Source: Bacteroidota bacterium
GTDB lineage: Bacteria > Bacteroidota > Bacteroidia > Bacteroidales > GCA-2711565
Length of the DNA: 64,000 nt
Direction: 5' to 3'
NCBI GenBank assembly: GCA_018816945.1
Contig: JAHIVC010000041.1
Location: 1-64,000, forward strand
The translations under genes and the position numbers were made by a program. Shown here piece by piece: positions 1 through 64,000 of the stretch (its first letter is position 1; the number at the start of each line of letters is the position of its first letter). A model generated the notes under the pieces. That model made no database searches. It had not been told where the DNA came from and saw nothing but the letters and a program-made list of their open reading frames with translations.

Positions 1-173
1 CACCAGGTAGCCCAAAAATTTATAATATAGGTAGTATCATTCTCCCGATGTAAAGAAGGCTCCAATTCATCAAAATTAAGAACAGAAATACCTGAAGCCT
101 TATCAGAAGATAAATTTGAAGTGCATGATTGTAAAATAATTAAACCTAAAATAATTACTAACAGGTATTTCAT
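1..173 (-). CDS. Thioredoxin-like (TlpA-type) lipoprotein, N-terminal fragment
   Basis: The first 57 codons of a leftward gene that runs off the window. The start codon is at 173-171. The product opens with a lipoprotein signal peptide (MKYLLVIILGLIILQSC, Cys at residue 17), so it should be anchored to a membrane facing the periplasm. At residues 51-57 it reads INFWATW, and the next codon begins TG, which fits the WATWC start of a thioredoxin-fold active site as in TlpA/ResA-type disulfide reductases. The second active-site cysteine lies outside the window, so catalytic competence cannot be checked. The lipobox and the FWATW match are seen directly; the family is inferred from them. Confidence 0.75.
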   Translation of the reverse strand, partial: MKYLLVIILGLIILQSCTSNLSSDKASGISVLNFDELEPSLHRENDTTYIINFWATW

Positions 174-347
174 TACGTAAATAGTTTAACAGATCTACAA
201 ATGTACATATAGAAATGACCATTTCAACCTGACGGGAAGATTTAACTATTATTTAACAGAGTTAGAAAGAATTATTCGGAAAGAATATTTACAACTTTAC
301 TAAAATGAACGGATAAAAAGTTTTTGCAAATTAAAATGGGAACAGAC

Positions 348-379
348 AAAAAAAGGGAAGATTAAATCTTCCCTTTTTT
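348..379 (-). terminator. Rho-independent terminator of the barrel gene
   Basis: A near-perfect inverted repeat (AAAAGGGAAGATT / AATCTTCCCTTTT) with A/T runs on both sides lies just past the stop codon of the leftward barrel gene. Read on the minus strand it is a stem followed by a T run. The symmetric flanks mean it could also end rightward transcripts. Confidence 0.8.
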
Positions 380-383
380 GTTA

Positions 384-857
384 CTAAATCTCTATTAAGA
401 GCTTCACTCCAATACGAAGAAAATCTCCATCACCAAAAGTATATCGTACTTCAGGGCATAATGTCATATTATCACCTATCGGCATGCCCAGACCTATACC
501 TGCATTGAAACTTGTATTTGTTCCTGAAGCATTACCCCAGCCACCTAAGTCGACACTAAAGAAGGTTAAATTTAAACCTCCAATAGCATAAAGATTACCA
601 AAATCCAATTCTGTAAAAGAATAGTTAACATCTAAATCCAACATTGACCAATTCACATGGTTTTTTTCAAGAAAATATGTGAAAGATGGAGCTACGCTAA
701 AATTATCGCTAAAGAAATAAGCACCATTAATACTGATACCGACATTTTCCATTTCAGTAGCATACCATACACCACCACCTACTTTTTTTTGCGCATTAGC
801 CTCAGTAACTGTGAACAACACGATCACACAGATAATCATTTTTAATAAATTTTTCAT
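384..857 (-). CDS. Small outer-membrane beta-barrel protein
   Basis: A 157-residue protein with a Sec signal peptide (MKNLLKMIICVIVLFTVTEANAQ, cleavage about residue 23) followed by alternating polar and hydrophobic segments typical of an eight-strand barrel. Recognisable strands include GVWYATEMENVGISINGAYF near the start, then YAIGGLNLTFF, FNAGIGLGMPIGDNMTLCPEVRYTFG, and a last strand ending RIGVKLLIEI. It resembles the OmpX/OmpW-like porin-type barrels common in Bacteroidota and should sit in the outer membrane; no substrate can be named. It is monocistronic and ends in a strong hairpin terminator. The 12365-12871 gene encodes a protein of similar design. Confidence 0.75.
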   Translation of the reverse strand: MKNLLKMIICVIVLFTVTEANAQKKVGGGVWYATEMENVGISINGAYFFSDNFSVAPSFTYFLEKNHVNWSMLDLDVNYSFTELDFGNLYAIGGLNLTFFSVDLGGWGNASGTNTSFNAGIGLGMPIGDNMTLCPEVRYTFGDGDFLRIGVKLLIEI

Positions 858-1254
858 AATCTTTTAGTTTTAGTTTTTAATAATGATAATAAGGTTTTTT
901 GATTTTCAATTAAAGATAAATACATGAATTAATCAAACATAAAAAAAATCTGATAATAAAATTTCAAACATCCAGCTTCGCTCAAATTACATTTTCAATA
1001 AGTTAAGGTATAATATATACAGATAAAAATTTCATATTTATTTCCTATAAATTTAAAATGTTTTATAATACAAAAACCAGACTTTAAAAAAAATATTATG
1101 AACAATATTCTTTATCAAAATTCGAAAATCTTAAGTAATTATCTTATTAAATTAATAACTTAAATATCTAAATTATTTTGAATATGAAGAAAAATTACTA
1201 ATTTTATATTCGAACAGCCAAAAACCTAATAATTAACACTTAAAACCACCACTT
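858..1254. other. Intergenic region between divergent genes
   Basis: About 400 bp of very AT-rich DNA between two divergently transcribed envelope genes. It must hold both promoters, but I could not place a convincing TTG-N19-TAnnTTTG pair. No gene, hairpin or repeat is visible. Confidence 0.5.
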
Positions 1255-2136
1255 ATGAAAAAGAAATTATTACTAATAGGCATAATCTTGTTTATTGGAG
1301 TATCAATGAGTTTTTATTCCTGTAAAAAAGATTCAGATGAGAATGTAGGGGATGCTAATGCAACCGGAGTTGTTATTAACTCACAAAACGGACTTGGCCT
1401 CGCTAATGCTACCCTCTATTTCACCCGTGACTTAACTGCTACGGATTATAATAATTCAAATTATACGGTTACTTCTGACCAAAATGGAAACTATACCATA
1501 ACTAATGCTGTAGCAGGAACTTATCTCTGCTTTGTTGTTTCAAATGGATATTTCGTGCGACAATTTCAAGTAACATTGGTATCCGGAACTAACACTTTGG
1601 ATCCGGTTACTTTAGTCAATGCACCTGCAGCAGGATCATTCCGTATTGTTTTAACATGGGGATTGACACCATCTGATTTGGATAGTCATTTAACCGGACC
1701 AGACGGCAGCGGCGGAAGATTTCATATGTATTTTTCAGGCTCTGCAAAAAACCCGAATCAATATATAAGCCTCGATGTTGACGACACCTCAGGCCAAGGG
1801 CCTGAAACAACCACCATTTCAGGTTTCTTTAATGGCATGTATCGTTTCTCGGTTCATAATTATACTAATAAATATACTGCAAATGCAGGAGCTGAAATTA
1901 AGTCGTCTCCCGCAAAAGTTGAGTTATATGACTCTTCAGGCCTAAAAAACACTTTTAATCCACCTGCATTTACAGGTAACGGTGATACCTGGAGAGTATT
2001 TGAAATTGTGGTAAGCGGAACCAATAAAACTATAAACACTATTAATACTTATGTACTTTCTACTTCTTATTCTGACATAACTATTTTTAAAAGCGGTACA
2101 GAGAAAGTTGGACAATTTAAAATTAATGACTTTTAA
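1255..2136 (+). CDS. Lipoprotein with carboxypeptidase-regulatory-like and YfaP/DUF2135-like domains
   Basis: A 293-residue protein. A lipoprotein signal peptide (MKKKLLLIGIILFIGVSMSFYSC, Cys 23) implies membrane anchoring. Residues about 35-120 look like a carboxypeptidase-regulatory-like beta-sandwich (GVVINSQNGLGLANATLYF, then DQNGNYTITNAVAGTYLCFV). Residues about 128-220 contain LTWGLTPSDLDSHLTGPDG, which matches the LTW...DLDLH pattern of the YfaP/DUF2135 family, with a possible DxDxH-like metal or ligand site. The C-terminal about 70 residues look like another beta domain. The combination suggests a surface or periplasmic binding protein; no substrate is evident. It stands alone and is followed by a strong terminator. 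Confidence 0.75.
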   Translation: MKKKLLLIGIILFIGVSMSFYSCKKDSDENVGDANATGVVINSQNGLGLANATLYFTRDLTATDYNNSNYTVTSDQNGNYTITNAVAGTYLCFVVSNGYFVRQFQVTLVSGTNTLDPVTLVNAPAAGSFRIVLTWGLTPSDLDSHLTGPDGSGGRFHMYFSGSAKNPNQYISLDVDDTSGQGPETTTISGFFNGMYRFSVHNYTNKYTANAGAEIKSSPAKVELYDSSGLKNTFNPPAFTGNGDTWRVFEIVVSGTNKTINTINTYVLSTSYSDITIFKSGTEKVGQFKINDF

Positions 2137-2160
2137 AGGCCCTTATCTATTTTGAACCAC

Positions 2161-2202
2161 AGAGCCAATTGTTTTACCTAAAAACAATTGGCTCTTTTTT
2201 TT
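2161..2202 (+). terminator. Rho-independent terminator
   Basis: A perfect 15-bp stem (AGAGCCAATTGTTTT at 2161-2175 with its complement at 2181-2195), a 5-base loop and an 8-T tail lie 24 bases past the stop of the YfaP-like lipoprotein gene. It also faces the end of the convergent PD40/OmpA gene. Confidence 0.92.
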
Positions 2203-2229
2203 ACCGATAAACCTTGGTTTCCTTCATTC

Positions 2230-4173
2230 CTATAAAATTTTGATTTCTGTCCGCCTGTTTTTGGATTTACCTGATTCAGTATCATTTGTATCAATTGGTT
2301 TAGTAAAACCAAAGCCTTTATATTCCATCATCAAGGGTTCGAAACCTTTACTGATCAAATAATCATAAACCGATTTGGCTCTTTTTTTAGAAAGTTCATT
2401 ATTATAATCTATGGTTCCGACATTATCGGTATGCCCTGAAATTTCGACTCTTAATGACGGGTTTTCACTTAAAAGTGCTTCCAATTTATTCAACTCAGGA
2501 AACGAGCTTTCCATCAATTCGAATTTATTGATTTCAAAAAAGATGTTATTCAAAACCATGATTTCGCCTGATTTCAATTTTTTGAGCGGGATCTGGATTT
2601 CAACAGGATCGGCTTTACTGCCTTTAAAATGGGTATTAAAATGATCGGAATAAAATAAGTAGCCCTTTTTGTCCACATTTAGTGAAATCATTTGATCCAT
2701 CGGTAGAGCAACCAAAAAGGCCCCGGTCTCCAAATCAGATTCGGAACGGGTGAACAGTTCACCTGTTTCCGGCTTCACCAACTCAACTTTTGCATTTAAC
2801 TTCTCCCCTGTTTCAGCATCATAAACAATCCCTTTAACATAAGTTACCGGATTGGGCCGAACTGCTTGATTCAAGCTAAATTTATAAATATCAAAGCCCC
2901 CGAATCCATTCGGTTGATCGGAAGAAATGTAGGCAGTTAATCCGTCGGGGGCCACGATCAGGTTAATTTCGTCCCGATCGGTATTCACGGGATAACCCAG
3001 ATTTTCAGGCATACTCCAATTTCCATCGGATGAATATTTACTCACGAATAAATCGTACCCTCCCATCCCAATATGGCCGTTCGACGAAAAAAAGAGCGTG
3101 GCAGCATCGTAATGGATCAAGGGAGCCATCTCATCGCCAGTGGTATTTATGGTTGAACCTGCATTTTGAGGATTTGTAAAATTTCCGTTTTTATCCAGTT
3201 CTGAAATCCAGATGTCCGACCCACCAAACCCACCGGGACGTTTGCTGGCAAAAAACAAACTTATACCATTGGATGAAAAACATGGTTGAGAATCCCAACT
3301 ACCTGAATTAACAATCGAGCCCAGATTTTTAGCATCACTTAGTTTCCCGTCAATAATTTTGGAATAATACAAATCGCAGCCGCCTTTGCTATCTGCCTTA
3401 TTACAGGATGTAAAAAAGAGATAACGATTATTAGGTGAAACCGATGCCCCTCCTGCCCCATCAATGAACTGATCCCCAAATATTACAATTTTCGGATCGG
3501 ACCAATTTATGCTATCCAATTGGGTTTGATAAATATTTTCGATGTAAGCCGGAGCGTTCTGAATCACATCAACAACTTTACTTTTAATGGTCAGATACAT
3601 TGATTGTTCATCCGTACTTAATGAATTCACATATTCATCGTTTGAGCTATTCACCTTTTGACCAAGGTTTTTAGGCTTAAATTCAACAGGGTTTTGATAG
3701 GCATTTTTTCTATATTCCGCAGTTAATTTTAATTGTTCAGCCTCTCTTCGCTCCCGTTCATCGGCTATTCTCAAACTTAAATATTTCGAAAGATATTTAA
3801 TGGCAGCGTCGAAATTTTTCAATTTCACTTCCAACTCCGCCAACGCATAAAACAGATGATTGAATTCATCGGTCGAAAGATCTAACGCCTTTCGATAAAA
3901 ATGAGCTGCCAATTCAATTTGTTCATGCATCTCATAAATATTACCCGCAAGTACCCATGAGGAAGCAAATAAACTATCTCTTTTGATGGCCTCAAGTGCA
4001 AACTCAAGTGCATTGGTAGTATCATTTTGTTTGAAATGGATAAATGCCAGCTCTTGAAGTTTTAAGGCTTTTTTATTCACCTGATGCTGAGCGATCAATG
4101 TAGGAGTGATAAAACTAAATATAAAGATGAATATTAAACCCGGAAAGCGATATTTCATCTTTTTTAAAAGCAT
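2230..4173 (-). CDS. TPR / PD40 beta-propeller / OmpA-family protein (PorE-like architecture)
   Basis: A 647-residue envelope protein. After a signal peptide (about residues 1-28, ending TPTLIAQ) come TPR-like helices (about 30-150), a PD40 propeller (about 200-440, with blade motifs FGGSDIWISEL, MGGYDLFVSKY and FGGFDIYKF), a carboxypeptidase-regulatory-like domain (about 450-530, YVKGIVYDAETGEKLNAKVEL), and a C-terminal OmpA-like peptidoglycan-binding domain (about 545-647, with ISGHTDNVG and NRRTEIKIL). This domain order is that of PorE, which links the type IX secretion machinery to peptidoglycan, but PorE is a lipoprotein and no lipobox cysteine is seen here, and many paralogues share the layout. 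It is the last gene of a leftward run with queE and folD (8-bp gap to queE). The internal ATG at 4158 (MKYRF) is an equally good start. Confidence 0.85.
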   Translation of the reverse strand: MLLKKMKYRFPGLIFIFIFSFITPTLIAQHQVNKKALKLQELAFIHFKQNDTTNALEFALEAIKRDSLFASSWVLAGNIYEMHEQIELAAHFYRKALDLSTDEFNHLFYALAELEVKLKNFDAAIKYLSKYLSLRIADERERREAEQLKLTAEYRKNAYQNPVEFKPKNLGQKVNSSNDEYVNSLSTDEQSMYLTIKSKVVDVIQNAPAYIENIYQTQLDSINWSDPKIVIFGDQFIDGAGGASVSPNNRYLFFTSCNKADSKGGCDLYYSKIIDGKLSDAKNLGSIVNSGSWDSQPCFSSNGISLFFASKRPGGFGGSDIWISELDKNGNFTNPQNAGSTINTTGDEMAPLIHYDAATLFFSSNGHIGMGGYDLFVSKYSSDGNWSMPENLGYPVNTDRDEINLIVAPDGLTAYISSDQPNGFGGFDIYKFSLNQAVRPNPVTYVKGIVYDAETGEKLNAKVELVKPETGELFTRSESDLETGAFLVALPMDQMISLNVDKKGYLFYSDHFNTHFKGSKADPVEIQIPLKKLKSGEIMVLNNIFFEINKFELMESSFPELNKLEALLSENPSLRVEISGHTDNVGTIDYNNELSKKRAKSVYDYLISKGFEPLMMEYKGFGFTKPIDTNDTESGKSKNRRTEIKIL

Positions 4174-4181
4174 AGCCTAAT

Positions 4182-4814
4182 TTATGGAATTTTCATGTAC
4201 TTATGACTCTGTAACGAAATTTTCCATTTGGGATTGTTCTTGGCGTATTCAATTATGATCGGTAAAATTTTCGGAGCTACACTCCACTCGGGTTGCAAAT
4301 AGAGTTCGCAATGCTCGCTAACCTTGAGAGAATTCTCCTCTGCCCATGCAATGTCAGCCTCAGTTTGAACGATCATTTTAAGTTCATGGGCCTTTTTAAA
4401 GATTTCTTTTTTAGGTGGGATTTGTCGTTTGGGCGATAAACAAATCCAATCCCATTCGCCACTCAGTTTATGGGCACCGGAGGTTTCAATAAAAGTGAGT
4501 ATTTGATTTTTGTGCAATTCGGCAGTGAAATAGCCCAATTCATACATAGATGGTTCGCCTCCGGTCACAACAACTGCCTTTCCCGGGGTTGCAACAGCCC
4601 GTTTAACGATATCATCAGCTAATACAGCGGGATGAAGCTCTGCATTCCACGATCGTTTGGTATCGCACCAGCTACATCCCACATCACATCCACCAATACG
4701 CACGAAATAGGCTGGTTTGCCTGTATGAAAACCTTCACCCTGAATGGTGTAAAATTCCTCCATTAATGGAAGCAATTTCCCATTCTTCAAATTCTGTTCA
4801 ACTGATTCAATCAT
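4182..4814 (-). CDS. queE: 7-carboxy-7-deazaguanine synthase (queuosine pathway)
   Basis: A 210-residue radical-SAM enzyme that rearranges 6-carboxytetrahydropterin to 7-carboxy-7-deazaguanine, the ring-contraction step toward preQ0 and queuosine. Seen: the substrate-binding start (LMEEFYTIQGEGFHTGKPAYF), the cluster-binding CDVGCSWC (a C-x3-C-x2-C radical-SAM motif), the SAM-binding GGEPSMY, and CLSPKRQIPPKK further on. The length fits the family. It lies between folD (19-bp gap) and the PD40/OmpA gene (8-bp gap) on the same strand, so co-transcription is likely. No other queuosine gene is in the window. Confidence 0.93.
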   Translation of the reverse strand: MIESVEQNLKNGKLLPLMEEFYTIQGEGFHTGKPAYFVRIGGCDVGCSWCDTKRSWNAELHPAVLADDIVKRAVATPGKAVVVTGGEPSMYELGYFTAELHKNQILTFIETSGAHKLSGEWDWICLSPKRQIPPKKEIFKKAHELKMIVQTEADIAWAEENSLKVSEHCELYLQPEWSVAPKILPIIIEYAKNNPKWKISLQSHKYMKIP

Positions 4815-4833
4815 CTATGTCTGTTCTGCTTGT

Positions 4834-5712
4834 TTAGCGAACCTCTTTTTTATAGGCTTTTAAAGTATTTTGAAGTAAGGATACGATTGTCATTGGTCCA
4901 ACTCCTCCCGGAACAGGAGTTATATAACTGCATTTTTCGGCTACTTCATCAAATGCAACATCACCTATAAGTTTAAATCCCGATTGGGTTTTAGTAGAAG
5001 CTACGCGATGCATTCCCACATCAATAACTACTGCACCTTCTTTGACCATATCTGCTTTGATGAATTCACAAACACCGATAGCAGCGATTAAGATATCTGC
5101 TGATTTGCATATTTCCTTCAGATTTTCTGTTTTGCTATGGCAAAGGGTAACGGTGGCGTTTGCATTTTTTGCTTTGCGCGACAATAAAACACTAACAGGA
5201 GTTCCAACGATATTACTTCTTCCGACCACTACAACATGTTTACCGGCGGTTTCTATTTTGCTCTGCTCTAGAAGCATCATAATTCCCTGAGGTGTAGCTG
5301 AAATAAAAGTTGGCAATCCAAGAACCATCTTTCCAATATTAATGGGGTGAAAGCCATCCACATCCTTTTTGGGATCGATACGTTGTATTATTTTATTTTC
5401 GTCAATATGAGCGGGCAAAGGCAACTGTACAATAAATCCGTCAACTTCATCATCATTATTTAAGAAATCAACTATCTCCAATAATTCTTTTTCACTGATA
5501 GATGAAGGATGACGATAAATAGATGATGTCATTCCAACAGAAGCACAAGCTTTCTCTTTTGATGCGACATAGGTATGACTTGCAGCATCATCTCCAACTA
5601 AAATCGCTACCAGATGTGGACCTCTCTCATCCTTATCAATCATCGCAGCAACTTCTTTTGCAATTTCAGACTTTATTTTTTCTGCTATTTTCTTTCCGTC
5701 GATAATTTTCAT
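4834..5712 (-). CDS. folD: Bifunctional methylenetetrahydrofolate dehydrogenase / methenyltetrahydrofolate cyclohydrolase
   Basis: A 292-residue cytosolic enzyme that interconverts 5,10-methylene-, 5,10-methenyl- and 10-formyl-tetrahydrofolate with NADP. Seen: the catalytic-lysine region (HTYVASKEKACASVGM), the substrate loop (DGFIVQLPLPAH), DGFHPINIGK, the Rossmann-fold VVVGRSNIVGTPVSVLL, and the C-terminal PGGVGPMTIVSLLQNT. Length and motifs are standard. The start codon (5712-5710) directly abuts the first heptamer-repeat block, so its 5' leader consists of repeat sequence, which may affect expression. Downstream on the same strand are queE and the PD40/OmpA gene. Confidence 0.96.
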   Translation of the reverse strand: MKIIDGKKIAEKIKSEIAKEVAAMIDKDERGPHLVAILVGDDAASHTYVASKEKACASVGMTSSIYRHPSSISEKELLEIVDFLNNDDEVDGFIVQLPLPAHIDENKIIQRIDPKKDVDGFHPINIGKMVLGLPTFISATPQGIMMLLEQSKIETAGKHVVVVGRSNIVGTPVSVLLSRKAKNANATVTLCHSKTENLKEICKSADILIAAIGVCEFIKADMVKEGAVVIDVGMHRVASTKTQSGFKLIGDVAFDEVAEKCSYITPVPGGVGPMTIVSLLQNTLKAYKKEVR

Positions 5713-5713
5713 A

Positions 5714-5762
5714 TGTTGGCTATTGGCTTTTAGCTGTTGGCTGTTAGTTATTGGCTGTTGGC
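5714..5762 (+). repeat. Heptamer repeat block 1 (7 units of TRTTRGC)
   Basis: Seven head-to-tail 7-bp units: TGTTGGC TATTGGC TTTTAGC then TGTTGGC TGTTAGT TATTGGC then TGTTGGC. The block begins 2 bp from the folD start codon and covers the last codons and stop (5748-5750) of the four-helix-bundle gene. Blocks 2 and 3 of the same unit lie on the other side of that gene. Confidence 0.85.
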
Positions 5763-6110
5763 TTTAAGTTTTTGGATTAGACTATTAATTTGCTTTTTAA
5801 GCTTTGTTAAATTATCCAATAATAATTGAATTTCATCAATTTTTAAAATACTAATTTCAATTAAAATTAAAATTTGAGTTTCCAATTCAAAAGCTGAACC
5901 TAAGGCTATTTCAAGAAATCTCTTAAAATCCTTTTGACTATCCCGACTACATCCTTCTGCAATATTTGAAGGAATTGAAATTGCTGCTCTAGTCATTTGA
6001 CTTCTCATGCCAAATTTTTCATCATTAGGCAATAATTCAACAATCTGATAAACTGCCTTTACTAGCTCCATTCCGTCTTGCCAAATATTTAATGTTTTGA
6101 AATCTCTCAT
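5748..6110 (-). CDS. Four-helix-bundle protein (S23 / 23S rRNA intervening-sequence family)
   Basis: A 120-residue protein of the four-helix-bundle family first named for proteins encoded in intervening sequences of 23S rRNA and related to the Avd accessory protein of diversity-generating retroelements. Seen: the N-terminal FKTLNIWQDGMELVKAVYQI, the signature RSQMTRAAISIPSNIAEGCSR, then KDFKRFLEIALGSAFELETQ, and a C-terminal helix of leucine/isoleucine repeats. The molecular role is unknown; relatives form pentameric barrels that bind nucleic acid. No rRNA, reverse transcriptase or variable-repeat gene is nearby. The last residues (KANSQ) and stop codon are encoded by heptamer-repeat DNA, and more repeat blocks lie upstream, so gene and repeats look like one unit inserted between ffh and folD. 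Confidence 0.88.
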   Translation of the reverse strand: MRDFKTLNIWQDGMELVKAVYQIVELLPNDEKFGMRSQMTRAAISIPSNIAEGCSRDSQKDFKRFLEIALGSAFELETQILILIEISILKIDEIQLLLDNLTKLKKQINSLIQKLKANSQ

Positions 6111-6118
6111 TTGTTTGT

Positions 6119-6153
6119 TTTTGGCTGTTTGCTATTAGCTATTGGCTACTAGG
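6119..6153 (+). repeat. Heptamer repeat block 2 (5 units)
   Basis: Units TTTTGGC TGTTTGC TATTAGC then TATTGGC TACTAGG, in the same orientation as block 1, lying just upstream of the four-helix-bundle start codon. Bases 6124-6139 are a perfect 16-bp inverted match to 6264-6279 in block 3. Confidence 0.8.
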
Positions 6154-6235
6154 CCTTTAATTTAATCTTAATTCTTAATAATTTAATTATGTTCTTTATA
6201 TAATGATATTTGGGACTTGTTTTCAAAATTATGAA

Positions 6236-6284
6236 GCTAAACGCTAACTGCTAATAGCTAACGGCTAATAGCAAACAGCTATCT
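6236..6284 (-). repeat. Heptamer repeat block 3 (inverted units)
   Basis: On the plus strand the units read GCTAAAC GCTAACT, GCTAATA GCTAACG, GCTAATA GCAAACA and a degenerate GCTATCT. They are the reverse complement of the block 1 and 2 unit. The block ends on the ffh stop codon (6281-6279). With block 2 it could form a long imperfect hairpin around an 82-bp spacer. Confidence 0.8.
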
Positions 6285-7613
6285 TCTCCCTGCATTCCGC
6301 ATCAAATTCATCATATTTTTGCCTTTGCCGCCTGTCATCATTTTCATCATTTTGCTGGTTTCTCCAAATTGTTTAATCAATCTGTTTACTTCCTGAATAT
6401 CTGTCCCGCTGCCTATGGCCACACGTTTTTTTCGAGTACCGTTCAATAATTTCGGATCTTCCCGTTCCTGAGGCGTCATCGAATAGATGATGGCTTCAAT
6501 GCTTTTGAAGGCATCATCGTCAATTTCTGTATCTTTCAATGCTTTGCTCATTCCCGGTATCATTCCCATCAAATCCTTCACATTACCCATTTTTTTGATT
6601 TGCTTGATCTGAGAAAGAAAATCATTAAAATTGAACTGATTCTTGACAATTTTTCGTTGCAGAATTTTAGCTTCTTCTACATCGTATTGTTCCTGTGCTT
6701 TTTCAACCAACGAAACAATGTCGCCCATCCCCAGAATACGATCTGCCATCCTGCTTGGATGAAAAATATCGATGGCCTCCATTTTCTCGCCAATACCCAC
6801 AAACTTGATTGGTTTATTAACAACCGATCGAATTGTTAATGCGGCCCCACCACGTGTATCGCCATCTAATTTTGTTAAAACAACGCCGTCATAATCCAAT
6901 CGATCATTAAAGGTTTTGGCAGTATTAACCGCATCCTGACCTGTCATTGAATCTACTACAAACAAGGTTTCATGCGGATTAATGGTATTTTTGATCGACG
7001 AAATTTCGTTCATCATCTCATCATCAATCGCCAAACGACCTGCTGTATCAACGATTACATAATTCAGGCCTTTATCTTTTGCATAACTAATTGCATGCTT
7101 GGCTATTTTAATAGGGTTGTTATTATCAATTTCAGTAAATACTTCAACCCCGATCTGTTCGCCTAAAACCTGCAATTGTTTAATAGCTGCAGGACGATAA
7201 ACGTCGCAAGCAACCAATAATAGTTTCTTACCTTTCTTAGTTTTAAGGTAATTGGCCAGTTTGGCCGAAAAAGTAGTTTTACCGGAACCTTGCAAACCGG
7301 CAATTAAAACGATGGCAGGATTTCCCTTTTCATTCAGATCCACTTTCTCGGAACCCATCAGGCGTGTTAGTTCATCATGAACAACTTTAATCATTAGTTG
7401 TCCGGGAGAAACTGCAGTTAATACATTTAGGCCAAGGGCCCTTTGTTTAACATCTTCTGTAAATTGTTTGGCAATTTTATAGCTAACATCCGCATCGAGT
7501 AATGCTTTACGCACTTCTTTCAGGGTTTCTGCAATGTTAATTTCTGTAATATATCCCTGCCCTTTTAATAATTTAAACGAGCGCTCCAGCTTTTCTGATA
7601 AACCTTCAAACAT
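6279..7613 (-). CDS. ffh: Signal recognition particle GTPase Ffh (SRP54)
   Basis: A 444-residue protein that, with 4.5S RNA, binds signal sequences of nascent membrane proteins and docks them to FtsY. Domains: N-terminal helical bundle (about 1-85), the G domain with P-loop GLQGSGKTTFSAKL (about 107-120), DVYRPAAIKQLQVL, DTAGRLAIDDEMM and TKLDGDTRGGAAL, then the methionine-rich M domain (about 325-444, ending MMKMMTGGKGKNMMNLMRNA). Length is normal. Its stop codon lies at the edge of heptamer-repeat block 3, suggesting the ffh-folD junction was opened by insertion of the repeat unit. It is the first gene of the leftward run. Confidence 0.97.
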   Translation of the reverse strand: MFEGLSEKLERSFKLLKGQGYITEINIAETLKEVRKALLDADVSYKIAKQFTEDVKQRALGLNVLTAVSPGQLMIKVVHDELTRLMGSEKVDLNEKGNPAIVLIAGLQGSGKTTFSAKLANYLKTKKGKKLLLVACDVYRPAAIKQLQVLGEQIGVEVFTEIDNNNPIKIAKHAISYAKDKGLNYVIVDTAGRLAIDDEMMNEISSIKNTINPHETLFVVDSMTGQDAVNTAKTFNDRLDYDGVVLTKLDGDTRGGAALTIRSVVNKPIKFVGIGEKMEAIDIFHPSRMADRILGMGDIVSLVEKAQEQYDVEEAKILQRKIVKNQFNFNDFLSQIKQIKKMGNVKDLMGMIPGMSKALKDTEIDDDAFKSIEAIIYSMTPQEREDPKLLNGTRKKRVAIGSGTDIQEVNRLIKQFGETSKMMKMMTGGKGKNMMNLMRNAGRR

Positions 7614-7699
7614 ATTCTATTTTTTTTGGGACTACAAAATTAGTAATTTGTGACAAATAATTTGCGAATAAAACCATCTAGATATAATTAGTACACATA

Positions 7700-7728
7700 T
7701 TGTCAATTTCGCAAAATTTGTATATTTA
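7700..7728 (+). promoter_or_regulatory. Possible Bacteroidota promoter for lemA
   Basis: TTG at 7700-7702, an 18-bp spacer, then TATATTTA at 7721-7728, seven of eight bases of TAnnTTTG. It lies in the divergent ffh-lemA region and would give a leader of about 110 bases. Sequence match only. Confidence 0.4.
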
Positions 7729-7844
7729 CGTTATCCTTTTAAATGCAAGAAATTTGAAGGCCTTCGAGATAAAAGCATCAATCACCAAGGATGAAAATTC
7801 TTTCATCTTCAATTTATTATCCATCACTAAAAACCATTAAAACT

Positions 7845-8408
7845 ATGAATCCAACAATCATCATTATTATTGCCATCGCGTTGGTACTACTTATTATTAT
7901 TGGCATGTACAACAGCCTTATACGTGCCAGAAACGAAGTTGACAACGCATTCGGAGGCATGGATGTTCAACTCAAAAAGCGTTATGACCTGATCCCAAAT
8001 ATTGTTGCATCGATTAAACAGTACGCGATTCATGAGAAAGAAACATTAAACAACCTGACAGAAATGAGAACAAAAGCGATCAGTGGAAATCTTTCGAGCG
8101 ATGAGAAAGTGGCCCTCGATAATCAAATTTCTGCAGGTATGAAAAGTATAATGGTGGCCGTAGAAAATTATCCTGACCTAAAAGCAAGTGCGAATTTCCT
8201 CAACCTTCAACATACATTGAACGAAGTTGAATCACAAATATCGGCAGCACGCCGGACTTACAATGCTGTAATTACTGATTTTAATAATGCGGTACAAACC
8301 TTTCCTAAAAGCATTATTGCCGGGATGATGCATTTAAAACACAAAGAAGTATTTGTAATTCCGGAGTCCGAACGTGAAGTTGTGAACGTAAACAATTTAT
8401 TTAAATAA
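7845..8408 (+). CDS. lemA: LemA family membrane protein
   Basis: A 187-residue protein with one N-terminal membrane helix (NPTIIIIIAIALVLLIIIGMY) followed by the family core: RARNEVDNAFGGMDVQLKKR, YDLIPNIVASIKQY, then long helices including LKASANFLNLQHTLNEVE and AARRTYNAVITDFNNAVQTFP. The bulk of the protein is helical and presumably outside the cytoplasmic face; the molecular function of LemA is not settled. I prefer the start at 7845, which puts the membrane helix at the N terminus as in the family; an in-frame ATG at 7791 would add 18 residues. It is followed after 10 bp by a DUF3137 gene, a common partner. Confidence 0.92.
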   Translation: MNPTIIIIIAIALVLLIIIGMYNSLIRARNEVDNAFGGMDVQLKKRYDLIPNIVASIKQYAIHEKETLNNLTEMRTKAISGNLSSDEKVALDNQISAGMKSIMVAVENYPDLKASANFLNLQHTLNEVESQISAARRTYNAVITDFNNAVQTFPKSIIAGMMHLKHKEVFVIPESEREVVNVNNLFK

Positions 8409-8418
8409 TATTTAAATC

Positions 8419-9405
8419 ATGATTAAAAGAGAAGAACTTGAACAATTATACAACAAGGATTTAAAAGAAAAATTATCGGGGCTTGAGGGAATGCGTAAAA
8501 AACTACTCTTCCATCGATTGGTCGGTATTGCAGGGATCGTTGTTTCTTTTATTATTTTTATTGTTACCCTTACTACTGCTTCTACACTAAATAATTCTGT
8601 TATATTTTCAATTATTATATTAGCTGCAATCATCATTTTTTCAATCGTCATTCTTATTCTTTCGATTAAAAAAAAGAGGTTATATCGTAATGCCTATAAA
8701 TCGGAAGTAGTTTCAAAGATTGTTCACGCTATCGACCCAAATTGGAACTATGTTCCCGATCAATATATCAGCATCACCGAATATTTAGAAAGTGATTTAT
8801 TCAGAACGCATTACGACAAATATGAAGGAGATGATTTTATTTCGGGTGTAATTGATAAAACCGACTTCAGATGCTCAGAATTACATACGCAGTATAAAAG
8901 TATCAGTACCGATCATGATGGGCATCGTCAGGATAAATGGGTCACTATTTTTAAAGGGTTGTTTTTTCATGCCGATTTTAACAAACACTTTACAGGGAAA
9001 ACTTATATTGCCCCCGATGTAGCAGAAAGAATTCTCGGCAATATGGGGAAAAAGTTACAAAAGATTACGGGAAAAGCCGACTTAGTTAAATTAGAAAACC
9101 CAGAGTTCGAAAAATATTTTGTGGTCCATGCAACCGACCAAATTGAAGCGCGATACATCCTAACCCCAACGATTATGGAGGCATTGGTAAAAATACATAA
9201 AGAATACAAGCGCCCCATTCATTTGTCGTTTATCGGATCGAGGGTTTATTGTGCCATGAGTTTTACAAAAAATCTGTTCGAACCGAAAATAATGCGTTCG
9301 GGTGTTAAGTTTGAGGATGTGGAAAATATGTATAATTTATTCATGGTAAATGCTACCATCATTAAAGAATTGAATTTGAATACCCGTATCTGGACAAAGG
9401 CCTAG
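8419..9405 (+). CDS. DUF3137 family membrane protein
   Basis: A 328-residue protein. After about 35 basic residues come two membrane helices (about 36-57 and 61-83), then a soluble domain (about 95-328) with the DUF3137 look: FISGVIDKTDFRCSELHTQY, VTIFKGLFFHADFNK, RYILTPTIMEALVKIHKEY, and near the end GSRVYCAMSFTKNLFEP. Function unknown. DUF3137 genes are regularly found beside lemA, as here, which suggests a joint envelope role. The IS1595-like element is inserted 16 bp after the stop codon. Confidence 0.85.
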   Translation: MIKREELEQLYNKDLKEKLSGLEGMRKKLLFHRLVGIAGIVVSFIIFIVTLTTASTLNNSVIFSIIILAAIIIFSIVILILSIKKKRLYRNAYKSEVVSKIVHAIDPNWNYVPDQYISITEYLESDLFRTHYDKYEGDDFISGVIDKTDFRCSELHTQYKSISTDHDGHRQDKWVTIFKGLFFHADFNKHFTGKTYIAPDVAERILGNMGKKLQKITGKADLVKLENPEFEKYFVVHATDQIEARYILTPTIMEALVKIHKEYKRPIHLSFIGSRVYCAMSFTKNLFEPKIMRSGVKFEDVENMYNLFMVNATIIKELNLNTRIWTKA

Positions 9406-9421
9406 TATAAAATGCTTTCAA

Positions 9422-9429
9422 AAATTTTA
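9422..9429. repeat. Target-site duplication, left copy
   Basis: AAATTTTA, directly outside the left terminal inverted repeat and identical to 11371-11378. An 8-bp duplication is what IS1595-family elements make. Confidence 0.88.
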
Positions 9430-9450
9430 CGGAATTATCGGTTATTTGGT
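9430..9450 (+). repeat. Left terminal inverted repeat of the IS
   Basis: CGGAATTATCGGTTATTTGGT, matching 19 of 21 bases of the inverted right end. It contains the stop codon (9442-9444) of the 89-residue passenger protein, so that reading frame ends inside the element terminus. Confidence 0.9.
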
Positions 9451-9711
9451 GAGGGAGAAATTTACTAGTTTTTCTGGTTCTAATCCTAATTGACCAAAAC
9501 AGCATAGCCCAATAATTGAAAAATAACCAACTACGAAATCATTACATTCTTCATATAAGCATTTATCATATAATTGATAAGAAATAAATAAAGCGATTGC
9601 AAGGAATAATATTTTGGTAGATATTTTAATAAAAACAAACCAAAATTTAGAAACTTCATATATTTCTCGTTTTGATTCCGATTTGATTATATATTCTTTA
9701 TTTTGTTCCAC
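9442..9711 (-). CDS. IS passenger: small membrane protein, unknown
   Basis: An 89-residue protein of no family I recognise. It has a charged N terminus (MEQNKEYIIKSESKREIYE), a hydrophobic segment about residues 24-47 (FVFIKISTKILFLAIALFIS), a short cysteine-bearing stretch (YDKCLYEECND) and a second hydrophobic segment about 59-74 (FVVGYFSIIGLCCFGQL). Its start overlaps the end of the upstream zinc-ribbon gene by 14 bp, suggesting translational coupling, and its stop lies within the left terminal repeat. It therefore moves with the IS. It may be a real cargo gene or a coincidental frame; the overlap and two-helix design favour real. Confidence 0.55.
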   Translation of the reverse strand: MEQNKEYIIKSESKREIYEVSKFWFVFIKISTKILFLAIALFISYQLYDKCLYEECNDFVVGYFSIIGLCCFGQLGLEPEKLVNFSLTK

Positions 9712-9931
9712 TCCAACTCAAGGTTACTTTGCAACTAGGGCATTCAGTTAATCCCTTTTCAATTTTATCAAAACCACAATTAGGACAAGAATAATAAACT
9801 TTTTTTTCTCCAAAAGTTTTTATTAGTTCAATTGTAAGCCATGCTCCACCTATAAGAGCAGCTGCGGTAAATAACTGATCTAACCAATTATTTTTTGCCA
9901 TTACTTCTTCTTTTGCTATAAAATTACACAT
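9698..9931 (-). CDS. IS passenger: membrane-anchored zinc-ribbon protein
   Basis: A 77-residue protein with a hydrophobic segment at about residues 19-40 (QLFTAAALIGGAWLTIELI) and a C-terminal zinc ribbon with two CxxC knuckles, YSCPNCGFDK and TECPSCKVTL. Such small zinc ribbons bind nucleic acid or protein, but the target is unknown. It begins 4 bp after the transposase stop codon on the same strand and overlaps the next small gene by 14 bp, so all three are probably one transcript. An internal ATG at 9901 (MAKNNW) is an alternative start that gives 67 residues. Confidence 0.65.
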   Translation of the reverse strand: MCNFIAKEEVMAKNNWLDQLFTAAALIGGAWLTIELIKTFGEKKVYYSCPNCGFDKIEKGLTECPSCKVTLSWSGTK

Positions 9932-9935
9932 AATT

Positions 9936-10904
9936 TCATTTATTTAACATACAATTTCTAACCAATGTTATAAACATATCATCTTCATTGCGATTGTTGT
10001 ATTTAAACACAAATTCGGCTATATATTTAGGCAAATATTCAAGGCTTACATGATGATACTGCCCTACTAATCCACGTTTGATAATAGACCAAAAACCCTC
10101 AATCGAATTAGTATTGATTCCTTTATAACTCCACATTTTCTGATGATCAATTTTAATGTGTTCAATGATATTATTCATTCGATGATAACCTTTATATTCA
10201 TCTGTAACCAAAATTGATTCGTCCATGTCAACGTGCTTTTTAACCATTGCTTTTAATTCGCTATGGGTTAACTGATTCATTACTTCAGCGATCACATTTC
10301 CATCTCTTTCAACTATTCCAGCCACAATAGGACGGTTTGCACCCCTGCCCCTTTTAGGTTTTACGGTTGGATATTTTTTCTTATACTTTGATTCCGAACA
10401 TCCAAAATCTTGTTTCAAGTCGTAAAGCTTTAAATCCAGATTTTCTTTTTCAGAAGATGAAAGCATCATTTTTGCATTTTTGCGAGGTTTGCCACCTAAA
10501 AATGTTTCATCCATTTCTACAACTCCATTTAACCTGATTGAGTTATTTTCGATTGTCATCAAATCCCTAAGTTTATGATACATTGTCCAAGCGGTTTCAT
10601 AATGTATGCCTAAGTTCCTTTCAAGCTGTTTTGCTGACATTCCTTTCTTTGCATCACTGATTAAAGCAATTGCATAGAGCCACATTTTTAAAGGTAACCT
10701 TGTATTATGTAAATGGGTGTTAACCGTTACTGAATATGTTTTTTCACATTCCTTACAATGATAACGGTGATCTTGATTCCTTGCTGACTTTTTAATAGAA
10801 TTACAATAAGGACAGCGTATTTTATTCCCCCAGCGTACTTTTTCAAAGTAATTGATTGCGCTTAATTCTGTTGGGAAATTATTCGTTATTTGGATTATGT
10901 TCAT
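9936..10904 (-). CDS. IS1595-family (ISXO2-like) transposase
   Basis: A 322-residue DDE transposase. The N-terminal zinc ribbon has CPYC (31-34) and CKEC (50-53). A helix-turn-helix-like region follows (KKGMSAKQLERNLGIHYETA). The catalytic core has Asp 132 (EMDETFLGG), Asp 235 (LVTDEYKGY) and Glu 269 (NTNSIEGFWSIIKRGL), with the NSIEGFW signature of ISXO2-like proteins. All catalytic residues are present and the frame is open from start to stop, so the enzyme should be active. It cuts and joins the ends of the element that encloses it (9430-11370). Confidence 0.95.
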   Translation of the reverse strand: MNIIQITNNFPTELSAINYFEKVRWGNKIRCPYCNSIKKSARNQDHRYHCKECEKTYSVTVNTHLHNTRLPLKMWLYAIALISDAKKGMSAKQLERNLGIHYETAWTMYHKLRDLMTIENNSIRLNGVVEMDETFLGGKPRKNAKMMLSSSEKENLDLKLYDLKQDFGCSESKYKKKYPTVKPKRGRGANRPIVAGIVERDGNVIAEVMNQLTHSELKAMVKKHVDMDESILVTDEYKGYHRMNNIIEHIKIDHQKMWSYKGINTNSIEGFWSIIKRGLVGQYHHVSLEYLPKYIAEFVFKYNNRNEDDMFITLVRNCMLNK

Positions 10905-11015
10905 AGCTATTTAATAATTATTTCTTTATCAAATAAAAACAATGTTATTTTAGAATTTTTATCTTTACCTGTTGATTTATAAAAACATGACATTAAAATA
11001 TAAGGATAACCAATA

Positions 11016-11348
11016 ATGGATACTATTAAGGAGATAATGAAAGAAAATGCTTTCGTTATAAGCATATATGCACTTTTAACAACACTTATAATTGTAATCA
11101 TTGCAGTTACTAATAATAAAAGAAAAAAATGGTTTATTGATTGGAAGAAAGACACTCTAAATTTATATGTTTTTAAAAGAGAATGGGAGCGCAATGATGA
11201 TAAATTTATGGAATTATTATTTTCTGAAAACGAGAAATTATCTGCTGAAAATAAAATTCTTAAGAAGGATATTAATAAAGTTTCTATTTTATTTTTAATT
11301 ATACTCATAGTTCCTATTATATATTCAAAATTTACAAAAAAGACTTAA
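11016..11348 (+). CDS. IS passenger: two-helix membrane protein with coiled coil
   Basis: A 110-residue protein of unknown function, divergent from the transposase and ending 2 bp before the right terminal repeat. It has a hydrophobic helix at about residues 12-33 (VISIYALLTTLIIVIIAVT), a basic and charged middle with a coiled-coil-like stretch (LLFSENEKLSAENKILKKDI), and a second hydrophobic helix at about 88-105 (VSILFLIILIVPIIYSKF). A second possible start at 11037 (MKEN) is preceded by AAGGAG at close spacing. A 133-codon frame on the opposite strand overlaps it; I judge the plus-strand frame the real one because it has ordinary protein composition. Confidence 0.5.
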   Translation: MDTIKEIMKENAFVISIYALLTTLIIVIIAVTNNKRKKWFIDWKKDTLNLYVFKREWERNDDKFMELLFSENEKLSAENKILKKDINKVSILFLIILIVPIIYSKFTKKT

Positions 11349-11349
11349 A

Positions 11350-11370
11350 ACCAATTACCCGATAATTCCG
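11350..11370 (-). repeat. Right terminal inverted repeat of the IS
   Basis: ACCAATTACCCGATAATTCCG, the inverted partner of 9430-9450 with two mismatches. Confidence 0.9.
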
Positions 11371-11378
11371 AAATTTTA
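11371..11378. repeat. Target-site duplication, right copy
   Basis: AAATTTTA, identical to 9422-9429 and directly outside the right inverted repeat. Confidence 0.88.
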
Positions 11379-11464
11379 AAATATTTAATCTTAGAATTCG
11401 ACAAAACATTTAGGATAGATAAATATTCTCCTCTATTATTTTTTACTTTTATAATAAATAGCTG

Positions 11465-12037
11465 ATGATGGAAACTCTTTATGATTCAAATCTTTTCACT
11501 TACTTCTTACTTCCCTTCTTAATCTTCATCGCCCGAATCGGTGATGTATCCATAGGTACCGTCCGGATTGTAATGATTTCAAAGGGGCAAAAATTTTGGG
11601 CACCCTTCTTAGGGTTTTTTGAAGTGTTTATCTGGCTACTTGCGATCTCTAAAATTTTCGAAAATCTGGACAACTGGGTTTGCTACTTTGCTTACTCAGC
11701 AGGATTTGCCACCGGAAATTATATCGGGTTAATCATTGAAGAAAAATTGGCTTTTGGTGTGGTTAAATTACAGATTATTACCCGCAAAGAGGCCTCCGAA
11801 CTAATTGCGATTTTAATCGATTCCGGTTACGGGATAACCCATCACGAAGCCGATGGAAGTACTCAAAAGGTTAGTATTATCTATAGCATTATTAAAAGAT
11901 CCGACTTGCCTATTGTACTTGATCTTATCAAAACATACAATCCAAATGCCTTCTATTCAATTGAAGATGTGAAATTCGTGAATAAAGGTGTTTTTCCCAT
12001 GAAAATAGCATCTAAACGCTGGCGAAAGGGGAAGTAG
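11465..12037 (+). CDS. DUF2179/DUF5698 (UPF0316-type) membrane protein
   Basis: A 190-residue protein with about three N-terminal membrane helices (about 12-28, 45-64 and 70-90) that include the family-typical FIARIGDVSIGTVRIVMISK and AGFATGNYIGLIIEEKLAFG. The cytosolic C-terminal domain (about 100-185) fits DUF2179, an all-alpha/beta ligand-binding fold (ASELIAILIDSGYGITHHEA, then KVSIIYSIIKRSDLPIVLDL). The role is unknown; related DUF2179 domains bind small molecules or cyclic nucleotides. Two ATG codons stand in tandem at 11465 and 11468. Before the IS arrived, this gene would have followed the DUF3137 gene at about 60-70 bp. Confidence 0.85.
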   Translation: MMETLYDSNLFTYFLLPFLIFIARIGDVSIGTVRIVMISKGQKFWAPFLGFFEVFIWLLAISKIFENLDNWVCYFAYSAGFATGNYIGLIIEEKLAFGVVKLQIITRKEASELIAILIDSGYGITHHEADGSTQKVSIIYSIIKRSDLPIVLDLIKTYNPNAFYSIEDVKFVNKGVFPMKIASKRWRKGK

Positions 12038-12047
12038 GAAGATGGAT

Positions 12048-12157
12048 ATACAGTTATAATACAGTTATAATAAAGTTGTTATTCTGTTGTGAAGATGAGT
12101 ATTAAACGATATAGAATGAAATATTGAAAGAATGAAACAATGAAACAATGAAATAAT
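12048..12157 (+). repeat. Two short tandem repeats in an intergenic region
   Basis: At 12048-12071 an 11-bp unit ATACAGTTATA occurs twice in tandem. At 12118-12157 an 8-bp unit close to GAAACAAT occurs five times (GAAATATT, GAAAGAAT, GAAACAAT, GAAACAAT, GAAATAAT). Together they fill part of the 327-bp gap 12038-12364, which otherwise holds no gene. Confidence 0.8.
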
Positions 12158-12364
12158 ATTTTTTTATATCTTTAACTTGATTTTCAAACTTAAATACGGG
12201 AGTTTGGATTTAAAATAGAGGTTATTGTTTGGAGTTGGGTTGATTTTTTTCATTTTTTTTACGAAAATAAAGTAACAAATAATATAGCTAAACTGTCTGA
12301 TTTTAAAACTTAATATCGCGTTAGCCGAAAAGCGTTTAGAGTAGGCCTTATTAAAACTAAAACC

Positions 12365-12871
12365 ATGAAAAAAACCCTATTAATCATTGCAGTATTTTTA
12401 ATAGCTGGAAGTACTGCCTTTTCGCAACTTCAATTTGGCCTTGGTGGCATGGCCGGAACCAAAGCAGGAATAGATGACAACTTTGAAGCAAAAATAAATT
12501 TTGGTCCACACGTAAGGGCATTATTCAATGTTGGCGACAAATTTGGCGTTACAGCCGGATTCTCATATTATCTTCCTTTTAAATATAATGCATTTGGTGC
12601 TGAAGTAACCATGAACTATATGGCGTTTAATGCCGATGCTTTATATTATATCCTGAATGCTGACAATTTTAAAGTGTATGCGCTAGGTGGCGTAAACTAT
12701 GGAATGATTAAATTAAAGTTCGCTGATATGGGTATTGATGATGGTAGTGGAACCGAAGATCATATAGACTGGGAATTCGGAGGTGGAATCCAGGTTGGTA
12801 AAATATTTGCCGAAATAAAGTACGATAACAGTAATGAGCATATTCAAGCCTTTTTGGGCATTTATTTATAA
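12365..12871 (+). CDS. Small outer-membrane beta-barrel protein
   Basis: A 168-residue protein with a Sec signal peptide (MKKTLLIIAVFLIAGSTAFSQ) and then glycine-rich amphipathic strands: LQFGLGGMAGTKAGID, FGPHVRALFNVGDKFGVTAG, MNYMAFNADALYYIL, VYALGGVNYGMI, FGGGIQVGKIFAEIKYD, ending in the strand HIQAFLGIYL. This is the OmpX/porin-type small barrel common in Bacteroidota; function unknown. It is a single-gene unit with its own terminator 42 bp downstream and resembles the 384-857 gene in design. Confidence 0.78.
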   Translation: MKKTLLIIAVFLIAGSTAFSQLQFGLGGMAGTKAGIDDNFEAKINFGPHVRALFNVGDKFGVTAGFSYYLPFKYNAFGAEVTMNYMAFNADALYYILNADNFKVYALGGVNYGMIKLKFADMGIDDGSGTEDHIDWEFGGGIQVGKIFAEIKYDNSNEHIQAFLGIYL

Positions 12872-12913
12872 AAGCACATTAGCTGATTTCTAGAATAAAG
12901 ATGATAGAAAATT

Positions 12914-12951
12914 AAAAAAGCTGAAAAGGAGATCCTTTTCAGCTTTTTTTT
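12914..12951 (+). terminator. Rho-independent terminator
   Basis: A long stem (AAAAAAGCTGAAAAGGA at 12914-12930 against its complement at 12933-12949) followed by T residues, placed between the barrel gene and the convergent dihydrouridine synthase gene. It can serve both. Confidence 0.9.
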
Positions 12952-12975
12952 AATTATAGCAATCAATAATATGAC

Positions 12976-13920
12976 TCAGGTAATAATTTCATGAAGCCTG
13001 AATTGAAATTCATCCAAGTCAAGGCTTCTGGAAAGGTATTTAAAAACTTCATTTCTATCATTAAAATAGAATGAGAAATAACGCCAATAATCTTTCAGTT
13101 TTCCCAACAACTCATGTTTATCCCTGAACTTCTCCTCAAAAACACGATATAAATCCTCATGAAACTTTAAAAAACGCTCCTTTTCATTTAATAAAACAGA
13201 AGGTGAATATCCCTTAATTCTTTCGGCCAAAAATGGATCCTTCATCAGGCCCCTGCCAATCATGATCCGTGAAATGGAAGGAAATTTTTCCATGATTTTT
13301 TGATATTCTTCCACGGTATTAATATCTCCGTTGTAAACAATTTCATTTTTTGATAAATGCAGGATTTCTCCGAAGCGCTCCAGCATTACTTCCCCATAGT
13401 ACATTTGGATGCCAAGCCGGGGATGTAAAATTATTTCCTTCAAAGGATATTGATTGTAAATTTCAAAAAGCTGATAACTTTCTTCCGGGCTCTCCAATCC
13501 CAGACGTGTTTTTATGGAAAACTCAACTTCAATATCTTTAAAAATCTCATCTAAGAAGGATTTAATTTCGTCAGGATATTTTAATAAACCTGAGCCTCTA
13601 CCCCTTCGAACTACCCTTTTTGAGGGGCAACCTAAATTCCAGTTTAAGCCCTCGTAACCTTTAAACTTGATCCATTTAGCTAAATGTTTAAAATCCTTCA
13701 CATTTCGCCCCATGAACTGAGGTATGGTTTTCAATCCTTGCACATCTGCATGAGGTATATCCCACGATCTGCGCTTATCTTCCAGGTCATGATGCATCAA
13801 GGAAACAAAGGGCGCGATTGCTGCATCTACACCCCCAAAATGTCGGGCAAAAATATTTCTGAAATCTATTTCGGTATAACCCTCCAAAGGAGCCAAATAA
13901 ATATAAGGTTGTTTAATCAC
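12976..13920 (-). CDS. tRNA-dihydrouridine synthase (Dus family)
   Basis: An FMN enzyme that reduces specific uridines of tRNA to dihydrouridine. Seen: the FMN-barrel start (YIYLAPLEGYTEIDFRN), the catalytic-cysteine motif NLGCPSKRVVRRGRGSGLLK, the catalytic-lysine region SIKTRLGLESPEE, the phosphate-binding GDINTVEEY and ISRIMIGRGLMKDPFL, and a helical C-terminal domain. I choose the GTG start at 13920, which places the protein start two residues before the barrel as in relatives (314 residues); an ATG at 13953 would add 11 poorly matching residues. The exact Dus subclass and target position cannot be told here. Confidence 0.9.
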   Translation of the reverse strand: MIKQPYIYLAPLEGYTEIDFRNIFARHFGGVDAAIAPFVSLMHHDLEDKRRSWDIPHADVQGLKTIPQFMGRNVKDFKHLAKWIKFKGYEGLNWNLGCPSKRVVRRGRGSGLLKYPDEIKSFLDEIFKDIEVEFSIKTRLGLESPEESYQLFEIYNQYPLKEIILHPRLGIQMYYGEVMLERFGEILHLSKNEIVYNGDINTVEEYQKIMEKFPSISRIMIGRGLMKDPFLAERIKGYSPSVLLNEKERFLKFHEDLYRVFEEKFRDKHELLGKLKDYWRYFSFYFNDRNEVFKYLSRSLDLDEFQFRLHEIIT

Positions 13921-14441
13921 AGCACAAAAATAATCATTTGAGGAATTAATCACTCAATTTACAATTTTGAGTGTCACAATGAATTATTAAAATTATTTGT
14001 GCATTGATGCATGTATAACTAAACCAACATGGATTGAAAATACATAGGCTTGATTTTTGAACAGGAATCATTTGGTAAGAGCCATAAAAACAACCTGCCG
14101 CGGGCAAGTCAATATTCAATGTTCAAAATATCAAATACAAATCCGTATAAATTATACCAATAATGAAATTTTAAAAAACCAAACATTGTGATTTGGATAT
14201 TGAATTTTGTTATTTATGTAGAATTTGGCCCACCTGGACGGATATAATTTGTAATTTTTTTAGAACATTACAGAACCTAAAGTAGCTGCAATAAAATTGC
14301 AGGGTTTTAACCATTAACAATGATAATAAGTATGAACCTATCCTTAGGTATTAGCATCAGAATTTTATAACCTAGAAACAGTTATAGTATCGATTACATT
14401 TTCACAAAAAATTTAGAAATTTACAGCTATTGTTATCTCAA

Positions 14442-14487
14442 CGACAGGCGAATAAATAATCTTTGTATCTCCAATCACTTCCCTGTT
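14442..14487 (+). repeat. Dispersed 46-bp repeat, copy A
   Basis: Begins CGACAGGCGAATAAATAATC and runs through CTTTGTATCTCCAATCACTT. Ungapped comparison with 19125-19170 gives 35 identical bases of 46. Both copies lie in long gene-free gaps that flank the acetyltransferase-racemase cluster, in the same orientation. Confidence 0.6.
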
Positions 14488-14546
14488 CTCATTAAGATTA
14501 TAAAACCTAAAACCCTTACCAAATAATTAGCTAAATCAAATAAACT

Positions 14547-14575
14547 TTGATTTTCAAGTAATTATTCGTATTTTG
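14547..14575 (+). promoter_or_regulatory. Bacteroidota-type promoter for the acetyltransferase cluster
   Basis: TTG at 14547-14549, exactly 19 bp of spacer, then TATTTTG at 14569-14575, one T short of TAnnTTTG. It would start transcription near 14582, about 30 bases before the start codon. Confidence 0.55.
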
Positions 14576-14597
14576 AGCCTAATACAAAACAATTAAT

Positions 14598-14604
14598 AGG
14601 AGGA
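14598..14604 (+). promoter_or_regulatory. Strong Shine-Dalgarno sequence
   Basis: AGGAGGA, 7 bases before the ATG at 14612. Full Shine-Dalgarno sites are rare in this phylum and no other gene in the window has one this good, so this gene may be translated unusually well. Confidence 0.7.
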
Positions 14605-14611
14605 AAATTAT

Positions 14612-15058
14612 ATGCTCAAAACAAAAATGTTTAACGATGAAAACAAACCAAGCTTTAGTGAACGACAGGAAATAGTTGAATTTTTGCACCAACATTTAGA
14701 GCAATTTGGTGATCCCAAACCTCATATTACAAAATGCATTGATTATGCGATAAAAGAAATAAATTCGTTTGGCGGTTTTATTTTGGTTGCCTCGGAAGAG
14801 GCTGAAATTTTAAGTGCCGTTGTAGTAAATCAAACCGGCATGGGAGGATATATCCCTGAAAACATATTGGTTTACATTGCTACCCATAAAGACTATAGAG
14901 GAAAAGGCATCGGGAAACAACTGATGCAAAAGGCAATGGGAGTTTCGAGTGGAGATATTGCATTGCATGTAGAGCCTAATAACCCGGCTCGATTTCTTTA
15001 CGAAAAACTTGGATTTACGAATAAATATTCGGAAATGCGTTTCAAAAAGGTCGATTAA
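14612..15058 (+). CDS. GNAT family N-acetyltransferase
   Basis: A 148-residue acetyl-CoA-dependent acetyltransferase. The core shows beta strands GGFILVASEEAEILSAVVV and NILVYIATHKDYR, the acetyl-CoA pyrophosphate loop RGKGIGKQLM (consensus R/Q-x-x-G-x-G/A), then IALHVEPNNPARFLYEKLGF and a last strand EMRFKKV. The substrate is not shown by the sequence, but the neighbours (an N-acyl-amino-acid-type amidohydrolase and two amino-acid racemases on the same strand) point to an amino acid or its derivative. It has its own promoter and a full Shine-Dalgarno site, and a 222-bp gap separates it from the next gene. Confidence 0.88.
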   Translation: MLKTKMFNDENKPSFSERQEIVEFLHQHLEQFGDPKPHITKCIDYAIKEINSFGGFILVASEEAEILSAVVVNQTGMGGYIPENILVYIATHKDYRGKGIGKQLMQKAMGVSSGDIALHVEPNNPARFLYEKLGFTNKYSEMRFKKVD

Positions 15059-15280
15059 GATTTAAATTAATACATTAATCAAACAGCAATGCAGATTAGC
15101 TCAAACTAACCTGTGTATATAACTATCCTGCTTTATCTCCTTTCTTGAATTGCAAGATGGTGTGCTTTTTCAGTTTTAGCCTAATTTTTACAAATGCCTC
15201 ATATATATTATTGAGCTATCTATTTACATTAATTTACTGCTCATCTTATTTTCAGGCAAATTTCTTCTTCAAGCAATGTT

Positions 15281-16420
15281 ATGATAAATAATAAAATCAT
15301 TGAATTAAGGCATACCCTTCATCAAAATCCCGAAGTTTCGAATCAAGAATTCAAAACTTCAGAACGGATTGCTAATTTTATAAATACCCTAGCTCCATCC
15401 GAAGTAATTTCCTTAGGTAAAACAGGGCTAGCTTTTGTTTTTAAAGGTGAGAGGCCCGGTAAAACAATTATGTTTCGAGCCGAACTGGATGCATTACCAA
15501 TAAAAGAGAAATCATCGCTCAGCTATGCTTCTGTCAATCAAAAGGCAGCGCACGTATGCGGGCACGATGGACATATGGCCATTCTGGCAGGACTGGCTCT
15601 AAGAATTGCAGAAAATCCTCCCCAGTATGGGAAAGTGGTTTTACTTTTTCAACCTGCCGAAGAAGTGGAACAAGGGGCAAAAGACGTGATGGAAGATCCT
15701 GCTTTTAAAACCATTGAACCGGATTTTATGTATGCACTACATAATATTCCCGGATTTGAAAAACATACAATAGTAATTAAAAACGGGAGTTTTACTGCTG
15801 CTTCAAAAGGCATTACGATTAAACTTTTCGGCAAAACCTCTCATGCTGCGGAACCTGAAAATGGAATCAGTCCCGCAAATGCTATATCTAAAATTATTCA
15901 GCAGCTAAATGAATTTATCGGAAACAAAACCCTGTTTAAAGATCTTACATTGCTTACCATTATTCATATCAAATTGGGGGAAATCTCTTTTGGCACCTCA
16001 CCTGGATTTGCCGAAATAAACATTACCCTGCGTTCATTTGAAAATGAGGACATGGAATTATTAACTCATCACACCGAAAAAATCATCAACGCAATTTCAA
16101 AATTCGAAAAATTGAAATGCGAAATTTCCTATAGTGAAGCATTTCCGGCAAGCATCAATAATAATGAATGTGTGAGCATGGCTGAACAATCAGCACGGCA
16201 AAATAATCTAAAAATTGAATTTATTGAGAAGCCCTTTAAATGGTCGGAAGATTTTGGATATTATTCGCAAAAATACAAGACTTGTTTGTTTGGCTTGGGA
16301 GCGGGGCTTTCGCAAACCCAACTTCATAATCCTGATTACGATTTCCCGGATGAGATCATAGAAACTGGGATAAATATTTTCTATACAATTTACAAAACTT
16401 CAAATACCAATGATGCTTAA
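15281..16420 (+). CDS. M20D-type amidohydrolase (N-acyl-amino-acid hydrolase)
   Basis: A 379-residue metallohydrolase that should release a free amino acid from an N-acyl or similar amide. Seen: the start of the catalytic domain (LRHTLHQNPEVSNQEFKTSE), FRAELDALPI, the metal-binding HVCGHDGHMAILAGL, FQPAEEVEQGAKDVM with the Glu-Glu pair, ALHNIPG, the dimerisation-domain TSHAAEPENGISPANAI, and the C-terminal LHNPDYDFPDEII with the last metal histidine. All expected metal ligands (Cys, His, Glu, His, His) are present. It overlaps the next gene (alanine racemase) by 11 bp, so the two are translated together. Confidence 0.92.
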   Translation: MINNKIIELRHTLHQNPEVSNQEFKTSERIANFINTLAPSEVISLGKTGLAFVFKGERPGKTIMFRAELDALPIKEKSSLSYASVNQKAAHVCGHDGHMAILAGLALRIAENPPQYGKVVLLFQPAEEVEQGAKDVMEDPAFKTIEPDFMYALHNIPGFEKHTIVIKNGSFTAASKGITIKLFGKTSHAAEPENGISPANAISKIIQQLNEFIGNKTLFKDLTLLTIIHIKLGEISFGTSPGFAEINITLRSFENEDMELLTHHTEKIINAISKFEKLKCEISYSEAFPASINNNECVSMAEQSARQNNLKIEFIEKPFKWSEDFGYYSQKYKTCLFGLGAGLSQTQLHNPDYDFPDEIIETGINIFYTIYKTSNTNDA

Positions 16421-17576
16421 TAACCACATGACCGATAGTTCCATTATTACACTGAATGAGATAGCATTAAAGAACAATGTTGATTTTTTAAAGAAAAAAA
16501 TGGGCGCTAAAGTCTTAATCTCGGCTGTTGTCAAAGCAAATGCCTATGGCCACGGTATAGAGCAAATTGTTCCACTCTTTGAAAAATACGGCATTAATCA
16601 TTATTCTGTTTTTAGTTATATCGAAGCGATCAGGGTTTTTCATAGTCTTTCAGAACCAAAACCTATTATGATCATGGGATGGGTTTCTGACAAAAACATG
16701 TTTGATGTAATAAAAAAAGGAATCGAATTTTTCATTTTTAACATCGAACGTTTGCAAATTGCACTTGCATGTGCAAAGAAGCTCAATATCAAGGCAAATA
16801 TTCATCTCGAAGCAGAAACTGGAATGAATCGTTCGGGTTTAAATTTAGAAGATTTAAATACGGCTATTTCTATCATCAATGAAAATGAAGCATTTTTTAA
16901 TGTGGCTGGTTTTTGCACACATCTAGCCGGAGCCGAAAGCATCTCGAATCATCCAAGAATCCAGAAACAGTTAAAGAATTATCAAAAAATGTTGACGATT
17001 CTTGAAAAGTATGAAATCGTTCCAAAATACAAACATGTGTCTAATTCTGCGGCATCTTTTATATATCCAAAAGCAAGAATGGATTTGGTGAGAATTGGGA
17101 TTATGCTCTATGGATTTTGGTCGAGCATTGAAGTTTTTATTCAATACATCAACAATAAACCAAAAAAAACAGATCCATTAGAAAGAATACTTGGCTGGAA
17201 CAGCCAAATCATGACGATCAAGGAAGTTAAAAGTGGTGAGTTTGTAAGTTACGGGATTTCTTATCTGGCACAAACCACCATTAAAACTGCGCTCATCCCT
17301 ATCGGATATTCGTCGGGTTACAACCGTTCGCTAAGTAACAAAGGACATGTGCTTATTTCAGGTCAGAGATGCAATGTGATAGGTGTTGTAAATATGAATA
17401 TGATTATAGCCGATATTTCAAATCTGCCTGATCCAAAAGTAGGTGATGAGGTAATCATTATCGGTAAACAAGGTGATCAAGAAATAAAAGTAAGTGCTTT
17501 TAGTGATATAAGTGATCAGCTTAATTATGAAGTTTTGGCTCACTTATCAGAAACCATTAAACGAATCGTAGTATAA
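16410..17576 (+). CDS. alr: Alanine racemase
   Basis: A 388-residue PLP enzyme that interconverts L- and D-alanine. Seen: the PLP lysine motif SAVVKANAYGHG near residues 41-52, the barrel strands GFCTHLAGAES and YKHVSNSAASF, the phosphate-binding LVRIGIMLYGF, and the C-terminal-domain catalytic tyrosine region FVSYGISYLAQTT, followed by IPIGYSSGYNRSLS and VGVVNMNMI-like strands. Both catalytic bases are present. Starts at 16410 or at 16428 (MTDSS) are possible; the first overlaps the amidohydrolase. An insertion at about residues 238-258 (FIQYINNKPKKTDP) lengthens the domain link. Its place beside an amidohydrolase and a second racemase suggests a catabolic or specialised role rather than cell-wall supply alone. 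Confidence 0.92.
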   Translation: MMLNNHMTDSSIITLNEIALKNNVDFLKKKMGAKVLISAVVKANAYGHGIEQIVPLFEKYGINHYSVFSYIEAIRVFHSLSEPKPIMIMGWVSDKNMFDVIKKGIEFFIFNIERLQIALACAKKLNIKANIHLEAETGMNRSGLNLEDLNTAISIINENEAFFNVAGFCTHLAGAESISNHPRIQKQLKNYQKMLTILEKYEIVPKYKHVSNSAASFIYPKARMDLVRIGIMLYGFWSSIEVFIQYINNKPKKTDPLERILGWNSQIMTIKEVKSGEFVSYGISYLAQTTIKTALIPIGYSSGYNRSLSNKGHVLISGQRCNVIGVVNMNMIIADISNLPDPKVGDEVIIIGKQGDQEIKVSAFSDISDQLNYEVLAHLSETIKRIVV

Positions 17577-17592
17577 AAAAACAAAAAAAATC

Positions 17593-18666
17593 ATGGCTTA
17601 CATAAACTTAGATCTCAAGAAATTAAAATCAAATTTCGACTACCTCAATGCGCTCTTCAAAAAAAACAATATTGAATGGTCGGTTGTTTCAAAAATACTA
17701 AGTGGGCATAAAGAATATTTGACCGAACTATTAAAATTTGAGATAACACAAATATGCGATTCTCGGGTTTCAAACTTGAAGGAGATTAAATTAATCAATC
17801 CTAAAATTGAAACCATTTATATTAAGCCCCCGGCCAGGAGATCAATTCCGCGGATTGTGAAATACGCTGATATCAGCATGAATACCGAATTTGAGACCAT
17901 TAAACTTTTAGCAAAAGAAGCTAAAAAACAAAACAAAATTCATCAGATCATAATTATGATCGAGTTGGGAGAGCTTAGAGAAGGCGTGTTAGGGGAAGAT
18001 TTTATAGCTTTTTATGAAAGTGTCTTTAAATTAGAAAATATTAAAGTTGTAGGAATTGGTGCAAATCTGTCTTGTTTATATGGGGTTTTACCAAATCACG
18101 ACAAATTAATTCAATTAAGTTTATATGAGCAATTGATCGAAGCTAAATTCAATAAACAGATACCTTATGTTTCGGGCGGGTCATCGGTTACGATCCCGTT
18201 AATTTTTCAGCATCTTTTGCCTAAGGGAATTAATCATTTTAGAGTGGGTGAAACTTTGTTTTTGGGTACTGATGTCTATAATAATGTGCCTTTAAAAAAA
18301 ATGCAATCGGATGTATTTAAACTTTATGCTGAAATAATTGAATTAATTGAGAAACCAGTGGTACCGATGGGTGAATTTGGGACAAATGTAGAAGGCAAAA
18401 ATATCGAATTTGATCAAACAAATATTGGGGAGAAATCATATCGGGCTATTATTGATTTAGGGCTTCTGGATGTTGAAGTAAAGCATATAGAATTGGTTGA
18501 CAAAAGTTTACAATTGGCCGGGGCAAGTTCAGATATGATCGTAATAAACCTTGGTGATAACAAAAAGAATTATGTCGTTGGTGATTTGATCGAATTTAAG
18601 TTAGATTATATGGGAACGTTAAGAATCTTAAATTCAAAATATATCGAGAAACGAATAACCCGTTAG
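17593..18666 (+). CDS. Alanine/ornithine-racemase-family PLP enzyme
   Basis: A 357-residue protein with an alanine-racemase-type PLP barrel. The N terminus reads YINLDLKKLKSNFDYLN, the likely PLP lysine is Lys 34 (WSVVSKILSGH), and further barrel motifs are IMIELGELREGV, GIGANLSCLYGV, PYVSGGSSVTIPL and INHFRVGETLFLGTD. This is the subfamily that includes ornithine racemase, so a basic amino acid is the best guess for substrate, but it cannot be fixed from sequence. It follows alr by 16 bp and is probably co-transcribed. The C-terminal domain (about 240-357) is smaller and unlike that of classical alanine racemase. Confidence 0.85.
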   Translation: MAYINLDLKKLKSNFDYLNALFKKNNIEWSVVSKILSGHKEYLTELLKFEITQICDSRVSNLKEIKLINPKIETIYIKPPARRSIPRIVKYADISMNTEFETIKLLAKEAKKQNKIHQIIIMIELGELREGVLGEDFIAFYESVFKLENIKVVGIGANLSCLYGVLPNHDKLIQLSLYEQLIEAKFNKQIPYVSGGSSVTIPLIFQHLLPKGINHFRVGETLFLGTDVYNNVPLKKMQSDVFKLYAEIIELIEKPVVPMGEFGTNVEGKNIEFDQTNIGEKSYRAIIDLGLLDVEVKHIELVDKSLQLAGASSDMIVINLGDNKKNYVVGDLIEFKLDYMGTLRILNSKYIEKRITR

Positions 18667-19292
18667 ATGACATTACCTATAATCAACTGACGGATAGTGC
18701 TTAATTTAATTTGAGCAACTAATATTCCAGACCATAAAAAAACAAAATCAAAGCTGCAACGCGAATTATGGATTATAAGTTTTTTAATGTTGCCCATTCT
18801 TAAAGATGGTTTAACAAAGTTTAAATTATCGCGTGGGACAAAGGTTTCTGAAATTCAAAACCAGGACAACCCATGATTAAAATTGTTTCCATCGGGATTT
18901 TCTTTAGCAGTAAAGGATTTTTTAACAACCAATTCATTTATAAATGTTGGAAATGGATTATTGTACTGTGCTATTTTAAAGATGAAACAATAGAAGAATC
19001 AGCAATAAAATCCCTGAAACATCGCGATGAAACTAAAAATTTGAGTGTTAAGAAAACCAGACATTTAAGTTTCTATTCACAATACAAATATAAAGAATGT
19101 AATTCTGAATTATGAAGTATAACACGACAGATGTAGAAATAGTCTTTGCACCTCCAACCACTTTGCTATGTTGGTTGAAACTAAAAACACTTTTTTAAAA
19201 GCCATTAATGATTTATGAAGTTAAACATTTGACATACAGATTTAGTTTTACATTCAAATTTCATTATCTTTATAATTTAAACATTATTTATT
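18667..19292. other. Long intergenic region
   Basis: 626 bp without a supportable gene. An 80-codon open frame at 18873-19115 has unconvincing composition. The region contains copy B of a 46-bp dispersed repeat (19125-19170). It may hold the promoter of the PAS protein. Confidence 0.55.
19125..19170 (+). repeat. Dispersed 46-bp repeat, copy B
   Basis: Begins CGACAGATGTAGAAATAGTC and continues TTTGCACCTCCAACCACTTT; matches 35 of 46 bases of 14442-14487. It is not inside a supportable gene. Confidence 0.6.
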
Positions 19293-19775
19293 ATGAAAAG
19301 TGACCGGTCTATGAATAACGAAAGTTTTAACTTTTTAAGGGGTTCAAGCGAGTTTCTAGACATAATCCTAAACAACATCAATAGTTGTGTTTTGCTGTTA
19401 AATAAAGATTTAAGATTACAGGCTTTTAATGATTCATTAAAAACTATTTTTTCAAATAAAAAGGATGAGGATTTACTATATGTAAAATGCGGTGAAGCAA
19501 TTGGATGTGCCTATCAGATTGAAGAACAAAAAGAATGCGGTGAAACTTCAAGATGTAAAACCTGCGATTTAAGAATTGCAGCCCTCACTTCTTATACAAA
19601 TAATGAAGTTATTTATAAAAATCAAATTTCCAGACCTTTCTTCGATTACAACAACATAAAGATTGAAAAGCAATTACAATTTTCGACACGTTTATTTCTG
19701 TTTAATAAAGAGAAATATATCATTATGCTTATTGAAGACATAACTAAACACTTTGAAGCCAAAAATTCAAATTAA
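19293..19775 (+). CDS. Stand-alone PAS-like protein with cysteine cluster
   Basis: A 160-residue protein. The PAS-like fold starts at about residue 24 (IILNNINSCVLLLNKDLRLQ, then AFNDSLKTIF) and ends with strands FNKEKYIIMLIEDITKHFE. Between them is a cysteine-rich insert, KCGEAIGCAYQIEEQKECGE followed by SRCKTCDLR, which gives cysteines with spacing C-x6-C, then C, then C-x2-C. The insert may bind a metal, an iron-sulfur cluster or haem and so sense redox state or a gas; that is inference. PAS domains with this insert normally feed a histidine kinase or cyclase, but no output domain follows here and no signalling gene is adjacent. An internal ATG at 19311 is an alternative start. Confidence 0.7.
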   Translation: MKSDRSMNNESFNFLRGSSEFLDIILNNINSCVLLLNKDLRLQAFNDSLKTIFSNKKDEDLLYVKCGEAIGCAYQIEEQKECGETSRCKTCDLRIAALTSYTNNEVIYKNQISRPFFDYNNIKIEKQLQFSTRLFLFNKEKYIIMLIEDITKHFEAKNSN

Positions 19776-19814
19776 TTGCAATCGTTTCCTTAATATAATT
19801 TAAGCTCATCAATT

Positions 19815-21458
19815 CTATTTTGCCAATTTAAACACTTCTTCGCCTGCTAAAAAGGTTGATAACACTCTCATGTAAGGCAGGTGTTGCTCTTCAGTGGTCA
19901 TTAAATCTTTTTCAAGAATAATGAAATCGGCCATTTTCCCAACCTCAATGCTTCCTTTTTTATCTTCTTCAAAACTGCCTTTAGCAGCCCAAATGGTCAT
20001 CGATTTTAAGGTTTCTTCGCGGGTTAGTGCGTTTTCCATTTGAAAACCATTTTCGGGATAACCGGATTTGTCTTTTCGGATTGCGGCAGCATAAAAAGTG
20101 TACATGGGGTTAATTTCTTCCACCGGGAAATCGGTTCCACTTGGCACCCAACCGTTGATTGCAAGTAATTGTTTGTATGCATAAGCACCTTTCATGCGCT
20201 CGGCTCCTACCCTATCGACTGCCCAATACATATCTGAAGTTGCATGCGTCGGCTGTATAGAAGGAACAATAGAATACTTACCAAATAATTCAAAATCATC
20301 GGGATGAATAATTTGAACATGTTCGATTCGCCATCTACGATCGTTTTTTTCTTTTAAAAACTCACCAAATAAATTTAAACTAAAACGATTACCCATATCG
20401 CCAATGGCATGGATACAAACCTGATAATTATTTTCGTAAGCCAATTGGCAAACCTTTCGGTACACGTCATTATCTTCCATTAACAAACCCCGATTTCCAG
20501 GATCATCAGAATAAGGCTCAATCATTAATGCACCGCGTGAACCCAAGGCTCCATCTGCATATAGTTTAATGGATCGGACCGTTAAATAATCGGTTACGTA
20601 GGGCCCGTTCTTAACAAAATTTTCAAAATTTTCTTCAGTAGGGCTTAGCATGGCATTTAACCTGATTTTCAGTTCTCCGCCTTTATTAAGCTCATCGATT
20701 AGCATAACAGTTGAATAATCAAGTCCACAGTCGACAACAGAAGTAAGTCCAACGGCAAAGCAGTTCTTTTGTGCTTCCAATAAGGCTTCTGCACTAACTT
20801 CAGCAGCATGTTCGGTTATTATTTTCTCAACTAAAGAAATGGCATTATCAATGAGCACACCGCTCGGCTCACCATTTACAAGAATGACTTCGCCCCCCTG
20901 AACCTTTGTTTTAGCTGTGATTCCTGCTCGTTTTAATGCTTCGCTGTTTACCCATGCGGCATGTCCGTCAACTCTGCGCAGAGAAACAGGATTGTTTGGA
21001 AAAGCTTTATCCAAAATATCTTTGGTAGGGAAATTCTTTACTTCCCAATCGTTTTGATCCCAGCTTCTTCCTATAACCCATTCGGCAGGATGGCTTTCGT
21101 GAAAGGCTTTTAAAATTTCAACAATTTCTTCAGGTGATTTAGTCCCACGCAAATCAGCATTGGTTAATAAGGACATTCCATATCCGTAAAAATGTGCATG
21201 GGCATCGATCAGTCCGGGGTAAAGATATTGCCCGATGCCGTTAATGGATCTTTGAGCACTGTATTTATCCAGAATTTCCTGGGTTGTACCAACCGCAATA
21301 AACTTACCATCCTTTACGGCAAAACTTTCGGCAATACTAAAACCATCATCTACAGTGTAAATATTACTATTAAATACAATTAAATCAACTTGAGTTTTCA
21401 TATGCGAACAAGAAATTAAAATGGGTAATAAAAGAATTACGGAGATCAACTTTTTCAT
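19815..21458 (-). CDS. YtcJ-like metal-dependent amidohydrolase, lipoprotein
   Basis: A 547-residue amidohydrolase-superfamily enzyme. The lipobox LPILISC (Cys 16) predicts a lipid anchor, so it would act outside the cytoplasm. Seen: the first metal-binding motif LIDAHAHFYG, a probable metal-bridging region with SIKLYADGALGSRGALM, then QVCIHAIGDMGN, WRIEHVQIIHPDD, and the catalytic aspartate motif SGTDFPVEEINP. Near the end, AAKGSFEEDKKGSIEVGKMADFII is the composite beta-sandwich typical of this superfamily. The YtcJ/NfdA type hydrolyses N-substituted amides; the natural substrate here is unknown. Monocistronic, with the B12 operon upstream on the same strand after 62 bp. Confidence 0.9.
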   Translation of the reverse strand: MKKLISVILLLPILISCSHMKTQVDLIVFNSNIYTVDDGFSIAESFAVKDGKFIAVGTTQEILDKYSAQRSINGIGQYLYPGLIDAHAHFYGYGMSLLTNADLRGTKSPEEIVEILKAFHESHPAEWVIGRSWDQNDWEVKNFPTKDILDKAFPNNPVSLRRVDGHAAWVNSEALKRAGITAKTKVQGGEVILVNGEPSGVLIDNAISLVEKIITEHAAEVSAEALLEAQKNCFAVGLTSVVDCGLDYSTVMLIDELNKGGELKIRLNAMLSPTEENFENFVKNGPYVTDYLTVRSIKLYADGALGSRGALMIEPYSDDPGNRGLLMEDNDVYRKVCQLAYENNYQVCIHAIGDMGNRFSLNLFGEFLKEKNDRRWRIEHVQIIHPDDFELFGKYSIVPSIQPTHATSDMYWAVDRVGAERMKGAYAYKQLLAINGWVPSGTDFPVEEINPMYTFYAAAIRKDKSGYPENGFQMENALTREETLKSMTIWAAKGSFEEDKKGSIEVGKMADFIILEKDLMTTEEQHLPYMRVLSTFLAGEEVFKLAK

Positions 21459-21520
21459 GGTTAAAAGATTAAGGTGTTTTCAACAAATTTAGAAAAATAG
21501 GGTTAAAAAATGAATTTATT

Positions 21521-22360
21521 TTATATCTTTTCTCCTAATGACTCATTTGATACTGATTTTTCATTTAATACCTTTTCTGATACCAGAAATACCACGGGTT
21601 TTTTAGATATGGGATTGGTTCGGGTAATAACAACGGTTTCATAAACCTCTTCCAAAATATCATAGCGGATCACTTCTTCGGGGCTACCTTTCACCTGAAT
21701 TTCTCCATTTTTTATCAATACCAGATAATCACAGTATTCGCCTGCCAGGTTTAAATCATGGATATTCATTAACACGGTCAAACCAAGGTTTTTATTAAGC
21801 CTTTGAATCAAATTGAGCACCTGTACCTGATGTGTAATATCCAGATGAGAAGTCGGTTCATCGAGCAGAAGCAGGTTTGGTTCCTGAGTAAGGGCGCGAG
21901 CAATGGCTGCCAGTTGTTGTTCTCCCCCACTCATTTGAGCCATGATCTTATCTTTATGCTGAAAGATACCCGTCAGTTTCATGTATTTATGAGCTACTTC
22001 AATATCATATTCCGAGTCGAAAAAGTGAAAACGGCCCTGGTAAGGGATTCTGCCCATCAGCACATAATCTTCAACACTGATCTGAACCGATTCAATATTT
22101 TGACTTACGACGGCAATATTTCTGGCTTTTTCTTTAAATCCCATCTTTTTTAAGATGTTTCCTTCGATTGAGATTTTGCCTGAAAGCGTTACAAGTTCGC
22201 CACTAATCCCTCTGAAGAGCGTAGTTTTACCTGAACCATTTGGGCCAATGATCCCTGCAAAACATCCTTTGGGTAAATCAAAGTTGATATTTTGAATATG
22301 GAATTTTTTATCATATCCACATTTAAAATCCTGTATTGAAAAAAGACTGTTCTTCATCAC
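21521..22360 (-). CDS. Corrinoid/iron-siderophore-type ABC transporter ATPase
   Basis: A 279-residue ATPase of the FecE/BtuD type. Seen: Walker A GPNGSGKTTLFRGI, Q-loop VSQNIES, signature MSGGEQQLAAIARAL, Walker B LLLLDEPTSHLD, and the H-loop MNIHDLN. It energises uptake through the permease encoded just upstream; the start codon overlaps the permease stop by 4 bp. The B12 riboswitch at the head of the operon and the adjacent adenosyltransferase mark the substrate as a corrinoid. It ends the operon. Confidence 0.92.
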   Translation of the reverse strand: MMKNSLFSIQDFKCGYDKKFHIQNINFDLPKGCFAGIIGPNGSGKTTLFRGISGELVTLSGKISIEGNILKKMGFKEKARNIAVVSQNIESVQISVEDYVLMGRIPYQGRFHFFDSEYDIEVAHKYMKLTGIFQHKDKIMAQMSGGEQQLAAIARALTQEPNLLLLDEPTSHLDITHQVQVLNLIQRLNKNLGLTVLMNIHDLNLAGEYCDYLVLIKNGEIQVKGSPEEVIRYDILEEVYETVVITRTNPISKKPVVFLVSEKVLNEKSVSNESLGEKI

Positions 22361-23370
22361 TGGGATTTATTAAATTTCAGGGAAGTACGACTTAGGATGA
22401 TCACAAAGGTAATTCCTCCAACAATTCCGGTGATAACTCCAATGGGTAATTCGTTTGGTGAAATCAGCACCCTTGATAAAGTATCGCATAAGATCAGAAA
22501 AATACTCCCTCCTAAAAAGGATGACACCAACAAAATTCTAAAATCGGAACCTACCAAAATGCGCATGATGTGAGGGATAACCAATCCAACAAATCCAATG
22601 ACGCCTGCCACAGCTACACTCACTCCTGCCATAAGAGAGGCAATGATAAATAATAAACGAATACTCATTTCAGTATTTATACCTAAGTGCCTTGCTTTCT
22701 CCTGACCTAATCGCAAAGCGTTCAGTGGTTGAACGAAAAAGTAAGATGCAAACAGGCCAAAAAGAGAAATCCAAATGGTCAAACGAATTAATGAATGATT
22801 AGGCTCATCCAGAGATCCCATCATCCAAAAAACAATTCCATGAAGATTTTCGGTGGTAGTGATGGCCATCAATAGCATCATAGCCGACGATGAAATAAAA
22901 CTGATCATTACACCAATCAGCAACATGCTTTGAATCTTCAGTTTTCCATGCCGCATGCTGACAAAATAAACCAGTACGATTGAAATAAAGGCTCCGATAA
23001 AACCAAAAAGCGGAAGCATTAATGCACCCAACAAAAAGTGAAGTCCAAATACGATGGCGAATGAAACTCCTAAAGCTGCACCGCCGGAAATGCCTAACGT
23101 ATACGGTTCAACCAATGGATTCCGATAAATCCCTTGCAAAATAACCCCTGACAAACTCAAAGCTCCACCAACTGATAGCCCCATCCAAACCCTGGGAATC
23201 CGGATGTTTTTCAGAATGGAGTATTCCATGCTACCTTCACCATGCTTTAAAATACCGGGAATTTCCCATATTGAAAAGTTGAGTTCACCAATACTCAATG
23301 ATAATCCTATTGCCAATATCAGGCCTATCAACAAAATGATTATGTATATGAGCCAACGCGAGTATTTCAT
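22357..23370 (-). CDS. FecCD/BtuC-type ABC transporter permease
   Basis: A 337-residue inner-membrane protein with about ten membrane helices. Seen: the N-terminal helix YIIILLIGLILAIGLSLSIG, the family-typical RIPRVWMGLSVGGALSLSGV, QGIYRNPLVEPYTLGISGGAALG, the coupling region RHLGINTEMSIRLLFI, and VIGFVGLVIPHIMRILVGSD near the end. It forms the channel of the vitamin B12 importer with the ATPase downstream (4-bp overlap) and the binding protein upstream. Length fits BtuC. The gap to the adenosyltransferase gene is 3 bp. Confidence 0.93.
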   Translation of the reverse strand: MKYSRWLIYIIILLIGLILAIGLSLSIGELNFSIWEIPGILKHGEGSMEYSILKNIRIPRVWMGLSVGGALSLSGVILQGIYRNPLVEPYTLGISGGAALGVSFAIVFGLHFLLGALMLPLFGFIGAFISIVLVYFVSMRHGKLKIQSMLLIGVMISFISSSAMMLLMAITTTENLHGIVFWMMGSLDEPNHSLIRLTIWISLFGLFASYFFVQPLNALRLGQEKARHLGINTEMSIRLLFIIASLMAGVSVAVAGVIGFVGLVIPHIMRILVGSDFRILLVSSFLGGSIFLILCDTLSRVLISPNELPIGVITGIVGGITFVIILSRTSLKFNKSQ

Positions 23371-23373
23371 AAT

Positions 23374-23904
23374 TTAAAATTCAATTCCGATCCTACCTTT
23401 CGCTCCCTGATCGTAAGGGTGTTTTATCTTCTTTATAAAGTTAACATAATCTGATAAATCCATTAAGTTTTGAGTGGCTCCCCTACCGGTAAGAACCAAT
23501 TCAAGTGATGGCGGTTTATTCTTCACAAAATCTAACAGTATTTTTTCGTCTAAAAATGAATCCCTCACACAAATCAGCACTTCATCCATGATCAGTAAAT
23601 CATAATTTTTGTTTTTCAGAATGGAATTGATTTCATTAAAACTGTTGCTTATTTGGGTTTTTAATTCGTCTAGATTAATCCCTGCTTCGCAGAATGGATG
23701 ATCTTTAGCAAAAGCAAGAATATCGGCCCCCAACTTCCTTAAACTAGCGATCTCAGTGTATCCGTACTTCTCAGGATTTTTGTGATAATGGACGTATAAA
23801 ACCCTTAATCCATGCCCCAACGCTCTGCATGCCAGTCCAACCGCTGCTGTGGTCTTTCCTTTTCCATCACCTGTATAAATATGAACAAAACCCAGCTTAT
23901 TCAT
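23374..23904 (-). CDS. cobO: Cob(I)yrinic acid a,c-diamide adenosyltransferase (CobO/BtuR)
   Basis: A 176-residue P-loop enzyme that transfers the adenosyl group of ATP to the cobalt of cobalamin or its precursors. Seen: the N-terminal GFVHIYTGDGKGKTTAAVGL with the P-loop TGDGKGKT, VLYVHYHKNPEKYGYTEI, the Walker-B-like DLLIMDEVLICV, LELVLTGRGATQNLMDLSDYV, and KKIKHPYDQGAKGRIGIEF at the C terminus. It is embedded between the binding protein gene (8-bp overlap) and the permease gene (3-bp gap), so imported corrinoid would be adenosylated at once. Under the upstream riboswitch. Confidence 0.93.
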   Translation of the reverse strand: MNKLGFVHIYTGDGKGKTTAAVGLACRALGHGLRVLYVHYHKNPEKYGYTEIASLRKLGADILAFAKDHPFCEAGINLDELKTQISNSFNEINSILKNKNYDLLIMDEVLICVRDSFLDEKILLDFVKNKPPSLELVLTGRGATQNLMDLSDYVNFIKKIKHPYDQGAKGRIGIEF

Positions 23905-24736
23905 TTTTGATATTTTTATAAAGGAAATTTATGAAGATTTCCAAGGTTTGAGTAAAATGATCGGGGGTTGGACTGCAGGCAATATCTGAATCAACGATAA
24001 AAATCTGCTTGTTTTTAACTGCATTGACAGAGGTATAATTCATCCAGTTTTTCTTTTCTTCTTCTCCAATATTGCCCATTGTAAATAAAACAATCACATC
24101 AGGATTTCTCAACAGTACGCTTTCTCTGGATATACTTCCATTTTTCAGATCATCAGTAGCATTCAGCCCGCCAGCATAAGTGATATAATCATCTAAAAAT
24201 GTATCCGGAATTACACAAAATAATGGTTTAATACCGATTTGTACAAAAATTTTAGGATGGCTAACCTGGGGGATCATTTTTTTCAGGGCTTCAACTTTTG
24301 CTTTCTCCCGATCAATTATTTTCTCTGCCACGGCTTCTCTATCCAGCAATTTTCCAAGTTCAAGAAATTGCTCATTAATTTCATCAAAAGACTTTGGAAG
24401 CGGAAAGTACACCATTCTAATTCCGAAATTTTTAAGTGATTGTTGCACTTCCGGATTCGTTAATGAAGTGGCAATTACCAAATCAGGTTTTAAACTCACT
24501 ACCCGTTCGATATTTACATCAATAGCAGATGCTATTAAAGGGATGCTTTTAGCTGTATTATTTTCACAATAATTGGTGATCCCGACAATCTGATCCTGAA
24601 TTCCCAGCAAAATTAAATCGTGCGTTAGCGAAGGTGCCAATGAAATAATACGCGGTTTATTTTGCGAATAAAGCGGAGTTGTTAACAGAACTGTCAGCAA
24701 TCCAAGTAAGAAATAATTTTTAACAGATTTTATCAT
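23897..24736 (-). CDS. Corrinoid-binding periplasmic protein (BtuF-like)
   Basis: A 279-residue binding protein of the helical-backbone type used with BtuCD/FecCD importers. A signal peptide (MIKSVKNYFLLGLLTVLLTT, ending LYSQ) is followed by PRIISLAPSLTHDLILLGIQ, GITNYCENNTAKSIPLI, VNIERVVSLKPDLVIATSL, and in the C-terminal lobe GGLNATDDLKNGSISRESVL and LRNPDVIVLF. I choose the start at 24736, which puts the signal peptide at the N terminus; an ATG at 24772 would add 12 unlikely residues between riboswitch and gene. First gene of the riboswitch-controlled operon. No TonB-dependent receptor BtuB is adjacent. Confidence 0.9.
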   Translation of the reverse strand: MIKSVKNYFLLGLLTVLLTTPLYSQNKPRIISLAPSLTHDLILLGIQDQIVGITNYCENNTAKSIPLIASAIDVNIERVVSLKPDLVIATSLTNPEVQQSLKNFGIRMVYFPLPKSFDEINEQFLELGKLLDREAVAEKIIDREKAKVEALKKMIPQVSHPKIFVQIGIKPLFCVIPDTFLDDYITYAGGLNATDDLKNGSISRESVLLRNPDVIVLFTMGNIGEEEKKNWMNYTSVNAVKNKQIFIVDSDIACSPTPDHFTQTLEIFINFLYKNIKNE

Positions 24737-24807
24737 AGGTTCGTTTTTATGCTCTACCCGGCATGTCATCATTCATAATTATTACATAAGGAAGATGAAT
24801 AGCATAT

Positions 24808-24968
24808 TGGCAGGTCTTCTGGCTCGTCTGCTTAAAATTGCCTTCCCAACCGATTTATCGGGTAGTGGCTGAAGTATCTTAAGCCTTCTGTGGACTTACA
24901 GCTGCGGGGACAGCTCCCGATTTAAACGGGATTCCCTTTTTAAGGTTTTCCTCTTCAATTGAGTAAAC
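24808..24968 (-). ncRNA. Cobalamin (AdoCbl-type) riboswitch
   Basis: Read on the minus strand the leader shows the conserved blocks in order: AAAGGGAATCCCGT, then GGGAGCTGTCCCCGCAGCTG followed by TAAG, then the CAGCCACT element with GGTTGGGAAGGC, and the closing GAGCCAGAAGACCTGCC. Together these are the cobalamin riboswitch core, including the B12 box. It precedes the BtuF-CobO-permease-ATPase operon by about 70 bases. By the known behaviour of the class, bound cobalamin should turn the operon down, probably by blocking translation since no terminator hairpin with a T run is seen. Confidence 0.94.
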
Positions 24969-25071
24969 CACCAACTGTTGCAAATTTAGAAATAATTTGA
25001 TCTGACTCGCAGAATTTTTTTATCGTTTAATCAAATGAACAACAAAACAGAGACAAACGTGGCTTTACTTA

Positions 25072-25455
25072 TCACGAATCGAATAGGCCCTCATCTCTTT
25101 CAAGCAATAAGATTGATTGTTGAGGAACTATAAAATATTTATCACCATCATAAACAATTTCAATCGCACCTTTTTGCATAAAGATGGCCAAATCGCCTTC
25201 CTTCGCCTGCAAAGGAATATATTTCACCTGATCTTCCCCGGCCTTCCATGGTTCATCAGCATCTGATGACATAGGGATAGGATATCCGGGTCCACATTTA
25301 ATGATGTAACCGGTTTGAATCTCCTCCCTTTCGGTATAACCCGGGGGTAAAAACAAGCCACTTTTTGTTTTATTACTGAGTGTTTTGGGCTTTATTAAAA
25401 GGCGATCACCCACTACGATTAAATTGTCAATTTTTTTTCGTGTATTTGATTTCAT
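25072..25455 (-). CDS. GroES-like co-chaperone family protein
   Basis: A 127-residue protein with a Cpn10 fold signature: VVGDRLLIKPKTLSNKTKSG (the GDRVLIKP-type start), LFLPPGY, GYIIKCGPGYPIP, KEGDLAIFMQKGAIEIVYDG and DKYFIVPQQSILLLER. It is longer than a standard GroES (about 95 residues), with an insert around residues 68-85 (SSDADEPWKAGEDQVKY). No groEL gene is adjacent. Divergent GroES-like proteins like this are found beside DNA-repair genes in Bacteroidota, and here mutL lies on the other side of a divergent gap. Whether it works with GroEL is unknown. Confidence 0.85.
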   Translation of the reverse strand: MKSNTRKKIDNLIVVGDRLLIKPKTLSNKTKSGLFLPPGYTEREEIQTGYIIKCGPGYPIPMSSDADEPWKAGEDQVKYIPLQAKEGDLAIFMQKGAIEIVYDGDKYFIVPQQSILLLERDEGLFDS

Positions 25456-25606
25456 TATTAGAATTTAAATTTCAGTTTAAAAATAAAGAAAGATACTGAA
25501 TCAATCATGGTTGATTTATAAAAAAAACGATAATTTTGTTATCAAAACTAAAGGGCTTGGCAAAGGTTAAATATCTTAATTTTATAAAAATTTAAAAAAT
25601 AAGTAC

Positions 25607-25909
25607 ATGAAATTTGTTTTCTTTAAATCACCTAAACCAAAAGCATTTGAATATAAACCGCTGTATTATGATCCTGAAAAAGAAAAAAGGGAAATAAGGA
25701 AGAAAGAATTGGGATTGGACGACAGTACTGATCATAAATCGTTTTTCAGAGGAGAATTACAAAGTAAATGGAGAAGGGGCAGAACCGATGATAAAAAGGG
25801 TTCGAGGAGAAGAACAACCATATATTTAGTCATCCTGCTTATTGCAGTTTATTATATTTTCTTTACTGATTTTGTTCAGAAACTCGTCAGTATTATAACA
25901 ATGGATTAA
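25607..25909 (+). CDS. Small basic protein with C-terminal membrane helix
   Basis: A 100-residue protein I cannot assign to a named family. The first 75 residues are highly charged (EYKPLYYDPEKEKREIRKKE, then KWRRGRTDDKKGSRRRTT), and residues about 76-93 form one membrane helix (IYLVILLIAVYYIFFTDF). A tail-anchored or single-pass topology with the basic part in the cytoplasm is likely. Its stop codon overlaps the mutL start codon (TAATG), so the two are coupled. Genes of this size and layout precede mutL in related bacteria, but no role is known to me. Confidence 0.75.
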   Translation: MKFVFFKSPKPKAFEYKPLYYDPEKEKREIRKKELGLDDSTDHKSFFRGELQSKWRRGRTDDKKGSRRRTTIYLVILLIAVYYIFFTDFVQKLVSIITMD

Positions 25910-27744
25910 TGTCGGATATCATAAGATTACTTCCTGATGCCGTTGCAAATCAAATTGCAGCAGGTGAGGTTATTCAACGACCTGCATCTGCCGTAAAAGA
26001 ATTATTGGAAAATGCGATTGATTCGGGCGCATCAGTTATCAAACTAATCGTTAAAGATGCCGGTAAAGCGCTCATTCAGGTTATTGATAATGGTTGCGGT
26101 ATGTCGGTTACCGATGCAAGAATGGCATTCGAGCGTCATGCAACCTCAAAAATTAAAACAGCAGATGATTTGTTTGCCATCCGAACTATGGGATTTAGAG
26201 GTGAAGCCCTTGCATCAATAGCAGCTATTGCACAAGTTGAAATACGAACCAGAAGAACTGAGGATGAGCTTGGCACCCAATTAAATACCGAGGGATCAAA
26301 ACTAATTGACCAACAGCCTATTCAATGCCCTGCAGGAACAAACATTTCGGTTAAAAATTTATTTTTCAATGTACCTGCCCGAAGAAATTTTTTAAAATCG
26401 ACCCAAATTGAAATTCGACATATTATTGATGAATTTATCAGGGTTGCCATGGTTCATCCTGAAATTGTTTTTTCTTTTCATCACAACGAAAAAATGGTTT
26501 TTCATCTGAATAATTCAAATTTAAAACAACGAATTACCGGATTATTTGGATCACAATATTCGAATCGGCTTGTACCGGTAGAACAAGAAACCGAAAAAAT
26601 TAAAATCTATGGTTTTGTTGGAAAGCCAGAATTTGCACGCAAAACAAGAGGTGAACAGTTTTTCTTTGCCAATAATAGATTTATCAAACACCCATATTTG
26701 CACCACTCAGTTGATGCGGCTTTTGAGGAATTGCTCACAAAAAATAGCTTTCCAAGCTATTTTCTTTTTATCGAAATTGATCCAAAAATGATTGACATTA
26801 ACATCCATCCCTCAAAAACAGAAGTCAATTTTCAGGACAATAAAACCTTGTATGCTCTACTTAGATCGGCTATAAGGCAAGCATTAGGCAAATACAACAT
26901 TACGCCTTCACTCGATTTTGAAACCGAAAGGTCGCTAGATTTCCCTGAGCCACCAATAGGTATTCAGGTAAATCAACCCAGCATAAAAATAAATACTGAT
27001 TATAATCCCTTTGAATCACGACAAAAATTGGCAGGAACGCCAAGAGAAATAAGAAATTATGAAAACTGGGGGAAACTTTATCAAGGGAACATCAATTATA
27101 AGGAAAATTTCGAACAGGAAATTAGTCGAGGTAAGCAGCAAACTGAACTTGATCATTTAAAGGCCGATTCGAGTAAAGTTACCAACCAAAAAATATTTCA
27201 GATCAAGCAACGTTTTATCGTGACATTTGTAGCATCAGGTATTATGGTAATTGATCAAAGTCGGGCACATGAGCGAATTCTGTTCGAGGAATATATGAAC
27301 GTATTTGAAGGACAGGTTTCCCATTCGCAGCAAGAATTATTCCCCGAAACAATTACTTTTAGTTCGTTGGATGCTGCCATTATTGATGAAATTAAAGATG
27401 ATTTAAAAATTTTGGGCTTTGAAATAAATGCATTAGGTAAGAATGCCTATGTAATTACAGGTCAGCCGGCTGACCTAAAGGACATAAACATCAAAGACAG
27501 TCTTGACAGGATTATTGAGAATTACCGAAAAAATCTGATTGATTTAAATCTTAATAAAAGGGTTAATTTAGTAAGTGCATTGGCAGCTAATATGGCTATC
27601 AAATCGGGAGTAAATCTTCAAAAAGAAGAAATGAATGCCATGATCGATAAATTATTTGCCTGCAAAATACCTGATGTTTCGCCCGGAGGGAAAGCAATAT
27701 TTAAAGTAATTTCGATTGAAGAAGTTGAAGGATTGTTTAATTAA
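25909..27744 (+). CDS. mutL: DNA mismatch repair protein MutL
   Basis: A 611-residue protein that links MutS-bound mismatches to the downstream repair steps. The N-terminal GHKL ATPase shows VIQRPASAVKELLENAIDSG, VIDNGCGM, HATSKI and GFRGEALASI, followed by the transducer domain (NNRFIKHPYLHHSVD, INIHPSKTEVNF). The C-terminal dimerisation domain starts about residue 425. The place of the endonuclease motif DQHA...E reads DQSRAHERILFEEY (from residue 449), with the histidine replaced, and the C-terminal metal-site CPHGRP is replaced by VSPGGKA, so nicking activity is doubtful. Overlaps the upstream gene by 1 bp; a rhomboid gene follows after 11 bp. Confidence 0.96.
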   Translation: MSDIIRLLPDAVANQIAAGEVIQRPASAVKELLENAIDSGASVIKLIVKDAGKALIQVIDNGCGMSVTDARMAFERHATSKIKTADDLFAIRTMGFRGEALASIAAIAQVEIRTRRTEDELGTQLNTEGSKLIDQQPIQCPAGTNISVKNLFFNVPARRNFLKSTQIEIRHIIDEFIRVAMVHPEIVFSFHHNEKMVFHLNNSNLKQRITGLFGSQYSNRLVPVEQETEKIKIYGFVGKPEFARKTRGEQFFFANNRFIKHPYLHHSVDAAFEELLTKNSFPSYFLFIEIDPKMIDINIHPSKTEVNFQDNKTLYALLRSAIRQALGKYNITPSLDFETERSLDFPEPPIGIQVNQPSIKINTDYNPFESRQKLAGTPREIRNYENWGKLYQGNINYKENFEQEISRGKQQTELDHLKADSSKVTNQKIFQIKQRFIVTFVASGIMVIDQSRAHERILFEEYMNVFEGQVSHSQQELFPETITFSSLDAAIIDEIKDDLKILGFEINALGKNAYVITGQPADLKDINIKDSLDRIIENYRKNLIDLNLNKRVNLVSALAANMAIKSGVNLQKEEMNAMIDKLFACKIPDVSPGGKAIFKVISIEEVEGLFN

Positions 27745-27755
27745 AAAACGAATAT

Positions 27756-28493
27756 ATGAATTATCAGCAGTTTAGGCCTACAGGATTTAATATTTTACCG
27801 CCTGTAGTAAAAAACTTATTAATTATAAATGGGCTTTTTTTTCTGGGCACCATTACTTTTCAAAATGTCTTTCATACTGATTTAAGTAAACATCTGGGTT
27901 TGCATTATTTTGAGTCTGAGCAATTCAATCCATTTCAATTGGTCACATACATGTTTATGCATGGTGGCATGAGCCATATTTTCTTTAATATGTTCGCATT
28001 GTGGATGTTCGGGAAAACATTGGAGGAAGTTTGGGGCCCAAAGCGATTCCTGACTTACTATATGGTTACGGGAATAGGAGCTGCCTTGATACAAATGCTT
28101 GTAACATTTATACGTATTCAATCCATTGAGGCTGCGCTAAGCCCTGATTTGATCGATATTGTTTATAGAGAAGGAAGTAGCGTGATCCAGCAAGGAATGA
28201 ATTATTCTAATGATGCGATGGCTAAATTAAACGCGATGATCAATACACCTACAGTTGGTGCATCAGGTGCGGTTTTCGGCTTATTGCTTGCTTTCGGAAT
28301 GCTGTTCCCAAATGCAGTAATTTATCTTTATTTTGCCATTCCGATAAAAGCCAAATGGTTTGTGATGATTTATGGAGCGATAGAACTTTATTCCGGTGTT
28401 GCAAATAACCCGGCCGATAATGTTGCCCACTTTGCGCATTTAGGAGGCATGATTTTTGGTTTCTTCCTGATCAAATATTGGAAACGAAATTAG
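27756..28493 (+). CDS. Rhomboid family intramembrane serine protease
   Basis: A 245-residue membrane protease with about six helices. The hallmark L1 loop is present (GKTLEEVWGPKRFLTYYMVT), the catalytic serine lies in VGASGAVFGLLLAFG, and the catalytic histidine in VAHFAHLGGMIFGF. An oxyanion histidine/asparagine pair is suggested by MHGGMSHIFFNMFALW. The loop between helices (about residues 120-165) is longer than usual. It should cleave single-pass membrane proteins; substrate unknown. It sits between mutL and a second rhomboid gene (9-bp gap), all on the same strand. Confidence 0.93.
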   Translation: MNYQQFRPTGFNILPPVVKNLLIINGLFFLGTITFQNVFHTDLSKHLGLHYFESEQFNPFQLVTYMFMHGGMSHIFFNMFALWMFGKTLEEVWGPKRFLTYYMVTGIGAALIQMLVTFIRIQSIEAALSPDLIDIVYREGSSVIQQGMNYSNDAMAKLNAMINTPTVGASGAVFGLLLAFGMLFPNAVIYLYFAIPIKAKWFVMIYGAIELYSGVANNPADNVAHFAHLGGMIFGFFLIKYWKRN

Positions 28494-28502
28494 CTAAGAA
28501 AT

Positions 28503-29420
28503 ATGTATATAAATAATAGCCCGATTGAGGAGGTTAAAACTTTTTTTAAGCAGCGGTCCTTACTTTCACGTCTGATCTTAATTAATGTTGCAATTTTCAT
28601 TTTAGCCAGCATTATTAATTTGTTTTTTTGGCTAACTCAATCAGGTAATGATATTGTCGGAAACCATAGTAGTTCTCTGTTTATTACATGGTTCGCCGTT
28701 CCTTCAAATGTAAGCGAACTCTTGCTCAAACCATGGACATTGCTAACTTATATGTTTCTTCAGGAAAAATTTTTCCATTTATTTTTCAACATGGTGATGT
28801 TATACTTTGGCGGAAGAATATTTTCTGAATATTTGACTTCCGCAAAATTGCTCAGTGTTTATGTTTGGGGAGGTCTCTTCGGAGCATTATTATTTGTTTT
28901 TACCTATAATTTCTTTCCCGTTTTCCAAAGGGAAGTGCTCTTTTCAGTTCCTTTACTTGGGTCCTCTGCCGCAGTTATTGCCATTTTGGTTGCCATTGCC
29001 ACCCACGTTCCGAATTATTATGTAAACCTGATAATAGTAGGCAGAGTTCGATTAAAACATTTAGCCGTTTTCTTTATTATCATCGATGTTTTGAGCATTC
29101 AAAAAGGCAATGCAGGTGGCCACATTTCGCATTTAGGGGGTGCTATATGGGGTTTTGCCTATATTTGGTTAACAAAAAATGGTTTTGCGATGAACTGGAA
29201 CTTTCTTAAAATGCCTAAATTCTTTTACGCTAGTAAGCCTCGAAAATCATACAGCAATCCGAATTACAGTAAACGCCCGGTAACTGATGAAGAATTTAAC
29301 AGAGCTAAAATCAAACAACAAAAAGAAATCGACCTTATCCTTGAAAAAATATCCAAATCAGGATATAGCAGCCTGACCTCAAAAGAAAAAGAGTTATTGT
29401 TCAAAAGCAGTAACAAATAG
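28503..29420 (+). CDS. Rhomboid family intramembrane serine protease, second copy
   Basis: A 305-residue rhomboid. Motifs: LTYMFLQEKFFHLFFNMVML, FGGRIFSEYLTSAKLLSVYVW, the serine loop LLGSSAAVIAILVAIA, and the histidine helix AGGHISHLGGAIWGF. A cytoplasmic C-terminal tail of about 75 residues (from 230, rich in Lys and Ser) is absent from the first rhomboid. The serine motif reads GSSAAV in place of the more usual GxSGxxx, but the Ser and His are both present. It follows the first rhomboid by 9 bp and overlaps the next gene by 1 bp (TAGTG), so the run is co-transcribed. Confidence 0.9.
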   Translation: MYINNSPIEEVKTFFKQRSLLSRLILINVAIFILASIINLFFWLTQSGNDIVGNHSSSLFITWFAVPSNVSELLLKPWTLLTYMFLQEKFFHLFFNMVMLYFGGRIFSEYLTSAKLLSVYVWGGLFGALLFVFTYNFFPVFQREVLFSVPLLGSSAAVIAILVAIATHVPNYYVNLIIVGRVRLKHLAVFFIIIDVLSIQKGNAGGHISHLGGAIWGFAYIWLTKNGFAMNWNFLKMPKFFYASKPRKSYSNPNYSKRPVTDEEFNRAKIKQQKEIDLILEKISKSGYSSLTSKEKELLFKSSNK

Positions 29421-30529
29421 TGAAAGGAAAACCACAACCGGAAAATTACATTTTAAGATATTTACTCTATCTGAACTATATCTTTATTATACTTCTCGGA
29501 CTATCTTATTTGTCAATTTATATCAATCCTGTTGATTTTTGGGCAATATCCATTTTTGGGATGGCCTATCCTTTACTCATCATTACAAATCTGCTTTTTA
29601 TCATTTTATGGATTGGTTTCAGACGAAGTTATTTTCTAATTTCTTTGACTGCAATTTTAATCGGGTTTAATTTGATCGGAAAATTTATTCAGTTTAGTTT
29701 CGTCGGGAAGCAAGCCGGACCAATTGAATCAATCTCATTATTATCTTATAATGTCCATAATTTTTCACAGAAGTCGAGCAAAGGTGTTTTTGATAAAGAA
29801 ATCCAGCATGAGATTTTTAATTTTATTGAATCCCAAAATAGTGACATCGTATGCTTACAGGAGTTTAACTATATTGGTGAAAATATTTATGCTTCGCATG
29901 CCCAATTAAAACAACAACTGGGATCGAACAATTACTATTTTGAGAGCTATTTCAATCCCAAAAAAAACAAAGTATTTGGAATGGCAACTTTCAGCAAGTT
30001 TCCCATCATAAATTCGGGAAACCTTGACTTGGCAGAAACAAGAAAATTTGGCACTTTCATCGATGTTATACGCGCAGATGATACCATCAGGATTTATAAC
30101 ATTCATCTGGAATCAATCAGTCTTAATTACGTTGACTATGCTTTTGTTTCAGGAATTAGCACCGGTGATAGCATACAAAAACCCAATACCGGTTTATTGC
30201 TTAATAAATTACGTAAAGCATTGATTAACCGCACCAAACAAGTTATAGTTTTAAAAAACCATATCTCACACTCTCCTTATCCTGTGATTTTATGTGGAGA
30301 TTTCAACGAATTGTCCTGCTCTTATAATTATAGATATCTCTCTGCCGGAATGCATGATGCTTTTGTTGATAGTGGCATTGGAATTGGAAAAACTTTTGCA
30401 AGCATTTTACCGGCATTCCGTATTGATTATATTCTTTTTGATCCGCATTTTAAATCTTTCGATTATGAGGAAATCAAAATTAATTTATCCGATCATTATC
30501 CCATAAAAACCAAATTAAATTTGAAATAA
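29420..30529 (+). CDS. Membrane-anchored endonuclease/exonuclease/phosphatase family protein
   Basis: A 369-residue protein starting with GTG at 29420, overlapping the upstream stop. Three N-terminal membrane helices (about 12-32, 38-63 and 70-92) precede the EEP fold, whose catalytic motifs are all visible: LLSYNVHNFS, DIVCLQEFNYIG, YNIHLESI, VILCGDFNEL, RIDYILFD and LSDHYPI. The EEP superfamily includes nucleases, sphingomyelinases and inositol phosphatases; the membrane anchor and lack of DNA-binding features favour a phospholipid or other phosphodiester target outside the cytoplasm, but this is inference. Last gene of the mutL-rhomboid run. Confidence 0.88.
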   Translation: MKGKPQPENYILRYLLYLNYIFIILLGLSYLSIYINPVDFWAISIFGMAYPLLIITNLLFIILWIGFRRSYFLISLTAILIGFNLIGKFIQFSFVGKQAGPIESISLLSYNVHNFSQKSSKGVFDKEIQHEIFNFIESQNSDIVCLQEFNYIGENIYASHAQLKQQLGSNNYYFESYFNPKKNKVFGMATFSKFPIINSGNLDLAETRKFGTFIDVIRADDTIRIYNIHLESISLNYVDYAFVSGISTGDSIQKPNTGLLLNKLRKALINRTKQVIVLKNHISHSPYPVILCGDFNELSCSYNYRYLSAGMHDAFVDSGIGIGKTFASILPAFRIDYILFDPHFKSFDYEEIKINLSDHYPIKTKLNLK

Positions 30530-30580
30530 TACAGAAGTTGATTTGATGAATTCGTATTTTTGAATTCCAGTATAAAATAT

Positions 30581-32587
30581 ATGAAATTCGAGCTTACTTC
30601 TGATTTTGAACCGACCGGGGATCAACCCGAAGCTATCAAACAACTGATGGAAGGTGTTTTGCGTGGCGATAAAGCACAAACCCTTTTAGGTGTTACAGGT
30701 TCGGGTAAAACGTTTACCATTGCCAATGTAATTAATCAGCTTAACAGGCCTATTTTGGTTTTGAGTCATAACAAAACGCTTGCAGCCCAACTTTATGGCG
30801 AATTCAAACAGTTTTTTCCGAATAACGCAGTAGAGTATTTCGTTTCCTATTACGACTATTATCAACCTGAAGCATACCTACCGGTAACAAATACTTATAT
30901 TGAAAAAGATCTTTCAATAAATGATGAAATTGAGAAATTAAGATTAAGCACCACATCATCCTTACTATCGGGAAGAAGGGATGTAATTGTTGTTTCATCA
31001 GTCTCATGTATTTATGGTATTGGAAATCCCGATGATTTTACAAATAATGTGATTCGTTTGAAATTAGGGGACAAAATCGGCAGAAATGTTTTTTTGCATG
31101 CCTTGGTTACAAGCTTATACTCACGAAATGAAATTGCGTTAAACAGGAGTAACTTCAGGGTAAAAGGAGATACGGTGGACGTTTTCCCGGCCTATTCAGA
31201 TATCTGTTATCGCATCGTTTTCTGGGGAGATGAAATTGAAGAACTTGAAACCTTCGATCCTGTTACGGGCAAATCTATTTTATCGATGGAGGACATGACC
31301 ATTTATCCGGCAAATATATTCGTCACCTCTAAAGATAAAATGATACAGTCTATTTATAACATCCAAGATGACTTGGTAAAACAAGTGGCCTATTTCAAAG
31401 AAATTGGAAAAAACCTGGAGGCAAAACGGCTTGAAGACAGAGTAACCTACGATTTGGAAATGATGCGGGAACTGGGATATTGCTCAGGAATTGAGAACTA
31501 TTCCAGATATTTTGACGGACGTGACACCGGTAGTCGCCCCTTCTGTTTGATCGATTATTTTCCGGATGATTTTTTGTTGGTTGTTGATGAAAGTCATGTG
31601 ACGATTCCTCAGGTAAGAGCAATGTACGGTGGAGATCGATCACGGAAGCATAATCTTGTAGAATATGGATTCAGACTGCCTTCAGCCATGGATAACAGGC
31701 CTCTTAAATTCGATGAATTTGAGAGTATAATTGGTCAAGCCATATATGTAAGTGCAACCCCTGCCGATTATGAATTAATGCTTTCGGATGGTATTTATGT
31801 CGAACAAATAATCAGGCCGACCGGGCTATTGGATCCGGTTATTGAAGTACGCCCAAGTCAAAATCAGATTGATGATTTGCTTCATGAAATAGAAAGAGTA
31901 GTGAGCCAAAATGAACGTGTTTTGATTACGACCCTTACCAAAAGAATGGCGGAAGAACTTACAAAATACATGACTCGTCTGAACATCAAATGCAGTTATA
32001 TTCATTCGGACGTAGAAACGCTTGATCGGGTTGAAATTTTAAGAGACTTAAGACTTGGTGTTTACGACGTATTGGTTGGCGTAAATTTATTAAGAGAAGG
32101 CCTGGATTTACCGGAAGTCGCGCTCGTTGCAATTTTGGATGCGGATAAGGAGGGATTCCTCAGATCAGCAAGGTCACTGACACAAACGGCCGGGCGGGCT
32201 GCCCGAAATTTGGGAAGCAGAGTAATTATGTACGCTGATAAAATTACAAAGTCGATGCAAATAACCATGGATGAAACTGATAGGAGAAGGGAAAAACAAA
32301 TTGCATACAATACTAAATATAATATTACGCCAACACAGATCACCAAGTCCAGAGAGTCAATTATGGGACAATCTGCTGTTGCCAATACAAAAGCATACAT
32401 TAAATCTTTTGAACATACCATTGCAGCTGATCCTGTCGTAAAATATATGAATAAAGATCAGATCAACAAAGCTATTCAGAATAATAAGAAACAAATGGAA
32501 GCAGCAGTAAAAGAACTTGACTTCATAACAGCCGCAAGACTAAGGGATGAAATAAACGATTTAAAAAAATTGTTAGCCGAAAAATAA
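30581..32587 (+). CDS. uvrB: Excinuclease ABC subunit B
   Basis: A 668-residue DNA-repair helicase that receives damage from UvrA and recruits UvrC. Seen: FEPTGDQPEAIKQLMEG, Walker A GVTGSGKTFTIANV, the beta-hairpin YYDYYQPEAYLPVTNTYIEK, DRVTYDLEMMRELGYCSGIE, Walker B LLVVDESHVTIPQ, helicase motifs VSATPADYEL, TTLTKRMAEELTKYM, LLREGLDLPEVALVAILDAD and TAGRAARN, and the C-terminal UVR motif VKELDFITAARLRDEINDLK. I choose the ATG at 30581; a TTG at 30560 would add seven residues. Length is standard. Confidence 0.97.
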   Translation: MKFELTSDFEPTGDQPEAIKQLMEGVLRGDKAQTLLGVTGSGKTFTIANVINQLNRPILVLSHNKTLAAQLYGEFKQFFPNNAVEYFVSYYDYYQPEAYLPVTNTYIEKDLSINDEIEKLRLSTTSSLLSGRRDVIVVSSVSCIYGIGNPDDFTNNVIRLKLGDKIGRNVFLHALVTSLYSRNEIALNRSNFRVKGDTVDVFPAYSDICYRIVFWGDEIEELETFDPVTGKSILSMEDMTIYPANIFVTSKDKMIQSIYNIQDDLVKQVAYFKEIGKNLEAKRLEDRVTYDLEMMRELGYCSGIENYSRYFDGRDTGSRPFCLIDYFPDDFLLVVDESHVTIPQVRAMYGGDRSRKHNLVEYGFRLPSAMDNRPLKFDEFESIIGQAIYVSATPADYELMLSDGIYVEQIIRPTGLLDPVIEVRPSQNQIDDLLHEIERVVSQNERVLITTLTKRMAEELTKYMTRLNIKCSYIHSDVETLDRVEILRDLRLGVYDVLVGVNLLREGLDLPEVALVAILDADKEGFLRSARSLTQTAGRAARNLGSRVIMYADKITKSMQITMDETDRRREKQIAYNTKYNITPTQITKSRESIMGQSAVANTKAYIKSFEHTIAADPVVKYMNKDQINKAIQNNKKQMEAAVKELDFITAARLRDEINDLKKLLAEK

Positions 32588-32732
32588 TGCAAACTCATTT
32601 TTTGTATTTATTAACTATTTTTTGTAGATAAATTATTACAAACATAGATGTCCAATAACTAAAATATACTATTTTTACATCAAATTAATTTGGCTCGAAC
32701 TGAGTCTTGCGCGAATATTAAATACTAACTAC

Positions 32733-33107
32733 ATGAAAAAAAAGATTCTTATTATTGACGATGAGCTCAGCATCCGTATGTTATTGGAGAATTTCCTTAA
32801 AAGGGAATACAATGTTGTGACAAAGAATGACGGGATGGAAGGACTAACTTGGTTGGAAGAAGGGAATATACCTGATTTAATAGTAGCTGACATACAAATG
32901 CCTAATTTGGATGGATATGATTTCATTAAAAATTTGCGCGCAAGTGGTTATTTTAAGCACATCCCATTAATCATGTTATCTGGAATAGAAAGTACAGCGG
33001 AGAAAATTAAATGCTTAAAATTGGGTGCCGACGATTATATCGTAAAACCATTTAATCCTGAAGAGTTATCCATCAGAATTGAATTACTCATCTCTAGGAA
33101 ATCATAA
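32733..33107 (+). CDS. Single-domain response regulator
   Basis: A 124-residue stand-alone receiver domain. The acidic pair is in LIIDDELS (Asp 9-10), the phospho-acceptor is Asp 53 (IVADIQMP), the switch Ser 83 is in IMLSGIES, and the conserved Lys 105 is in DDYIVKPFNPEEL. All functional residues are present, so it should be phosphorylated. No output domain follows. It lies directly upstream (23 bp) of the initiating sugar transferase that carries a degenerate receiver, so it may regulate polysaccharide synthesis by protein contact, receiving phosphate from a hybrid kinase such as those at 57040-60794 (inference). Confidence 0.9.
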   Translation: MKKKILIIDDELSIRMLLENFLKREYNVVTKNDGMEGLTWLEEGNIPDLIVADIQMPNLDGYDFIKNLRASGYFKHIPLIMLSGIESTAEKIKCLKLGADDYIVKPFNPEELSIRIELLISRKS

Positions 33108-33130
33108 TTCAATCGTTAACTTTGAATTTG

Positions 33131-34339
33131 ATGGAAAACGGAACTAAAAAGAAATTAAATATTCTTTATATCGGTGGCAATCAGGAAGTCATCAAGAAAT
33201 ATCAGGATTCGTCCCTTCTTTTCGGTATTATTTTAACTGAAAATGGACTTGAGGCGATCAATAAACTTAGGACTCTTGAGGAATTGGATGGGATAATTTC
33301 AGAGGCACATCTACCAGGCATAAATGGGATAGAAGTTTTCAGAATGATCAGAAATGAAGGCATGCACCCTAAAACGCCATTTATTCTCATTACACACGAA
33401 CAGGACGAGAAGCTTTATAAACTTGCAATTAAAGAACGAATTGATGATTTTTACATCATTCCGATAAATATTGAGGAAATTTATACCCGTATTGAATTTC
33501 TAAAATCTTTTAAAGCAAATTACTCAAAAGAGAAGGTTACAAAAAAGAACGTTCATGATTATAGTGTGCCGATCATAAAACGATTATTTGACATCATGGT
33601 TTCAGGCTTCGCCTTATTGCTCCTATCTCCTGTTTTTATTTTTGCTGCCCTTGCAATCAGGCTTGAATCAAAAGGTAAGGTTTACTACACATCAAAAAGA
33701 GTAGGTACTGGATATAAAATATTCGATTTTTACAAATTCAGATCAATGTATCATGGATCGGATGCCAGATTGAAAGAATTAGATCATCTCAATCAATATT
33801 CTAAAAACAATCATGAACAGGATTCGAATAATGCAGACGATTATTTAAAGAATCAATGTCCAAGGTGTTCAAAGTTAAAGAAAGGACTCTATTGCTCACC
33901 CACTCTTTATACAGGTGGACATAAAGTTTGCGAATATTGGTACAATGAACTTAAAAAATCTTCTGAATCATCAACATTTATTAAAATTAAAGATGACCCA
34001 CGCGTAACCAAGATTGGGAAGATTATTAGAAACACAAGCATTGATGAACTCCCTCAATTAATCAATGTTTTAAAAGGCGATATGTCGATTGTTGGTAATC
34101 GGCCATTGCCTTTATACGAAGCTGAATTATTAACATCCGACGATTGGAGTGAAAGGTTCTTAGGTCCGGCTGGAATTACTGGACTATGGCAAGTAGAATT
34201 GAGAGGAAGAAAGGGCGAAATGTCTGAAGAAGAACGGAAAGTTTTAGACAATCATTATGCTAAAACTTATTCTTTTTGGGGTGATATTAAGCTGATATTG
34301 CGAACAATTCCAGCTCTTTTTCAAAAAGAAAACGTATAA
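33131..34339 (+). CDS. Pseudo-receiver fused to initiating phosphoglycosyl transferase
   Basis: A 402-residue fusion. Residues about 8-125 form a receiver-like domain in which the acidic pair is GG (ILYIGGNQ), the phospho-acceptor position is Glu 58 (IISEAHLPG) and the conserved lysine is Ile (DFYIIPINIEE), so it cannot be phosphorylated normally. Residues about 145-402 are a WcaJ/PglC-type transferase that should load the first sugar-phosphate on undecaprenyl phosphate: membrane segment FDIMVSGFALLLLSPVFIF, KRVGTGYKIFDFYKFRSM, DDPRVTKIGKIIRNTSIDEL, PQLINVLKGDMSIVG, and ITGLWQVELRGR. Between them is an insert of about 75 residues with four cysteines (CPRC, YCSP, KVCEYW), perhaps a zinc site. 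I chose the ATG at 33131 over a TTG at 33122. Confidence 0.9.
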   Translation: MENGTKKKLNILYIGGNQEVIKKYQDSSLLFGIILTENGLEAINKLRTLEELDGIISEAHLPGINGIEVFRMIRNEGMHPKTPFILITHEQDEKLYKLAIKERIDDFYIIPINIEEIYTRIEFLKSFKANYSKEKVTKKNVHDYSVPIIKRLFDIMVSGFALLLLSPVFIFAALAIRLESKGKVYYTSKRVGTGYKIFDFYKFRSMYHGSDARLKELDHLNQYSKNNHEQDSNNADDYLKNQCPRCSKLKKGLYCSPTLYTGGHKVCEYWYNELKKSSESSTFIKIKDDPRVTKIGKIIRNTSIDELPQLINVLKGDMSIVGNRPLPLYEAELLTSDDWSERFLGPAGITGLWQVELRGRKGEMSEEERKVLDNHYAKTYSFWGDIKLILRTIPALFQKENV

Positions 34340-34530
34340 TAGTTTACTTTTTGAATTTACAAACAGTTCTTATATAGGTAAATTTTAACATATTACATAA
34401 TACTTAACTGTTAAAAACTCTTTAATAACTATTTGAATTTGCCTTAATTATTTATCATAAAATAATTGTAGTTTGTTTAGTTGAAAATTTATAATTTTAA
34501 ATATCATAATTCTTCGAAAAAACAGAACCC

Positions 34531-35301
34531 ATGGTTTGTTGGAATAAACTCTTAATAAAAATATCAGTTCCTCTTTTTTTCATTGCCTTTACTTCTGTTG
34601 TGGAAGCTCAAGTGATAGACAGTTCGATGTTTTTTAATCCAATTAGAGATAACATAGCGCAAAAGCTGCCTCCTCTTGAAGCCCTTATTGATTCAGCTAT
34701 TGCTAATTCGCCACAAATTAAAATGGATGAATTAAATGCAGATTTCACAAGATATGAAATTATATCCGCTAAAAGACAATGGCTTCAGCATTGGGGATTA
34801 GACATGATTGTTAATTATGGTAATTACCTCTATAGTGAACGTGATGAGTTTGTAAAAAAGACCCAATTTTATCTTTATGAATCGAGAAGGCTTAACTATG
34901 GAGCCGGGATTTATGTTAGAATGCCTATTTTTTATGCTGTGGACCGAAAAAATGAGATTAATAAAAAGAAAAAATACAGAGAAATAGCCATTGTTAACAG
35001 AGAAATTCATGTAAGGGTTATTAGACAAGAAGTTATTGCAACATATAACATATTAATGCAACAACAGGAAATTTTAAAAATAACCAATGATTATCAGCAA
35101 GTTGCTGATATGATGATGCGTAACGCAGAAAATATGTTCTTAATAGGTGATATACCGCCTGAAGAATATGCCCGACAAAAAGATTATCAAACCAGGGGAG
35201 CTACTGATTACGCCTTAACGGTAGGAAGATTTAATAGTGCGTATACTTTACTTGAGGAATTAGTAGGTATCAGGTTTAATCTCATTAATGTATTAAAATA
35301 A
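34531..35301 (+). CDS. Short TolC-like outer-membrane protein
   Basis: A 256-residue protein with a signal peptide (ending SVVEAQ, about residue 26). The mature part resembles one half of a TolC-family protein: LPPLEALIDSAIANSPQIKM followed by long helices, a pair of probable barrel strands (LDMIVNYGNYLYSE and LNYGAGIYVRMPIFY), then helices with VRVIRQEVIATYNILMQQQE and GDIPPEEYARQKDYQ. Canonical TolC has two such repeats in 430-480 residues; here there is one. It overlaps the co-polymerase gene by 1 bp (TAATG), so the two are coupled. It may form the outer-membrane exit for the polymer in place of a Wza-like protein (inference). Confidence 0.72.
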   Translation: MVCWNKLLIKISVPLFFIAFTSVVEAQVIDSSMFFNPIRDNIAQKLPPLEALIDSAIANSPQIKMDELNADFTRYEIISAKRQWLQHWGLDMIVNYGNYLYSERDEFVKKTQFYLYESRRLNYGAGIYVRMPIFYAVDRKNEINKKKKYREIAIVNREIHVRVIRQEVIATYNILMQQQEILKITNDYQQVADMMMRNAENMFLIGDIPPEEYARQKDYQTRGATDYALTVGRFNSAYTLLEELVGIRFNLINVLK

Positions 35302-38153
35302 TGGATTTACACAAAGTTATACAACTGATAAAAAGACATTTGTTTTTACTTATTGCGATACCATTATCCATGGCATTACTCGTATACATATTCACGCGTA
35401 ATCAAGCAAAAACCTATTCTTCAGAAGTTATTATTTATACAGGGATTGCCACCGGTTATTCAATTGAATCGACAAACAGTAGGTCTGTCGATTATTTTTC
35501 AACAAATATCCAATTTGATAATCTAATAAATCTCATTAAAGCAAATCAAACGATTGAGAATACGGCGATACGACTCTTAGCCCAAGATATCTCACTTGAA
35601 GAACCCAATCCACAATATATCTCAGCCAGTAATCATGCCACATTACACCAAATTGTTCCAAAACACGTAAAAGACTTGGTAGTAAAAAATGGAAAGATGG
35701 GATTGGCAAGAGATAAAGAAGAGCAAATAAGAAGACTTGAACAGGAAATACAAGGACTTGAACAACAAATTTCGTCAAAAAAATCAAACGAATTATTAGG
35801 CGCCACATCCAACACTTCAAATACTTCTACTCAACCTCAGACTAATATAGATAAATCGGATAATAGTATATTTCACACCGTACGCCCCGGTGAAACCTTA
35901 TACTCTATTGCTGCGATGTATAATATCAGTGCAGGCGAAATTGTGGATCAAAATAATTTGAGAAATAATTCAGTAAATGTGGGACAAACTTTGATTATTC
36001 ATAAAGAACTTCCTACCGACTATTTATATCACATTGTAAAACCGGGAGAAAATGTTTACACTATATCCCGGCTATATAATACAAGTATCAATGATATCAG
36101 AAGGCAAAATAATCTATATTCAGATGATTTGATTGTTGGCAACAGACTTATGATAAAAAAGATTACTCCAACTGCCTCAGGGTATACTGATAATTCAACC
36201 AATCAAATTAATACCTCAACGGTAATCATTAACCCGGACGAAGCAAAGATTGATTTTAGCAGGTTTGAATGGCCATATAAAAAAGACCCTGTAATACCTC
36301 CTTATATCAGAAAGGATGACTTTTATCATACAGTTGATAATTTCACTAATTATTATAATTCCAGCGATACAAATTTTATTTACGAATTGCTGCATTATAA
36401 TCATCCTCATTATAGTGTTGCAAGTATTAAGTCTAATTCCGGAGTTTACAGAGTAAGCAATTCCGATTTTATTCGAGTTTCATATCAGGCAGATGATCCC
36501 GGTATTTGTCAACAAACACTTAAAATACTGGCTGAAGTATTCATAAAGAACTACACCATGCTGAAATCAAATGAAACAGATGAAGTTGTAGCATATTACC
36601 AAAGAAAAGTGGAAGAAGCTGATGCAAAGTTACAGGATGCTGAAGATAGGCTTCTTGAATTTAACAAAGAAAATAATATTATTAACTATTATGAGCAAAG
36701 TAAATACATTGCGGCACAAAAGGAAGATTTAGATCTTTACTATCAAAACGAACAAATTAGGCTTGCATCAGCTTCAGCTGCTTTACGAGAACTGAAAACA
36801 AAACTGATGGGAAAAGACAGCATCTATTTAAAGAGCGATATCATCATGCAAAAAATGAAACGGATCTCAGAAATATCTGAACTGGTTATCATTAATGAAA
36901 TATCTACCGAATATGACCCCTACATTGGCTCTAATCTGGTTAACCTAAAAGCTGAAGCCAAAAGAATTAAGGATGAGGTAAAGGCCCATGTTGATCAATT
37001 ATTTTTATATTCCAGATCAAATGAAGGAATCCCCATTAAAGATTTACTTGTGGAGTACATGAACAATAACATTTCTTTCGTTGAAGCTCAGGCAAGTTTA
37101 CGGGTACTTAGTAATAGAAAACAAGATTTCACGCGTATCTATCAAATTTTTGCTCCTTTAGGTGCTATGTTAAAACGGATTGAAAGAGAAATAAGTGTAG
37201 CGGAGCAATCTTATCTGGAGTTTTTGCATAGTTTCAATGTGGCAAAAATGGAACAACAAAACAATTTACTATCTTCCAATATTAAAATTGTTGATGAGCC
37301 ATCGTTCCCACTGCAGGCAAATCCATCACGAACCAAACTATTGATCTTAGTAGCAGGCGTATTTGGATTCTTCATTGTCGCCTTCATAATTTTAATGCTT
37401 GAGTATTTTGATACCAGTGTTAAAAATCCATCGGCAGTTGAAAAATCAACAAATCTTAAATTAGCCGGTGCATATCCTATCGTGGAACCCGGTCGGGATT
37501 GTTCATATACCTGTAACCGTCTGACGGAAATGCTTTTACAACAAATAAAATTGCATATCACCCATAATTCAATATTCACCTCCGAAAAGCCATACCTGAT
37601 TTTAATATTTAGTACTCAGCGACAAGTTGGGAAAACAACTGTTGCAACAGCACTAATTAATAAACTGCGTTCTTATGGCGAAAAAGTATTGTTTTTGAAT
37701 TATTCAAAAGATGAAACAACTACTGAGGGCAATGATTTTGACAGTACCATTACCTACCAAATCGATAATAAATTTGTGGAAATCAAACATATTAATGAGT
37801 TATTGCTAAGTAATTACCTTAGACAAGACAATTATAAGTATGATTATATTTTCTTAGAAATCCCTGCAATTATTTTCAATTCATATCCATTTGAGTTAAT
37901 GAGTTCAGTTGATGTACCGTTACTTATCATTAAAGCAAATGACTATTGGAGAATTTCGGATTCTGCAGCACTAAAAACTATGCAGGAAGTATCAAGAGAA
38001 AAGCCCATGGTCGTTCTAAATCTAACAGAACTGAACTCTTTAGATGATATAATCAATGATATTCCTGAAAATGAGCAAAGATCGTTAAGAAAAAAGTTAA
38101 AAACCATTATTACCTATCCTTTCAGATTAAGGGTCAAGGTAAGGGTTGAATAA
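35301..38153 (+). CDS. Polysaccharide co-polymerase with two LysM domains and a CpsD/BY-kinase-like domain
   Basis: A 950-residue inner-membrane protein. First helix about 14-31 (LFLLIAIPLSMALLVYIF); Wzz-like region with SSEVIIYTGIATGYS; coiled coil about 130-160; two LysM domains about 190-285 (HTVRPGETLYSIAAMYNISA and HIVKPGENVYTISRLYNTSI); long coiled coils about 420-640; second helix about 680-702; then a cytoplasmic ATPase-like domain with Walker A region STQRQVGKTTVATALI (about 770-785) and a weak Walker B (YDYIFLEIPAII). BY-kinases end in a tyrosine cluster, which is missing here. Wzz-type proteins set chain length; the LysM pair in the periplasmic part suggests that it also grips peptidoglycan. 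Confidence 0.88.
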   Translation: MDLHKVIQLIKRHLFLLIAIPLSMALLVYIFTRNQAKTYSSEVIIYTGIATGYSIESTNSRSVDYFSTNIQFDNLINLIKANQTIENTAIRLLAQDISLEEPNPQYISASNHATLHQIVPKHVKDLVVKNGKMGLARDKEEQIRRLEQEIQGLEQQISSKKSNELLGATSNTSNTSTQPQTNIDKSDNSIFHTVRPGETLYSIAAMYNISAGEIVDQNNLRNNSVNVGQTLIIHKELPTDYLYHIVKPGENVYTISRLYNTSINDIRRQNNLYSDDLIVGNRLMIKKITPTASGYTDNSTNQINTSTVIINPDEAKIDFSRFEWPYKKDPVIPPYIRKDDFYHTVDNFTNYYNSSDTNFIYELLHYNHPHYSVASIKSNSGVYRVSNSDFIRVSYQADDPGICQQTLKILAEVFIKNYTMLKSNETDEVVAYYQRKVEEADAKLQDAEDRLLEFNKENNIINYYEQSKYIAAQKEDLDLYYQNEQIRLASASAALRELKTKLMGKDSIYLKSDIIMQKMKRISEISELVIINEISTEYDPYIGSNLVNLKAEAKRIKDEVKAHVDQLFLYSRSNEGIPIKDLLVEYMNNNISFVEAQASLRVLSNRKQDFTRIYQIFAPLGAMLKRIEREISVAEQSYLEFLHSFNVAKMEQQNNLLSSNIKIVDEPSFPLQANPSRTKLLILVAGVFGFFIVAFIILMLEYFDTSVKNPSAVEKSTNLKLAGAYPIVEPGRDCSYTCNRLTEMLLQQIKLHITHNSIFTSEKPYLILIFSTQRQVGKTTVATALINKLRSYGEKVLFLNYSKDETTTEGNDFDSTITYQIDNKFVEIKHINELLLSNYLRQDNYKYDYIFLEIPAIIFNSYPFELMSSVDVPLLIIKANDYWRISDSAALKTMQEVSREKPMVVLNLTELNSLDDIINDIPENEQRSLRKKLKTIITYPFRLRVKVRVE

Positions 38154-38163
38154 AACGACAATT

Positions 38164-39603
38164 GTGAAATCTAACTTTTTTAAAGCACTAAGTAACGATA
38201 ACTTCTTATCGTTGGCGAGTAATCTTGGGGCTGCTATTTTTAGGGTTTTAAGCTTCATGTTGCTGGTACGTTCACTTGAACCAAATATTTTTGGTGAATG
38301 GGTTATTTTTGTTACGGCCGGGAATTTTTTTGAAATGTTACGGTTCGGTCTTACCAGAACGGCCATCATTAGATTTCTATCAGGAGCAAAAAATGATGAT
38401 CGAAAAAAACTAATAGGTACGAATTGGGTGCTTGGGCTCATGGCGACTATACTTCTTGCCATTATTATTTGGATTGCTTATTTTCTATTTCCAACAACCA
38501 TCGAGGGATCAGGCTATTCCTTGTTTTTTATATGGTACCCTATTCTTTCTTTTGCCAACTTGCCTTTCAATCTTGCAATATCAGTTTTATATGCTGATCA
38601 AAAGTTCGGAAAAATATTATTGGTCAATTTATTAAGAGATGGTGGATTTTTCATCTTTCTAATTATTAATTTTTTATTTTTCCACTTAGGGATCATGCCA
38701 ATTCTATACGCTTTTTTGACCATTAATTTAGCCGTTTCTATTCACTCCATGTTAAATAAATGGGATGGTTATCATTATATCTTTAATGCTAATAAGCAAA
38801 CAAATAAAACCATATTAAATTTTGGAAAATATACTACCGGAACATTGATTGGGGCCAATTTATTAAAAAGCTCAGATGTGGTTCTCTTAGGATTAAGCCC
38901 TTTTATTGGGACTGTTGGTGTTGCTTTATATAGTGTACCTTTAAGATTGACCGAGATTTTGGAAATCCCATTAAGGAGCTTTGCAGCGACTGCATTCCCC
39001 AAGATGTCAAAAGCCAGTATTGAGAACAATATGGACGAAGTTAAGCGTTTATTTTATTCCTATTCAGGTGCACTCACTTTTGTGATTTTGCCTGTTATTA
39101 TTTTCGCATTCATCTTTTCGGAACAATTTGTACATGTACTTGGTGGGCCCGAATATATTGTAACACAAAATATCTTTAGATTTTTCTGTATTTATGGACT
39201 TTTCATTGCAGTAGATAAATTTACCGGAATTGCATTGGACAGTATTAACCAACCTAAAAAGAATTTTATTAAAGTAATTTATATGGCGCTTGCGAACATT
39301 TTTGGTGATATATTCATGATTTTCTATCTGGGCAAATTCATATTCTTCTTATCAATTGCCGGAATTATACTGTCCAACTATATGCCTTTATTCCCTATTG
39401 AAATATTTACTTATGAACTTACTGTAATTAATATATTGGAATTGGTAGCGCTGGTAACAATTTTGTTCACAATTATAGGTATCATAGTCGGATTATATTA
39501 TCTGAACAATGCGCTTTCTTTATCCTTACGAAGAATTTTTACGGATGGCTGGAAGTTTTTCATAATCATCATTAAGGATATTAAGTCTGCTATTGTTCAA
39601 TAA
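38164..39603 (+). CDS. Wzx-like polysaccharide flippase
   Basis: An integral membrane protein of about 480 residues with 12-14 helices and the MATE/MVF-type layout of oligosaccharide flippases: SLASNLGAAIFRVLSFMLLV at the N terminus, RFGLTRTAIIRFLSG, LLKSSDVVLLGLSPFIGTVG, ALYSVPLRLTEILEIPLRSF, and AATAFPKMSKAS. It should move the lipid-linked repeat unit across the inner membrane. There is no ATG start: GTG at 38164 gives 479 residues and starts 11 bp after the co-polymerase stop; TTG at 38146 would overlap that gene and add six residues. Confidence 0.88.
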   Translation: MKSNFFKALSNDNFLSLASNLGAAIFRVLSFMLLVRSLEPNIFGEWVIFVTAGNFFEMLRFGLTRTAIIRFLSGAKNDDRKKLIGTNWVLGLMATILLAIIIWIAYFLFPTTIEGSGYSLFFIWYPILSFANLPFNLAISVLYADQKFGKILLVNLLRDGGFFIFLIINFLFFHLGIMPILYAFLTINLAVSIHSMLNKWDGYHYIFNANKQTNKTILNFGKYTTGTLIGANLLKSSDVVLLGLSPFIGTVGVALYSVPLRLTEILEIPLRSFAATAFPKMSKASIENNMDEVKRLFYSYSGALTFVILPVIIFAFIFSEQFVHVLGGPEYIVTQNIFRFFCIYGLFIAVDKFTGIALDSINQPKKNFIKVIYMALANIFGDIFMIFYLGKFIFFLSIAGIILSNYMPLFPIEIFTYELTVINILELVALVTILFTIIGIIVGLYYLNNALSLSLRRIFTDGWKFFIIIIKDIKSAIVQ

Positions 39604-39637
39604 AATCTTTGTAACTTTATCAAATGCAAAGTTAACT

Positions 39638-41104
39638 ATGTTTAATAGACTAAAGAGATATACTGGCTCATATAAGCTCAACGACCCAATATTCATGATT
39701 GGCATGTTTGCGATTGCTGTATTATTCAGTTTTATTTTGACACAAGTTAAATTACAATTTGCATTGGTACTAATGCTGCTTCCTTTAGTGTTAGTTTATC
39801 TAAATCGATTATTTACCCATCCAAGGTTAGGACTGATTACAATTATTATATTAGCCTGGTTGGCTGTCGGAATAACTAGATACATTACCGGGATTCCGTT
39901 TGGGCTAACTATTGACTTTTTTTTAGTTCTGACCTTGGTCGCAGTATTTTTCCGAACCTTTTATGATGGAATAGATACAAAAGCATTTAATAATGACATT
40001 GTTATATTGCTTACTCTTTGGTTTCTTTATGCGGCAGCAGAAATATTGAACCCTGAAGCTTTAAGCAAGACTGCCTGGTTTTACGCTATGCGCGGTGTAG
40101 CCTTATATTCGATGTTAACAGTCCCTTTAGTTTTCCTGCTTTTCAGAAAGGTTAAACACCTCAATTTATTCTTGTACATGTGGGGAGTCATCTCAATTCT
40201 GGGGTCGTTAAAAGGAATGCAGCAAGTTTATCTTGGTCTTGATTATGCAGAACAACGCTGGCTTGATCAGGTTGGATATATCACGCACGTATTATTCGGG
40301 GAGCTTAGGGTGTTCTCATTCTATACTGATGCCGGTCAGTTTGGAGCTGCACAGGGAGCTGCAGGTATTGTTGGACTTCTAGTTGCACTTAACTCAAAAA
40401 AACCAGTGGATATTATTTTCTTTCTAATAATGGGTATAACCGGAATTTGGGGGATGATGATTTCAGGAACAAGGGGTGCAATTATTGTGCCCTTGATTGG
40501 TGCCTTATTATATCTGATTCACAGGAAAAACCTAAGAGTTATTATGCTGGGCTTAGTTTTAATAGCTGGGATTTATGTTTTCTTTAAATATACATATATC
40601 GGCTCAGGCATTTCTCAAATCAGGCGTATGCGTACTGCTTTTTTTCCTGCAGATGATGCATCTCTGCAAGTTCGTCTTGATAACAGAAGGGTTCTGCAAG
40701 TTTATTTATCATCCCGACCCTTCGGCGGTGGAATTGGTAGTGCCGGTAACTGGGGTCAACGATTCTCTCCAAATGGATTTTTAGCTAATGTTGCTACTGA
40801 CAGTTGGTACGTTCAAATATGGGCGGAGATGGGTATTATTGGTTTGACATTTCACTTATTTATCCTTGCATTTATTCTAACCAAATCCTCATACTTAATA
40901 ATGTTTCGGGTGAAAGACCCCGAGCTTCGGGGTAAACTGAGTGCATTAGCTTGCGCCTATGCAGGAGTGTTAGGTGCCAGCTATGGAAATGGTGTGCTTG
41001 GTCAAATTCCAACAGGTATTTTAACTTACATTAGTTGGGGCTTTCTGTTCATGGCTCCAATGTTAGATCGGGAAGTTAGAGGAATAACCGATTCTGCTAA
41101 CTAG
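39638..41104 (+). CDS. O-antigen polymerase/ligase-type membrane protein (Wzy/WaaL-like)
   Basis: A 488-residue protein with about 12 membrane helices and a large periplasmic loop (about residues 325-410) that contains RVLQVYLSSRPFGGGIGSAG and ATDSWYVQIWAEMGIIGLTF, the usual Wzy_C signature region. It should polymerise flipped repeat units or ligate the glycan to its carrier; the two cannot be told apart by eye. The ATG at 39638 is chosen; a TTG at 39593 inside the flippase gene would add 15 residues. The 3' end overlaps the convergent glycosyltransferase gene by 8 bp. Confidence 0.88.
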   Translation: MFNRLKRYTGSYKLNDPIFMIGMFAIAVLFSFILTQVKLQFALVLMLLPLVLVYLNRLFTHPRLGLITIIILAWLAVGITRYITGIPFGLTIDFFLVLTLVAVFFRTFYDGIDTKAFNNDIVILLTLWFLYAAAEILNPEALSKTAWFYAMRGVALYSMLTVPLVFLLFRKVKHLNLFLYMWGVISILGSLKGMQQVYLGLDYAEQRWLDQVGYITHVLFGELRVFSFYTDAGQFGAAQGAAGIVGLLVALNSKKPVDIIFFLIMGITGIWGMMISGTRGAIIVPLIGALLYLIHRKNLRVIMLGLVLIAGIYVFFKYTYIGSGISQIRRMRTAFFPADDASLQVRLDNRRVLQVYLSSRPFGGGIGSAGNWGQRFSPNGFLANVATDSWYVQIWAEMGIIGLTFHLFILAFILTKSSYLIMFRVKDPELRGKLSALACAYAGVLGASYGNGVLGQIPTGILTYISWGFLFMAPMLDREVRGITDSAN

Positions 41105-41987
41105 TTTGGTTTTTCTTCCCAATAATGTATTCTATAAGTCTTTTTCCATGAACAGCAAAACGTTGTTTAAATGCTTCCCATATTCCACCATCAAATACAA
41201 TCCTTCGTGAAGAAGTAATCACAACAGCTCTCGGATTGCTAACTAATCTCAGTTTCCCTTTTTTCTGAAGGTTTAAAGCCATTGTTCCATCTTCCGATTC
41301 TTCTGTAAAATACTTACTATCTTTAGTATTATTAAATACCCGAACATTTTTCACTTTAAATCCACCTGTTGTTCTGCCAATTTCTGTTACCAAACCCATG
41401 GTGAAGCCCATTACATTAAGATATTCACGCTTACGCATCCGGATTCTAACTAAAATGCCAACAATTCTTTCATAAATCCACATCGAGAGCCTACTTACTC
41501 CAATCGGGGGTATAAAAGCATATCTTCCGTATACACCCATTATATGTTCATTCCTCTCCATTGGCTTGATCATTAAATCAACCCATCTTGGTGGATATAA
41601 GGTATCAGAATCTGCACATAAATGATACTTACCTTTACAATTATCCAAACCACATTGTCTGGCAAAAGAAGTTCCTTGTTTTGGCTCAAAATAATTTCTC
41701 ACACCTAATTCATCAAGCACCTTTTGAGTATTGTCGGTTGAATTATTGTTTATTACTACTATTTCTACTTCATTTTTCGTTGTACTTGCAGCTAAAGAAG
41801 ATAGTGTCCGGAAAATATTATCTGCTTCATTCCAGGCAGGAATAACAATAGAAACCAACGGATTTTCAGACTGAAACTTTTTAATTCTATTCTTGATATC
41901 TGTTAATTCCTCAGTAGTTAAGTCACTATATTTCTTATTTGAATATAAATGAGGTTTAATCCATTTTGGAAGACTTATTCCTATCAT
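41097..41987 (-). CDS. Family 2 glycosyltransferase
   Basis: A 296-residue GT-A enzyme. Seen: NPLVSIVIPAWNEADNIFRT, VEIVVINNNSTDNTQKVLDE, GTSFARQCGLDNCKGKY, the metal-binding CADSDTLYPPRWVDL, and a C-terminal region with TEESEDGTMALNLQKKGKL, the usual acceptor/catalytic acidic motif (ED). It adds a sugar to the growing lipid-linked unit; donor and acceptor are unknown. It is the first of three leftward genes inside an otherwise rightward locus, with a short convergent overlap with the polymerase gene. Confidence 0.9.
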   Translation of the reverse strand: MIGISLPKWIKPHLYSNKKYSDLTTEELTDIKNRIKKFQSENPLVSIVIPAWNEADNIFRTLSSLAASTTKNEVEIVVINNNSTDNTQKVLDELGVRNYFEPKQGTSFARQCGLDNCKGKYHLCADSDTLYPPRWVDLMIKPMERNEHIMGVYGRYAFIPPIGVSRLSMWIYERIVGILVRIRMRKREYLNVMGFTMGLVTEIGRTTGGFKVKNVRVFNNTKDSKYFTEESEDGTMALNLQKKGKLRLVSNPRAVVITSSRRIVFDGGIWEAFKQRFAVHGKRLIEYIIGKKNQTS

Positions 41988-42026
41988 ATTATTAATTGAT
42001 GCTTTGAGTAAAAATTAAAAATTTGG

Positions 42027-42824
42027 CTAATTTAGTAATTTATAAGCATGATATAAACTCTGTTGTGGCTCTATTTTATATTCCAATGATTTCATATGAT
42101 TATTTAGCTCATTTATGTCGTAGGAATCATAGGTCGGTTCATAAATGATGTGTTCAAACTTCTTACTTAAATCAAAATTCAATGATTTAATAATTGGGAA
42201 TTCGGCTCCTTCACAATCCAATTTTAATAAATCACATTTATTACTTATTTTGTTTGCCGTAAGTGCCTTGGCTAATGTCACCAATTCAATTTCAACAAAA
42301 TTTTCGCTTACGTTTTCAGAAAAAATACTGTGCCCTCCTATATTAGTGGGATGAATATACAATTTACTTTTGCCAGATTGATCACTAACAGCAATAGGTA
42401 AAACCTGAACATCTGATAATGCATTCATTTTAATTGTCTCATTCAATTGATCTATGCAAGGAGGGTATGGTTCAAAACAATAAACCTTTGAATTGGGATA
42501 CAATTGTTTCATCCTGAGTGCAAAAAATCCGGTATTTGCACCAACATCAAAAATTACAGGTTCTTCACTATTGAGTTGAACGTCGTAGCATTTGTCGATA
42601 AAAATTTCATTATAAATATAAAACGACATAAAATCATAAATTTTGATACGCTTTCCATCTTTGAATTTTAATGTGATGATAAGGTTATTAAAAACAGGGA
42701 ATAATTTAAGTGTGGAACCCATATAAAATGAGCAAGGATTTTTTAAATTCTTCCATTGTTTTTTAATCTTCGCCAGTGAAGTGAATTGTTCAAATAACCA
42801 ATTTAATTTAAAGGAACCTTTCAT
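42027..42824 (-). CDS. FkbM family methyltransferase
   Basis: A 265-residue SAM-dependent methyltransferase. Seen: the SAM-binding PVIFDVGANTGFFALRM, KVYCFEPYPPCIDQL, and the FkbM-type LLKLDCEGAEFPIIKSL. FkbM enzymes O-methylate sugars or polyketides, so this one probably decorates a sugar of the polymer. An N-terminal extension of about 75 residues precedes the fold. It lies between a class I methyltransferase gene (27 bp upstream) and the glycosyltransferase gene, all leftward. Confidence 0.9.
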   Translation of the reverse strand: MKGSFKLNWLFEQFTSLAKIKKQWKNLKNPCSFYMGSTLKLFPVFNNLIITLKFKDGKRIKIYDFMSFYIYNEIFIDKCYDVQLNSEEPVIFDVGANTGFFALRMKQLYPNSKVYCFEPYPPCIDQLNETIKMNALSDVQVLPIAVSDQSGKSKLYIHPTNIGGHSIFSENVSENFVEIELVTLAKALTANKISNKCDLLKLDCEGAEFPIIKSLNFDLSKKFEHIIYEPTYDSYDINELNNHMKSLEYKIEPQQSLYHAYKLLN

Positions 42825-42851
42825 AGTAACGTTTTCAGATATATCTATATT

Positions 42852-43454
42852 TTAGTTTTTTCGGGCAAGTGCCCAAACTACTACAGGGAAATAGGCTTGG
42901 TTTTTTAATGATCCAAACCAACCTCTTGGAGCCCAACCTCGACGCAGGTTTGCTCTTACACAGCTTTTATTCCCCCACGAATAAGTTTTAATATTTTCCA
43001 GATCAAAACCGCATTCATGCAAAAAATATTTCATACCAGTTTCGGTCCATCGCGTACAATCTTCCGGCATGGGATGGATTTTAATTAAGAATGGGGTTGC
43101 TACTAAAAAATAAGCTCCGGGCTTTAACATTTCATAAACATTTTTTGCTGCACGATATGGATATAATAAATGCTCAAAAATCTGATCTGCTATGATTAAA
43201 TCAAACTGCTTATCCAGCTTATCTTTACAAATATCGAACTCTGGATACTCAGTTGCCTGATACGATTTAAAACCCAAATGCTGCCAGTTGTCAGCACCTG
43301 ATATTTCTAGTGTGTCCAATTTTTCCGGATGTAGCTGGTTTAACAGAGCATAACATTCTCTGTACATGACCGTTCTAACCCATTGCTTATGATCATATCG
43401 AATAAACTTAAGTATTGGTATGATTTTTTCTTTATTATCTTGCAGCCAACCCAT
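42852..43454 (-). CDS. Class I SAM-dependent methyltransferase
   Basis: A 200-residue methyltransferase. The SAM fold is marked by KLDTLEISGADNWQHLGFKS (a variant of the glycine-rich motif I), FDLIIADQIFEHLLYPYRAA, and the post-motif strand MLKPGAYFLVATPFLIKI. It resembles UbiE/type-11 methyltransferases common in polysaccharide loci; substrate unknown. It is the first gene of the three-gene leftward group, divergent from the glycosyltransferase gene at 43636 with a 181-bp gap that should hold both promoters. Confidence 0.88.
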   Translation of the reverse strand: MGWLQDNKEKIIPILKFIRYDHKQWVRTVMYRECYALLNQLHPEKLDTLEISGADNWQHLGFKSYQATEYPEFDICKDKLDKQFDLIIADQIFEHLLYPYRAAKNVYEMLKPGAYFLVATPFLIKIHPMPEDCTRWTETGMKYFLHECGFDLENIKTYSWGNKSCVRANLRRGWAPRGWFGSLKNQAYFPVVVWALARKN

Positions 43455-43635
43455 AAGAAAGTTTAATTAATTAATTATGTAATTTAAATTTAGCCTTTGT
43501 TTAGTGACGTTAAATATAAAAAAAAATTAGGATTTTTTTAATCAAAACATTCGATAGCAATATTATCAGAAAATAGAGACATATCCAGCATTTAGGATAT
43601 TTACTAAATTTACATAAAAAAATCTCAAAGAACGG

Positions 43636-44571
43636 ATGAACAACACCCCACTGGTTTCTATAATTACAGTTAACTATAACAGGTTACAAGATACAATCGA
43701 ACTGTTTGAATCTATTGGCAAGATTACGTATTCAAATATTGAACTAATCCTCATTGACAACGGATCAGATGATGATCTGGCTTTATTAGAACGAAAATTT
43801 CCAAACTTAAGACTTATCAAAAATGAAAATAATTTGGGGTTCGCAGCAGCCAATAATATCGGAATTAAACTGGCTAAGGGCAAGTACATTTTATTGATAA
43901 ATAATGATGTAATTGTTACTCCTGATTTTTTAACAAGTTTGGTTCGGAAATTAGAGAAGGAGCAAAGCATTGGAATCGTAAGTCCAAAAATATATTATTA
44001 TTACATACCGGAGATGATTCAATATGCAGGATTTACCGACATTAACCCTATTACCATTCGTAATAAGGGTATTGGATTCAATGAGCTTGAGTCGGGTAAA
44101 TATGACGAAGAAAAAGAGACTTATTATGCCCACGGTGCGGCCTTTTTATTTCGAAGTGAACTTATTGATAAAATCGGGTTTATGAGTGAAATATTTTTTC
44201 TTTATTATGAAGAAATGGACTGGTGCAAACGAGTAAGAAACAGCGGATATAAAATTTATTATATACCTCAATCAATCATTTATCATAAAGATTCTGCTAC
44301 GACAGGTGCCGATAGTCCTCTGAAAACCTATTATTTAAATCGCGGTCGGCTAATATATATGCGTAGAAATGTAAAATTTCCTTTATTGATTTTAAGTGGT
44401 TTGTATCAGGTTTTATTTGCTTTCCCAAAGAATTATCTCAGATTGCTGATTCAAAAAAAATGGACCCATGCCCATGCTTATAAAAATGCTTTTCTTTGGT
44501 TTTATAAACATTTTTTTTCAAAAAAAATATTGGTAGATCAGTTTAAATTTGATCTTGACAGGAGATTATAG
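43636..44571 (+). CDS. Family 2 glycosyltransferase (rhamnosyltransferase-like), pair 1 copy 1
   Basis: A 311-residue GT-A enzyme. Motifs: PLVSIITVNYNRLQDTIELF, IELILIDNGSDDD, RLIKNENNLGFAAANNIGIK, the metal-binding LLINNDVIVTPDFL, YAHGAAFLFRSELIDKIGFM, and the acidic FLYYEEMDWCKRVRNSGYKI. The NND form of the DxD motif and the EEMDWCKR stretch are typical of WbbL-like rhamnosyltransferases. The next gene encodes a protein of the same length with the same motifs in the same places, so the two are a tandem duplicate. Confidence 0.92.
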   Translation: MNNTPLVSIITVNYNRLQDTIELFESIGKITYSNIELILIDNGSDDDLALLERKFPNLRLIKNENNLGFAAANNIGIKLAKGKYILLINNDVIVTPDFLTSLVRKLEKEQSIGIVSPKIYYYYIPEMIQYAGFTDINPITIRNKGIGFNELESGKYDEEKETYYAHGAAFLFRSELIDKIGFMSEIFFLYYEEMDWCKRVRNSGYKIYYIPQSIIYHKDSATTGADSPLKTYYLNRGRLIYMRRNVKFPLLILSGLYQVLFAFPKNYLRLLIQKKWTHAHAYKNAFLWFYKHFFSKKILVDQFKFDLDRRL

Positions 44572-44600
44572 TAACTTGCCGACAAATCACATTAGACTCT

Positions 44601-45536
44601 ATGATCCCTAAAAAGAGGAGAACTGAATATCCGCTTATCTCAATAATAACAGTTAACTATAACCATTCGGAGGTTACTTGTGAACTCATTGAATCATTGA
44701 ACAAAATTTCGTATCCAAATATTGAAATTATTGTAATTGATAATTGTTCGCCCGATGATGATCCCAAGTTAATAAAAAGAAGATTTCCTAATATTATATT
44801 GGTTGAAAACCCTATCAATTATGGTTTTGCAGCCGGAAACAATTATGGTTTGATGAGAGCCCGTGGGAAATATGTTTTATTGCTTAATAATGACACTGTT
44901 GTTACCGAAAACTTTATTGAACCTTTATTAGAGAAACTGGAATCTGACTTATCAATTGGTGCCGTTAGCCCTAAAATTAGATTTTTTCACACACCCGACA
45001 CCATTCAGTACGCCGGATATACACCTATTGATAATCGAACCATGCGTAATTTTTCAATAGGTTACAACGAAGTTGATAAAGGACAGTACGATCATGATAG
45101 GGAAACTGCTTATGCACATGGAGCAGCCATGATGGTTCCAATGGAAATTGTAAAGCAAATTGGGATGATGTCTTATATTTTCTTTTTGTATTATGAAGAA
45201 GCCGATTGGTGTGCCCGGATTCACAAAGCAGGTTATAAAATGTTTTATGTTCATGATTCTCTGATTTACCATAAGGAATCCATCTCAACAGGCAAATTGA
45301 GCCCAATGAAAATATACTATCAGAATAGAAATCGTCTGGTATTCATGAGAAGAAATATCAAAGGAAAAGATTTTTACATAGGAATTTTCTATCAGTTATT
45401 CGTCGCAATACCAAAAAATGCATTAAAATTTTTCTTTAAAGGGAAGTTCCAGCTATTCCATGCCTATAATCGAGCAATTGGTTGGCATTTAAAAAATTTA
45501 TTTAATAAGGAAATACATGAGAACCCCATGTTATAG
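44601..45536 (+). CDS. Family 2 glycosyltransferase (rhamnosyltransferase-like), pair 1 copy 2
   Basis: A 311-residue homologue of the preceding gene. Motifs: PLISIITVNYNHSEVTCELI, IEIIVIDNCSPDDDP, ILVENPINYGFAAGNNYGLM, LLLNNDTVVTENFIEPL, YAHGAAMMVPMEIVKQIGMM, and FLYYEEADWCARIHKAGYKM. All landmarks align with copy 1 without a visible gap. It probably adds the next residue of the same sugar type or the same linkage to a different acceptor. It follows copy 1 by 29 bp. Confidence 0.92.
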   Translation: MIPKKRRTEYPLISIITVNYNHSEVTCELIESLNKISYPNIEIIVIDNCSPDDDPKLIKRRFPNIILVENPINYGFAAGNNYGLMRARGKYVLLLNNDTVVTENFIEPLLEKLESDLSIGAVSPKIRFFHTPDTIQYAGYTPIDNRTMRNFSIGYNEVDKGQYDHDRETAYAHGAAMMVPMEIVKQIGMMSYIFFLYYEEADWCARIHKAGYKMFYVHDSLIYHKESISTGKLSPMKIYYQNRNRLVFMRRNIKGKDFYIGIFYQLFVAIPKNALKFFFKGKFQLFHAYNRAIGWHLKNLFNKEIHENPML

Positions 45537-45581
45537 TATTTTTTATTTCGTATTTTTATTCAAATATTTAAGAAGGCACAG

Positions 45582-46787
45582 ATGATATTTATCACCATAT
45601 TACAGTTAATGATCCTGCTATACCTTGGGCTGGCCTCATTATACATATTTGTATTTGCCCTGGCTTCCTTTTTTTACAAAGAAAAAAAAGGTGTATCTAC
45701 CAATAAAATAAGAAAGTTTTTAGTACTCATTCCGGCATATAAGGAAGACGTTGTTATTGTTAATGTGGCGAAAGACGCTTTAAATCAGGATTATCCCAGC
45801 GAGTTGTATGATGTTTATGTACTAGCTGATCAACTTCAAAAATCAACAATTGAAAAAATCAAAGCTTTTTCTGTAAATGTAATTGAAGTTTCTTTTGCGA
45901 TTAGCACAAAAGCAAAGTCTATTAATGAAGGCCTTAGAATAGCAGGCGAAGGTTATGATGCTGTTGTAATATTGGATGCAGATAATTTAATGGATTCGAA
46001 CTTTATTAGCCGATCCAATGAATTAATGAATTCGGGAATTGAAGTAATACAAGGACACCGGGTTGCAAAAAATATGGATACCCATTTTTCTATTCTGGAT
46101 GCAATAAGCGAAGAAATTAATAATAGTGTTTTCAGAAAGGGGCATGTTGCTTTGGGTTTATCGGCAGCACTCATTGGTTCGGGAATGGTTATTGAATACA
46201 ACATTTTTAAAAAAATAATGGCAAAAGCCGACACATTTGCCGAAGATAAAGAACTTGAATTTAAATTATTATTGAATAAACATTCAATTGAGTATTTGGA
46301 TAGTGTATATATTTATGATGAGAAAGTTAGTAAACCCGAAGTCTTTGTAAAACAACGCTCTCGTTGGTTGGCATTTCAGCTGATTTATGCAAAGAGATTT
46401 GTTTTTGACGCTTTTGTCGAATTATTTGTTCGGGGCAATGTTGATTTCTTCGATAAAGTGATGCAACAACTTCTACCTCCTCGTATTATACTGCTTGGGT
46501 TAACTTTCATCATAAGCTTATTCTCTATACTATTTAATTCAGGCTTTCTTTTTTACGCTTGGTTTGCACAGGCAACTCTTTGCTTTCTCGGAATTTTCAT
46601 GGCTGTTCCAAAACAATTTTATAATATCAATGCCGTAAAAGCAGTTTTTAGCCTGCCACTTGGGTTCATATTGATGTTCAAATCTTTATTCCGTTATCAA
46701 GATGCAAAAAAGAATTTTGAACCTACACCTCACATTCATTCTACCATAAATAGAGGAAACCATGCTGTTAAACCTAAAAAAACTTAA
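45582..46787 (+). CDS. Membrane family 2 glycosyltransferase with QxxRW motif, pair 2 copy 1
   Basis: A 401-residue protein. An N-terminal helix (about 3-27, ITILQLMILLYLGLASLYIF) is followed by a GT-A domain (VLIPAYKEDVVIVNVAKDAL, DVYVLADQL, STKAKSINEGLRIA, VVILDADNLMDSNF) and the motif KQRSRWLAFQL, which is the QxxRW signature of processive or membrane-embedded glycosyltransferases such as cellulose and hyaluronan synthases. Two to three C-terminal helices follow (about 295-365). It may build a backbone or add a sugar at the membrane. A close duplicate begins 2 bp downstream. Confidence 0.9.
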   Translation: MIFITILQLMILLYLGLASLYIFVFALASFFYKEKKGVSTNKIRKFLVLIPAYKEDVVIVNVAKDALNQDYPSELYDVYVLADQLQKSTIEKIKAFSVNVIEVSFAISTKAKSINEGLRIAGEGYDAVVILDADNLMDSNFISRSNELMNSGIEVIQGHRVAKNMDTHFSILDAISEEINNSVFRKGHVALGLSAALIGSGMVIEYNIFKKIMAKADTFAEDKELEFKLLLNKHSIEYLDSVYIYDEKVSKPEVFVKQRSRWLAFQLIYAKRFVFDAFVELFVRGNVDFFDKVMQQLLPPRIILLGLTFIISLFSILFNSGFLFYAWFAQATLCFLGIFMAVPKQFYNINAVKAVFSLPLGFILMFKSLFRYQDAKKNFEPTPHIHSTINRGNHAVKPKKT

Positions 46788-46789
46788 CA

Positions 46790-47956
46790 ATGATTTTTAC
46801 TGATATTTTGCAATTCATTTTGATCATATATTTAGGGTTATCAAGCTTTTACATTTTCATTTTCGCATTTGCCAGCATTTTTGCAGTTCGCCCCAAAATG
46901 CCATCATTTAATGCGATGAGGAAATATGCCGTATTGATACCCGGATACAAAGAAGATCAAGTTATTATTGATGTTGCCGCTGACGCTTTAAATCAGGATT
47001 ATCCCAAAGAATTCTATGACGTTATCGTTATTGCAGATTCGTTTAAAAAGGAAACCCTAGATGAACTTTCAAAGCTAAATGTGAGGATTATTGAAGTTAG
47101 CTTCGAACTTAGCACCAAGTCAAAAGCATTAAATGCAGCAATGAATGAATTGGGTGATGATTATGATGTGGCTGTTGTTTTGGATGCAGATAACATTATG
47201 CAAGTTGACTTTATTTCAAAAGTTAACCGAGCATTTAACCTTGGATTTACTGCTGTACAAGGTCATCGGGTCGCAAAAAACACTAACACAAACTTCGCCA
47301 TACTTGATGCCATAAGTGAAGAAGTCAATAACCGGATTTTCAGAAAAGGACATCGTGTTTTGGGTTTATCTGCCGCATTAATCGGATCAGGAATGGCCAT
47401 TGATTATAAGTATTTCAAAAATATGATGAAATCAATTAAAGCCGTTGGTGGTTTTGATAAAGAAATTGAGTTACAAATTCTTAAAGAAACACGTATTATT
47501 GGCTACCTTGATGATGCTTATGTTTATGACGAAAAAGTTCAAAAAGCAGAAGTTTTCTCAAACCAAAGAAGAAGGTGGTTGTCGGCTCAAATTCATTATT
47601 TCAGTAAGGATTTTTTGAATTCAGTGAAGCATTTATTCAAATATCGAAATTTTGACTATTTCGATAAAGCCATTCAATTCATCCAACCTCCCAGAATTAT
47701 GCTACTTGGATTGCTAGGTATCATCAACATTTTATCAATACTTTTCAATTCCAATGAATGGATGATGGCATGGTTATATGTGCTTGCAGCAGTCATTTTA
47801 ACATTCATCTTTTCAATTCCCGGTAAATTTTATAACTTTAAAACACTATTTGCCCTGATCACCTTGCCTAAAGCATTCTTTTTAATGTTTCTTTCATTAT
47901 TAAGGGTTAGGGGAGCAAACAAAAAGTTCATTCATACTGAACACACAAGTACTTAA
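46790..47956 (+). CDS. Membrane family 2 glycosyltransferase with QxxRW motif, pair 2 copy 2
   Basis: A 388-residue duplicate of the preceding protein. It shows the N-terminal helix (ILQFILIIYLGLSSFYIFIF), VLIPGYKEDQVIIDVAADAL, STKSKALNAAMNELGD, VVLDADNIMQVDF, the NQRRRWLSAQIHYF motif (QxxRW), and C-terminal helices about 300-365. Stretches such as NQDYP and SAALIGSGM are shared with copy 1. It starts 2 bp after copy 1 ends. One of the pair may have diverged in donor or acceptor. Confidence 0.9.
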   Translation: MIFTDILQFILIIYLGLSSFYIFIFAFASIFAVRPKMPSFNAMRKYAVLIPGYKEDQVIIDVAADALNQDYPKEFYDVIVIADSFKKETLDELSKLNVRIIEVSFELSTKSKALNAAMNELGDDYDVAVVLDADNIMQVDFISKVNRAFNLGFTAVQGHRVAKNTNTNFAILDAISEEVNNRIFRKGHRVLGLSAALIGSGMAIDYKYFKNMMKSIKAVGGFDKEIELQILKETRIIGYLDDAYVYDEKVQKAEVFSNQRRRWLSAQIHYFSKDFLNSVKHLFKYRNFDYFDKAIQFIQPPRIMLLGLLGIINILSILFNSNEWMMAWLYVLAAVILTFIFSIPGKFYNFKTLFALITLPKAFFLMFLSLLRVRGANKKFIHTEHTST

Positions 47957-47976
47957 CTAATATAAAAGCACCAAAT

Positions 47977-49128
47977 ATGAAGATAGGTATTGAAGGTCAA
48001 CGACTATTTCGTGTAAAAAAGCACGGAATGGACATGGTAGCTCTTGAGCTTATAAACTATTTGCAAGAGATCGATCACGAAAATGAATACGTGGTATTTG
48101 TAAAACCGGATGAGGACAAACACTGTTTAAAGCAAACAAAAAACTTTAAGATTGTTGAATTAGCCGGAGGCCCCTATCCAACATGGGAACAATTTGCATT
48201 ACCAAAAGCAGCGCGTGCAGAAGGTTGCGATATATTACATTGTACCAGTAACACAGCTCCAATCAATACAAAAATACCTTTGATTATCACTTTGCATGAT
48301 ATCATCTACATGGAAAGCATAGCTATTTTCAAAAAGGGAGGCACCTGGTATCAAAAAATCGGGAATATGTATCGCCGATATGTGGTACCTAAAAACATTA
48401 AAAAGAGTAAAAAAATCATCACAGTTTCAAAATTTGAACGTGATAGAATCAAAGGCTTTTTCGGTCATTCAAAAAATGATAATCGACTTGTTGCCATTTA
48501 TAACGGAGTGAGCGAACATTTTCGACAAATAGATGATAAACAAGAATTGGCCCGAGTTAAAGCTTTATATAATTTACCTGATAAATTTATTTTCTTCCTT
48601 GGAAATACCGATCCAAAAAAGAATACGCCAAATGTATTAAAAGCTTTTTCTGATTTTATTAAAACCTCAGATGAAAAAATCCCTTTACTCATGTTGGACT
48701 TTGGGGCAGGCTATCTTGAAAAAATCCTTGCCGATATCGGACATAAAGATTTGATGGAACACATTATGCTCACAGGATATATCAAAAACACCGATTTACC
48801 TGCCATCTATAATTTATGTGAGCTATTTCTTTATCCTTCGATGAGAGAAAGCTTTGGGATCCCTATTCTTGAAGCAATGAAAAGCGGGGCACCCGTAATA
48901 ACTTCCAACACCTCTTCGATGCCCGAAATTTCAGGAGGAAATGCATATATTGTTGACCCGACTAAACCCGAGGAAATCACTAAAGGAATTCACAAAATCC
49001 TTTCTGATAAAAATTACAGGGATGATATTGTACAAAGGGGCTTGAAACAAGCTGAAAAATTCTCATGGAGAACGATGGCTGAAGAAGTACTCGAATTATA
49101 TAAAGAGGTTTATAAACAAACACATTAA
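47977..49128 (+). CDS. Family 4 (GT-B) glycosyltransferase
   Basis: A 383-residue retaining GT-B enzyme. N-terminal half: KIGIEGQRLFRVKKHGMDMV, ILHCTSNTAPINTKIPLIIT, LHDIIYMESIAIF. C-terminal half: DKFIFFLGNTDPKKNTPNVL, EHIMLTGYIKNTDLPAIYNL, and the nucleotide-sugar-binding motif REsFGIPILEAMKSGAPVI (E-x7-E type, ESFGIPILE), then TSNTSSMPEISG. It transfers a sugar from a nucleotide donor onto the repeat unit on the cytoplasmic face. Donor unknown. Confidence 0.93.
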   Translation: MKIGIEGQRLFRVKKHGMDMVALELINYLQEIDHENEYVVFVKPDEDKHCLKQTKNFKIVELAGGPYPTWEQFALPKAARAEGCDILHCTSNTAPINTKIPLIITLHDIIYMESIAIFKKGGTWYQKIGNMYRRYVVPKNIKKSKKIITVSKFERDRIKGFFGHSKNDNRLVAIYNGVSEHFRQIDDKQELARVKALYNLPDKFIFFLGNTDPKKNTPNVLKAFSDFIKTSDEKIPLLMLDFGAGYLEKILADIGHKDLMEHIMLTGYIKNTDLPAIYNLCELFLYPSMRESFGIPILEAMKSGAPVITSNTSSMPEISGGNAYIVDPTKPEEITKGIHKILSDKNYRDDIVQRGLKQAEKFSWRTMAEEVLELYKEVYKQTH

Positions 49129-49153
49129 TTCTTTCTTCAAAACAACTAAACCT

Positions 49154-50362
49154 ATGATAAAAGATCGTGATATAATAGTTTATGGTTTACAACCTTTCGA
49201 TTTGGGAATTGCAAGCACCTGCAAATATACTGCACTGGAAATGTCGAAAAACAACAGGGTTCTCTATGTTAATTCGCCACTGCAGCGAAAATTCGCCATG
49301 TTTCATAAAGACTTGCCCGAAGTTCAAAAACGGCTTAAAATATTAAAGGGTGAAGCTCCTGATCTGGAACAAATCAACGATAAAATGTGGACCTTGTATC
49401 CAAGGACAATGTCTGAATCGATCAATTGGATAAAATCTGTATCTATATTTAATTTCTTTAATAAAATAAACGATAAAAGATTTGCTCGAAAAATAAAGGA
49501 AACTGCCGATAAACTAGGGTTTAAAAACTACTTGCTGTTTAATGATAATTCGATGATTACCGGTTTTTATTTAAAAGAATTATTAAAACCCGATGTATTT
49601 ATTTATTTACTAAGAGATGCCGTTATATTGGTTCCATACCATGCCTATCACGGAAGTCGTTTACAGCCCCAAATTATTGCCAAAGCCGATATCACAGTCA
49701 CTAATTCTGATTATTTTGCTGAATATGCACGACAAACCAATCCCAACTCTTATATGATTGGTCAGGGTTGCGATTTAAGCAGATACAATGATGATGATGG
49801 AAAATTAGAAATTCCTGGTGACTTAAAAGGGATTAAAAAGCCCATTATTGGTTATGTCGGCTTCCTCACTGAAATCAGACTTGATATTGAGGTATTGGTT
49901 CACATAGCTGAACAAAGAACTGATTGGAACCTGGTATTGGTTGGGCCTGAAGATGAAGCATTCAAAAAAAGCAAACTGCATCAATTATCAAACGTTATTT
50001 TCTTGGGAAGAAAAGATCCCAGTGAATTGGCGGCATACATTAAAGGTTTTGATGTTGCCTTAAATCCTCAAATAGTAAATCCGATTACCGATATAAATTA
50101 TCCGCTTAAAATAGATGAATATTTGGCTATGGGAAAACCTACCGTTGCTACTAAAACCACATTCATGGCCTATTTTAAAGACATTACTTATTTACCATCA
50201 ACAAAAGAAGAATATATTATCGAAATCGATAAGGCTCTAAAAGAAGATTCACCGGAATTAGCTAAAAAAAGAATTGCGGTTGCATCTAGTCATTCGTGGG
50301 GTAATTTTGTTGATCAAATTTATAATCACATCAACGATTTGTATAAGAAAAGAAAACAATAA
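49154..50362 (+). CDS. GT-B glycosyltransferase, pair 3 copy 1
   Basis: A 402-residue glycosyltransferase-1-like protein. N terminus: RDIIVYGLQPFDLGIASTCK, then NRVLYVNSPLQRK. Middle: VTNSDYFAEYARQTNPNSY followed by IGQGCDLSRYN. C-terminal domain: KPIIGYVGFLTEIRLDIEVL, WNLVLVGPEDEAF, VIFLGRKDPSELAAYIKGFD, and the donor-binding NYPLKIDEYLAMGKPTVATK. A related gene of nearly the same length follows after 8 bp. The family (TuaH-like) transfers sugars in cell-surface polymers; donor unknown. Confidence 0.9.
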   Translation: MIKDRDIIVYGLQPFDLGIASTCKYTALEMSKNNRVLYVNSPLQRKFAMFHKDLPEVQKRLKILKGEAPDLEQINDKMWTLYPRTMSESINWIKSVSIFNFFNKINDKRFARKIKETADKLGFKNYLLFNDNSMITGFYLKELLKPDVFIYLLRDAVILVPYHAYHGSRLQPQIIAKADITVTNSDYFAEYARQTNPNSYMIGQGCDLSRYNDDDGKLEIPGDLKGIKKPIIGYVGFLTEIRLDIEVLVHIAEQRTDWNLVLVGPEDEAFKKSKLHQLSNVIFLGRKDPSELAAYIKGFDVALNPQIVNPITDINYPLKIDEYLAMGKPTVATKTTFMAYFKDITYLPSTKEEYIIEIDKALKEDSPELAKKRIAVASSHSWGNFVDQIYNHINDLYKKRKQ

Positions 50363-50370
50363 AGCCATTT

Positions 50371-51570
50371 ATGATAAAAGGGAAAGACATTATCGTACAT
50401 GGATTGCAAAGCCTTGATTCTCCAATTGGGAGTAACTGCGTGAATCTTGCCTATGAGTTTGCAAAAAAAAACAGGGTACTTTATGTCAATTATCCACTTG
50501 ATAGGCTTACCAGTATTCGACATCGGTCCGATTCTCTTGTTAAAAAGCGATTGAGCATCATAAAAGGCAAGGAAAATGGATTGGTTAGAATTAATGATTC
50601 GATGTGGAATTTGTTTCCCGATGTTATACTTGAATCAATCAACCAAATTAGCTTTAGACCCCTTTTCAACCTTCTAAATAATTTAAATAATAAGAAATAC
50701 GCGAAATCGATAACTCAAGCTATACGAAAACTTGAATTTAAAGATTATATCATTTTTAACGATAGTGATTTCACGAGAGCCTTAAACTTTAAAGATATTT
50801 TAAAACCTAAAGTTAGTGTTTACTATACACGTGATAATATGCGGGCAACGGATTATTTCCGCATGCATGGCGCAAAATTTGAAGACGCTTTAATGCAAAA
50901 ATCTGATTTGGTTGTTGCAAACTCAGTTTATCTTCAGCAAATAGCAAAAAAAGTTAATCAGCATTCTTATTATGTAGGCCAAGGATGTGATCTGACCCTA
51001 TTCAATCCAAATACAGTAAAAGAAATTCCTTCTGAATTAAATGATATTAAAAAACCAATGATCGGCTATATTGGTGCATTGAAGAGTTCAAGACTGGATA
51101 TTAAAACGATAGCACATATCGCAAAAGCAAAGCCAAATTGGAGCATCGTTTTAGTTGGCCCTGAAGATGAGCAATTCAAGAGCAGCGATTTACATCGTCT
51201 GAAGAATGTTCATTTTATTGGATCAAGACCAATGGATAAATTACCAAATTATTTGCTTTCATTTGATGTTGCATTTAATCCGCAAGCATTAAACCCCTTA
51301 ACCATTGGGAATTATCCCCGTAAAATTGATGAATATCTGGCAATGGGAAAAGCTGTAGTAGCGACAAAAACTGAAACCATGGAAGTTTTCAAAGATTATT
51401 GTTATTTAGCATCCGACAATGAAGAATATGTGCAACTAATCGAAAAGGCACTCGTTGAAAACAACAATGAAAGAACTCTGGCAAGAATCAAATTCGCAGA
51501 ATCGCACAGTTGGGAAAATAATGTGAATGAAATTTATAGATCCATATTAAAAGTTGCACCAAACATTTAA
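50371..51570 (+). CDS. GT-B glycosyltransferase, pair 3 copy 2
   Basis: A 399-residue duplicate of the preceding protein: KDIIVHGLQSLDSPIGSNCV, NRVLYVNYPLDRL, VVANSVYLQQIAKKVNQHSY, VGQGCDLTLFNPN, KPMIGYIGALKSSRLDIKTI, WSIVLVGPEDEQF, VHFIGSRPMDKLPNYLLSFD and NYPRKIDEYLAMGKAVVATK. The landmarks match copy 1 in order and spacing. It is the third adjacent duplicated pair in the locus. The acyltransferase gene follows after 5 bp. Confidence 0.9.
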   Translation: MIKGKDIIVHGLQSLDSPIGSNCVNLAYEFAKKNRVLYVNYPLDRLTSIRHRSDSLVKKRLSIIKGKENGLVRINDSMWNLFPDVILESINQISFRPLFNLLNNLNNKKYAKSITQAIRKLEFKDYIIFNDSDFTRALNFKDILKPKVSVYYTRDNMRATDYFRMHGAKFEDALMQKSDLVVANSVYLQQIAKKVNQHSYYVGQGCDLTLFNPNTVKEIPSELNDIKKPMIGYIGALKSSRLDIKTIAHIAKAKPNWSIVLVGPEDEQFKSSDLHRLKNVHFIGSRPMDKLPNYLLSFDVAFNPQALNPLTIGNYPRKIDEYLAMGKAVVATKTETMEVFKDYCYLASDNEEYVQLIEKALVENNNERTLARIKFAESHSWENNVNEIYRSILKVAPNI

Positions 51571-51575
51571 TAATT

Positions 51576-52190
51576 ATGGGATTAAAAGAAAAAATAAAAG
51601 CGAGTCCAAAACTCAAAAAATTGACCATCTGGGCATTAACCCCAAAAAATCAACCCAGACCAAGATTATGGGTCAAACTTTTTGTCAACCCATTGGTACA
51701 CAAAAAAGGCAAAGGTTCGCGTATCCGAAAGAGAACCCGGATTGATGTTCTGCCCTGGAACAATTTTAGTTTAGGCGATTATTCAACCATCGAGGATTTT
51801 ACAACCATTAACAACGGTGTTGGTGATGTGATTATTGGTGACCGGACCAGAATAGGTTTAGGGAATACATTTATCGGTCCGATAAAGGTCGGCAACGATA
51901 TCATGTTTGCACAGAATATTGTAATGTCGGGCTTAAATCACGGTTATGAAGACATTAACCTATCAATCCATGATCAACCTGTTACAACCGCTCAAATCAC
52001 CATAGAAGATGAAGCATGGATCGGTGCTAATTCGGTTATTGTTGCCGGGATCACCGTCGGTAAGCACTCCATTGTTGCAGCAGGTAGTGTAGTAACTAAA
52101 GATGTACCTCCCTACTCCATTGTTGCCGGCAATCCGGCTAAATTATTAAAACAATATAATCCTGAAACACAAACCTGGGAAAGGGTTTAA
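51576..52190 (+). CDS. Hexapeptide-repeat (left-handed beta-helix) acyltransferase
   Basis: A 204-residue O-acetyltransferase-like protein. After a basic N terminus of about 50 residues come hexapeptide repeats: NFSLGDYSTIEDFTTINNGV, GDVIIGDRTRIGLGNTFIGP, IKVGNDIMFAQNIVMSGLNH, TIEDEAWIGANSVIVAGITV, GKHSIVAAGSVVTKDVPPYS and the family-typical end VAGNPAKLLKQYNP. The catalytic histidine is probably in SGLNHGYED. It should acetylate (or otherwise acylate) a sugar of the repeat unit. It is flanked by a glycosyltransferase gene and an FkbM methyltransferase gene, both modifying functions. Confidence 0.92.
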   Translation: MGLKEKIKASPKLKKLTIWALTPKNQPRPRLWVKLFVNPLVHKKGKGSRIRKRTRIDVLPWNNFSLGDYSTIEDFTTINNGVGDVIIGDRTRIGLGNTFIGPIKVGNDIMFAQNIVMSGLNHGYEDINLSIHDQPVTTAQITIEDEAWIGANSVIVAGITVGKHSIVAAGSVVTKDVPPYSIVAGNPAKLLKQYNPETQTWERV

Positions 52191-52198
52191 AACTAACA

Positions 52199-53005
52199 AT
52201 GAATTCGTTTGCAAAATTATCATATCTTAACATTTTCAGAAAGTTCTTTATTTTCTTGAAATATCTTTCGGATAATTTATCAAATGGTGAATTCCGATTA
52301 GCCTGGATTAGCTTTAAATACTTAATTGTAAAAAGATCCAATTCGACCGACACGGTTATTAAGTCAAATAACGGGTTATTTCATATTCGAAAAAACACCA
52401 TCGATTTTAAGTTGGCGAACAGTGCTTATGAATATCTGGTCCTAAAAAAATTCAGATCACTGTTGCCTTTGTATAATCTTTTTATCGATATAGGGGCTAA
52501 TATCGGAACATACAGTATTATTGCAGCCAAAAACGGAGTGAAATGTATCGCCTTTGAACCGGTGTTGACCAATTATATTTCATTGAAAAAAAACATACAA
52601 TTAAATCGTTTGGAAGAATTTATCGAACCGATGATGATTGGTTTGGCAGAGAAAGCTTCGAAAGCAAGATTCAATTACGATCCGTTGAAGCCCGGTGCAT
52701 CGAGTATTCATCCGATAAAAAGAACATCTGAAATTCTCGAAATTGAATTGAAGGTATTTGATGATTTGAATTGTGTATCAACTGAAACAAATAAAATATT
52801 GATTAAAATTGATGTGGAAGGAATGGAATTGAATGTTTTGAAAGGAATGGAAAAAATACTTAGCAATAAAAAAGACATTTGCCTCATTATCGAAACCAAA
52901 CATTCAGGTGATACTGAAATTAAGAAGATGTTAAATCAATTTGGGGATTTCAAGTTTGAAAACATTGATGAATTTAATATGTTAGCTACTAAATCAAATA
53001 ACTAA
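52199..53005 (+). CDS. FkbM family methyltransferase, second in the locus
   Basis: A 268-residue SAM methyltransferase: LFIDIGANIGTYSIIAAKNG (motif I), CIAFEPVLTNYISLKKNI, KPGASSIHPI, and LIKIDVEGMELNVLKGM, which together define the FkbM type. The first about 70 residues are not part of the fold and are basic. It probably O-methylates a sugar. Its counterpart at 42027-42824 shares the fold but not the close sequence, so they likely act at different positions. The gap to the acyltransferase gene is 8 bp. Confidence 0.9.
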   Translation: MNSFAKLSYLNIFRKFFIFLKYLSDNLSNGEFRLAWISFKYLIVKRSNSTDTVIKSNNGLFHIRKNTIDFKLANSAYEYLVLKKFRSLLPLYNLFIDIGANIGTYSIIAAKNGVKCIAFEPVLTNYISLKKNIQLNRLEEFIEPMMIGLAEKASKARFNYDPLKPGASSIHPIKRTSEILEIELKVFDDLNCVSTETNKILIKIDVEGMELNVLKGMEKILSNKKDICLIIETKHSGDTEIKKMLNQFGDFKFENIDEFNMLATKSNN

Positions 53006-53016
53006 TTTTAAAAGCC

Positions 53017-54213
53017 ATGATGACATTAAAAATATTTTTTTGGATTTCGCTGTTTATCGTATTTTATGCCTATATCGGCTATGGGATTTTACTTTATTTC
53101 ATGATTAAAATAAAGCGGATTTTAAAATTAGGAAGAAAAAAAATAATCAATCCCGATTATGAACCGGAAGTCACTCTTTTCGTAGCAGCATATAATGAAA
53201 AGGATTATGTATATGCAAAAGTTAAAAATTCGTATGAGTTGGAATATCCACACGAAAAAGTTAGACAAGTTTGGGTAACAGACGGTTCGGATGATGGAAC
53301 TCCCGACATTTTAAGAAAGTATGCGGATAAAGGAGTTGAAGTGTATCATGAAGATGCAAGAGGCGGAAAAATAGGCGCAATGAATCGAGGGGTTAAGTTT
53401 GTCAAGTCGCCGATTGTGATTTTTTCAGACGGAAATACCATGTTGGGCAAAGAATCCATTCGGCGAATTGTAAATTTGTTTAGTGATCCCAAAGTTGGCT
53501 GCGTTTCGGGCGAAAAAAGAATTTTCCAGAAAGACAAAGACACTGCTGCAGGAACAGAGGGCATTTATTGGAAATATGAATCATTATTAAAAAAATGGGA
53601 TGCCGAATTATATTCAGTAGTCGGGGCAGCCGGTGAATTATTTGCAATACGCACGGAACTATTCCAACACGTTGAAAAAGACACTTTGCTCGATGATATG
53701 ATTATTTCGCTTCGGGTAGCAATGCAGGGATATACCATTCAATACGACCCTGAAGCTTATGCCATTGAAACTGCATCAGCCAATGTTAAGGAGGAATTAA
53801 AGCGAAAAATCAGAATTTCTGCAGGAGGTCTGCAATCAATTATCAGATTGAAAAGCCTGTTAAATGTTTTTAAATACGGATTATTGTCTTTTCAATTTAT
53901 TTCACATAGAGTATTACGATGGACACTCGCCCCTCTATCTTTACCAATCTTATTAATTTTAAATGCAATTATTATTTTTCAAAGTGGATTGTTTGATTTC
54001 AACCGGTTATTTACCTGGCTTTTTTGGGCACAAATATTTTTCTATGTCACCGCACTGCTCGGTTGGTATTTGGAAAATAAAAAAATCAAGATTAAAGTTT
54101 TTTTCATCCCGTATTATTTTTTTATAATGAATCTTTCGGTATTCCTTGGTTTCAGAAGATTTCTTAAAGGGCAGCAATCGGTTAATTGGGAACGTGCCAA
54201 ACGAGGAATGTAA
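53017..54213 (+). CDS. Membrane family 2 glycosyltransferase
   Basis: A 398-residue protein with an N-terminal helix (about 4-28, IFFWISLFIVFYAYIGYGI), a GT-A domain (EVTLFVAAYNEKDYVYAKVK, QVWVTDGSDDGTPDIL, GKIGAMNRGVKFVKSPIVIF, SDGNTMLGKESIRRI, AAGELFAIRTELFQ, LLDDMIISLRVAMQGY), and three C-terminal helices (about 290-385). It lacks the QxxRW motif; that place reads ELKRKIRISAGGLQS. Such enzymes are often exopolysaccharide synthases (IcaA/PgaC-like fold). It is the last glycosyltransferase of the locus. Confidence 0.9.
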   Translation: MMTLKIFFWISLFIVFYAYIGYGILLYFMIKIKRILKLGRKKIINPDYEPEVTLFVAAYNEKDYVYAKVKNSYELEYPHEKVRQVWVTDGSDDGTPDILRKYADKGVEVYHEDARGGKIGAMNRGVKFVKSPIVIFSDGNTMLGKESIRRIVNLFSDPKVGCVSGEKRIFQKDKDTAAGTEGIYWKYESLLKKWDAELYSVVGAAGELFAIRTELFQHVEKDTLLDDMIISLRVAMQGYTIQYDPEAYAIETASANVKEELKRKIRISAGGLQSIIRLKSLLNVFKYGLLSFQFISHRVLRWTLAPLSLPILLILNAIIIFQSGLFDFNRLFTWLFWAQIFFYVTALLGWYLENKKIKIKVFFIPYYFFIMNLSVFLGFRRFLKGQQSVNWERAKRGM

Positions 54214-54397
54214 TTTCTGGGAGATTGGGGTTTTATCATCAAATAAAAATTTCATTTTGAATTAAAATTTTTCTTACCACTAAGAGATTTACCTATAATT
54301 ATAAGTTTTATTATTCATTACTTTTACTAAAAAGTACTTAAATCTTGAAACTTTCATCGGTTAAAAGAGTTAAGAAAGAATCTATGAATTGGTAATT

Positions 54398-56098
54398 ATG
54401 AGATATATTAATCATCCAAAGATTATTTATTTACGTTTTTATATCTTTTTATCTCTGATTTTTAGTTTGGGCATTTCCTTATATGGGCAATCCAATAATC
54501 ATTTAATTAGCAGAACAACCACCGTTATTGATGGTGGAACTTATGCTCCCGGTGATACAATTTGCTTACTAACCGGAGCAGGCGGCCTAGAAGGTGAAGG
54601 TGAATATTTTTTGTTCAGAAATATACACGGAACAAGCAGTAAACCAATAGTTATCATCAATTCAGGTGGACAGGTTAAAATTATTACCTCGCATAACTAT
54701 GGAATTAAATTTCAAAATTGTTCATACATAAAAATGAGCGGTGCCGGTCATTCAAATTTCAAATATGGCATCAAGGTTTCACATGTTCAAAACGGAGCAG
54801 GATTAAGCATCGACAATTTAAGCACGGATGTAGAGCTTGAAAATCTGGAAATTTCTAATACTCCGATTGCAGGGATTTATGCTAAAACTGAGCCCAGCTG
54901 CGATCTTACATCAGTTCGTGGCAATTTTACCATGTACAATATTAAAATTCATGATTGCTATTTGCATGATATCGGAGAAGAAGGTATGTATATTGGAAGT
55001 TCAAAATACACAGGGCAAGCAATTGTAGGTTGCGATACATTATTACCTCATGTAATCGAAGGGGTCCAGATATACAACAACATAATTGAAAATACCGGAT
55101 GGGATGGGATCCAGGTTAGTTCGACCACAAAAAATTGTGCCATTTATAATAATATAATCAGAAATGATAGTTACAAAGAAACTCAGTTTCAGATGAGTGG
55201 AATTTTAATTGGAGGAGGAAGTAGTTGTGATTGTTATAATAATATGATATTCGACGGAAAGGGAGATGGTATTGATATTTTAGGATTCGGCAATCACAAA
55301 ATTTATAATAATTTAATTGTTAGAGCCGGAAAATCCTATCAACCAAGCTTCCTTCCAACCAATCCTTATTATCAAAAACACGGAATCTGGGTTGGACATG
55401 TTGATACTAAAGCCAATTCTGAGTTTTTAATTTATAATAATACCATAGTTAGCCCTAAAACTTATGGATTAAAATTAACAAATACCCAGATAGGCAACTA
55501 TATCATTAAAAACAATATCATTGTTGATCCGGGTGCTTATAGTGTTTTGGGAGAAAGTTCCTTTATGAATATTAGTGATGGAATCCGTTATCAAACAGCT
55601 AATAATTTGTTGAAAGGCCAAATTTCCGATATTCAATTTCAAAATTCATCTGCAAATAATTTTGATTTAAAAATTACTTCTCCGGCCGTAAATACCGGAC
55701 AAAATCTGTCTTCTTTTTCTTATAATTTAACTTTTGATATACTTAATAGGCCAAGGCCATATGGTAACGGTTATGATATTGGGGCCTATGAAAGTCAGGA
55801 ATCAATAAATGGAATAAGTGATAATATAATTAATGGTTCTATCTCAATATTACAAAAAGTTGTACCTAATCCTGTAAACACATCAGCAGCCATTAAATAT
55901 GATTTACCAAAAGCCATGCGGGTGAATTTATATGTAGTGGATGAACTAGGTCGGGTTATTAAGACACTTGTTAATGAATATCAATCACCAAACACATATC
56001 AAATCAATATCAATAAAGAAATGTTCAATACAGGTTTTTATTTTTTAATCCTTGAATGTAATTTGGGAAGATTCAGTGAAAAATTTATAATTATTTAA
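54398..56098 (+). CDS. Secreted right-handed beta-helix protein with type IX sorting domain
   Basis: A 566-residue protein. A signal peptide (to about residue 31, ending SLYGQ) is followed by parallel beta-helix repeats from about 60 to 430, seen as recurring INSGGQVKI, NGAGLSIDNLSTDVELENLE, GVQIYNNIIENTGWDGIQVS, CAIYNNIIRN, GDGIDILGFGNHKIYNNLIV and FLIYNNTIVSP coils. The last 85 residues form a type A T9SS sorting domain (KVVPNPVNTSAAIKYDL, LGRVIKTLV, GFYFLILE, FSEKFIII). Proteins of this shape are mostly carbohydrate lyases or hydrolases, so it may trim or bind the polymer made by the locus; no catalytic residues are identified. ATG at 54398 chosen over a TTG at 54389. Confidence 0.88.
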   Translation: MRYINHPKIIYLRFYIFLSLIFSLGISLYGQSNNHLISRTTTVIDGGTYAPGDTICLLTGAGGLEGEGEYFLFRNIHGTSSKPIVIINSGGQVKIITSHNYGIKFQNCSYIKMSGAGHSNFKYGIKVSHVQNGAGLSIDNLSTDVELENLEISNTPIAGIYAKTEPSCDLTSVRGNFTMYNIKIHDCYLHDIGEEGMYIGSSKYTGQAIVGCDTLLPHVIEGVQIYNNIIENTGWDGIQVSSTTKNCAIYNNIIRNDSYKETQFQMSGILIGGGSSCDCYNNMIFDGKGDGIDILGFGNHKIYNNLIVRAGKSYQPSFLPTNPYYQKHGIWVGHVDTKANSEFLIYNNTIVSPKTYGLKLTNTQIGNYIIKNNIIVDPGAYSVLGESSFMNISDGIRYQTANNLLKGQISDIQFQNSSANNFDLKITSPAVNTGQNLSSFSYNLTFDILNRPRPYGNGYDIGAYESQESINGISDNIINGSISILQKVVPNPVNTSAAIKYDLPKAMRVNLYVVDELGRVIKTLVNEYQSPNTYQININKEMFNTGFYFLILECNLGRFSEKFIII

Positions 56099-56223
56099 TA
56101 GATGGACTTTACTGATTTGGAAGAAAGGCTAAAACCCGAAAGTTAAAACTTAATAAATAAATATCAATTTGTATATTCGTTTTAGAAAAACAGTTACAAT
56201 TTAAAATAGAAAGTAGATAAGTC

Positions 56224-57033
56224 ATGAAATCAGCAATAAAAAAATATATTCCTTATGCTTTAGGCAAAAAACTTCGCGGAAGCTGGCAAATTGTACAATC
56301 TATTTTCTATATCGGAAATAAATACTACTGTCCTTTTTGCAAGAGTAAGCTACGCAAGCTATTACCGGGAGGATTTGACCTTCCTGTAATAACAGAAAAA
56401 AGAATCATCGGGGCCGGAAGAAGAAATAATTGTATCTGTCCAAGATGCTATTCAACCGATAGAGATCGATTGATTTATCTTTATTTAACTCATTTTACGG
56501 ATATTAGTACTGAACACAATAAAATGCTGCATGTTGCACCATCTGGAAGTTTAAAAGCTCTTTTAAGTGCAATTCCCAACCTTGAATATCAGGAAGGAAT
56601 TAAGCACCACGAAGGTTTTTATTATTCAAAAGATATATCCATCATTGATATTCGAAAACTCGATATTGAAGACAACACCTTCAACATTATATTTTGCAAC
56701 CATGTTCTTGAGCATATTCCGGAAGATTTGCAAGCAATGAAAGAATTATATCGTGTACTTAAACCTGGAGGATGGGCCTTATTACAGGTACCTGTTTCGA
56801 GAGTATTAAGAGAAACTTATGAAGACTTTTCAATTACCGACGAGAGAGAAAGGGAAGATCATTTTGGACAATTTGACCATGTGAGAATTTATGGTTCTGA
56901 TTACCCAAAACGTCTTGAAACAGCTGGTTTTACAGTTGAACAGATAAATCCAAGCATTAGATGGGATATTCCGGATATCGAAAAATATGCGATAAACACC
57001 GAAGAAACCTTATACATTGCCCATAAAAAATAG
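56224..57033 (+). CDS. Class I SAM methyltransferase with N-terminal zinc ribbon
   Basis: A 269-residue protein. Residues about 38-85 contain two cysteine pairs, YYCPFCKSKL and NCICPRCYSTDRDR, which look like a zinc ribbon. The methyltransferase fold follows: KMLHVAPSGSLKALLSAIP, SIIDIRKLDIEDNTFNIIFC, NHVLEHIPEDLQAMKELYRV, LKPGGWALLQVPVS, and a C-terminal FGQFDHVRIYGSDYPKRLE. The zinc ribbon plus type-11 domain recurs in cell-surface polysaccharide loci. Substrate unknown. It ends 6 bp before the hybrid kinase gene, so kinase and methyltransferase may share a transcript. Confidence 0.88.
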   Translation: MKSAIKKYIPYALGKKLRGSWQIVQSIFYIGNKYYCPFCKSKLRKLLPGGFDLPVITEKRIIGAGRRNNCICPRCYSTDRDRLIYLYLTHFTDISTEHNKMLHVAPSGSLKALLSAIPNLEYQEGIKHHEGFYYSKDISIIDIRKLDIEDNTFNIIFCNHVLEHIPEDLQAMKELYRVLKPGGWALLQVPVSRVLRETYEDFSITDEREREDHFGQFDHVRIYGSDYPKRLETAGFTVEQINPSIRWDIPDIEKYAINTEETLYIAHKK

Positions 57034-57039
57034 GATTAA

Positions 57040-59544
57040 ATGAAACAAATGATCTATTTAATTTTAGTTTTAGGGATATTTGACCCGCAATATTTGTTTG
57101 CTTTTCAGGATAGCACTCAAACAGAGCTATTAAATAAAACCCCCGATGAAGAGAAAAATATTCAAGAATTACTTAAAATAGGCGAAACTTTCATATCAAA
57201 ATCGGATTATGTTAGTGCTGCCGGTGTTTTAATAAAAGCCGGACAGAATTCTCAACTTTTATCAGATTCAAAACTCAAAGCAGATTTAAATTACCAGATG
57301 GCCGATTTATACTTTAAATCAAAGCTTCCTGAGGATGCATTATTACCTTCTCAAATAGCAGTATCTCTTTACAAAGACTTAGGTGATGTTAATAATGAAC
57401 TGAAAGCCTGCTTGTTGACTGCATTTATTTACTCCGAAGCCAATAAATACGATTCTGCAATTATCCAATTAAAATCAGCATTGAAAATTGCTCAATCGAT
57501 AGGTAATAGTGAAATGGTTTCAGTTGTTTTTAAAAATCTCGGATTCAATCATGCCAAAATCCAGGATTTTGCCAATGCAATTATGTACTACCAATCTGCC
57601 GGATTAATTTTTGAATCAGGAAATAAAACTGAAAATTTAGCAGCCAACTATTTTGCAATTGGCAATATTCAATTCGACCAAAAAAACTATGAAGCAGCTT
57701 TTAGCAGTTTTAAAAATGCGCTTGACCATGCCTCAAATAGTAATCTAAATATTTTAATTGCAAACAGCTCCTTTCATTTAGGGGAAATCTCTTTGAAAAG
57801 AGCAGAATCATCCTCAGCTCTAAAATATTTTCAGAATGTATTAGAATTAAACGATGCTGAGGAGATTTACATGGTTAAGTCACGTAGTTATCAAAAATCA
57901 TCTCAGATTTATGAAAATAATGGTAATATAAAGTTAGCACTCCAGCAAATTAAACATGCCAAAGACTATTTTTTACTGGCAAAAAATTATACAGAGCGAC
58001 TTCAGTCGGATTTATCATCTACTCAAAATCAAATCAAAGTAATCAACAACCAAATAACATATAAAGCTTTAAGTAGGTCTTTGGAAGAATGCAAGTCAAA
58101 AAATAAAACCCTACTTATACTCTTGATTAGTTTAGGTTCCATCCAAGGTTTACTTATTTTGTTATTATTTATCAGATTCAGAAAGAAGAATAAAGTATCT
58201 CATTCAACAATTCAAAATAAGCAAAATGAACTTGAACAACTTCAAGCCTCATTAAAAATAGTAAATCAAAAAATAGAATCAGAAGTTGGTAAGCGGACAA
58301 AAGAAATAAAAGAAGAACTGGATAAAAGATTGGAAATTGATATAGAATTAAAGAAAGCACTTAAAAATGCCGAAGATGCCAATTATTTAAAAAATGCCTT
58401 TTTATCAAACATGAGCCATGAAATTCGTACCCCATTAAATGGAATTATTGGATTTTCCAATTTATTGGTTACCGAATTATCGATCATGGAAAATCAGGAA
58501 TTATTTGATTTCGCAAATGGAATACAACAAAGTGGCGACAGATTGCTACACCTACTTAATAATATCATTGATATTAGCCGTATTGAAGCTAATGACATGG
58601 AGGTACAACTTATACCCTGTAAGATCAATGAAATCATTGAGAATGTGGCAAACCTATATAAGTTTAAGGCAAATGAAAAAAAATTAAAATTCAACACAAA
58701 GTACAATGAAGTCCCGGATGTACTAGTTGATGAACACAATATCACAAAAATTATTAGCGACATCATAGATAATGCGGTAAAATATACGGATAAGGGATTC
58801 ATCAACGTTATAACTGATTATGATGCAGATGAAAACATGGTAATCATCTCAATAAAAGATACTGGAATTGGAATAGATGAATCTTATATTAATCACGTTT
58901 TTGAGGCATTTCGTCAGGAAAGTCTGGGATATTCCCGTAATTATCAGGGAGCAGGTTTGGGATTACCATTGGCTAAAAGACTAATTAGTTTGATGAAGGG
59001 TGACATCATAGTAGAGTCAAAAAAAGGGGTTGGAACAACAGTTAAAATTCTTTTAAAAACCAGTGCCAATCCTGCTCAATTGAAAGCGAAAGATGAACCA
59101 AGAGGAGAATCCGTAAACATACAAGATCGTGATGATGGTAAAAAAATTAATATCTTCATTGTTGAAGATGATAGAATGAACAGACTTGTATTAAGTAAGA
59201 TGCTTGATAAAGTCGGGAATAATTCATTGGCAGTTGACGGTGAAGAAACCATCAGTATAATAGAGAGAGCATATAAAAACGGTGTGATATTTGATGTTAT
59301 GCTTTTCGACATTAACTTGCCTGCACCGTGGGATGGGATTAAATTAATGCATGAAGTAAAAAGCAGATGGAAAGAGTATAAATTTATTCCATTTATTGCA
59401 CAAACTGCTTATGCAATGGCTGGAGACAGGGAAAGACTATTAGATGCCGGATTTGACAATTATATTGCAAAACCGGTTAATAAGAATGAATTGATAAGTA
59501 TTATTTTTAAACATGTTGGAATAACCGTTAATAATGAAATTTAA
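57040..59544 (+). CDS. Hybrid histidine kinase with TPR sensor and receiver domain
   Basis: An 834-residue signalling protein. A signal peptide (to about 22) and a TPR-rich periplasmic domain (about 35-340) precede a membrane helix (about 357-378, TLLILLISLGSIQGLLILLL) and a coiled coil (about 388-445). HisKA has the phospho-acceptor His 460 (NMSHEIRTPLNGIIGFSN). The ATPase shows the N box IISDIIDNAVKYTDK, DTGIGIDESY and GAGLGLPLAKRL. The C-terminal receiver has IFIVEDDRMN, phospho-acceptor Asp 757 (LFDINLPAP) and IAKPVNKNE with the conserved Lys. All catalytic residues are present. It lies at the end of the exopolysaccharide locus and could control it, perhaps through the 32733 response regulator (inference). 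Confidence 0.93.
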   Translation: MKQMIYLILVLGIFDPQYLFAFQDSTQTELLNKTPDEEKNIQELLKIGETFISKSDYVSAAGVLIKAGQNSQLLSDSKLKADLNYQMADLYFKSKLPEDALLPSQIAVSLYKDLGDVNNELKACLLTAFIYSEANKYDSAIIQLKSALKIAQSIGNSEMVSVVFKNLGFNHAKIQDFANAIMYYQSAGLIFESGNKTENLAANYFAIGNIQFDQKNYEAAFSSFKNALDHASNSNLNILIANSSFHLGEISLKRAESSSALKYFQNVLELNDAEEIYMVKSRSYQKSSQIYENNGNIKLALQQIKHAKDYFLLAKNYTERLQSDLSSTQNQIKVINNQITYKALSRSLEECKSKNKTLLILLISLGSIQGLLILLLFIRFRKKNKVSHSTIQNKQNELEQLQASLKIVNQKIESEVGKRTKEIKEELDKRLEIDIELKKALKNAEDANYLKNAFLSNMSHEIRTPLNGIIGFSNLLVTELSIMENQELFDFANGIQQSGDRLLHLLNNIIDISRIEANDMEVQLIPCKINEIIENVANLYKFKANEKKLKFNTKYNEVPDVLVDEHNITKIISDIIDNAVKYTDKGFINVITDYDADENMVIISIKDTGIGIDESYINHVFEAFRQESLGYSRNYQGAGLGLPLAKRLISLMKGDIIVESKKGVGTTVKILLKTSANPAQLKAKDEPRGESVNIQDRDDGKKINIFIVEDDRMNRLVLSKMLDKVGNNSLAVDGEETISIIERAYKNGVIFDVMLFDINLPAPWDGIKLMHEVKSRWKEYKFIPFIAQTAYAMAGDRERLLDAGFDNYIAKPVNKNELISIIFKHVGITVNNEI

Positions 59545-59558
59545 ATGCCATTTTTATT

Positions 59559-60794
59559 ATGGATAATACAAAAGAAGGTTTATTTAAGGAAAATCAAGAA
59601 CTAAAAAAACACATTAGGTTACTTGAAACTCAAATAAAGGAATATCAGGAAAAAACCGATGCTTCCAATCAATTAAAATCAATGTTTCTGGCAAATATTA
59701 GTCATGAAATTAGAACTCCAATGAATGGAATTATTGGAATGTACAATGTTTTGAAACAAACAGATTTAACTGATGAACAACAGGAATTTCTTGATATTAT
59801 CAATCTTTCAGGAAATAATCTATTAACTATTATTGATGATATTTTAGATTTATCCCGCATTGAAGCCGGGCAACTTATTCTTGAAAACAATAAATTCTTT
59901 TTATCTAATGAAGTTAATTCTGTAATTGATTTATTAGAAAATAAAGCTAAAGGAAAAGGGATAAAACTTTATACCAGCTTTGAAAGCAGCACCCCAAATG
60001 CATATATTGGTGATCCCGCCAGGCTTAAACAAATTTTAATTAATCTTACAAATAACGCAATTAAGTATACCAAGGAAGGTAGTGTTACCATAAAAATTGA
60101 ATCGGATAAAATTGAATCTGATTATTGTTTGATGAAGTTTAGCGTTATCGATACAGGAATAGGGATTACTAAAGATGGCCAGGAAAAACTTTTCAAGGCT
60201 TTCTCACAAATTGACTCAACAACTACTCGAAAATATGGAGGTACTGGCCTTGGACTTGCGATCGCAAAAAACCTTTCATCACTGATGGGAGGAGAAATAG
60301 GTGTTGAAAGTGAGGAAGGGAAAGGATCTAAATTTTGGTTTACGGCAAAAATTCAGAGAAATCAGGACATTCCGGATTTAATTGAAAAAAACAAACTTGT
60401 TGTAAAGCAAAAAACCTTAAATCCGCTCAATATACTATTAGTGGAAGATAATTTTTTAAATCAAAAATTTGCAATAGCAACTTTACGTAAAGAAGGTCAT
60501 AATATTGATATCGCTGAAAATGGTAAAATTGCAGTCGATTTATTCAAGAAGAGCAAATATGATATAATTTTGATGGATATCCAAATGCCCGTTATGGATG
60601 GAATTGAAGCAACCAAAGAGATTAGAAAAATAGAAATGAAAAGTGCGAAAAAAGAACATACAAGGATTATTGCAATTACTGCTTATGTTATGGAAAGAGA
60701 TAGATCAATGTGTTTGGGAGCAGGAATGAATGAATATCTCGCAAAGCCTTTTAAACCAAACGAGCTGATAAAATTAATTGAAAACATTTGTTAA
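59559..60794 (+). CDS. Soluble hybrid histidine kinase with receiver domain
   Basis: A 411-residue cytosolic protein. A short coiled coil (about 8-35) leads into HisKA with His 49 (ANISHEIRTPMNGIIGMYN), the ATPase with LINLTNNAIKYTKEG, DTGIGITKDG and GGTGLGLAIAKNLSSLMG, and a receiver with ILLVEDNFLNQ, phospho-acceptor Asp 340 (IILMDIQMPVMDG) and YLAKPFKPNELI. There is no sensor domain and no membrane segment, so its input must come from a partner protein. It follows the TPR hybrid kinase by 14 bp on the same strand, and the two may form a relay. Confidence 0.93.
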   Translation: MDNTKEGLFKENQELKKHIRLLETQIKEYQEKTDASNQLKSMFLANISHEIRTPMNGIIGMYNVLKQTDLTDEQQEFLDIINLSGNNLLTIIDDILDLSRIEAGQLILENNKFFLSNEVNSVIDLLENKAKGKGIKLYTSFESSTPNAYIGDPARLKQILINLTNNAIKYTKEGSVTIKIESDKIESDYCLMKFSVIDTGIGITKDGQEKLFKAFSQIDSTTTRKYGGTGLGLAIAKNLSSLMGGEIGVESEEGKGSKFWFTAKIQRNQDIPDLIEKNKLVVKQKTLNPLNILLVEDNFLNQKFAIATLRKEGHNIDIAENGKIAVDLFKKSKYDIILMDIQMPVMDGIEATKEIRKIEMKSAKKEHTRIIAITAYVMERDRSMCLGAGMNEYLAKPFKPNELIKLIENIC

Positions 60795-61239
60795 TATTTA
60801 ATCCTATTCAACTATTGATGTCATATGGATTTGGTTTATTATCCCTGGAAACAAAAATAGTAATGTTCCTCATAAATTCTGGATTAATTAAGGAACTAAA
60901 ATATAGCTGCTTACTAATAAAAAAATAATCTGGTCCAAAACAGCATATGTCCCAAAACAAGATCATAGTCTTATATTGGGACTTATGTAGATTATGATCC
61001 TATCGATTTAATTATTTATCAAAAATAAAAATTGATTTTACTAACACAATATTATCTTTCATTAACAACAAATTTGGCAGCAAGGGATGAATTACCCTGT
61101 TCAACATATATGTATAATATTAAACTATCGGAAAGAGTCAAAATAGTTTTATGACTTAAAAACACTTAAAGATGACTATGATGTGAGATTACTTAATATT
61201 CATGGAATTGGATTTCGGTCGATCACAAATAACTAAAAA
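60795..61239. other. Intergenic region with a long imperfect hairpin
   Basis: 445 bp between convergent genes, without a supportable gene. It contains a 12-bp inverted repeat with one mismatch at 60944-60987 and no other notable structure. No T run follows the hairpin. Confidence 0.5.
60944..60987. repeat. Inverted repeat of unknown role
   Basis: CATATGTCCCAA (60944-60955) pairs with TTGGGACTTATG (60976-60987) with one mismatch around a 20-base loop. It lies about 150 bp past the end of the soluble hybrid kinase gene. It could be an RNA hairpin or an operator. Confidence 0.5.
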
Positions 61240-63423
61240 TTAAAACTTATCAACCCTACTCGCCTTGCTTATCCCCTTAACTTTTACAAGTTTATGCAAC
61301 AGTTCATCTAAATGTTCGTTATTTCGTATCTGTACTTTGATTTTTGCTTCGAATTGCCCATTCCCTGTTTCAACTTTAAATGAGAGCATATTAACTTTAA
61401 GATCTTTGGAAATGACATCTGTAAGTTCGCCAATAATGCCAATTCTATCTATACCCACCACTTTAACATTGGTAATATAAGTGGGAGCTTCAGCATCTTG
61501 CCATTTTACTTCAATAACCCGATAACTATATTTTTCTAACATTTGAGCAGCATTCGGACAATTTACCCTGTGAATGGTAATTCCTTTCCCCACAGTCACG
61601 AAACCAAAAACAGCATCCCCTGAAATTGGGTTACAACATTTTGCTAATGAATGATTCACATTTTTCAGCTTATCATTTATCATCAAAAAATCACTTTTAT
61701 CCCTTTCCGCTACTTTTCCTAATTCTATAGGTAATTCCTGTTTTTCTTTATATTCGAGAACGTCTTCGCCTTCCAAAAGTTTGCGGATTTTCGCAAGATC
61801 AATTTTTTCGGTCGCAACAGAATAAAAGAAATCTACCGAAGTTTTAAACTTAAATTGCTTAATTATTTTATCAATACTGTCCTCATTATAGGGAATTTTC
61901 CAACTTTTAAATTTCCTGCGAATAATTTCCGTACCAACTTCAGCTTCTTTATATTTCTCTTCAAGGAGCGCTCTTTTAATTCGTCCCTTCGCTTTATTTG
62001 TGATTACAAAATTCAGCCAATCAAGTTTTGGTTTTTGATTTTTACCGGTAATAATTTCAACTTCATCGCCATTATTAAGAATATACCTGATTGGAACTAC
62101 CTTACCATTTACTTTAGCACCGCTGCATGTTGACCCAATATTTGTGTGGATTTCAAAAGCAAAATCCAGTACAGTTGAACCAATGGGCAATTGTTTCAAA
62201 TCGCCTTGTGGTGTGAAAATAAAAATTTTATCATTCGAACGTTTTTTTTGATCTACCAGCTCATCATCAAAATAGATTTGATTAGGATTTTCTAAAATAT
62301 CACGTACCTGCTCTAACCAACTTTCCGAGTCTTTTTTACTACCAAAACCTTTATAACGCCAGTGAGCAGCAAGCCCTTTTTCAGCATTTTCATCCATACG
62401 TTTCGATCGAATCTGAACTTCCACCCATTTATTGTTTGGATCTTTTACAGTTGTGTGCAATGATTCATAACCGGAAGCTTTCGGGGTAGTTATCCAATCT
62501 CGAAGCCTTTTAGGATTCGGTGAATAGATATTTGTGACAATGGAATAAACGCGCCAGCAATCTTCCTTTTCCTTATTAGCCTCACTATTTGTGATAATTC
62601 GTACCGCAAAAATATCATATATCTCCTCAAACTCAACATTTTGGCGCTTCATTTTGGTCCATAAGGAATAGACAGATTTTGGGCGACTTTTAAATTCACA
62701 ATCAATACCCTGAACGGTCAATTCGCGCTGAATCGGGTTAATGAAATGTTGCAAAAATGATTTTTGTTTTGTTTTGCTCGACTGTATTTTCTCCATGAGA
62801 GACTGATAAACCTCAGGGTGCGAATATTTCATTGAGAGCTCTTCCAAATCAGATTTGATCTTATAGAGCCCTAAACGGTGAGCGATGGGTATATAAATAT
62901 GAATAACTTCATCAAGATAGTCTGATCGCTTTTCTATAGGTAATTTCTCATAATTCCGGATATCGTATAAGCGATGAGAAATTTTGATCAAGATAACCCT
63001 GATATCATCAATTAAAGTAAGAAAAAGCTTTCTGAAATTTTCAGACTGAACCGAAAGTTTGGTTGTTTGAAGATTAGATATTCTGTTAAATCCTGTTAAT
63101 ATTCCTGCAATGTTTTTATCAAATTTTTTCTGAACTTCCGACTGAGTTATTTCCTTATTCTCATATAAATTATGAAGCAGTGTGCTAACAACAGCAACGG
63201 CCCCTAATCCCATTTCATTAACTTCAATAAGGGATATTTCGATTGCATGATAAATATCTAATCCTTTGGAATTATCAAAATCGCGAACTTCAGCCTTATA
63301 GGCTAATTCGTATGCTTTTGCAATTTTCCGCAACTCCGTTTCCGTAGCAAACTTATTGCAAGCTTCAATTAATTCAAGGTATTTCTCATTAACTTTCAGC
63401 CTACGATCTTCACTTATCATCAT
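61240..63423 (-). CDS. relA: RelA/SpoT family (p)ppGpp synthetase with degenerate hydrolase domain
   Basis: A 727-residue stringent-response protein. The N-terminal HD domain is altered at key places: the usual LLHD reads LLHN (His 84, Asn 85) and the usual ADRLHN reads SHRLYD (His 150), so ppGpp hydrolysis is unlikely. The synthetase domain keeps RPKSVYSLWTKMKRQ (about 247-261), EIYDIFAVRII (Asp 270), ASGYESLHTTV and VEVQIRS (Glu 335), with RLRD (306-309) in place of the RFKD of bifunctional enzymes. The regulatory part has a TGS domain (FTPQGDLKQLPIGSTVLDFA), a conserved-cysteine domain (LAKCCNPISGDAVFGF) and a C-terminal ACT domain (DRIGIIGELTDVI). I read it as a synthetase-type, RelA-like protein. 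FloA lies upstream. Confidence 0.9.
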   Translation of the reverse strand: MMISEDRRLKVNEKYLELIEACNKFATETELRKIAKAYELAYKAEVRDFDNSKGLDIYHAIEISLIEVNEMGLGAVAVVSTLLHNLYENKEITQSEVQKKFDKNIAGILTGFNRISNLQTTKLSVQSENFRKLFLTLIDDIRVILIKISHRLYDIRNYEKLPIEKRSDYLDEVIHIYIPIAHRLGLYKIKSDLEELSMKYSHPEVYQSLMEKIQSSKTKQKSFLQHFINPIQRELTVQGIDCEFKSRPKSVYSLWTKMKRQNVEFEEIYDIFAVRIITNSEANKEKEDCWRVYSIVTNIYSPNPKRLRDWITTPKASGYESLHTTVKDPNNKWVEVQIRSKRMDENAEKGLAAHWRYKGFGSKKDSESWLEQVRDILENPNQIYFDDELVDQKKRSNDKIFIFTPQGDLKQLPIGSTVLDFAFEIHTNIGSTCSGAKVNGKVVPIRYILNNGDEVEIITGKNQKPKLDWLNFVITNKAKGRIKRALLEEKYKEAEVGTEIIRRKFKSWKIPYNEDSIDKIIKQFKFKTSVDFFYSVATEKIDLAKIRKLLEGEDVLEYKEKQELPIELGKVAERDKSDFLMINDKLKNVNHSLAKCCNPISGDAVFGFVTVGKGITIHRVNCPNAAQMLEKYSYRVIEVKWQDAEAPTYITNVKVVGIDRIGIIGELTDVISKDLKVNMLSFKVETGNGQFEAKIKVQIRNNEHLDELLHKLVKVKGISKASRVDKF

Positions 63424-63449
63424 AATTTAAAGTTAGCAAAAATCTTCAT

Positions 63450-63483
63450 AAAAAAAGCGTTCATGATAATTCATAAACGCTTA
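63450..63483 (-). terminator. Terminator of the flotillin gene
   Basis: On the minus strand AAGCGTTTATGA pairs with TCATGAACGCTT around a 4-base loop (63455-63482), followed by a T run. It lies 24 bases past the floA stop codon and separates it from the RelA-like gene. Confidence 0.8.
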
Positions 63484-63505
63484 TTTTTCATGATAATTAT
63501 CAAGC

Positions 63506-64000
63506 TTATTTTTTACTCATATCAGTACCACCTTTTCTTCCCGACTTAGGTCCTGAATCTGATATTGAATCACGCATCCGGGTATCAGATTCAATATTTT
63601 TAAATTTATAATAATCCATTATTCCAAGATTACCGCTACGGAATGCTTCAGCCATTGCTTTAGGTATTTCAGCTTCTGCCTGAATAACATTTGCACGAGC
63701 TTCCTGAGCCTTGGCTTTCATCTCCTGCTCAACAGCCACAGCCATTGCCCTTCTTTCTTCTGCCTTAGCCTGTGCAATATTTTTATCGGCATTTGCCTGA
63801 TCCATTTGTAATACCGCACCAATATTTTTTCCAATATCTATATCAGCAATATCAATAGAAAGTATCTCAAATGCAGTACCTGAATCCAATCCTTTATCAA
63901 GTACTAGTTTAGAAATGGTGTCAGGGTTTTCAAGAACACTTTTATGCGAGGCAGCAGAACCAATTGAAGATACGACACCTTCTCCTACTCTCGCTAAAAT
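63506..64000 (-). CDS. floA: Flotillin-like protein FloA, C-terminal part
   Basis: The frame is open to the window edge (165 codons), so the gene continues beyond it. The visible part has the SPFH-family end [80 protein letters not shown] and the alanine/glutamate-rich coiled coil [20 protein letters not shown], closely matching bacterial FloA (YqfA/UPF0365). FloA organises membrane microdomains. The Lys/Ser/Gly-rich tail (about the last 25 residues) is typical of Bacteroidota forms. Reading it from the internal Met near 63889 would be an artefact of the cut. Confidence 0.93.

Follow-up and report, generated by a model that had tools for sequence, protein, structure and literature searches.

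Insertion sequences of the IS1595 family usually have a single gene, that of the transposase (PMC8101967). A category of exception, the transporter IS (tIS), has passengers unrelated to transposition inside the IS ends and was described along with the IS1595 family by Siguier, Gagnevin and Chandler in 2009, as cited in PMC3129680 and PMC12888890. An example from another family is ISPa75 (IS66 family, tIS66), which carries fosZ, encoding a drug-resistance enzyme (PMC12888890). Small membrane proteins of a different setting are encoded by the lactococcal Sie genes, which lie between integrase and repressor; one of these systems, SieF7/2AB, consists of two proteins, a membrane protein and a zinc-motif protein, the latter metalloprotease-like (PMC7693887).

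The stretch of DNA analysed here (the window) is 64,000 nucleotides of contig JAHIVC010000041.1, from a Bacteroidota bacterium. At positions 9430 to 11370 it contains a 1941-bp element, with its transposase on the minus strand, that we regard with high confidence as a tIS with true cargo. Like the IS1595 tIS, this element has a transposase with an N-terminal zinc ribbon, inverted ends, an 8-bp duplication and passengers unrelated to transposition (P0002, P0003 and P0004); unlike them, its cargo belongs to unnamed families. It departs from the usual single-gene content of IS1595 by three further genes, which is the known tIS exception, and since it agrees with the family in the other features compared, it belongs to a known category. 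The preliminary description of this DNA, which proposed an IS1595-like element with three passengers, stated that such elements are known and did not recognise the cargo, is supported both as to the bounds of the element and as to its category, the tIS being cited in PMC3129680 and PMC12888890. ISPa75 is comparable in that a captured passenger gene has moved with target duplications, but it differs in IS family (IS66) and in the nature of its cargo, a drug-resistance enzyme. What is new in the present case is the cargo families themselves, the placement of their homologues between integrase and repressor, and the constant, predicted membrane nature of the cargo in sister elements.

Boundaries, target site and transposase

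The status of 9430-11370 as a transposon is near certain, given its ends, its transposase and an empty site in a congener. The terminal inverted repeat adjoining the P0003/P0002 cargo pair (9430-9450, plus strand; CGGAATTATCGGTTATTTGGT) is identical at 19 of 21 positions to the reverse complement of its counterpart on the P0004 side (11350-11370, minus strand). Exact copies of the 8-bp target site duplication AAATTTTA lie immediately outside these ends, at 9422-9429 and 11371-11378. Terminal inverted repeats with an 8-bp target duplication are as found in the IS1595 family. When the flanks were Markov-shuffled, an exact 8-bp repeat beside ends matching at 17 or more of 21 positions occurred in none of 300 flank pairs; the terminal repeats and duplication reported earlier are thus borne out. 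The element is present as one copy in its own genome (a 4.1-Mb assembly in 108 contigs), where further copies had been sought. The empty target site, also sought, is present in the congener (G002), in which both flanking genes are collinear with those of the window and have no insert between them.

The transposase, P0001 (9936-10904, minus strand; 322 aa), has an N-terminal zinc ribbon and a DDE domain. Its frame is without internal stop, and it matches two IS1595 models, NF033547 of NCBIfam (3.9e-53) and PF12762 of Pfam (DDE_Tnp_IS1595; 4.2e-32), as well as the N-terminal zinc-ribbon domain PF12760 (9.2e-10), in each case above the cut-off. Residues D132, D235 and E269 are invariant in six relatives. 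With an open frame and IS1595 model matches well above the cut-offs, the transposase is intact, as first described, and the element presumably still has transposase activity.

Passenger genes and the loci of their homologues

P0002 (9442-9711, minus strand), a predicted small membrane protein, overlaps P0003 (9698-9931, minus strand) by 14 bp. P0003 combines a hydrophobic helix with a C-x2-C-x11-C-x2-C zinc ribbon, and the start of its homologue suggests that the gene probably begins at an internal ATG at 9901, giving 67 aa. P0004 (11016-11348, plus strand; 110 aa) is divergent from the transposase and has a charged middle part flanked by predicted transmembrane (TM) segments, one at either end. 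The coordinates, overlap and divergent third frame given in the preliminary description therefore stand; the start of the zinc-ribbon gene probably needs correction. Membrane topology of the passengers was predicted solely from hydropathy, which is strong for P0002 and P0004 and borderline for P0003; the helix of the P0003 homologue falls below the cut-off.

Among 379 genomes of the order, P0003 had one good homologue (genome G200, E 2.3e-14) and P0004 likewise one (genome G061, E 1.4e-17), so that the comparisons below have as their basis a single homologue for each cargo module. P0003 and its G200 homologue share the C-x2-C-x11-C-x2-C motif and a glycine-containing hydrophobic helix. The gene that immediately follows the P0003 homologue is homologous to P0002 (39% over 56 aa, E 1e-12 in a single comparison), and the overlapping window genes thus form a conserved pair in conserved order. 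P0004 and its G061 homologue are 40% identical over nearly the whole 110 aa, each with a predicted TM segment near either end. Because each passenger has homologues away from such IS ends, the three are real genes and genuine cargo, and the idea that they are chance frames is rejected.

Searches of genomes at the class level with the passengers returned nothing beyond weak zinc-ribbon matches. There were no matches for the passengers among plasmids, for P0003 and P0004 among phages, or for all three, used as alignments, among viral contigs. PADLOC and PHROG gave no family that would indicate a function for the cargo; known defence proteins were rejected as an identity for it, there being no trustworthy PADLOC match.

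At the G200 locus (L044), an XRE repressor-like gene and two small genes precede the homologues of P0003 and P0002, which stand in that order and are followed by an oppositely oriented tyrosine integrase. On the left side of the repressor are genes for a single-stranded DNA-binding protein (SSB), a 464-aa protein, an endolysin-like transglycosylase and a protein that resembles phage fibre proteins. The 464-aa protein has an HxHxH stretch (read by eye) that is suggestive of a rolling-circle initiator, and another protein is similar to gp34 of Salisaeta icosahedral phage 1 along a stretch of 86 residues. A provirus, possibly a temperate phage without a tail, is the best reading of this locus; the replication and capsid-candidate proteins encoded there had no match among phages and viral contigs. 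The provirus, on contig C27, spans L052:777-13350 together with L044:4163-6935. At the G061 locus (L045), a tyrosine integrase (in two frames) comes first, with zeta-like and Fic-like genes after it, then the P0004 homologue and, near the contig end, an XRE regulator. IS ends of the window type are absent around the homologues at both loci, and neither genome is among the matches listed for a transposase close to that of the window (E ≤ 1e-40).

From these positions, both cargo modules, found independently and at two unrelated loci, map between integrase and repressor. We judge the likelihood of two independent modules falling there by chance to be small, and the cargo is probably common to the lysogeny modules of integrated elements. 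Exchange of cargo between IS and proviruses may have occurred in either direction. The placement recalls that of Sie2009 and SieF7/2AB, which are small membrane proteins of the integrase-repressor interval; it is seen in the homologues and not in the window copies, which are on a transposon, and the likeness is one of analogy rather than of demonstrated sequence homology. As in SieF7/2AB, P0002 and P0003 appear to be a membrane protein and its zinc-motif partner, but with a four-cysteine ribbon as its zinc motif P0003 differs from the Sie partner, which is described as metalloprotease-like.

Membrane proteins are common, and integrase-repressor intervals also contain toxin-antitoxin and other genes, as illustrated by the zeta-like and Fic-like genes at the G061 locus. 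As an alternative, the cargo could stabilise the element as a toxin-antitoxin or similar addiction module, whose small hydrophobic proteins would damage the membrane when unbalanced. That two small genes overlap within one operon, that the P0004 homologue adjoins zeta and Fic genes and that such modules are frequent in lysogeny regions are all in keeping with this, but the element lacks an antitoxin-like DNA-binding partner, the zinc-ribbon protein P0003 is unlike known antitoxins and P0004 stands alone. We consider an addiction module unlikely.

Cargo of sister IS1595 elements

Transposases 51-65% identical to P0001 are found at L017, L030, L032/L031, L018 and L019 (L030 and L002 are apparently one contig), others being 33-38% identical. 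These close relatives have CGGA(A/C)TT ends in common. Exact 8-bp repeats flank the elements at L030, L032, L018 and L019; at L017 and L031 the ends match but no exact repeat adjoins them. A decayed relative at L020 has kept its ends and has a broken transposase.

In the close relatives, the region upstream of the transposase encodes a protein of 151-238 aa, different in each, for which TM segments are predicted. Its gene is co-directional with the transposase in L017, L018, L019 and L030 and divergent in L032, as in the window, and in several elements of the lineage it overlaps or nearly abuts the transposase start. The set is small (five relatives with intact transposases and the window element, six in total). 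No kinship of the sister cargo proteins with each other or with the cargo of the window is detectable, and the passengers of L030 and L032 had no match among phages and plasmids. The IS lineage swaps its cargo of predicted membrane proteins, which turns over from one sister element to another.

Relatives with the same ends and without the three window frames, which the preliminary description had named as evidence against its reading, do literally exist: the frames are absent from all five relatives with intact transposases. Each of these relatives has a different passenger, however, and the window frames recur in conserved form at loci that are not elements of this kind. A cargo peculiar to this IS lineage is rejected, as relatives with the same type of ends bear other genes and the homologues lie outside such ends. 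The further proposal that the passengers move with the element agrees with the exact ends and empty site of the window element and, in a relative, with two identical cargo-bearing copies: L031 and L032, both in the same genome, share 1822 bp without a difference, cargo included, which shows that there the cargo travels with the element. The second copy, at approximately L031:5079-6897, has flanks without an 8-bp direct repeat, unlike that at L032.

Larger and more distant IS1595 elements were observed in the genus of the window at L021:4058-7030 (2973 bp) and L022:3274-6923 (3650 bp). Both have GGTAA-type ends and 8-bp repeats; in both, the transposase is immediately followed by a P63C-domain gene, and the remaining cargo genes differ between the two. 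Cargo-bearing IS1595 elements are thus not rare in this group. Another element, at L034:2732-7085 (4354 bp), has perfect 20-bp ends, an exact 8-bp repeat, a transposase with a long basic C-terminal extension, and a cargo of an XRE regulator and several unnamed genes.

The sister elements bear on two other accounts of the cargo. If each IS of the lineage needed a membrane protein, for instance in membrane tethering or regulation of the transposase, the cargo would serve transposition; in keeping with this, one is predicted upstream of the transposase in all six intact elements, and in several it overlaps the transposase start or comes close to it. These proteins are, however, unrelated to each other, and homologues of the window cargo occur where such IS ends are absent and in genomes lacking a close transposase, which makes a role in transposition very improbable. 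The second account takes the cargo for neutral DNA that hitch-hikes after a chance acquisition, is heading to decay and has no function for element or host. A cargo that differs in every relative, belongs to rare families and sits in a single-copy element is as this account would have it; the consistently membrane-bound (predicted) cargo of sister elements is not. The passenger frames are open, are 33-46% identical to their homologues and retain their cysteines, from which we infer that the cargo has been under selection somewhere, and we think it improbable that it is neutral.

Proposed role of the cargo

The best explanation as a whole, to which we give about an even chance, is that the element is a tIS whose lysogeny-module cargo acts in phage exclusion. 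Its own DDE transposase would move the element by acting on CGGAATTA-type ends, making 8-bp duplications. The unrelated cargo between the ends comprises two modules of small proteins, mostly predicted membrane proteins: the P0003/P0002 pair and the single gene P0004. Both modules are probably shared with proviruses or comparable integrated elements, in the lysogeny interval between integrase and repressor. The cargo would act at the cell envelope and interfere with infection by other phages in a manner resembling superinfection exclusion, which would benefit the cell and hence the transposon. Phage exclusion as the function of the cargo is suggested tentatively, because of the analogy with the lactococcal Sie genes, and we place it somewhat below an even chance. 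Telling against it are the basis of one homologue per module, the lack of an informative PADLOC or PHROG family and of matches among phages, plasmids and viral contigs, the other kinds of gene present in such intervals, the commonness of membrane proteins, the small number of sister elements and the borderline hydropathy of the P0003 helix.

A broader reading, which we hold to be speculative and rather doubtful, is that this is an IS1595 lineage of Bacteroidetes specialised in carrying and swapping small membrane phage-exclusion genes, traded with the lysogeny modules of temperate phages, on a carrier of less than 2 kb. If the cargo does exclude phages, anti-phage genes would be able to move between proviruses and chromosomes on very short insertion sequences, and the slot adjoining such IS1595 transposases could be a place to look for exclusion proteins not yet known.
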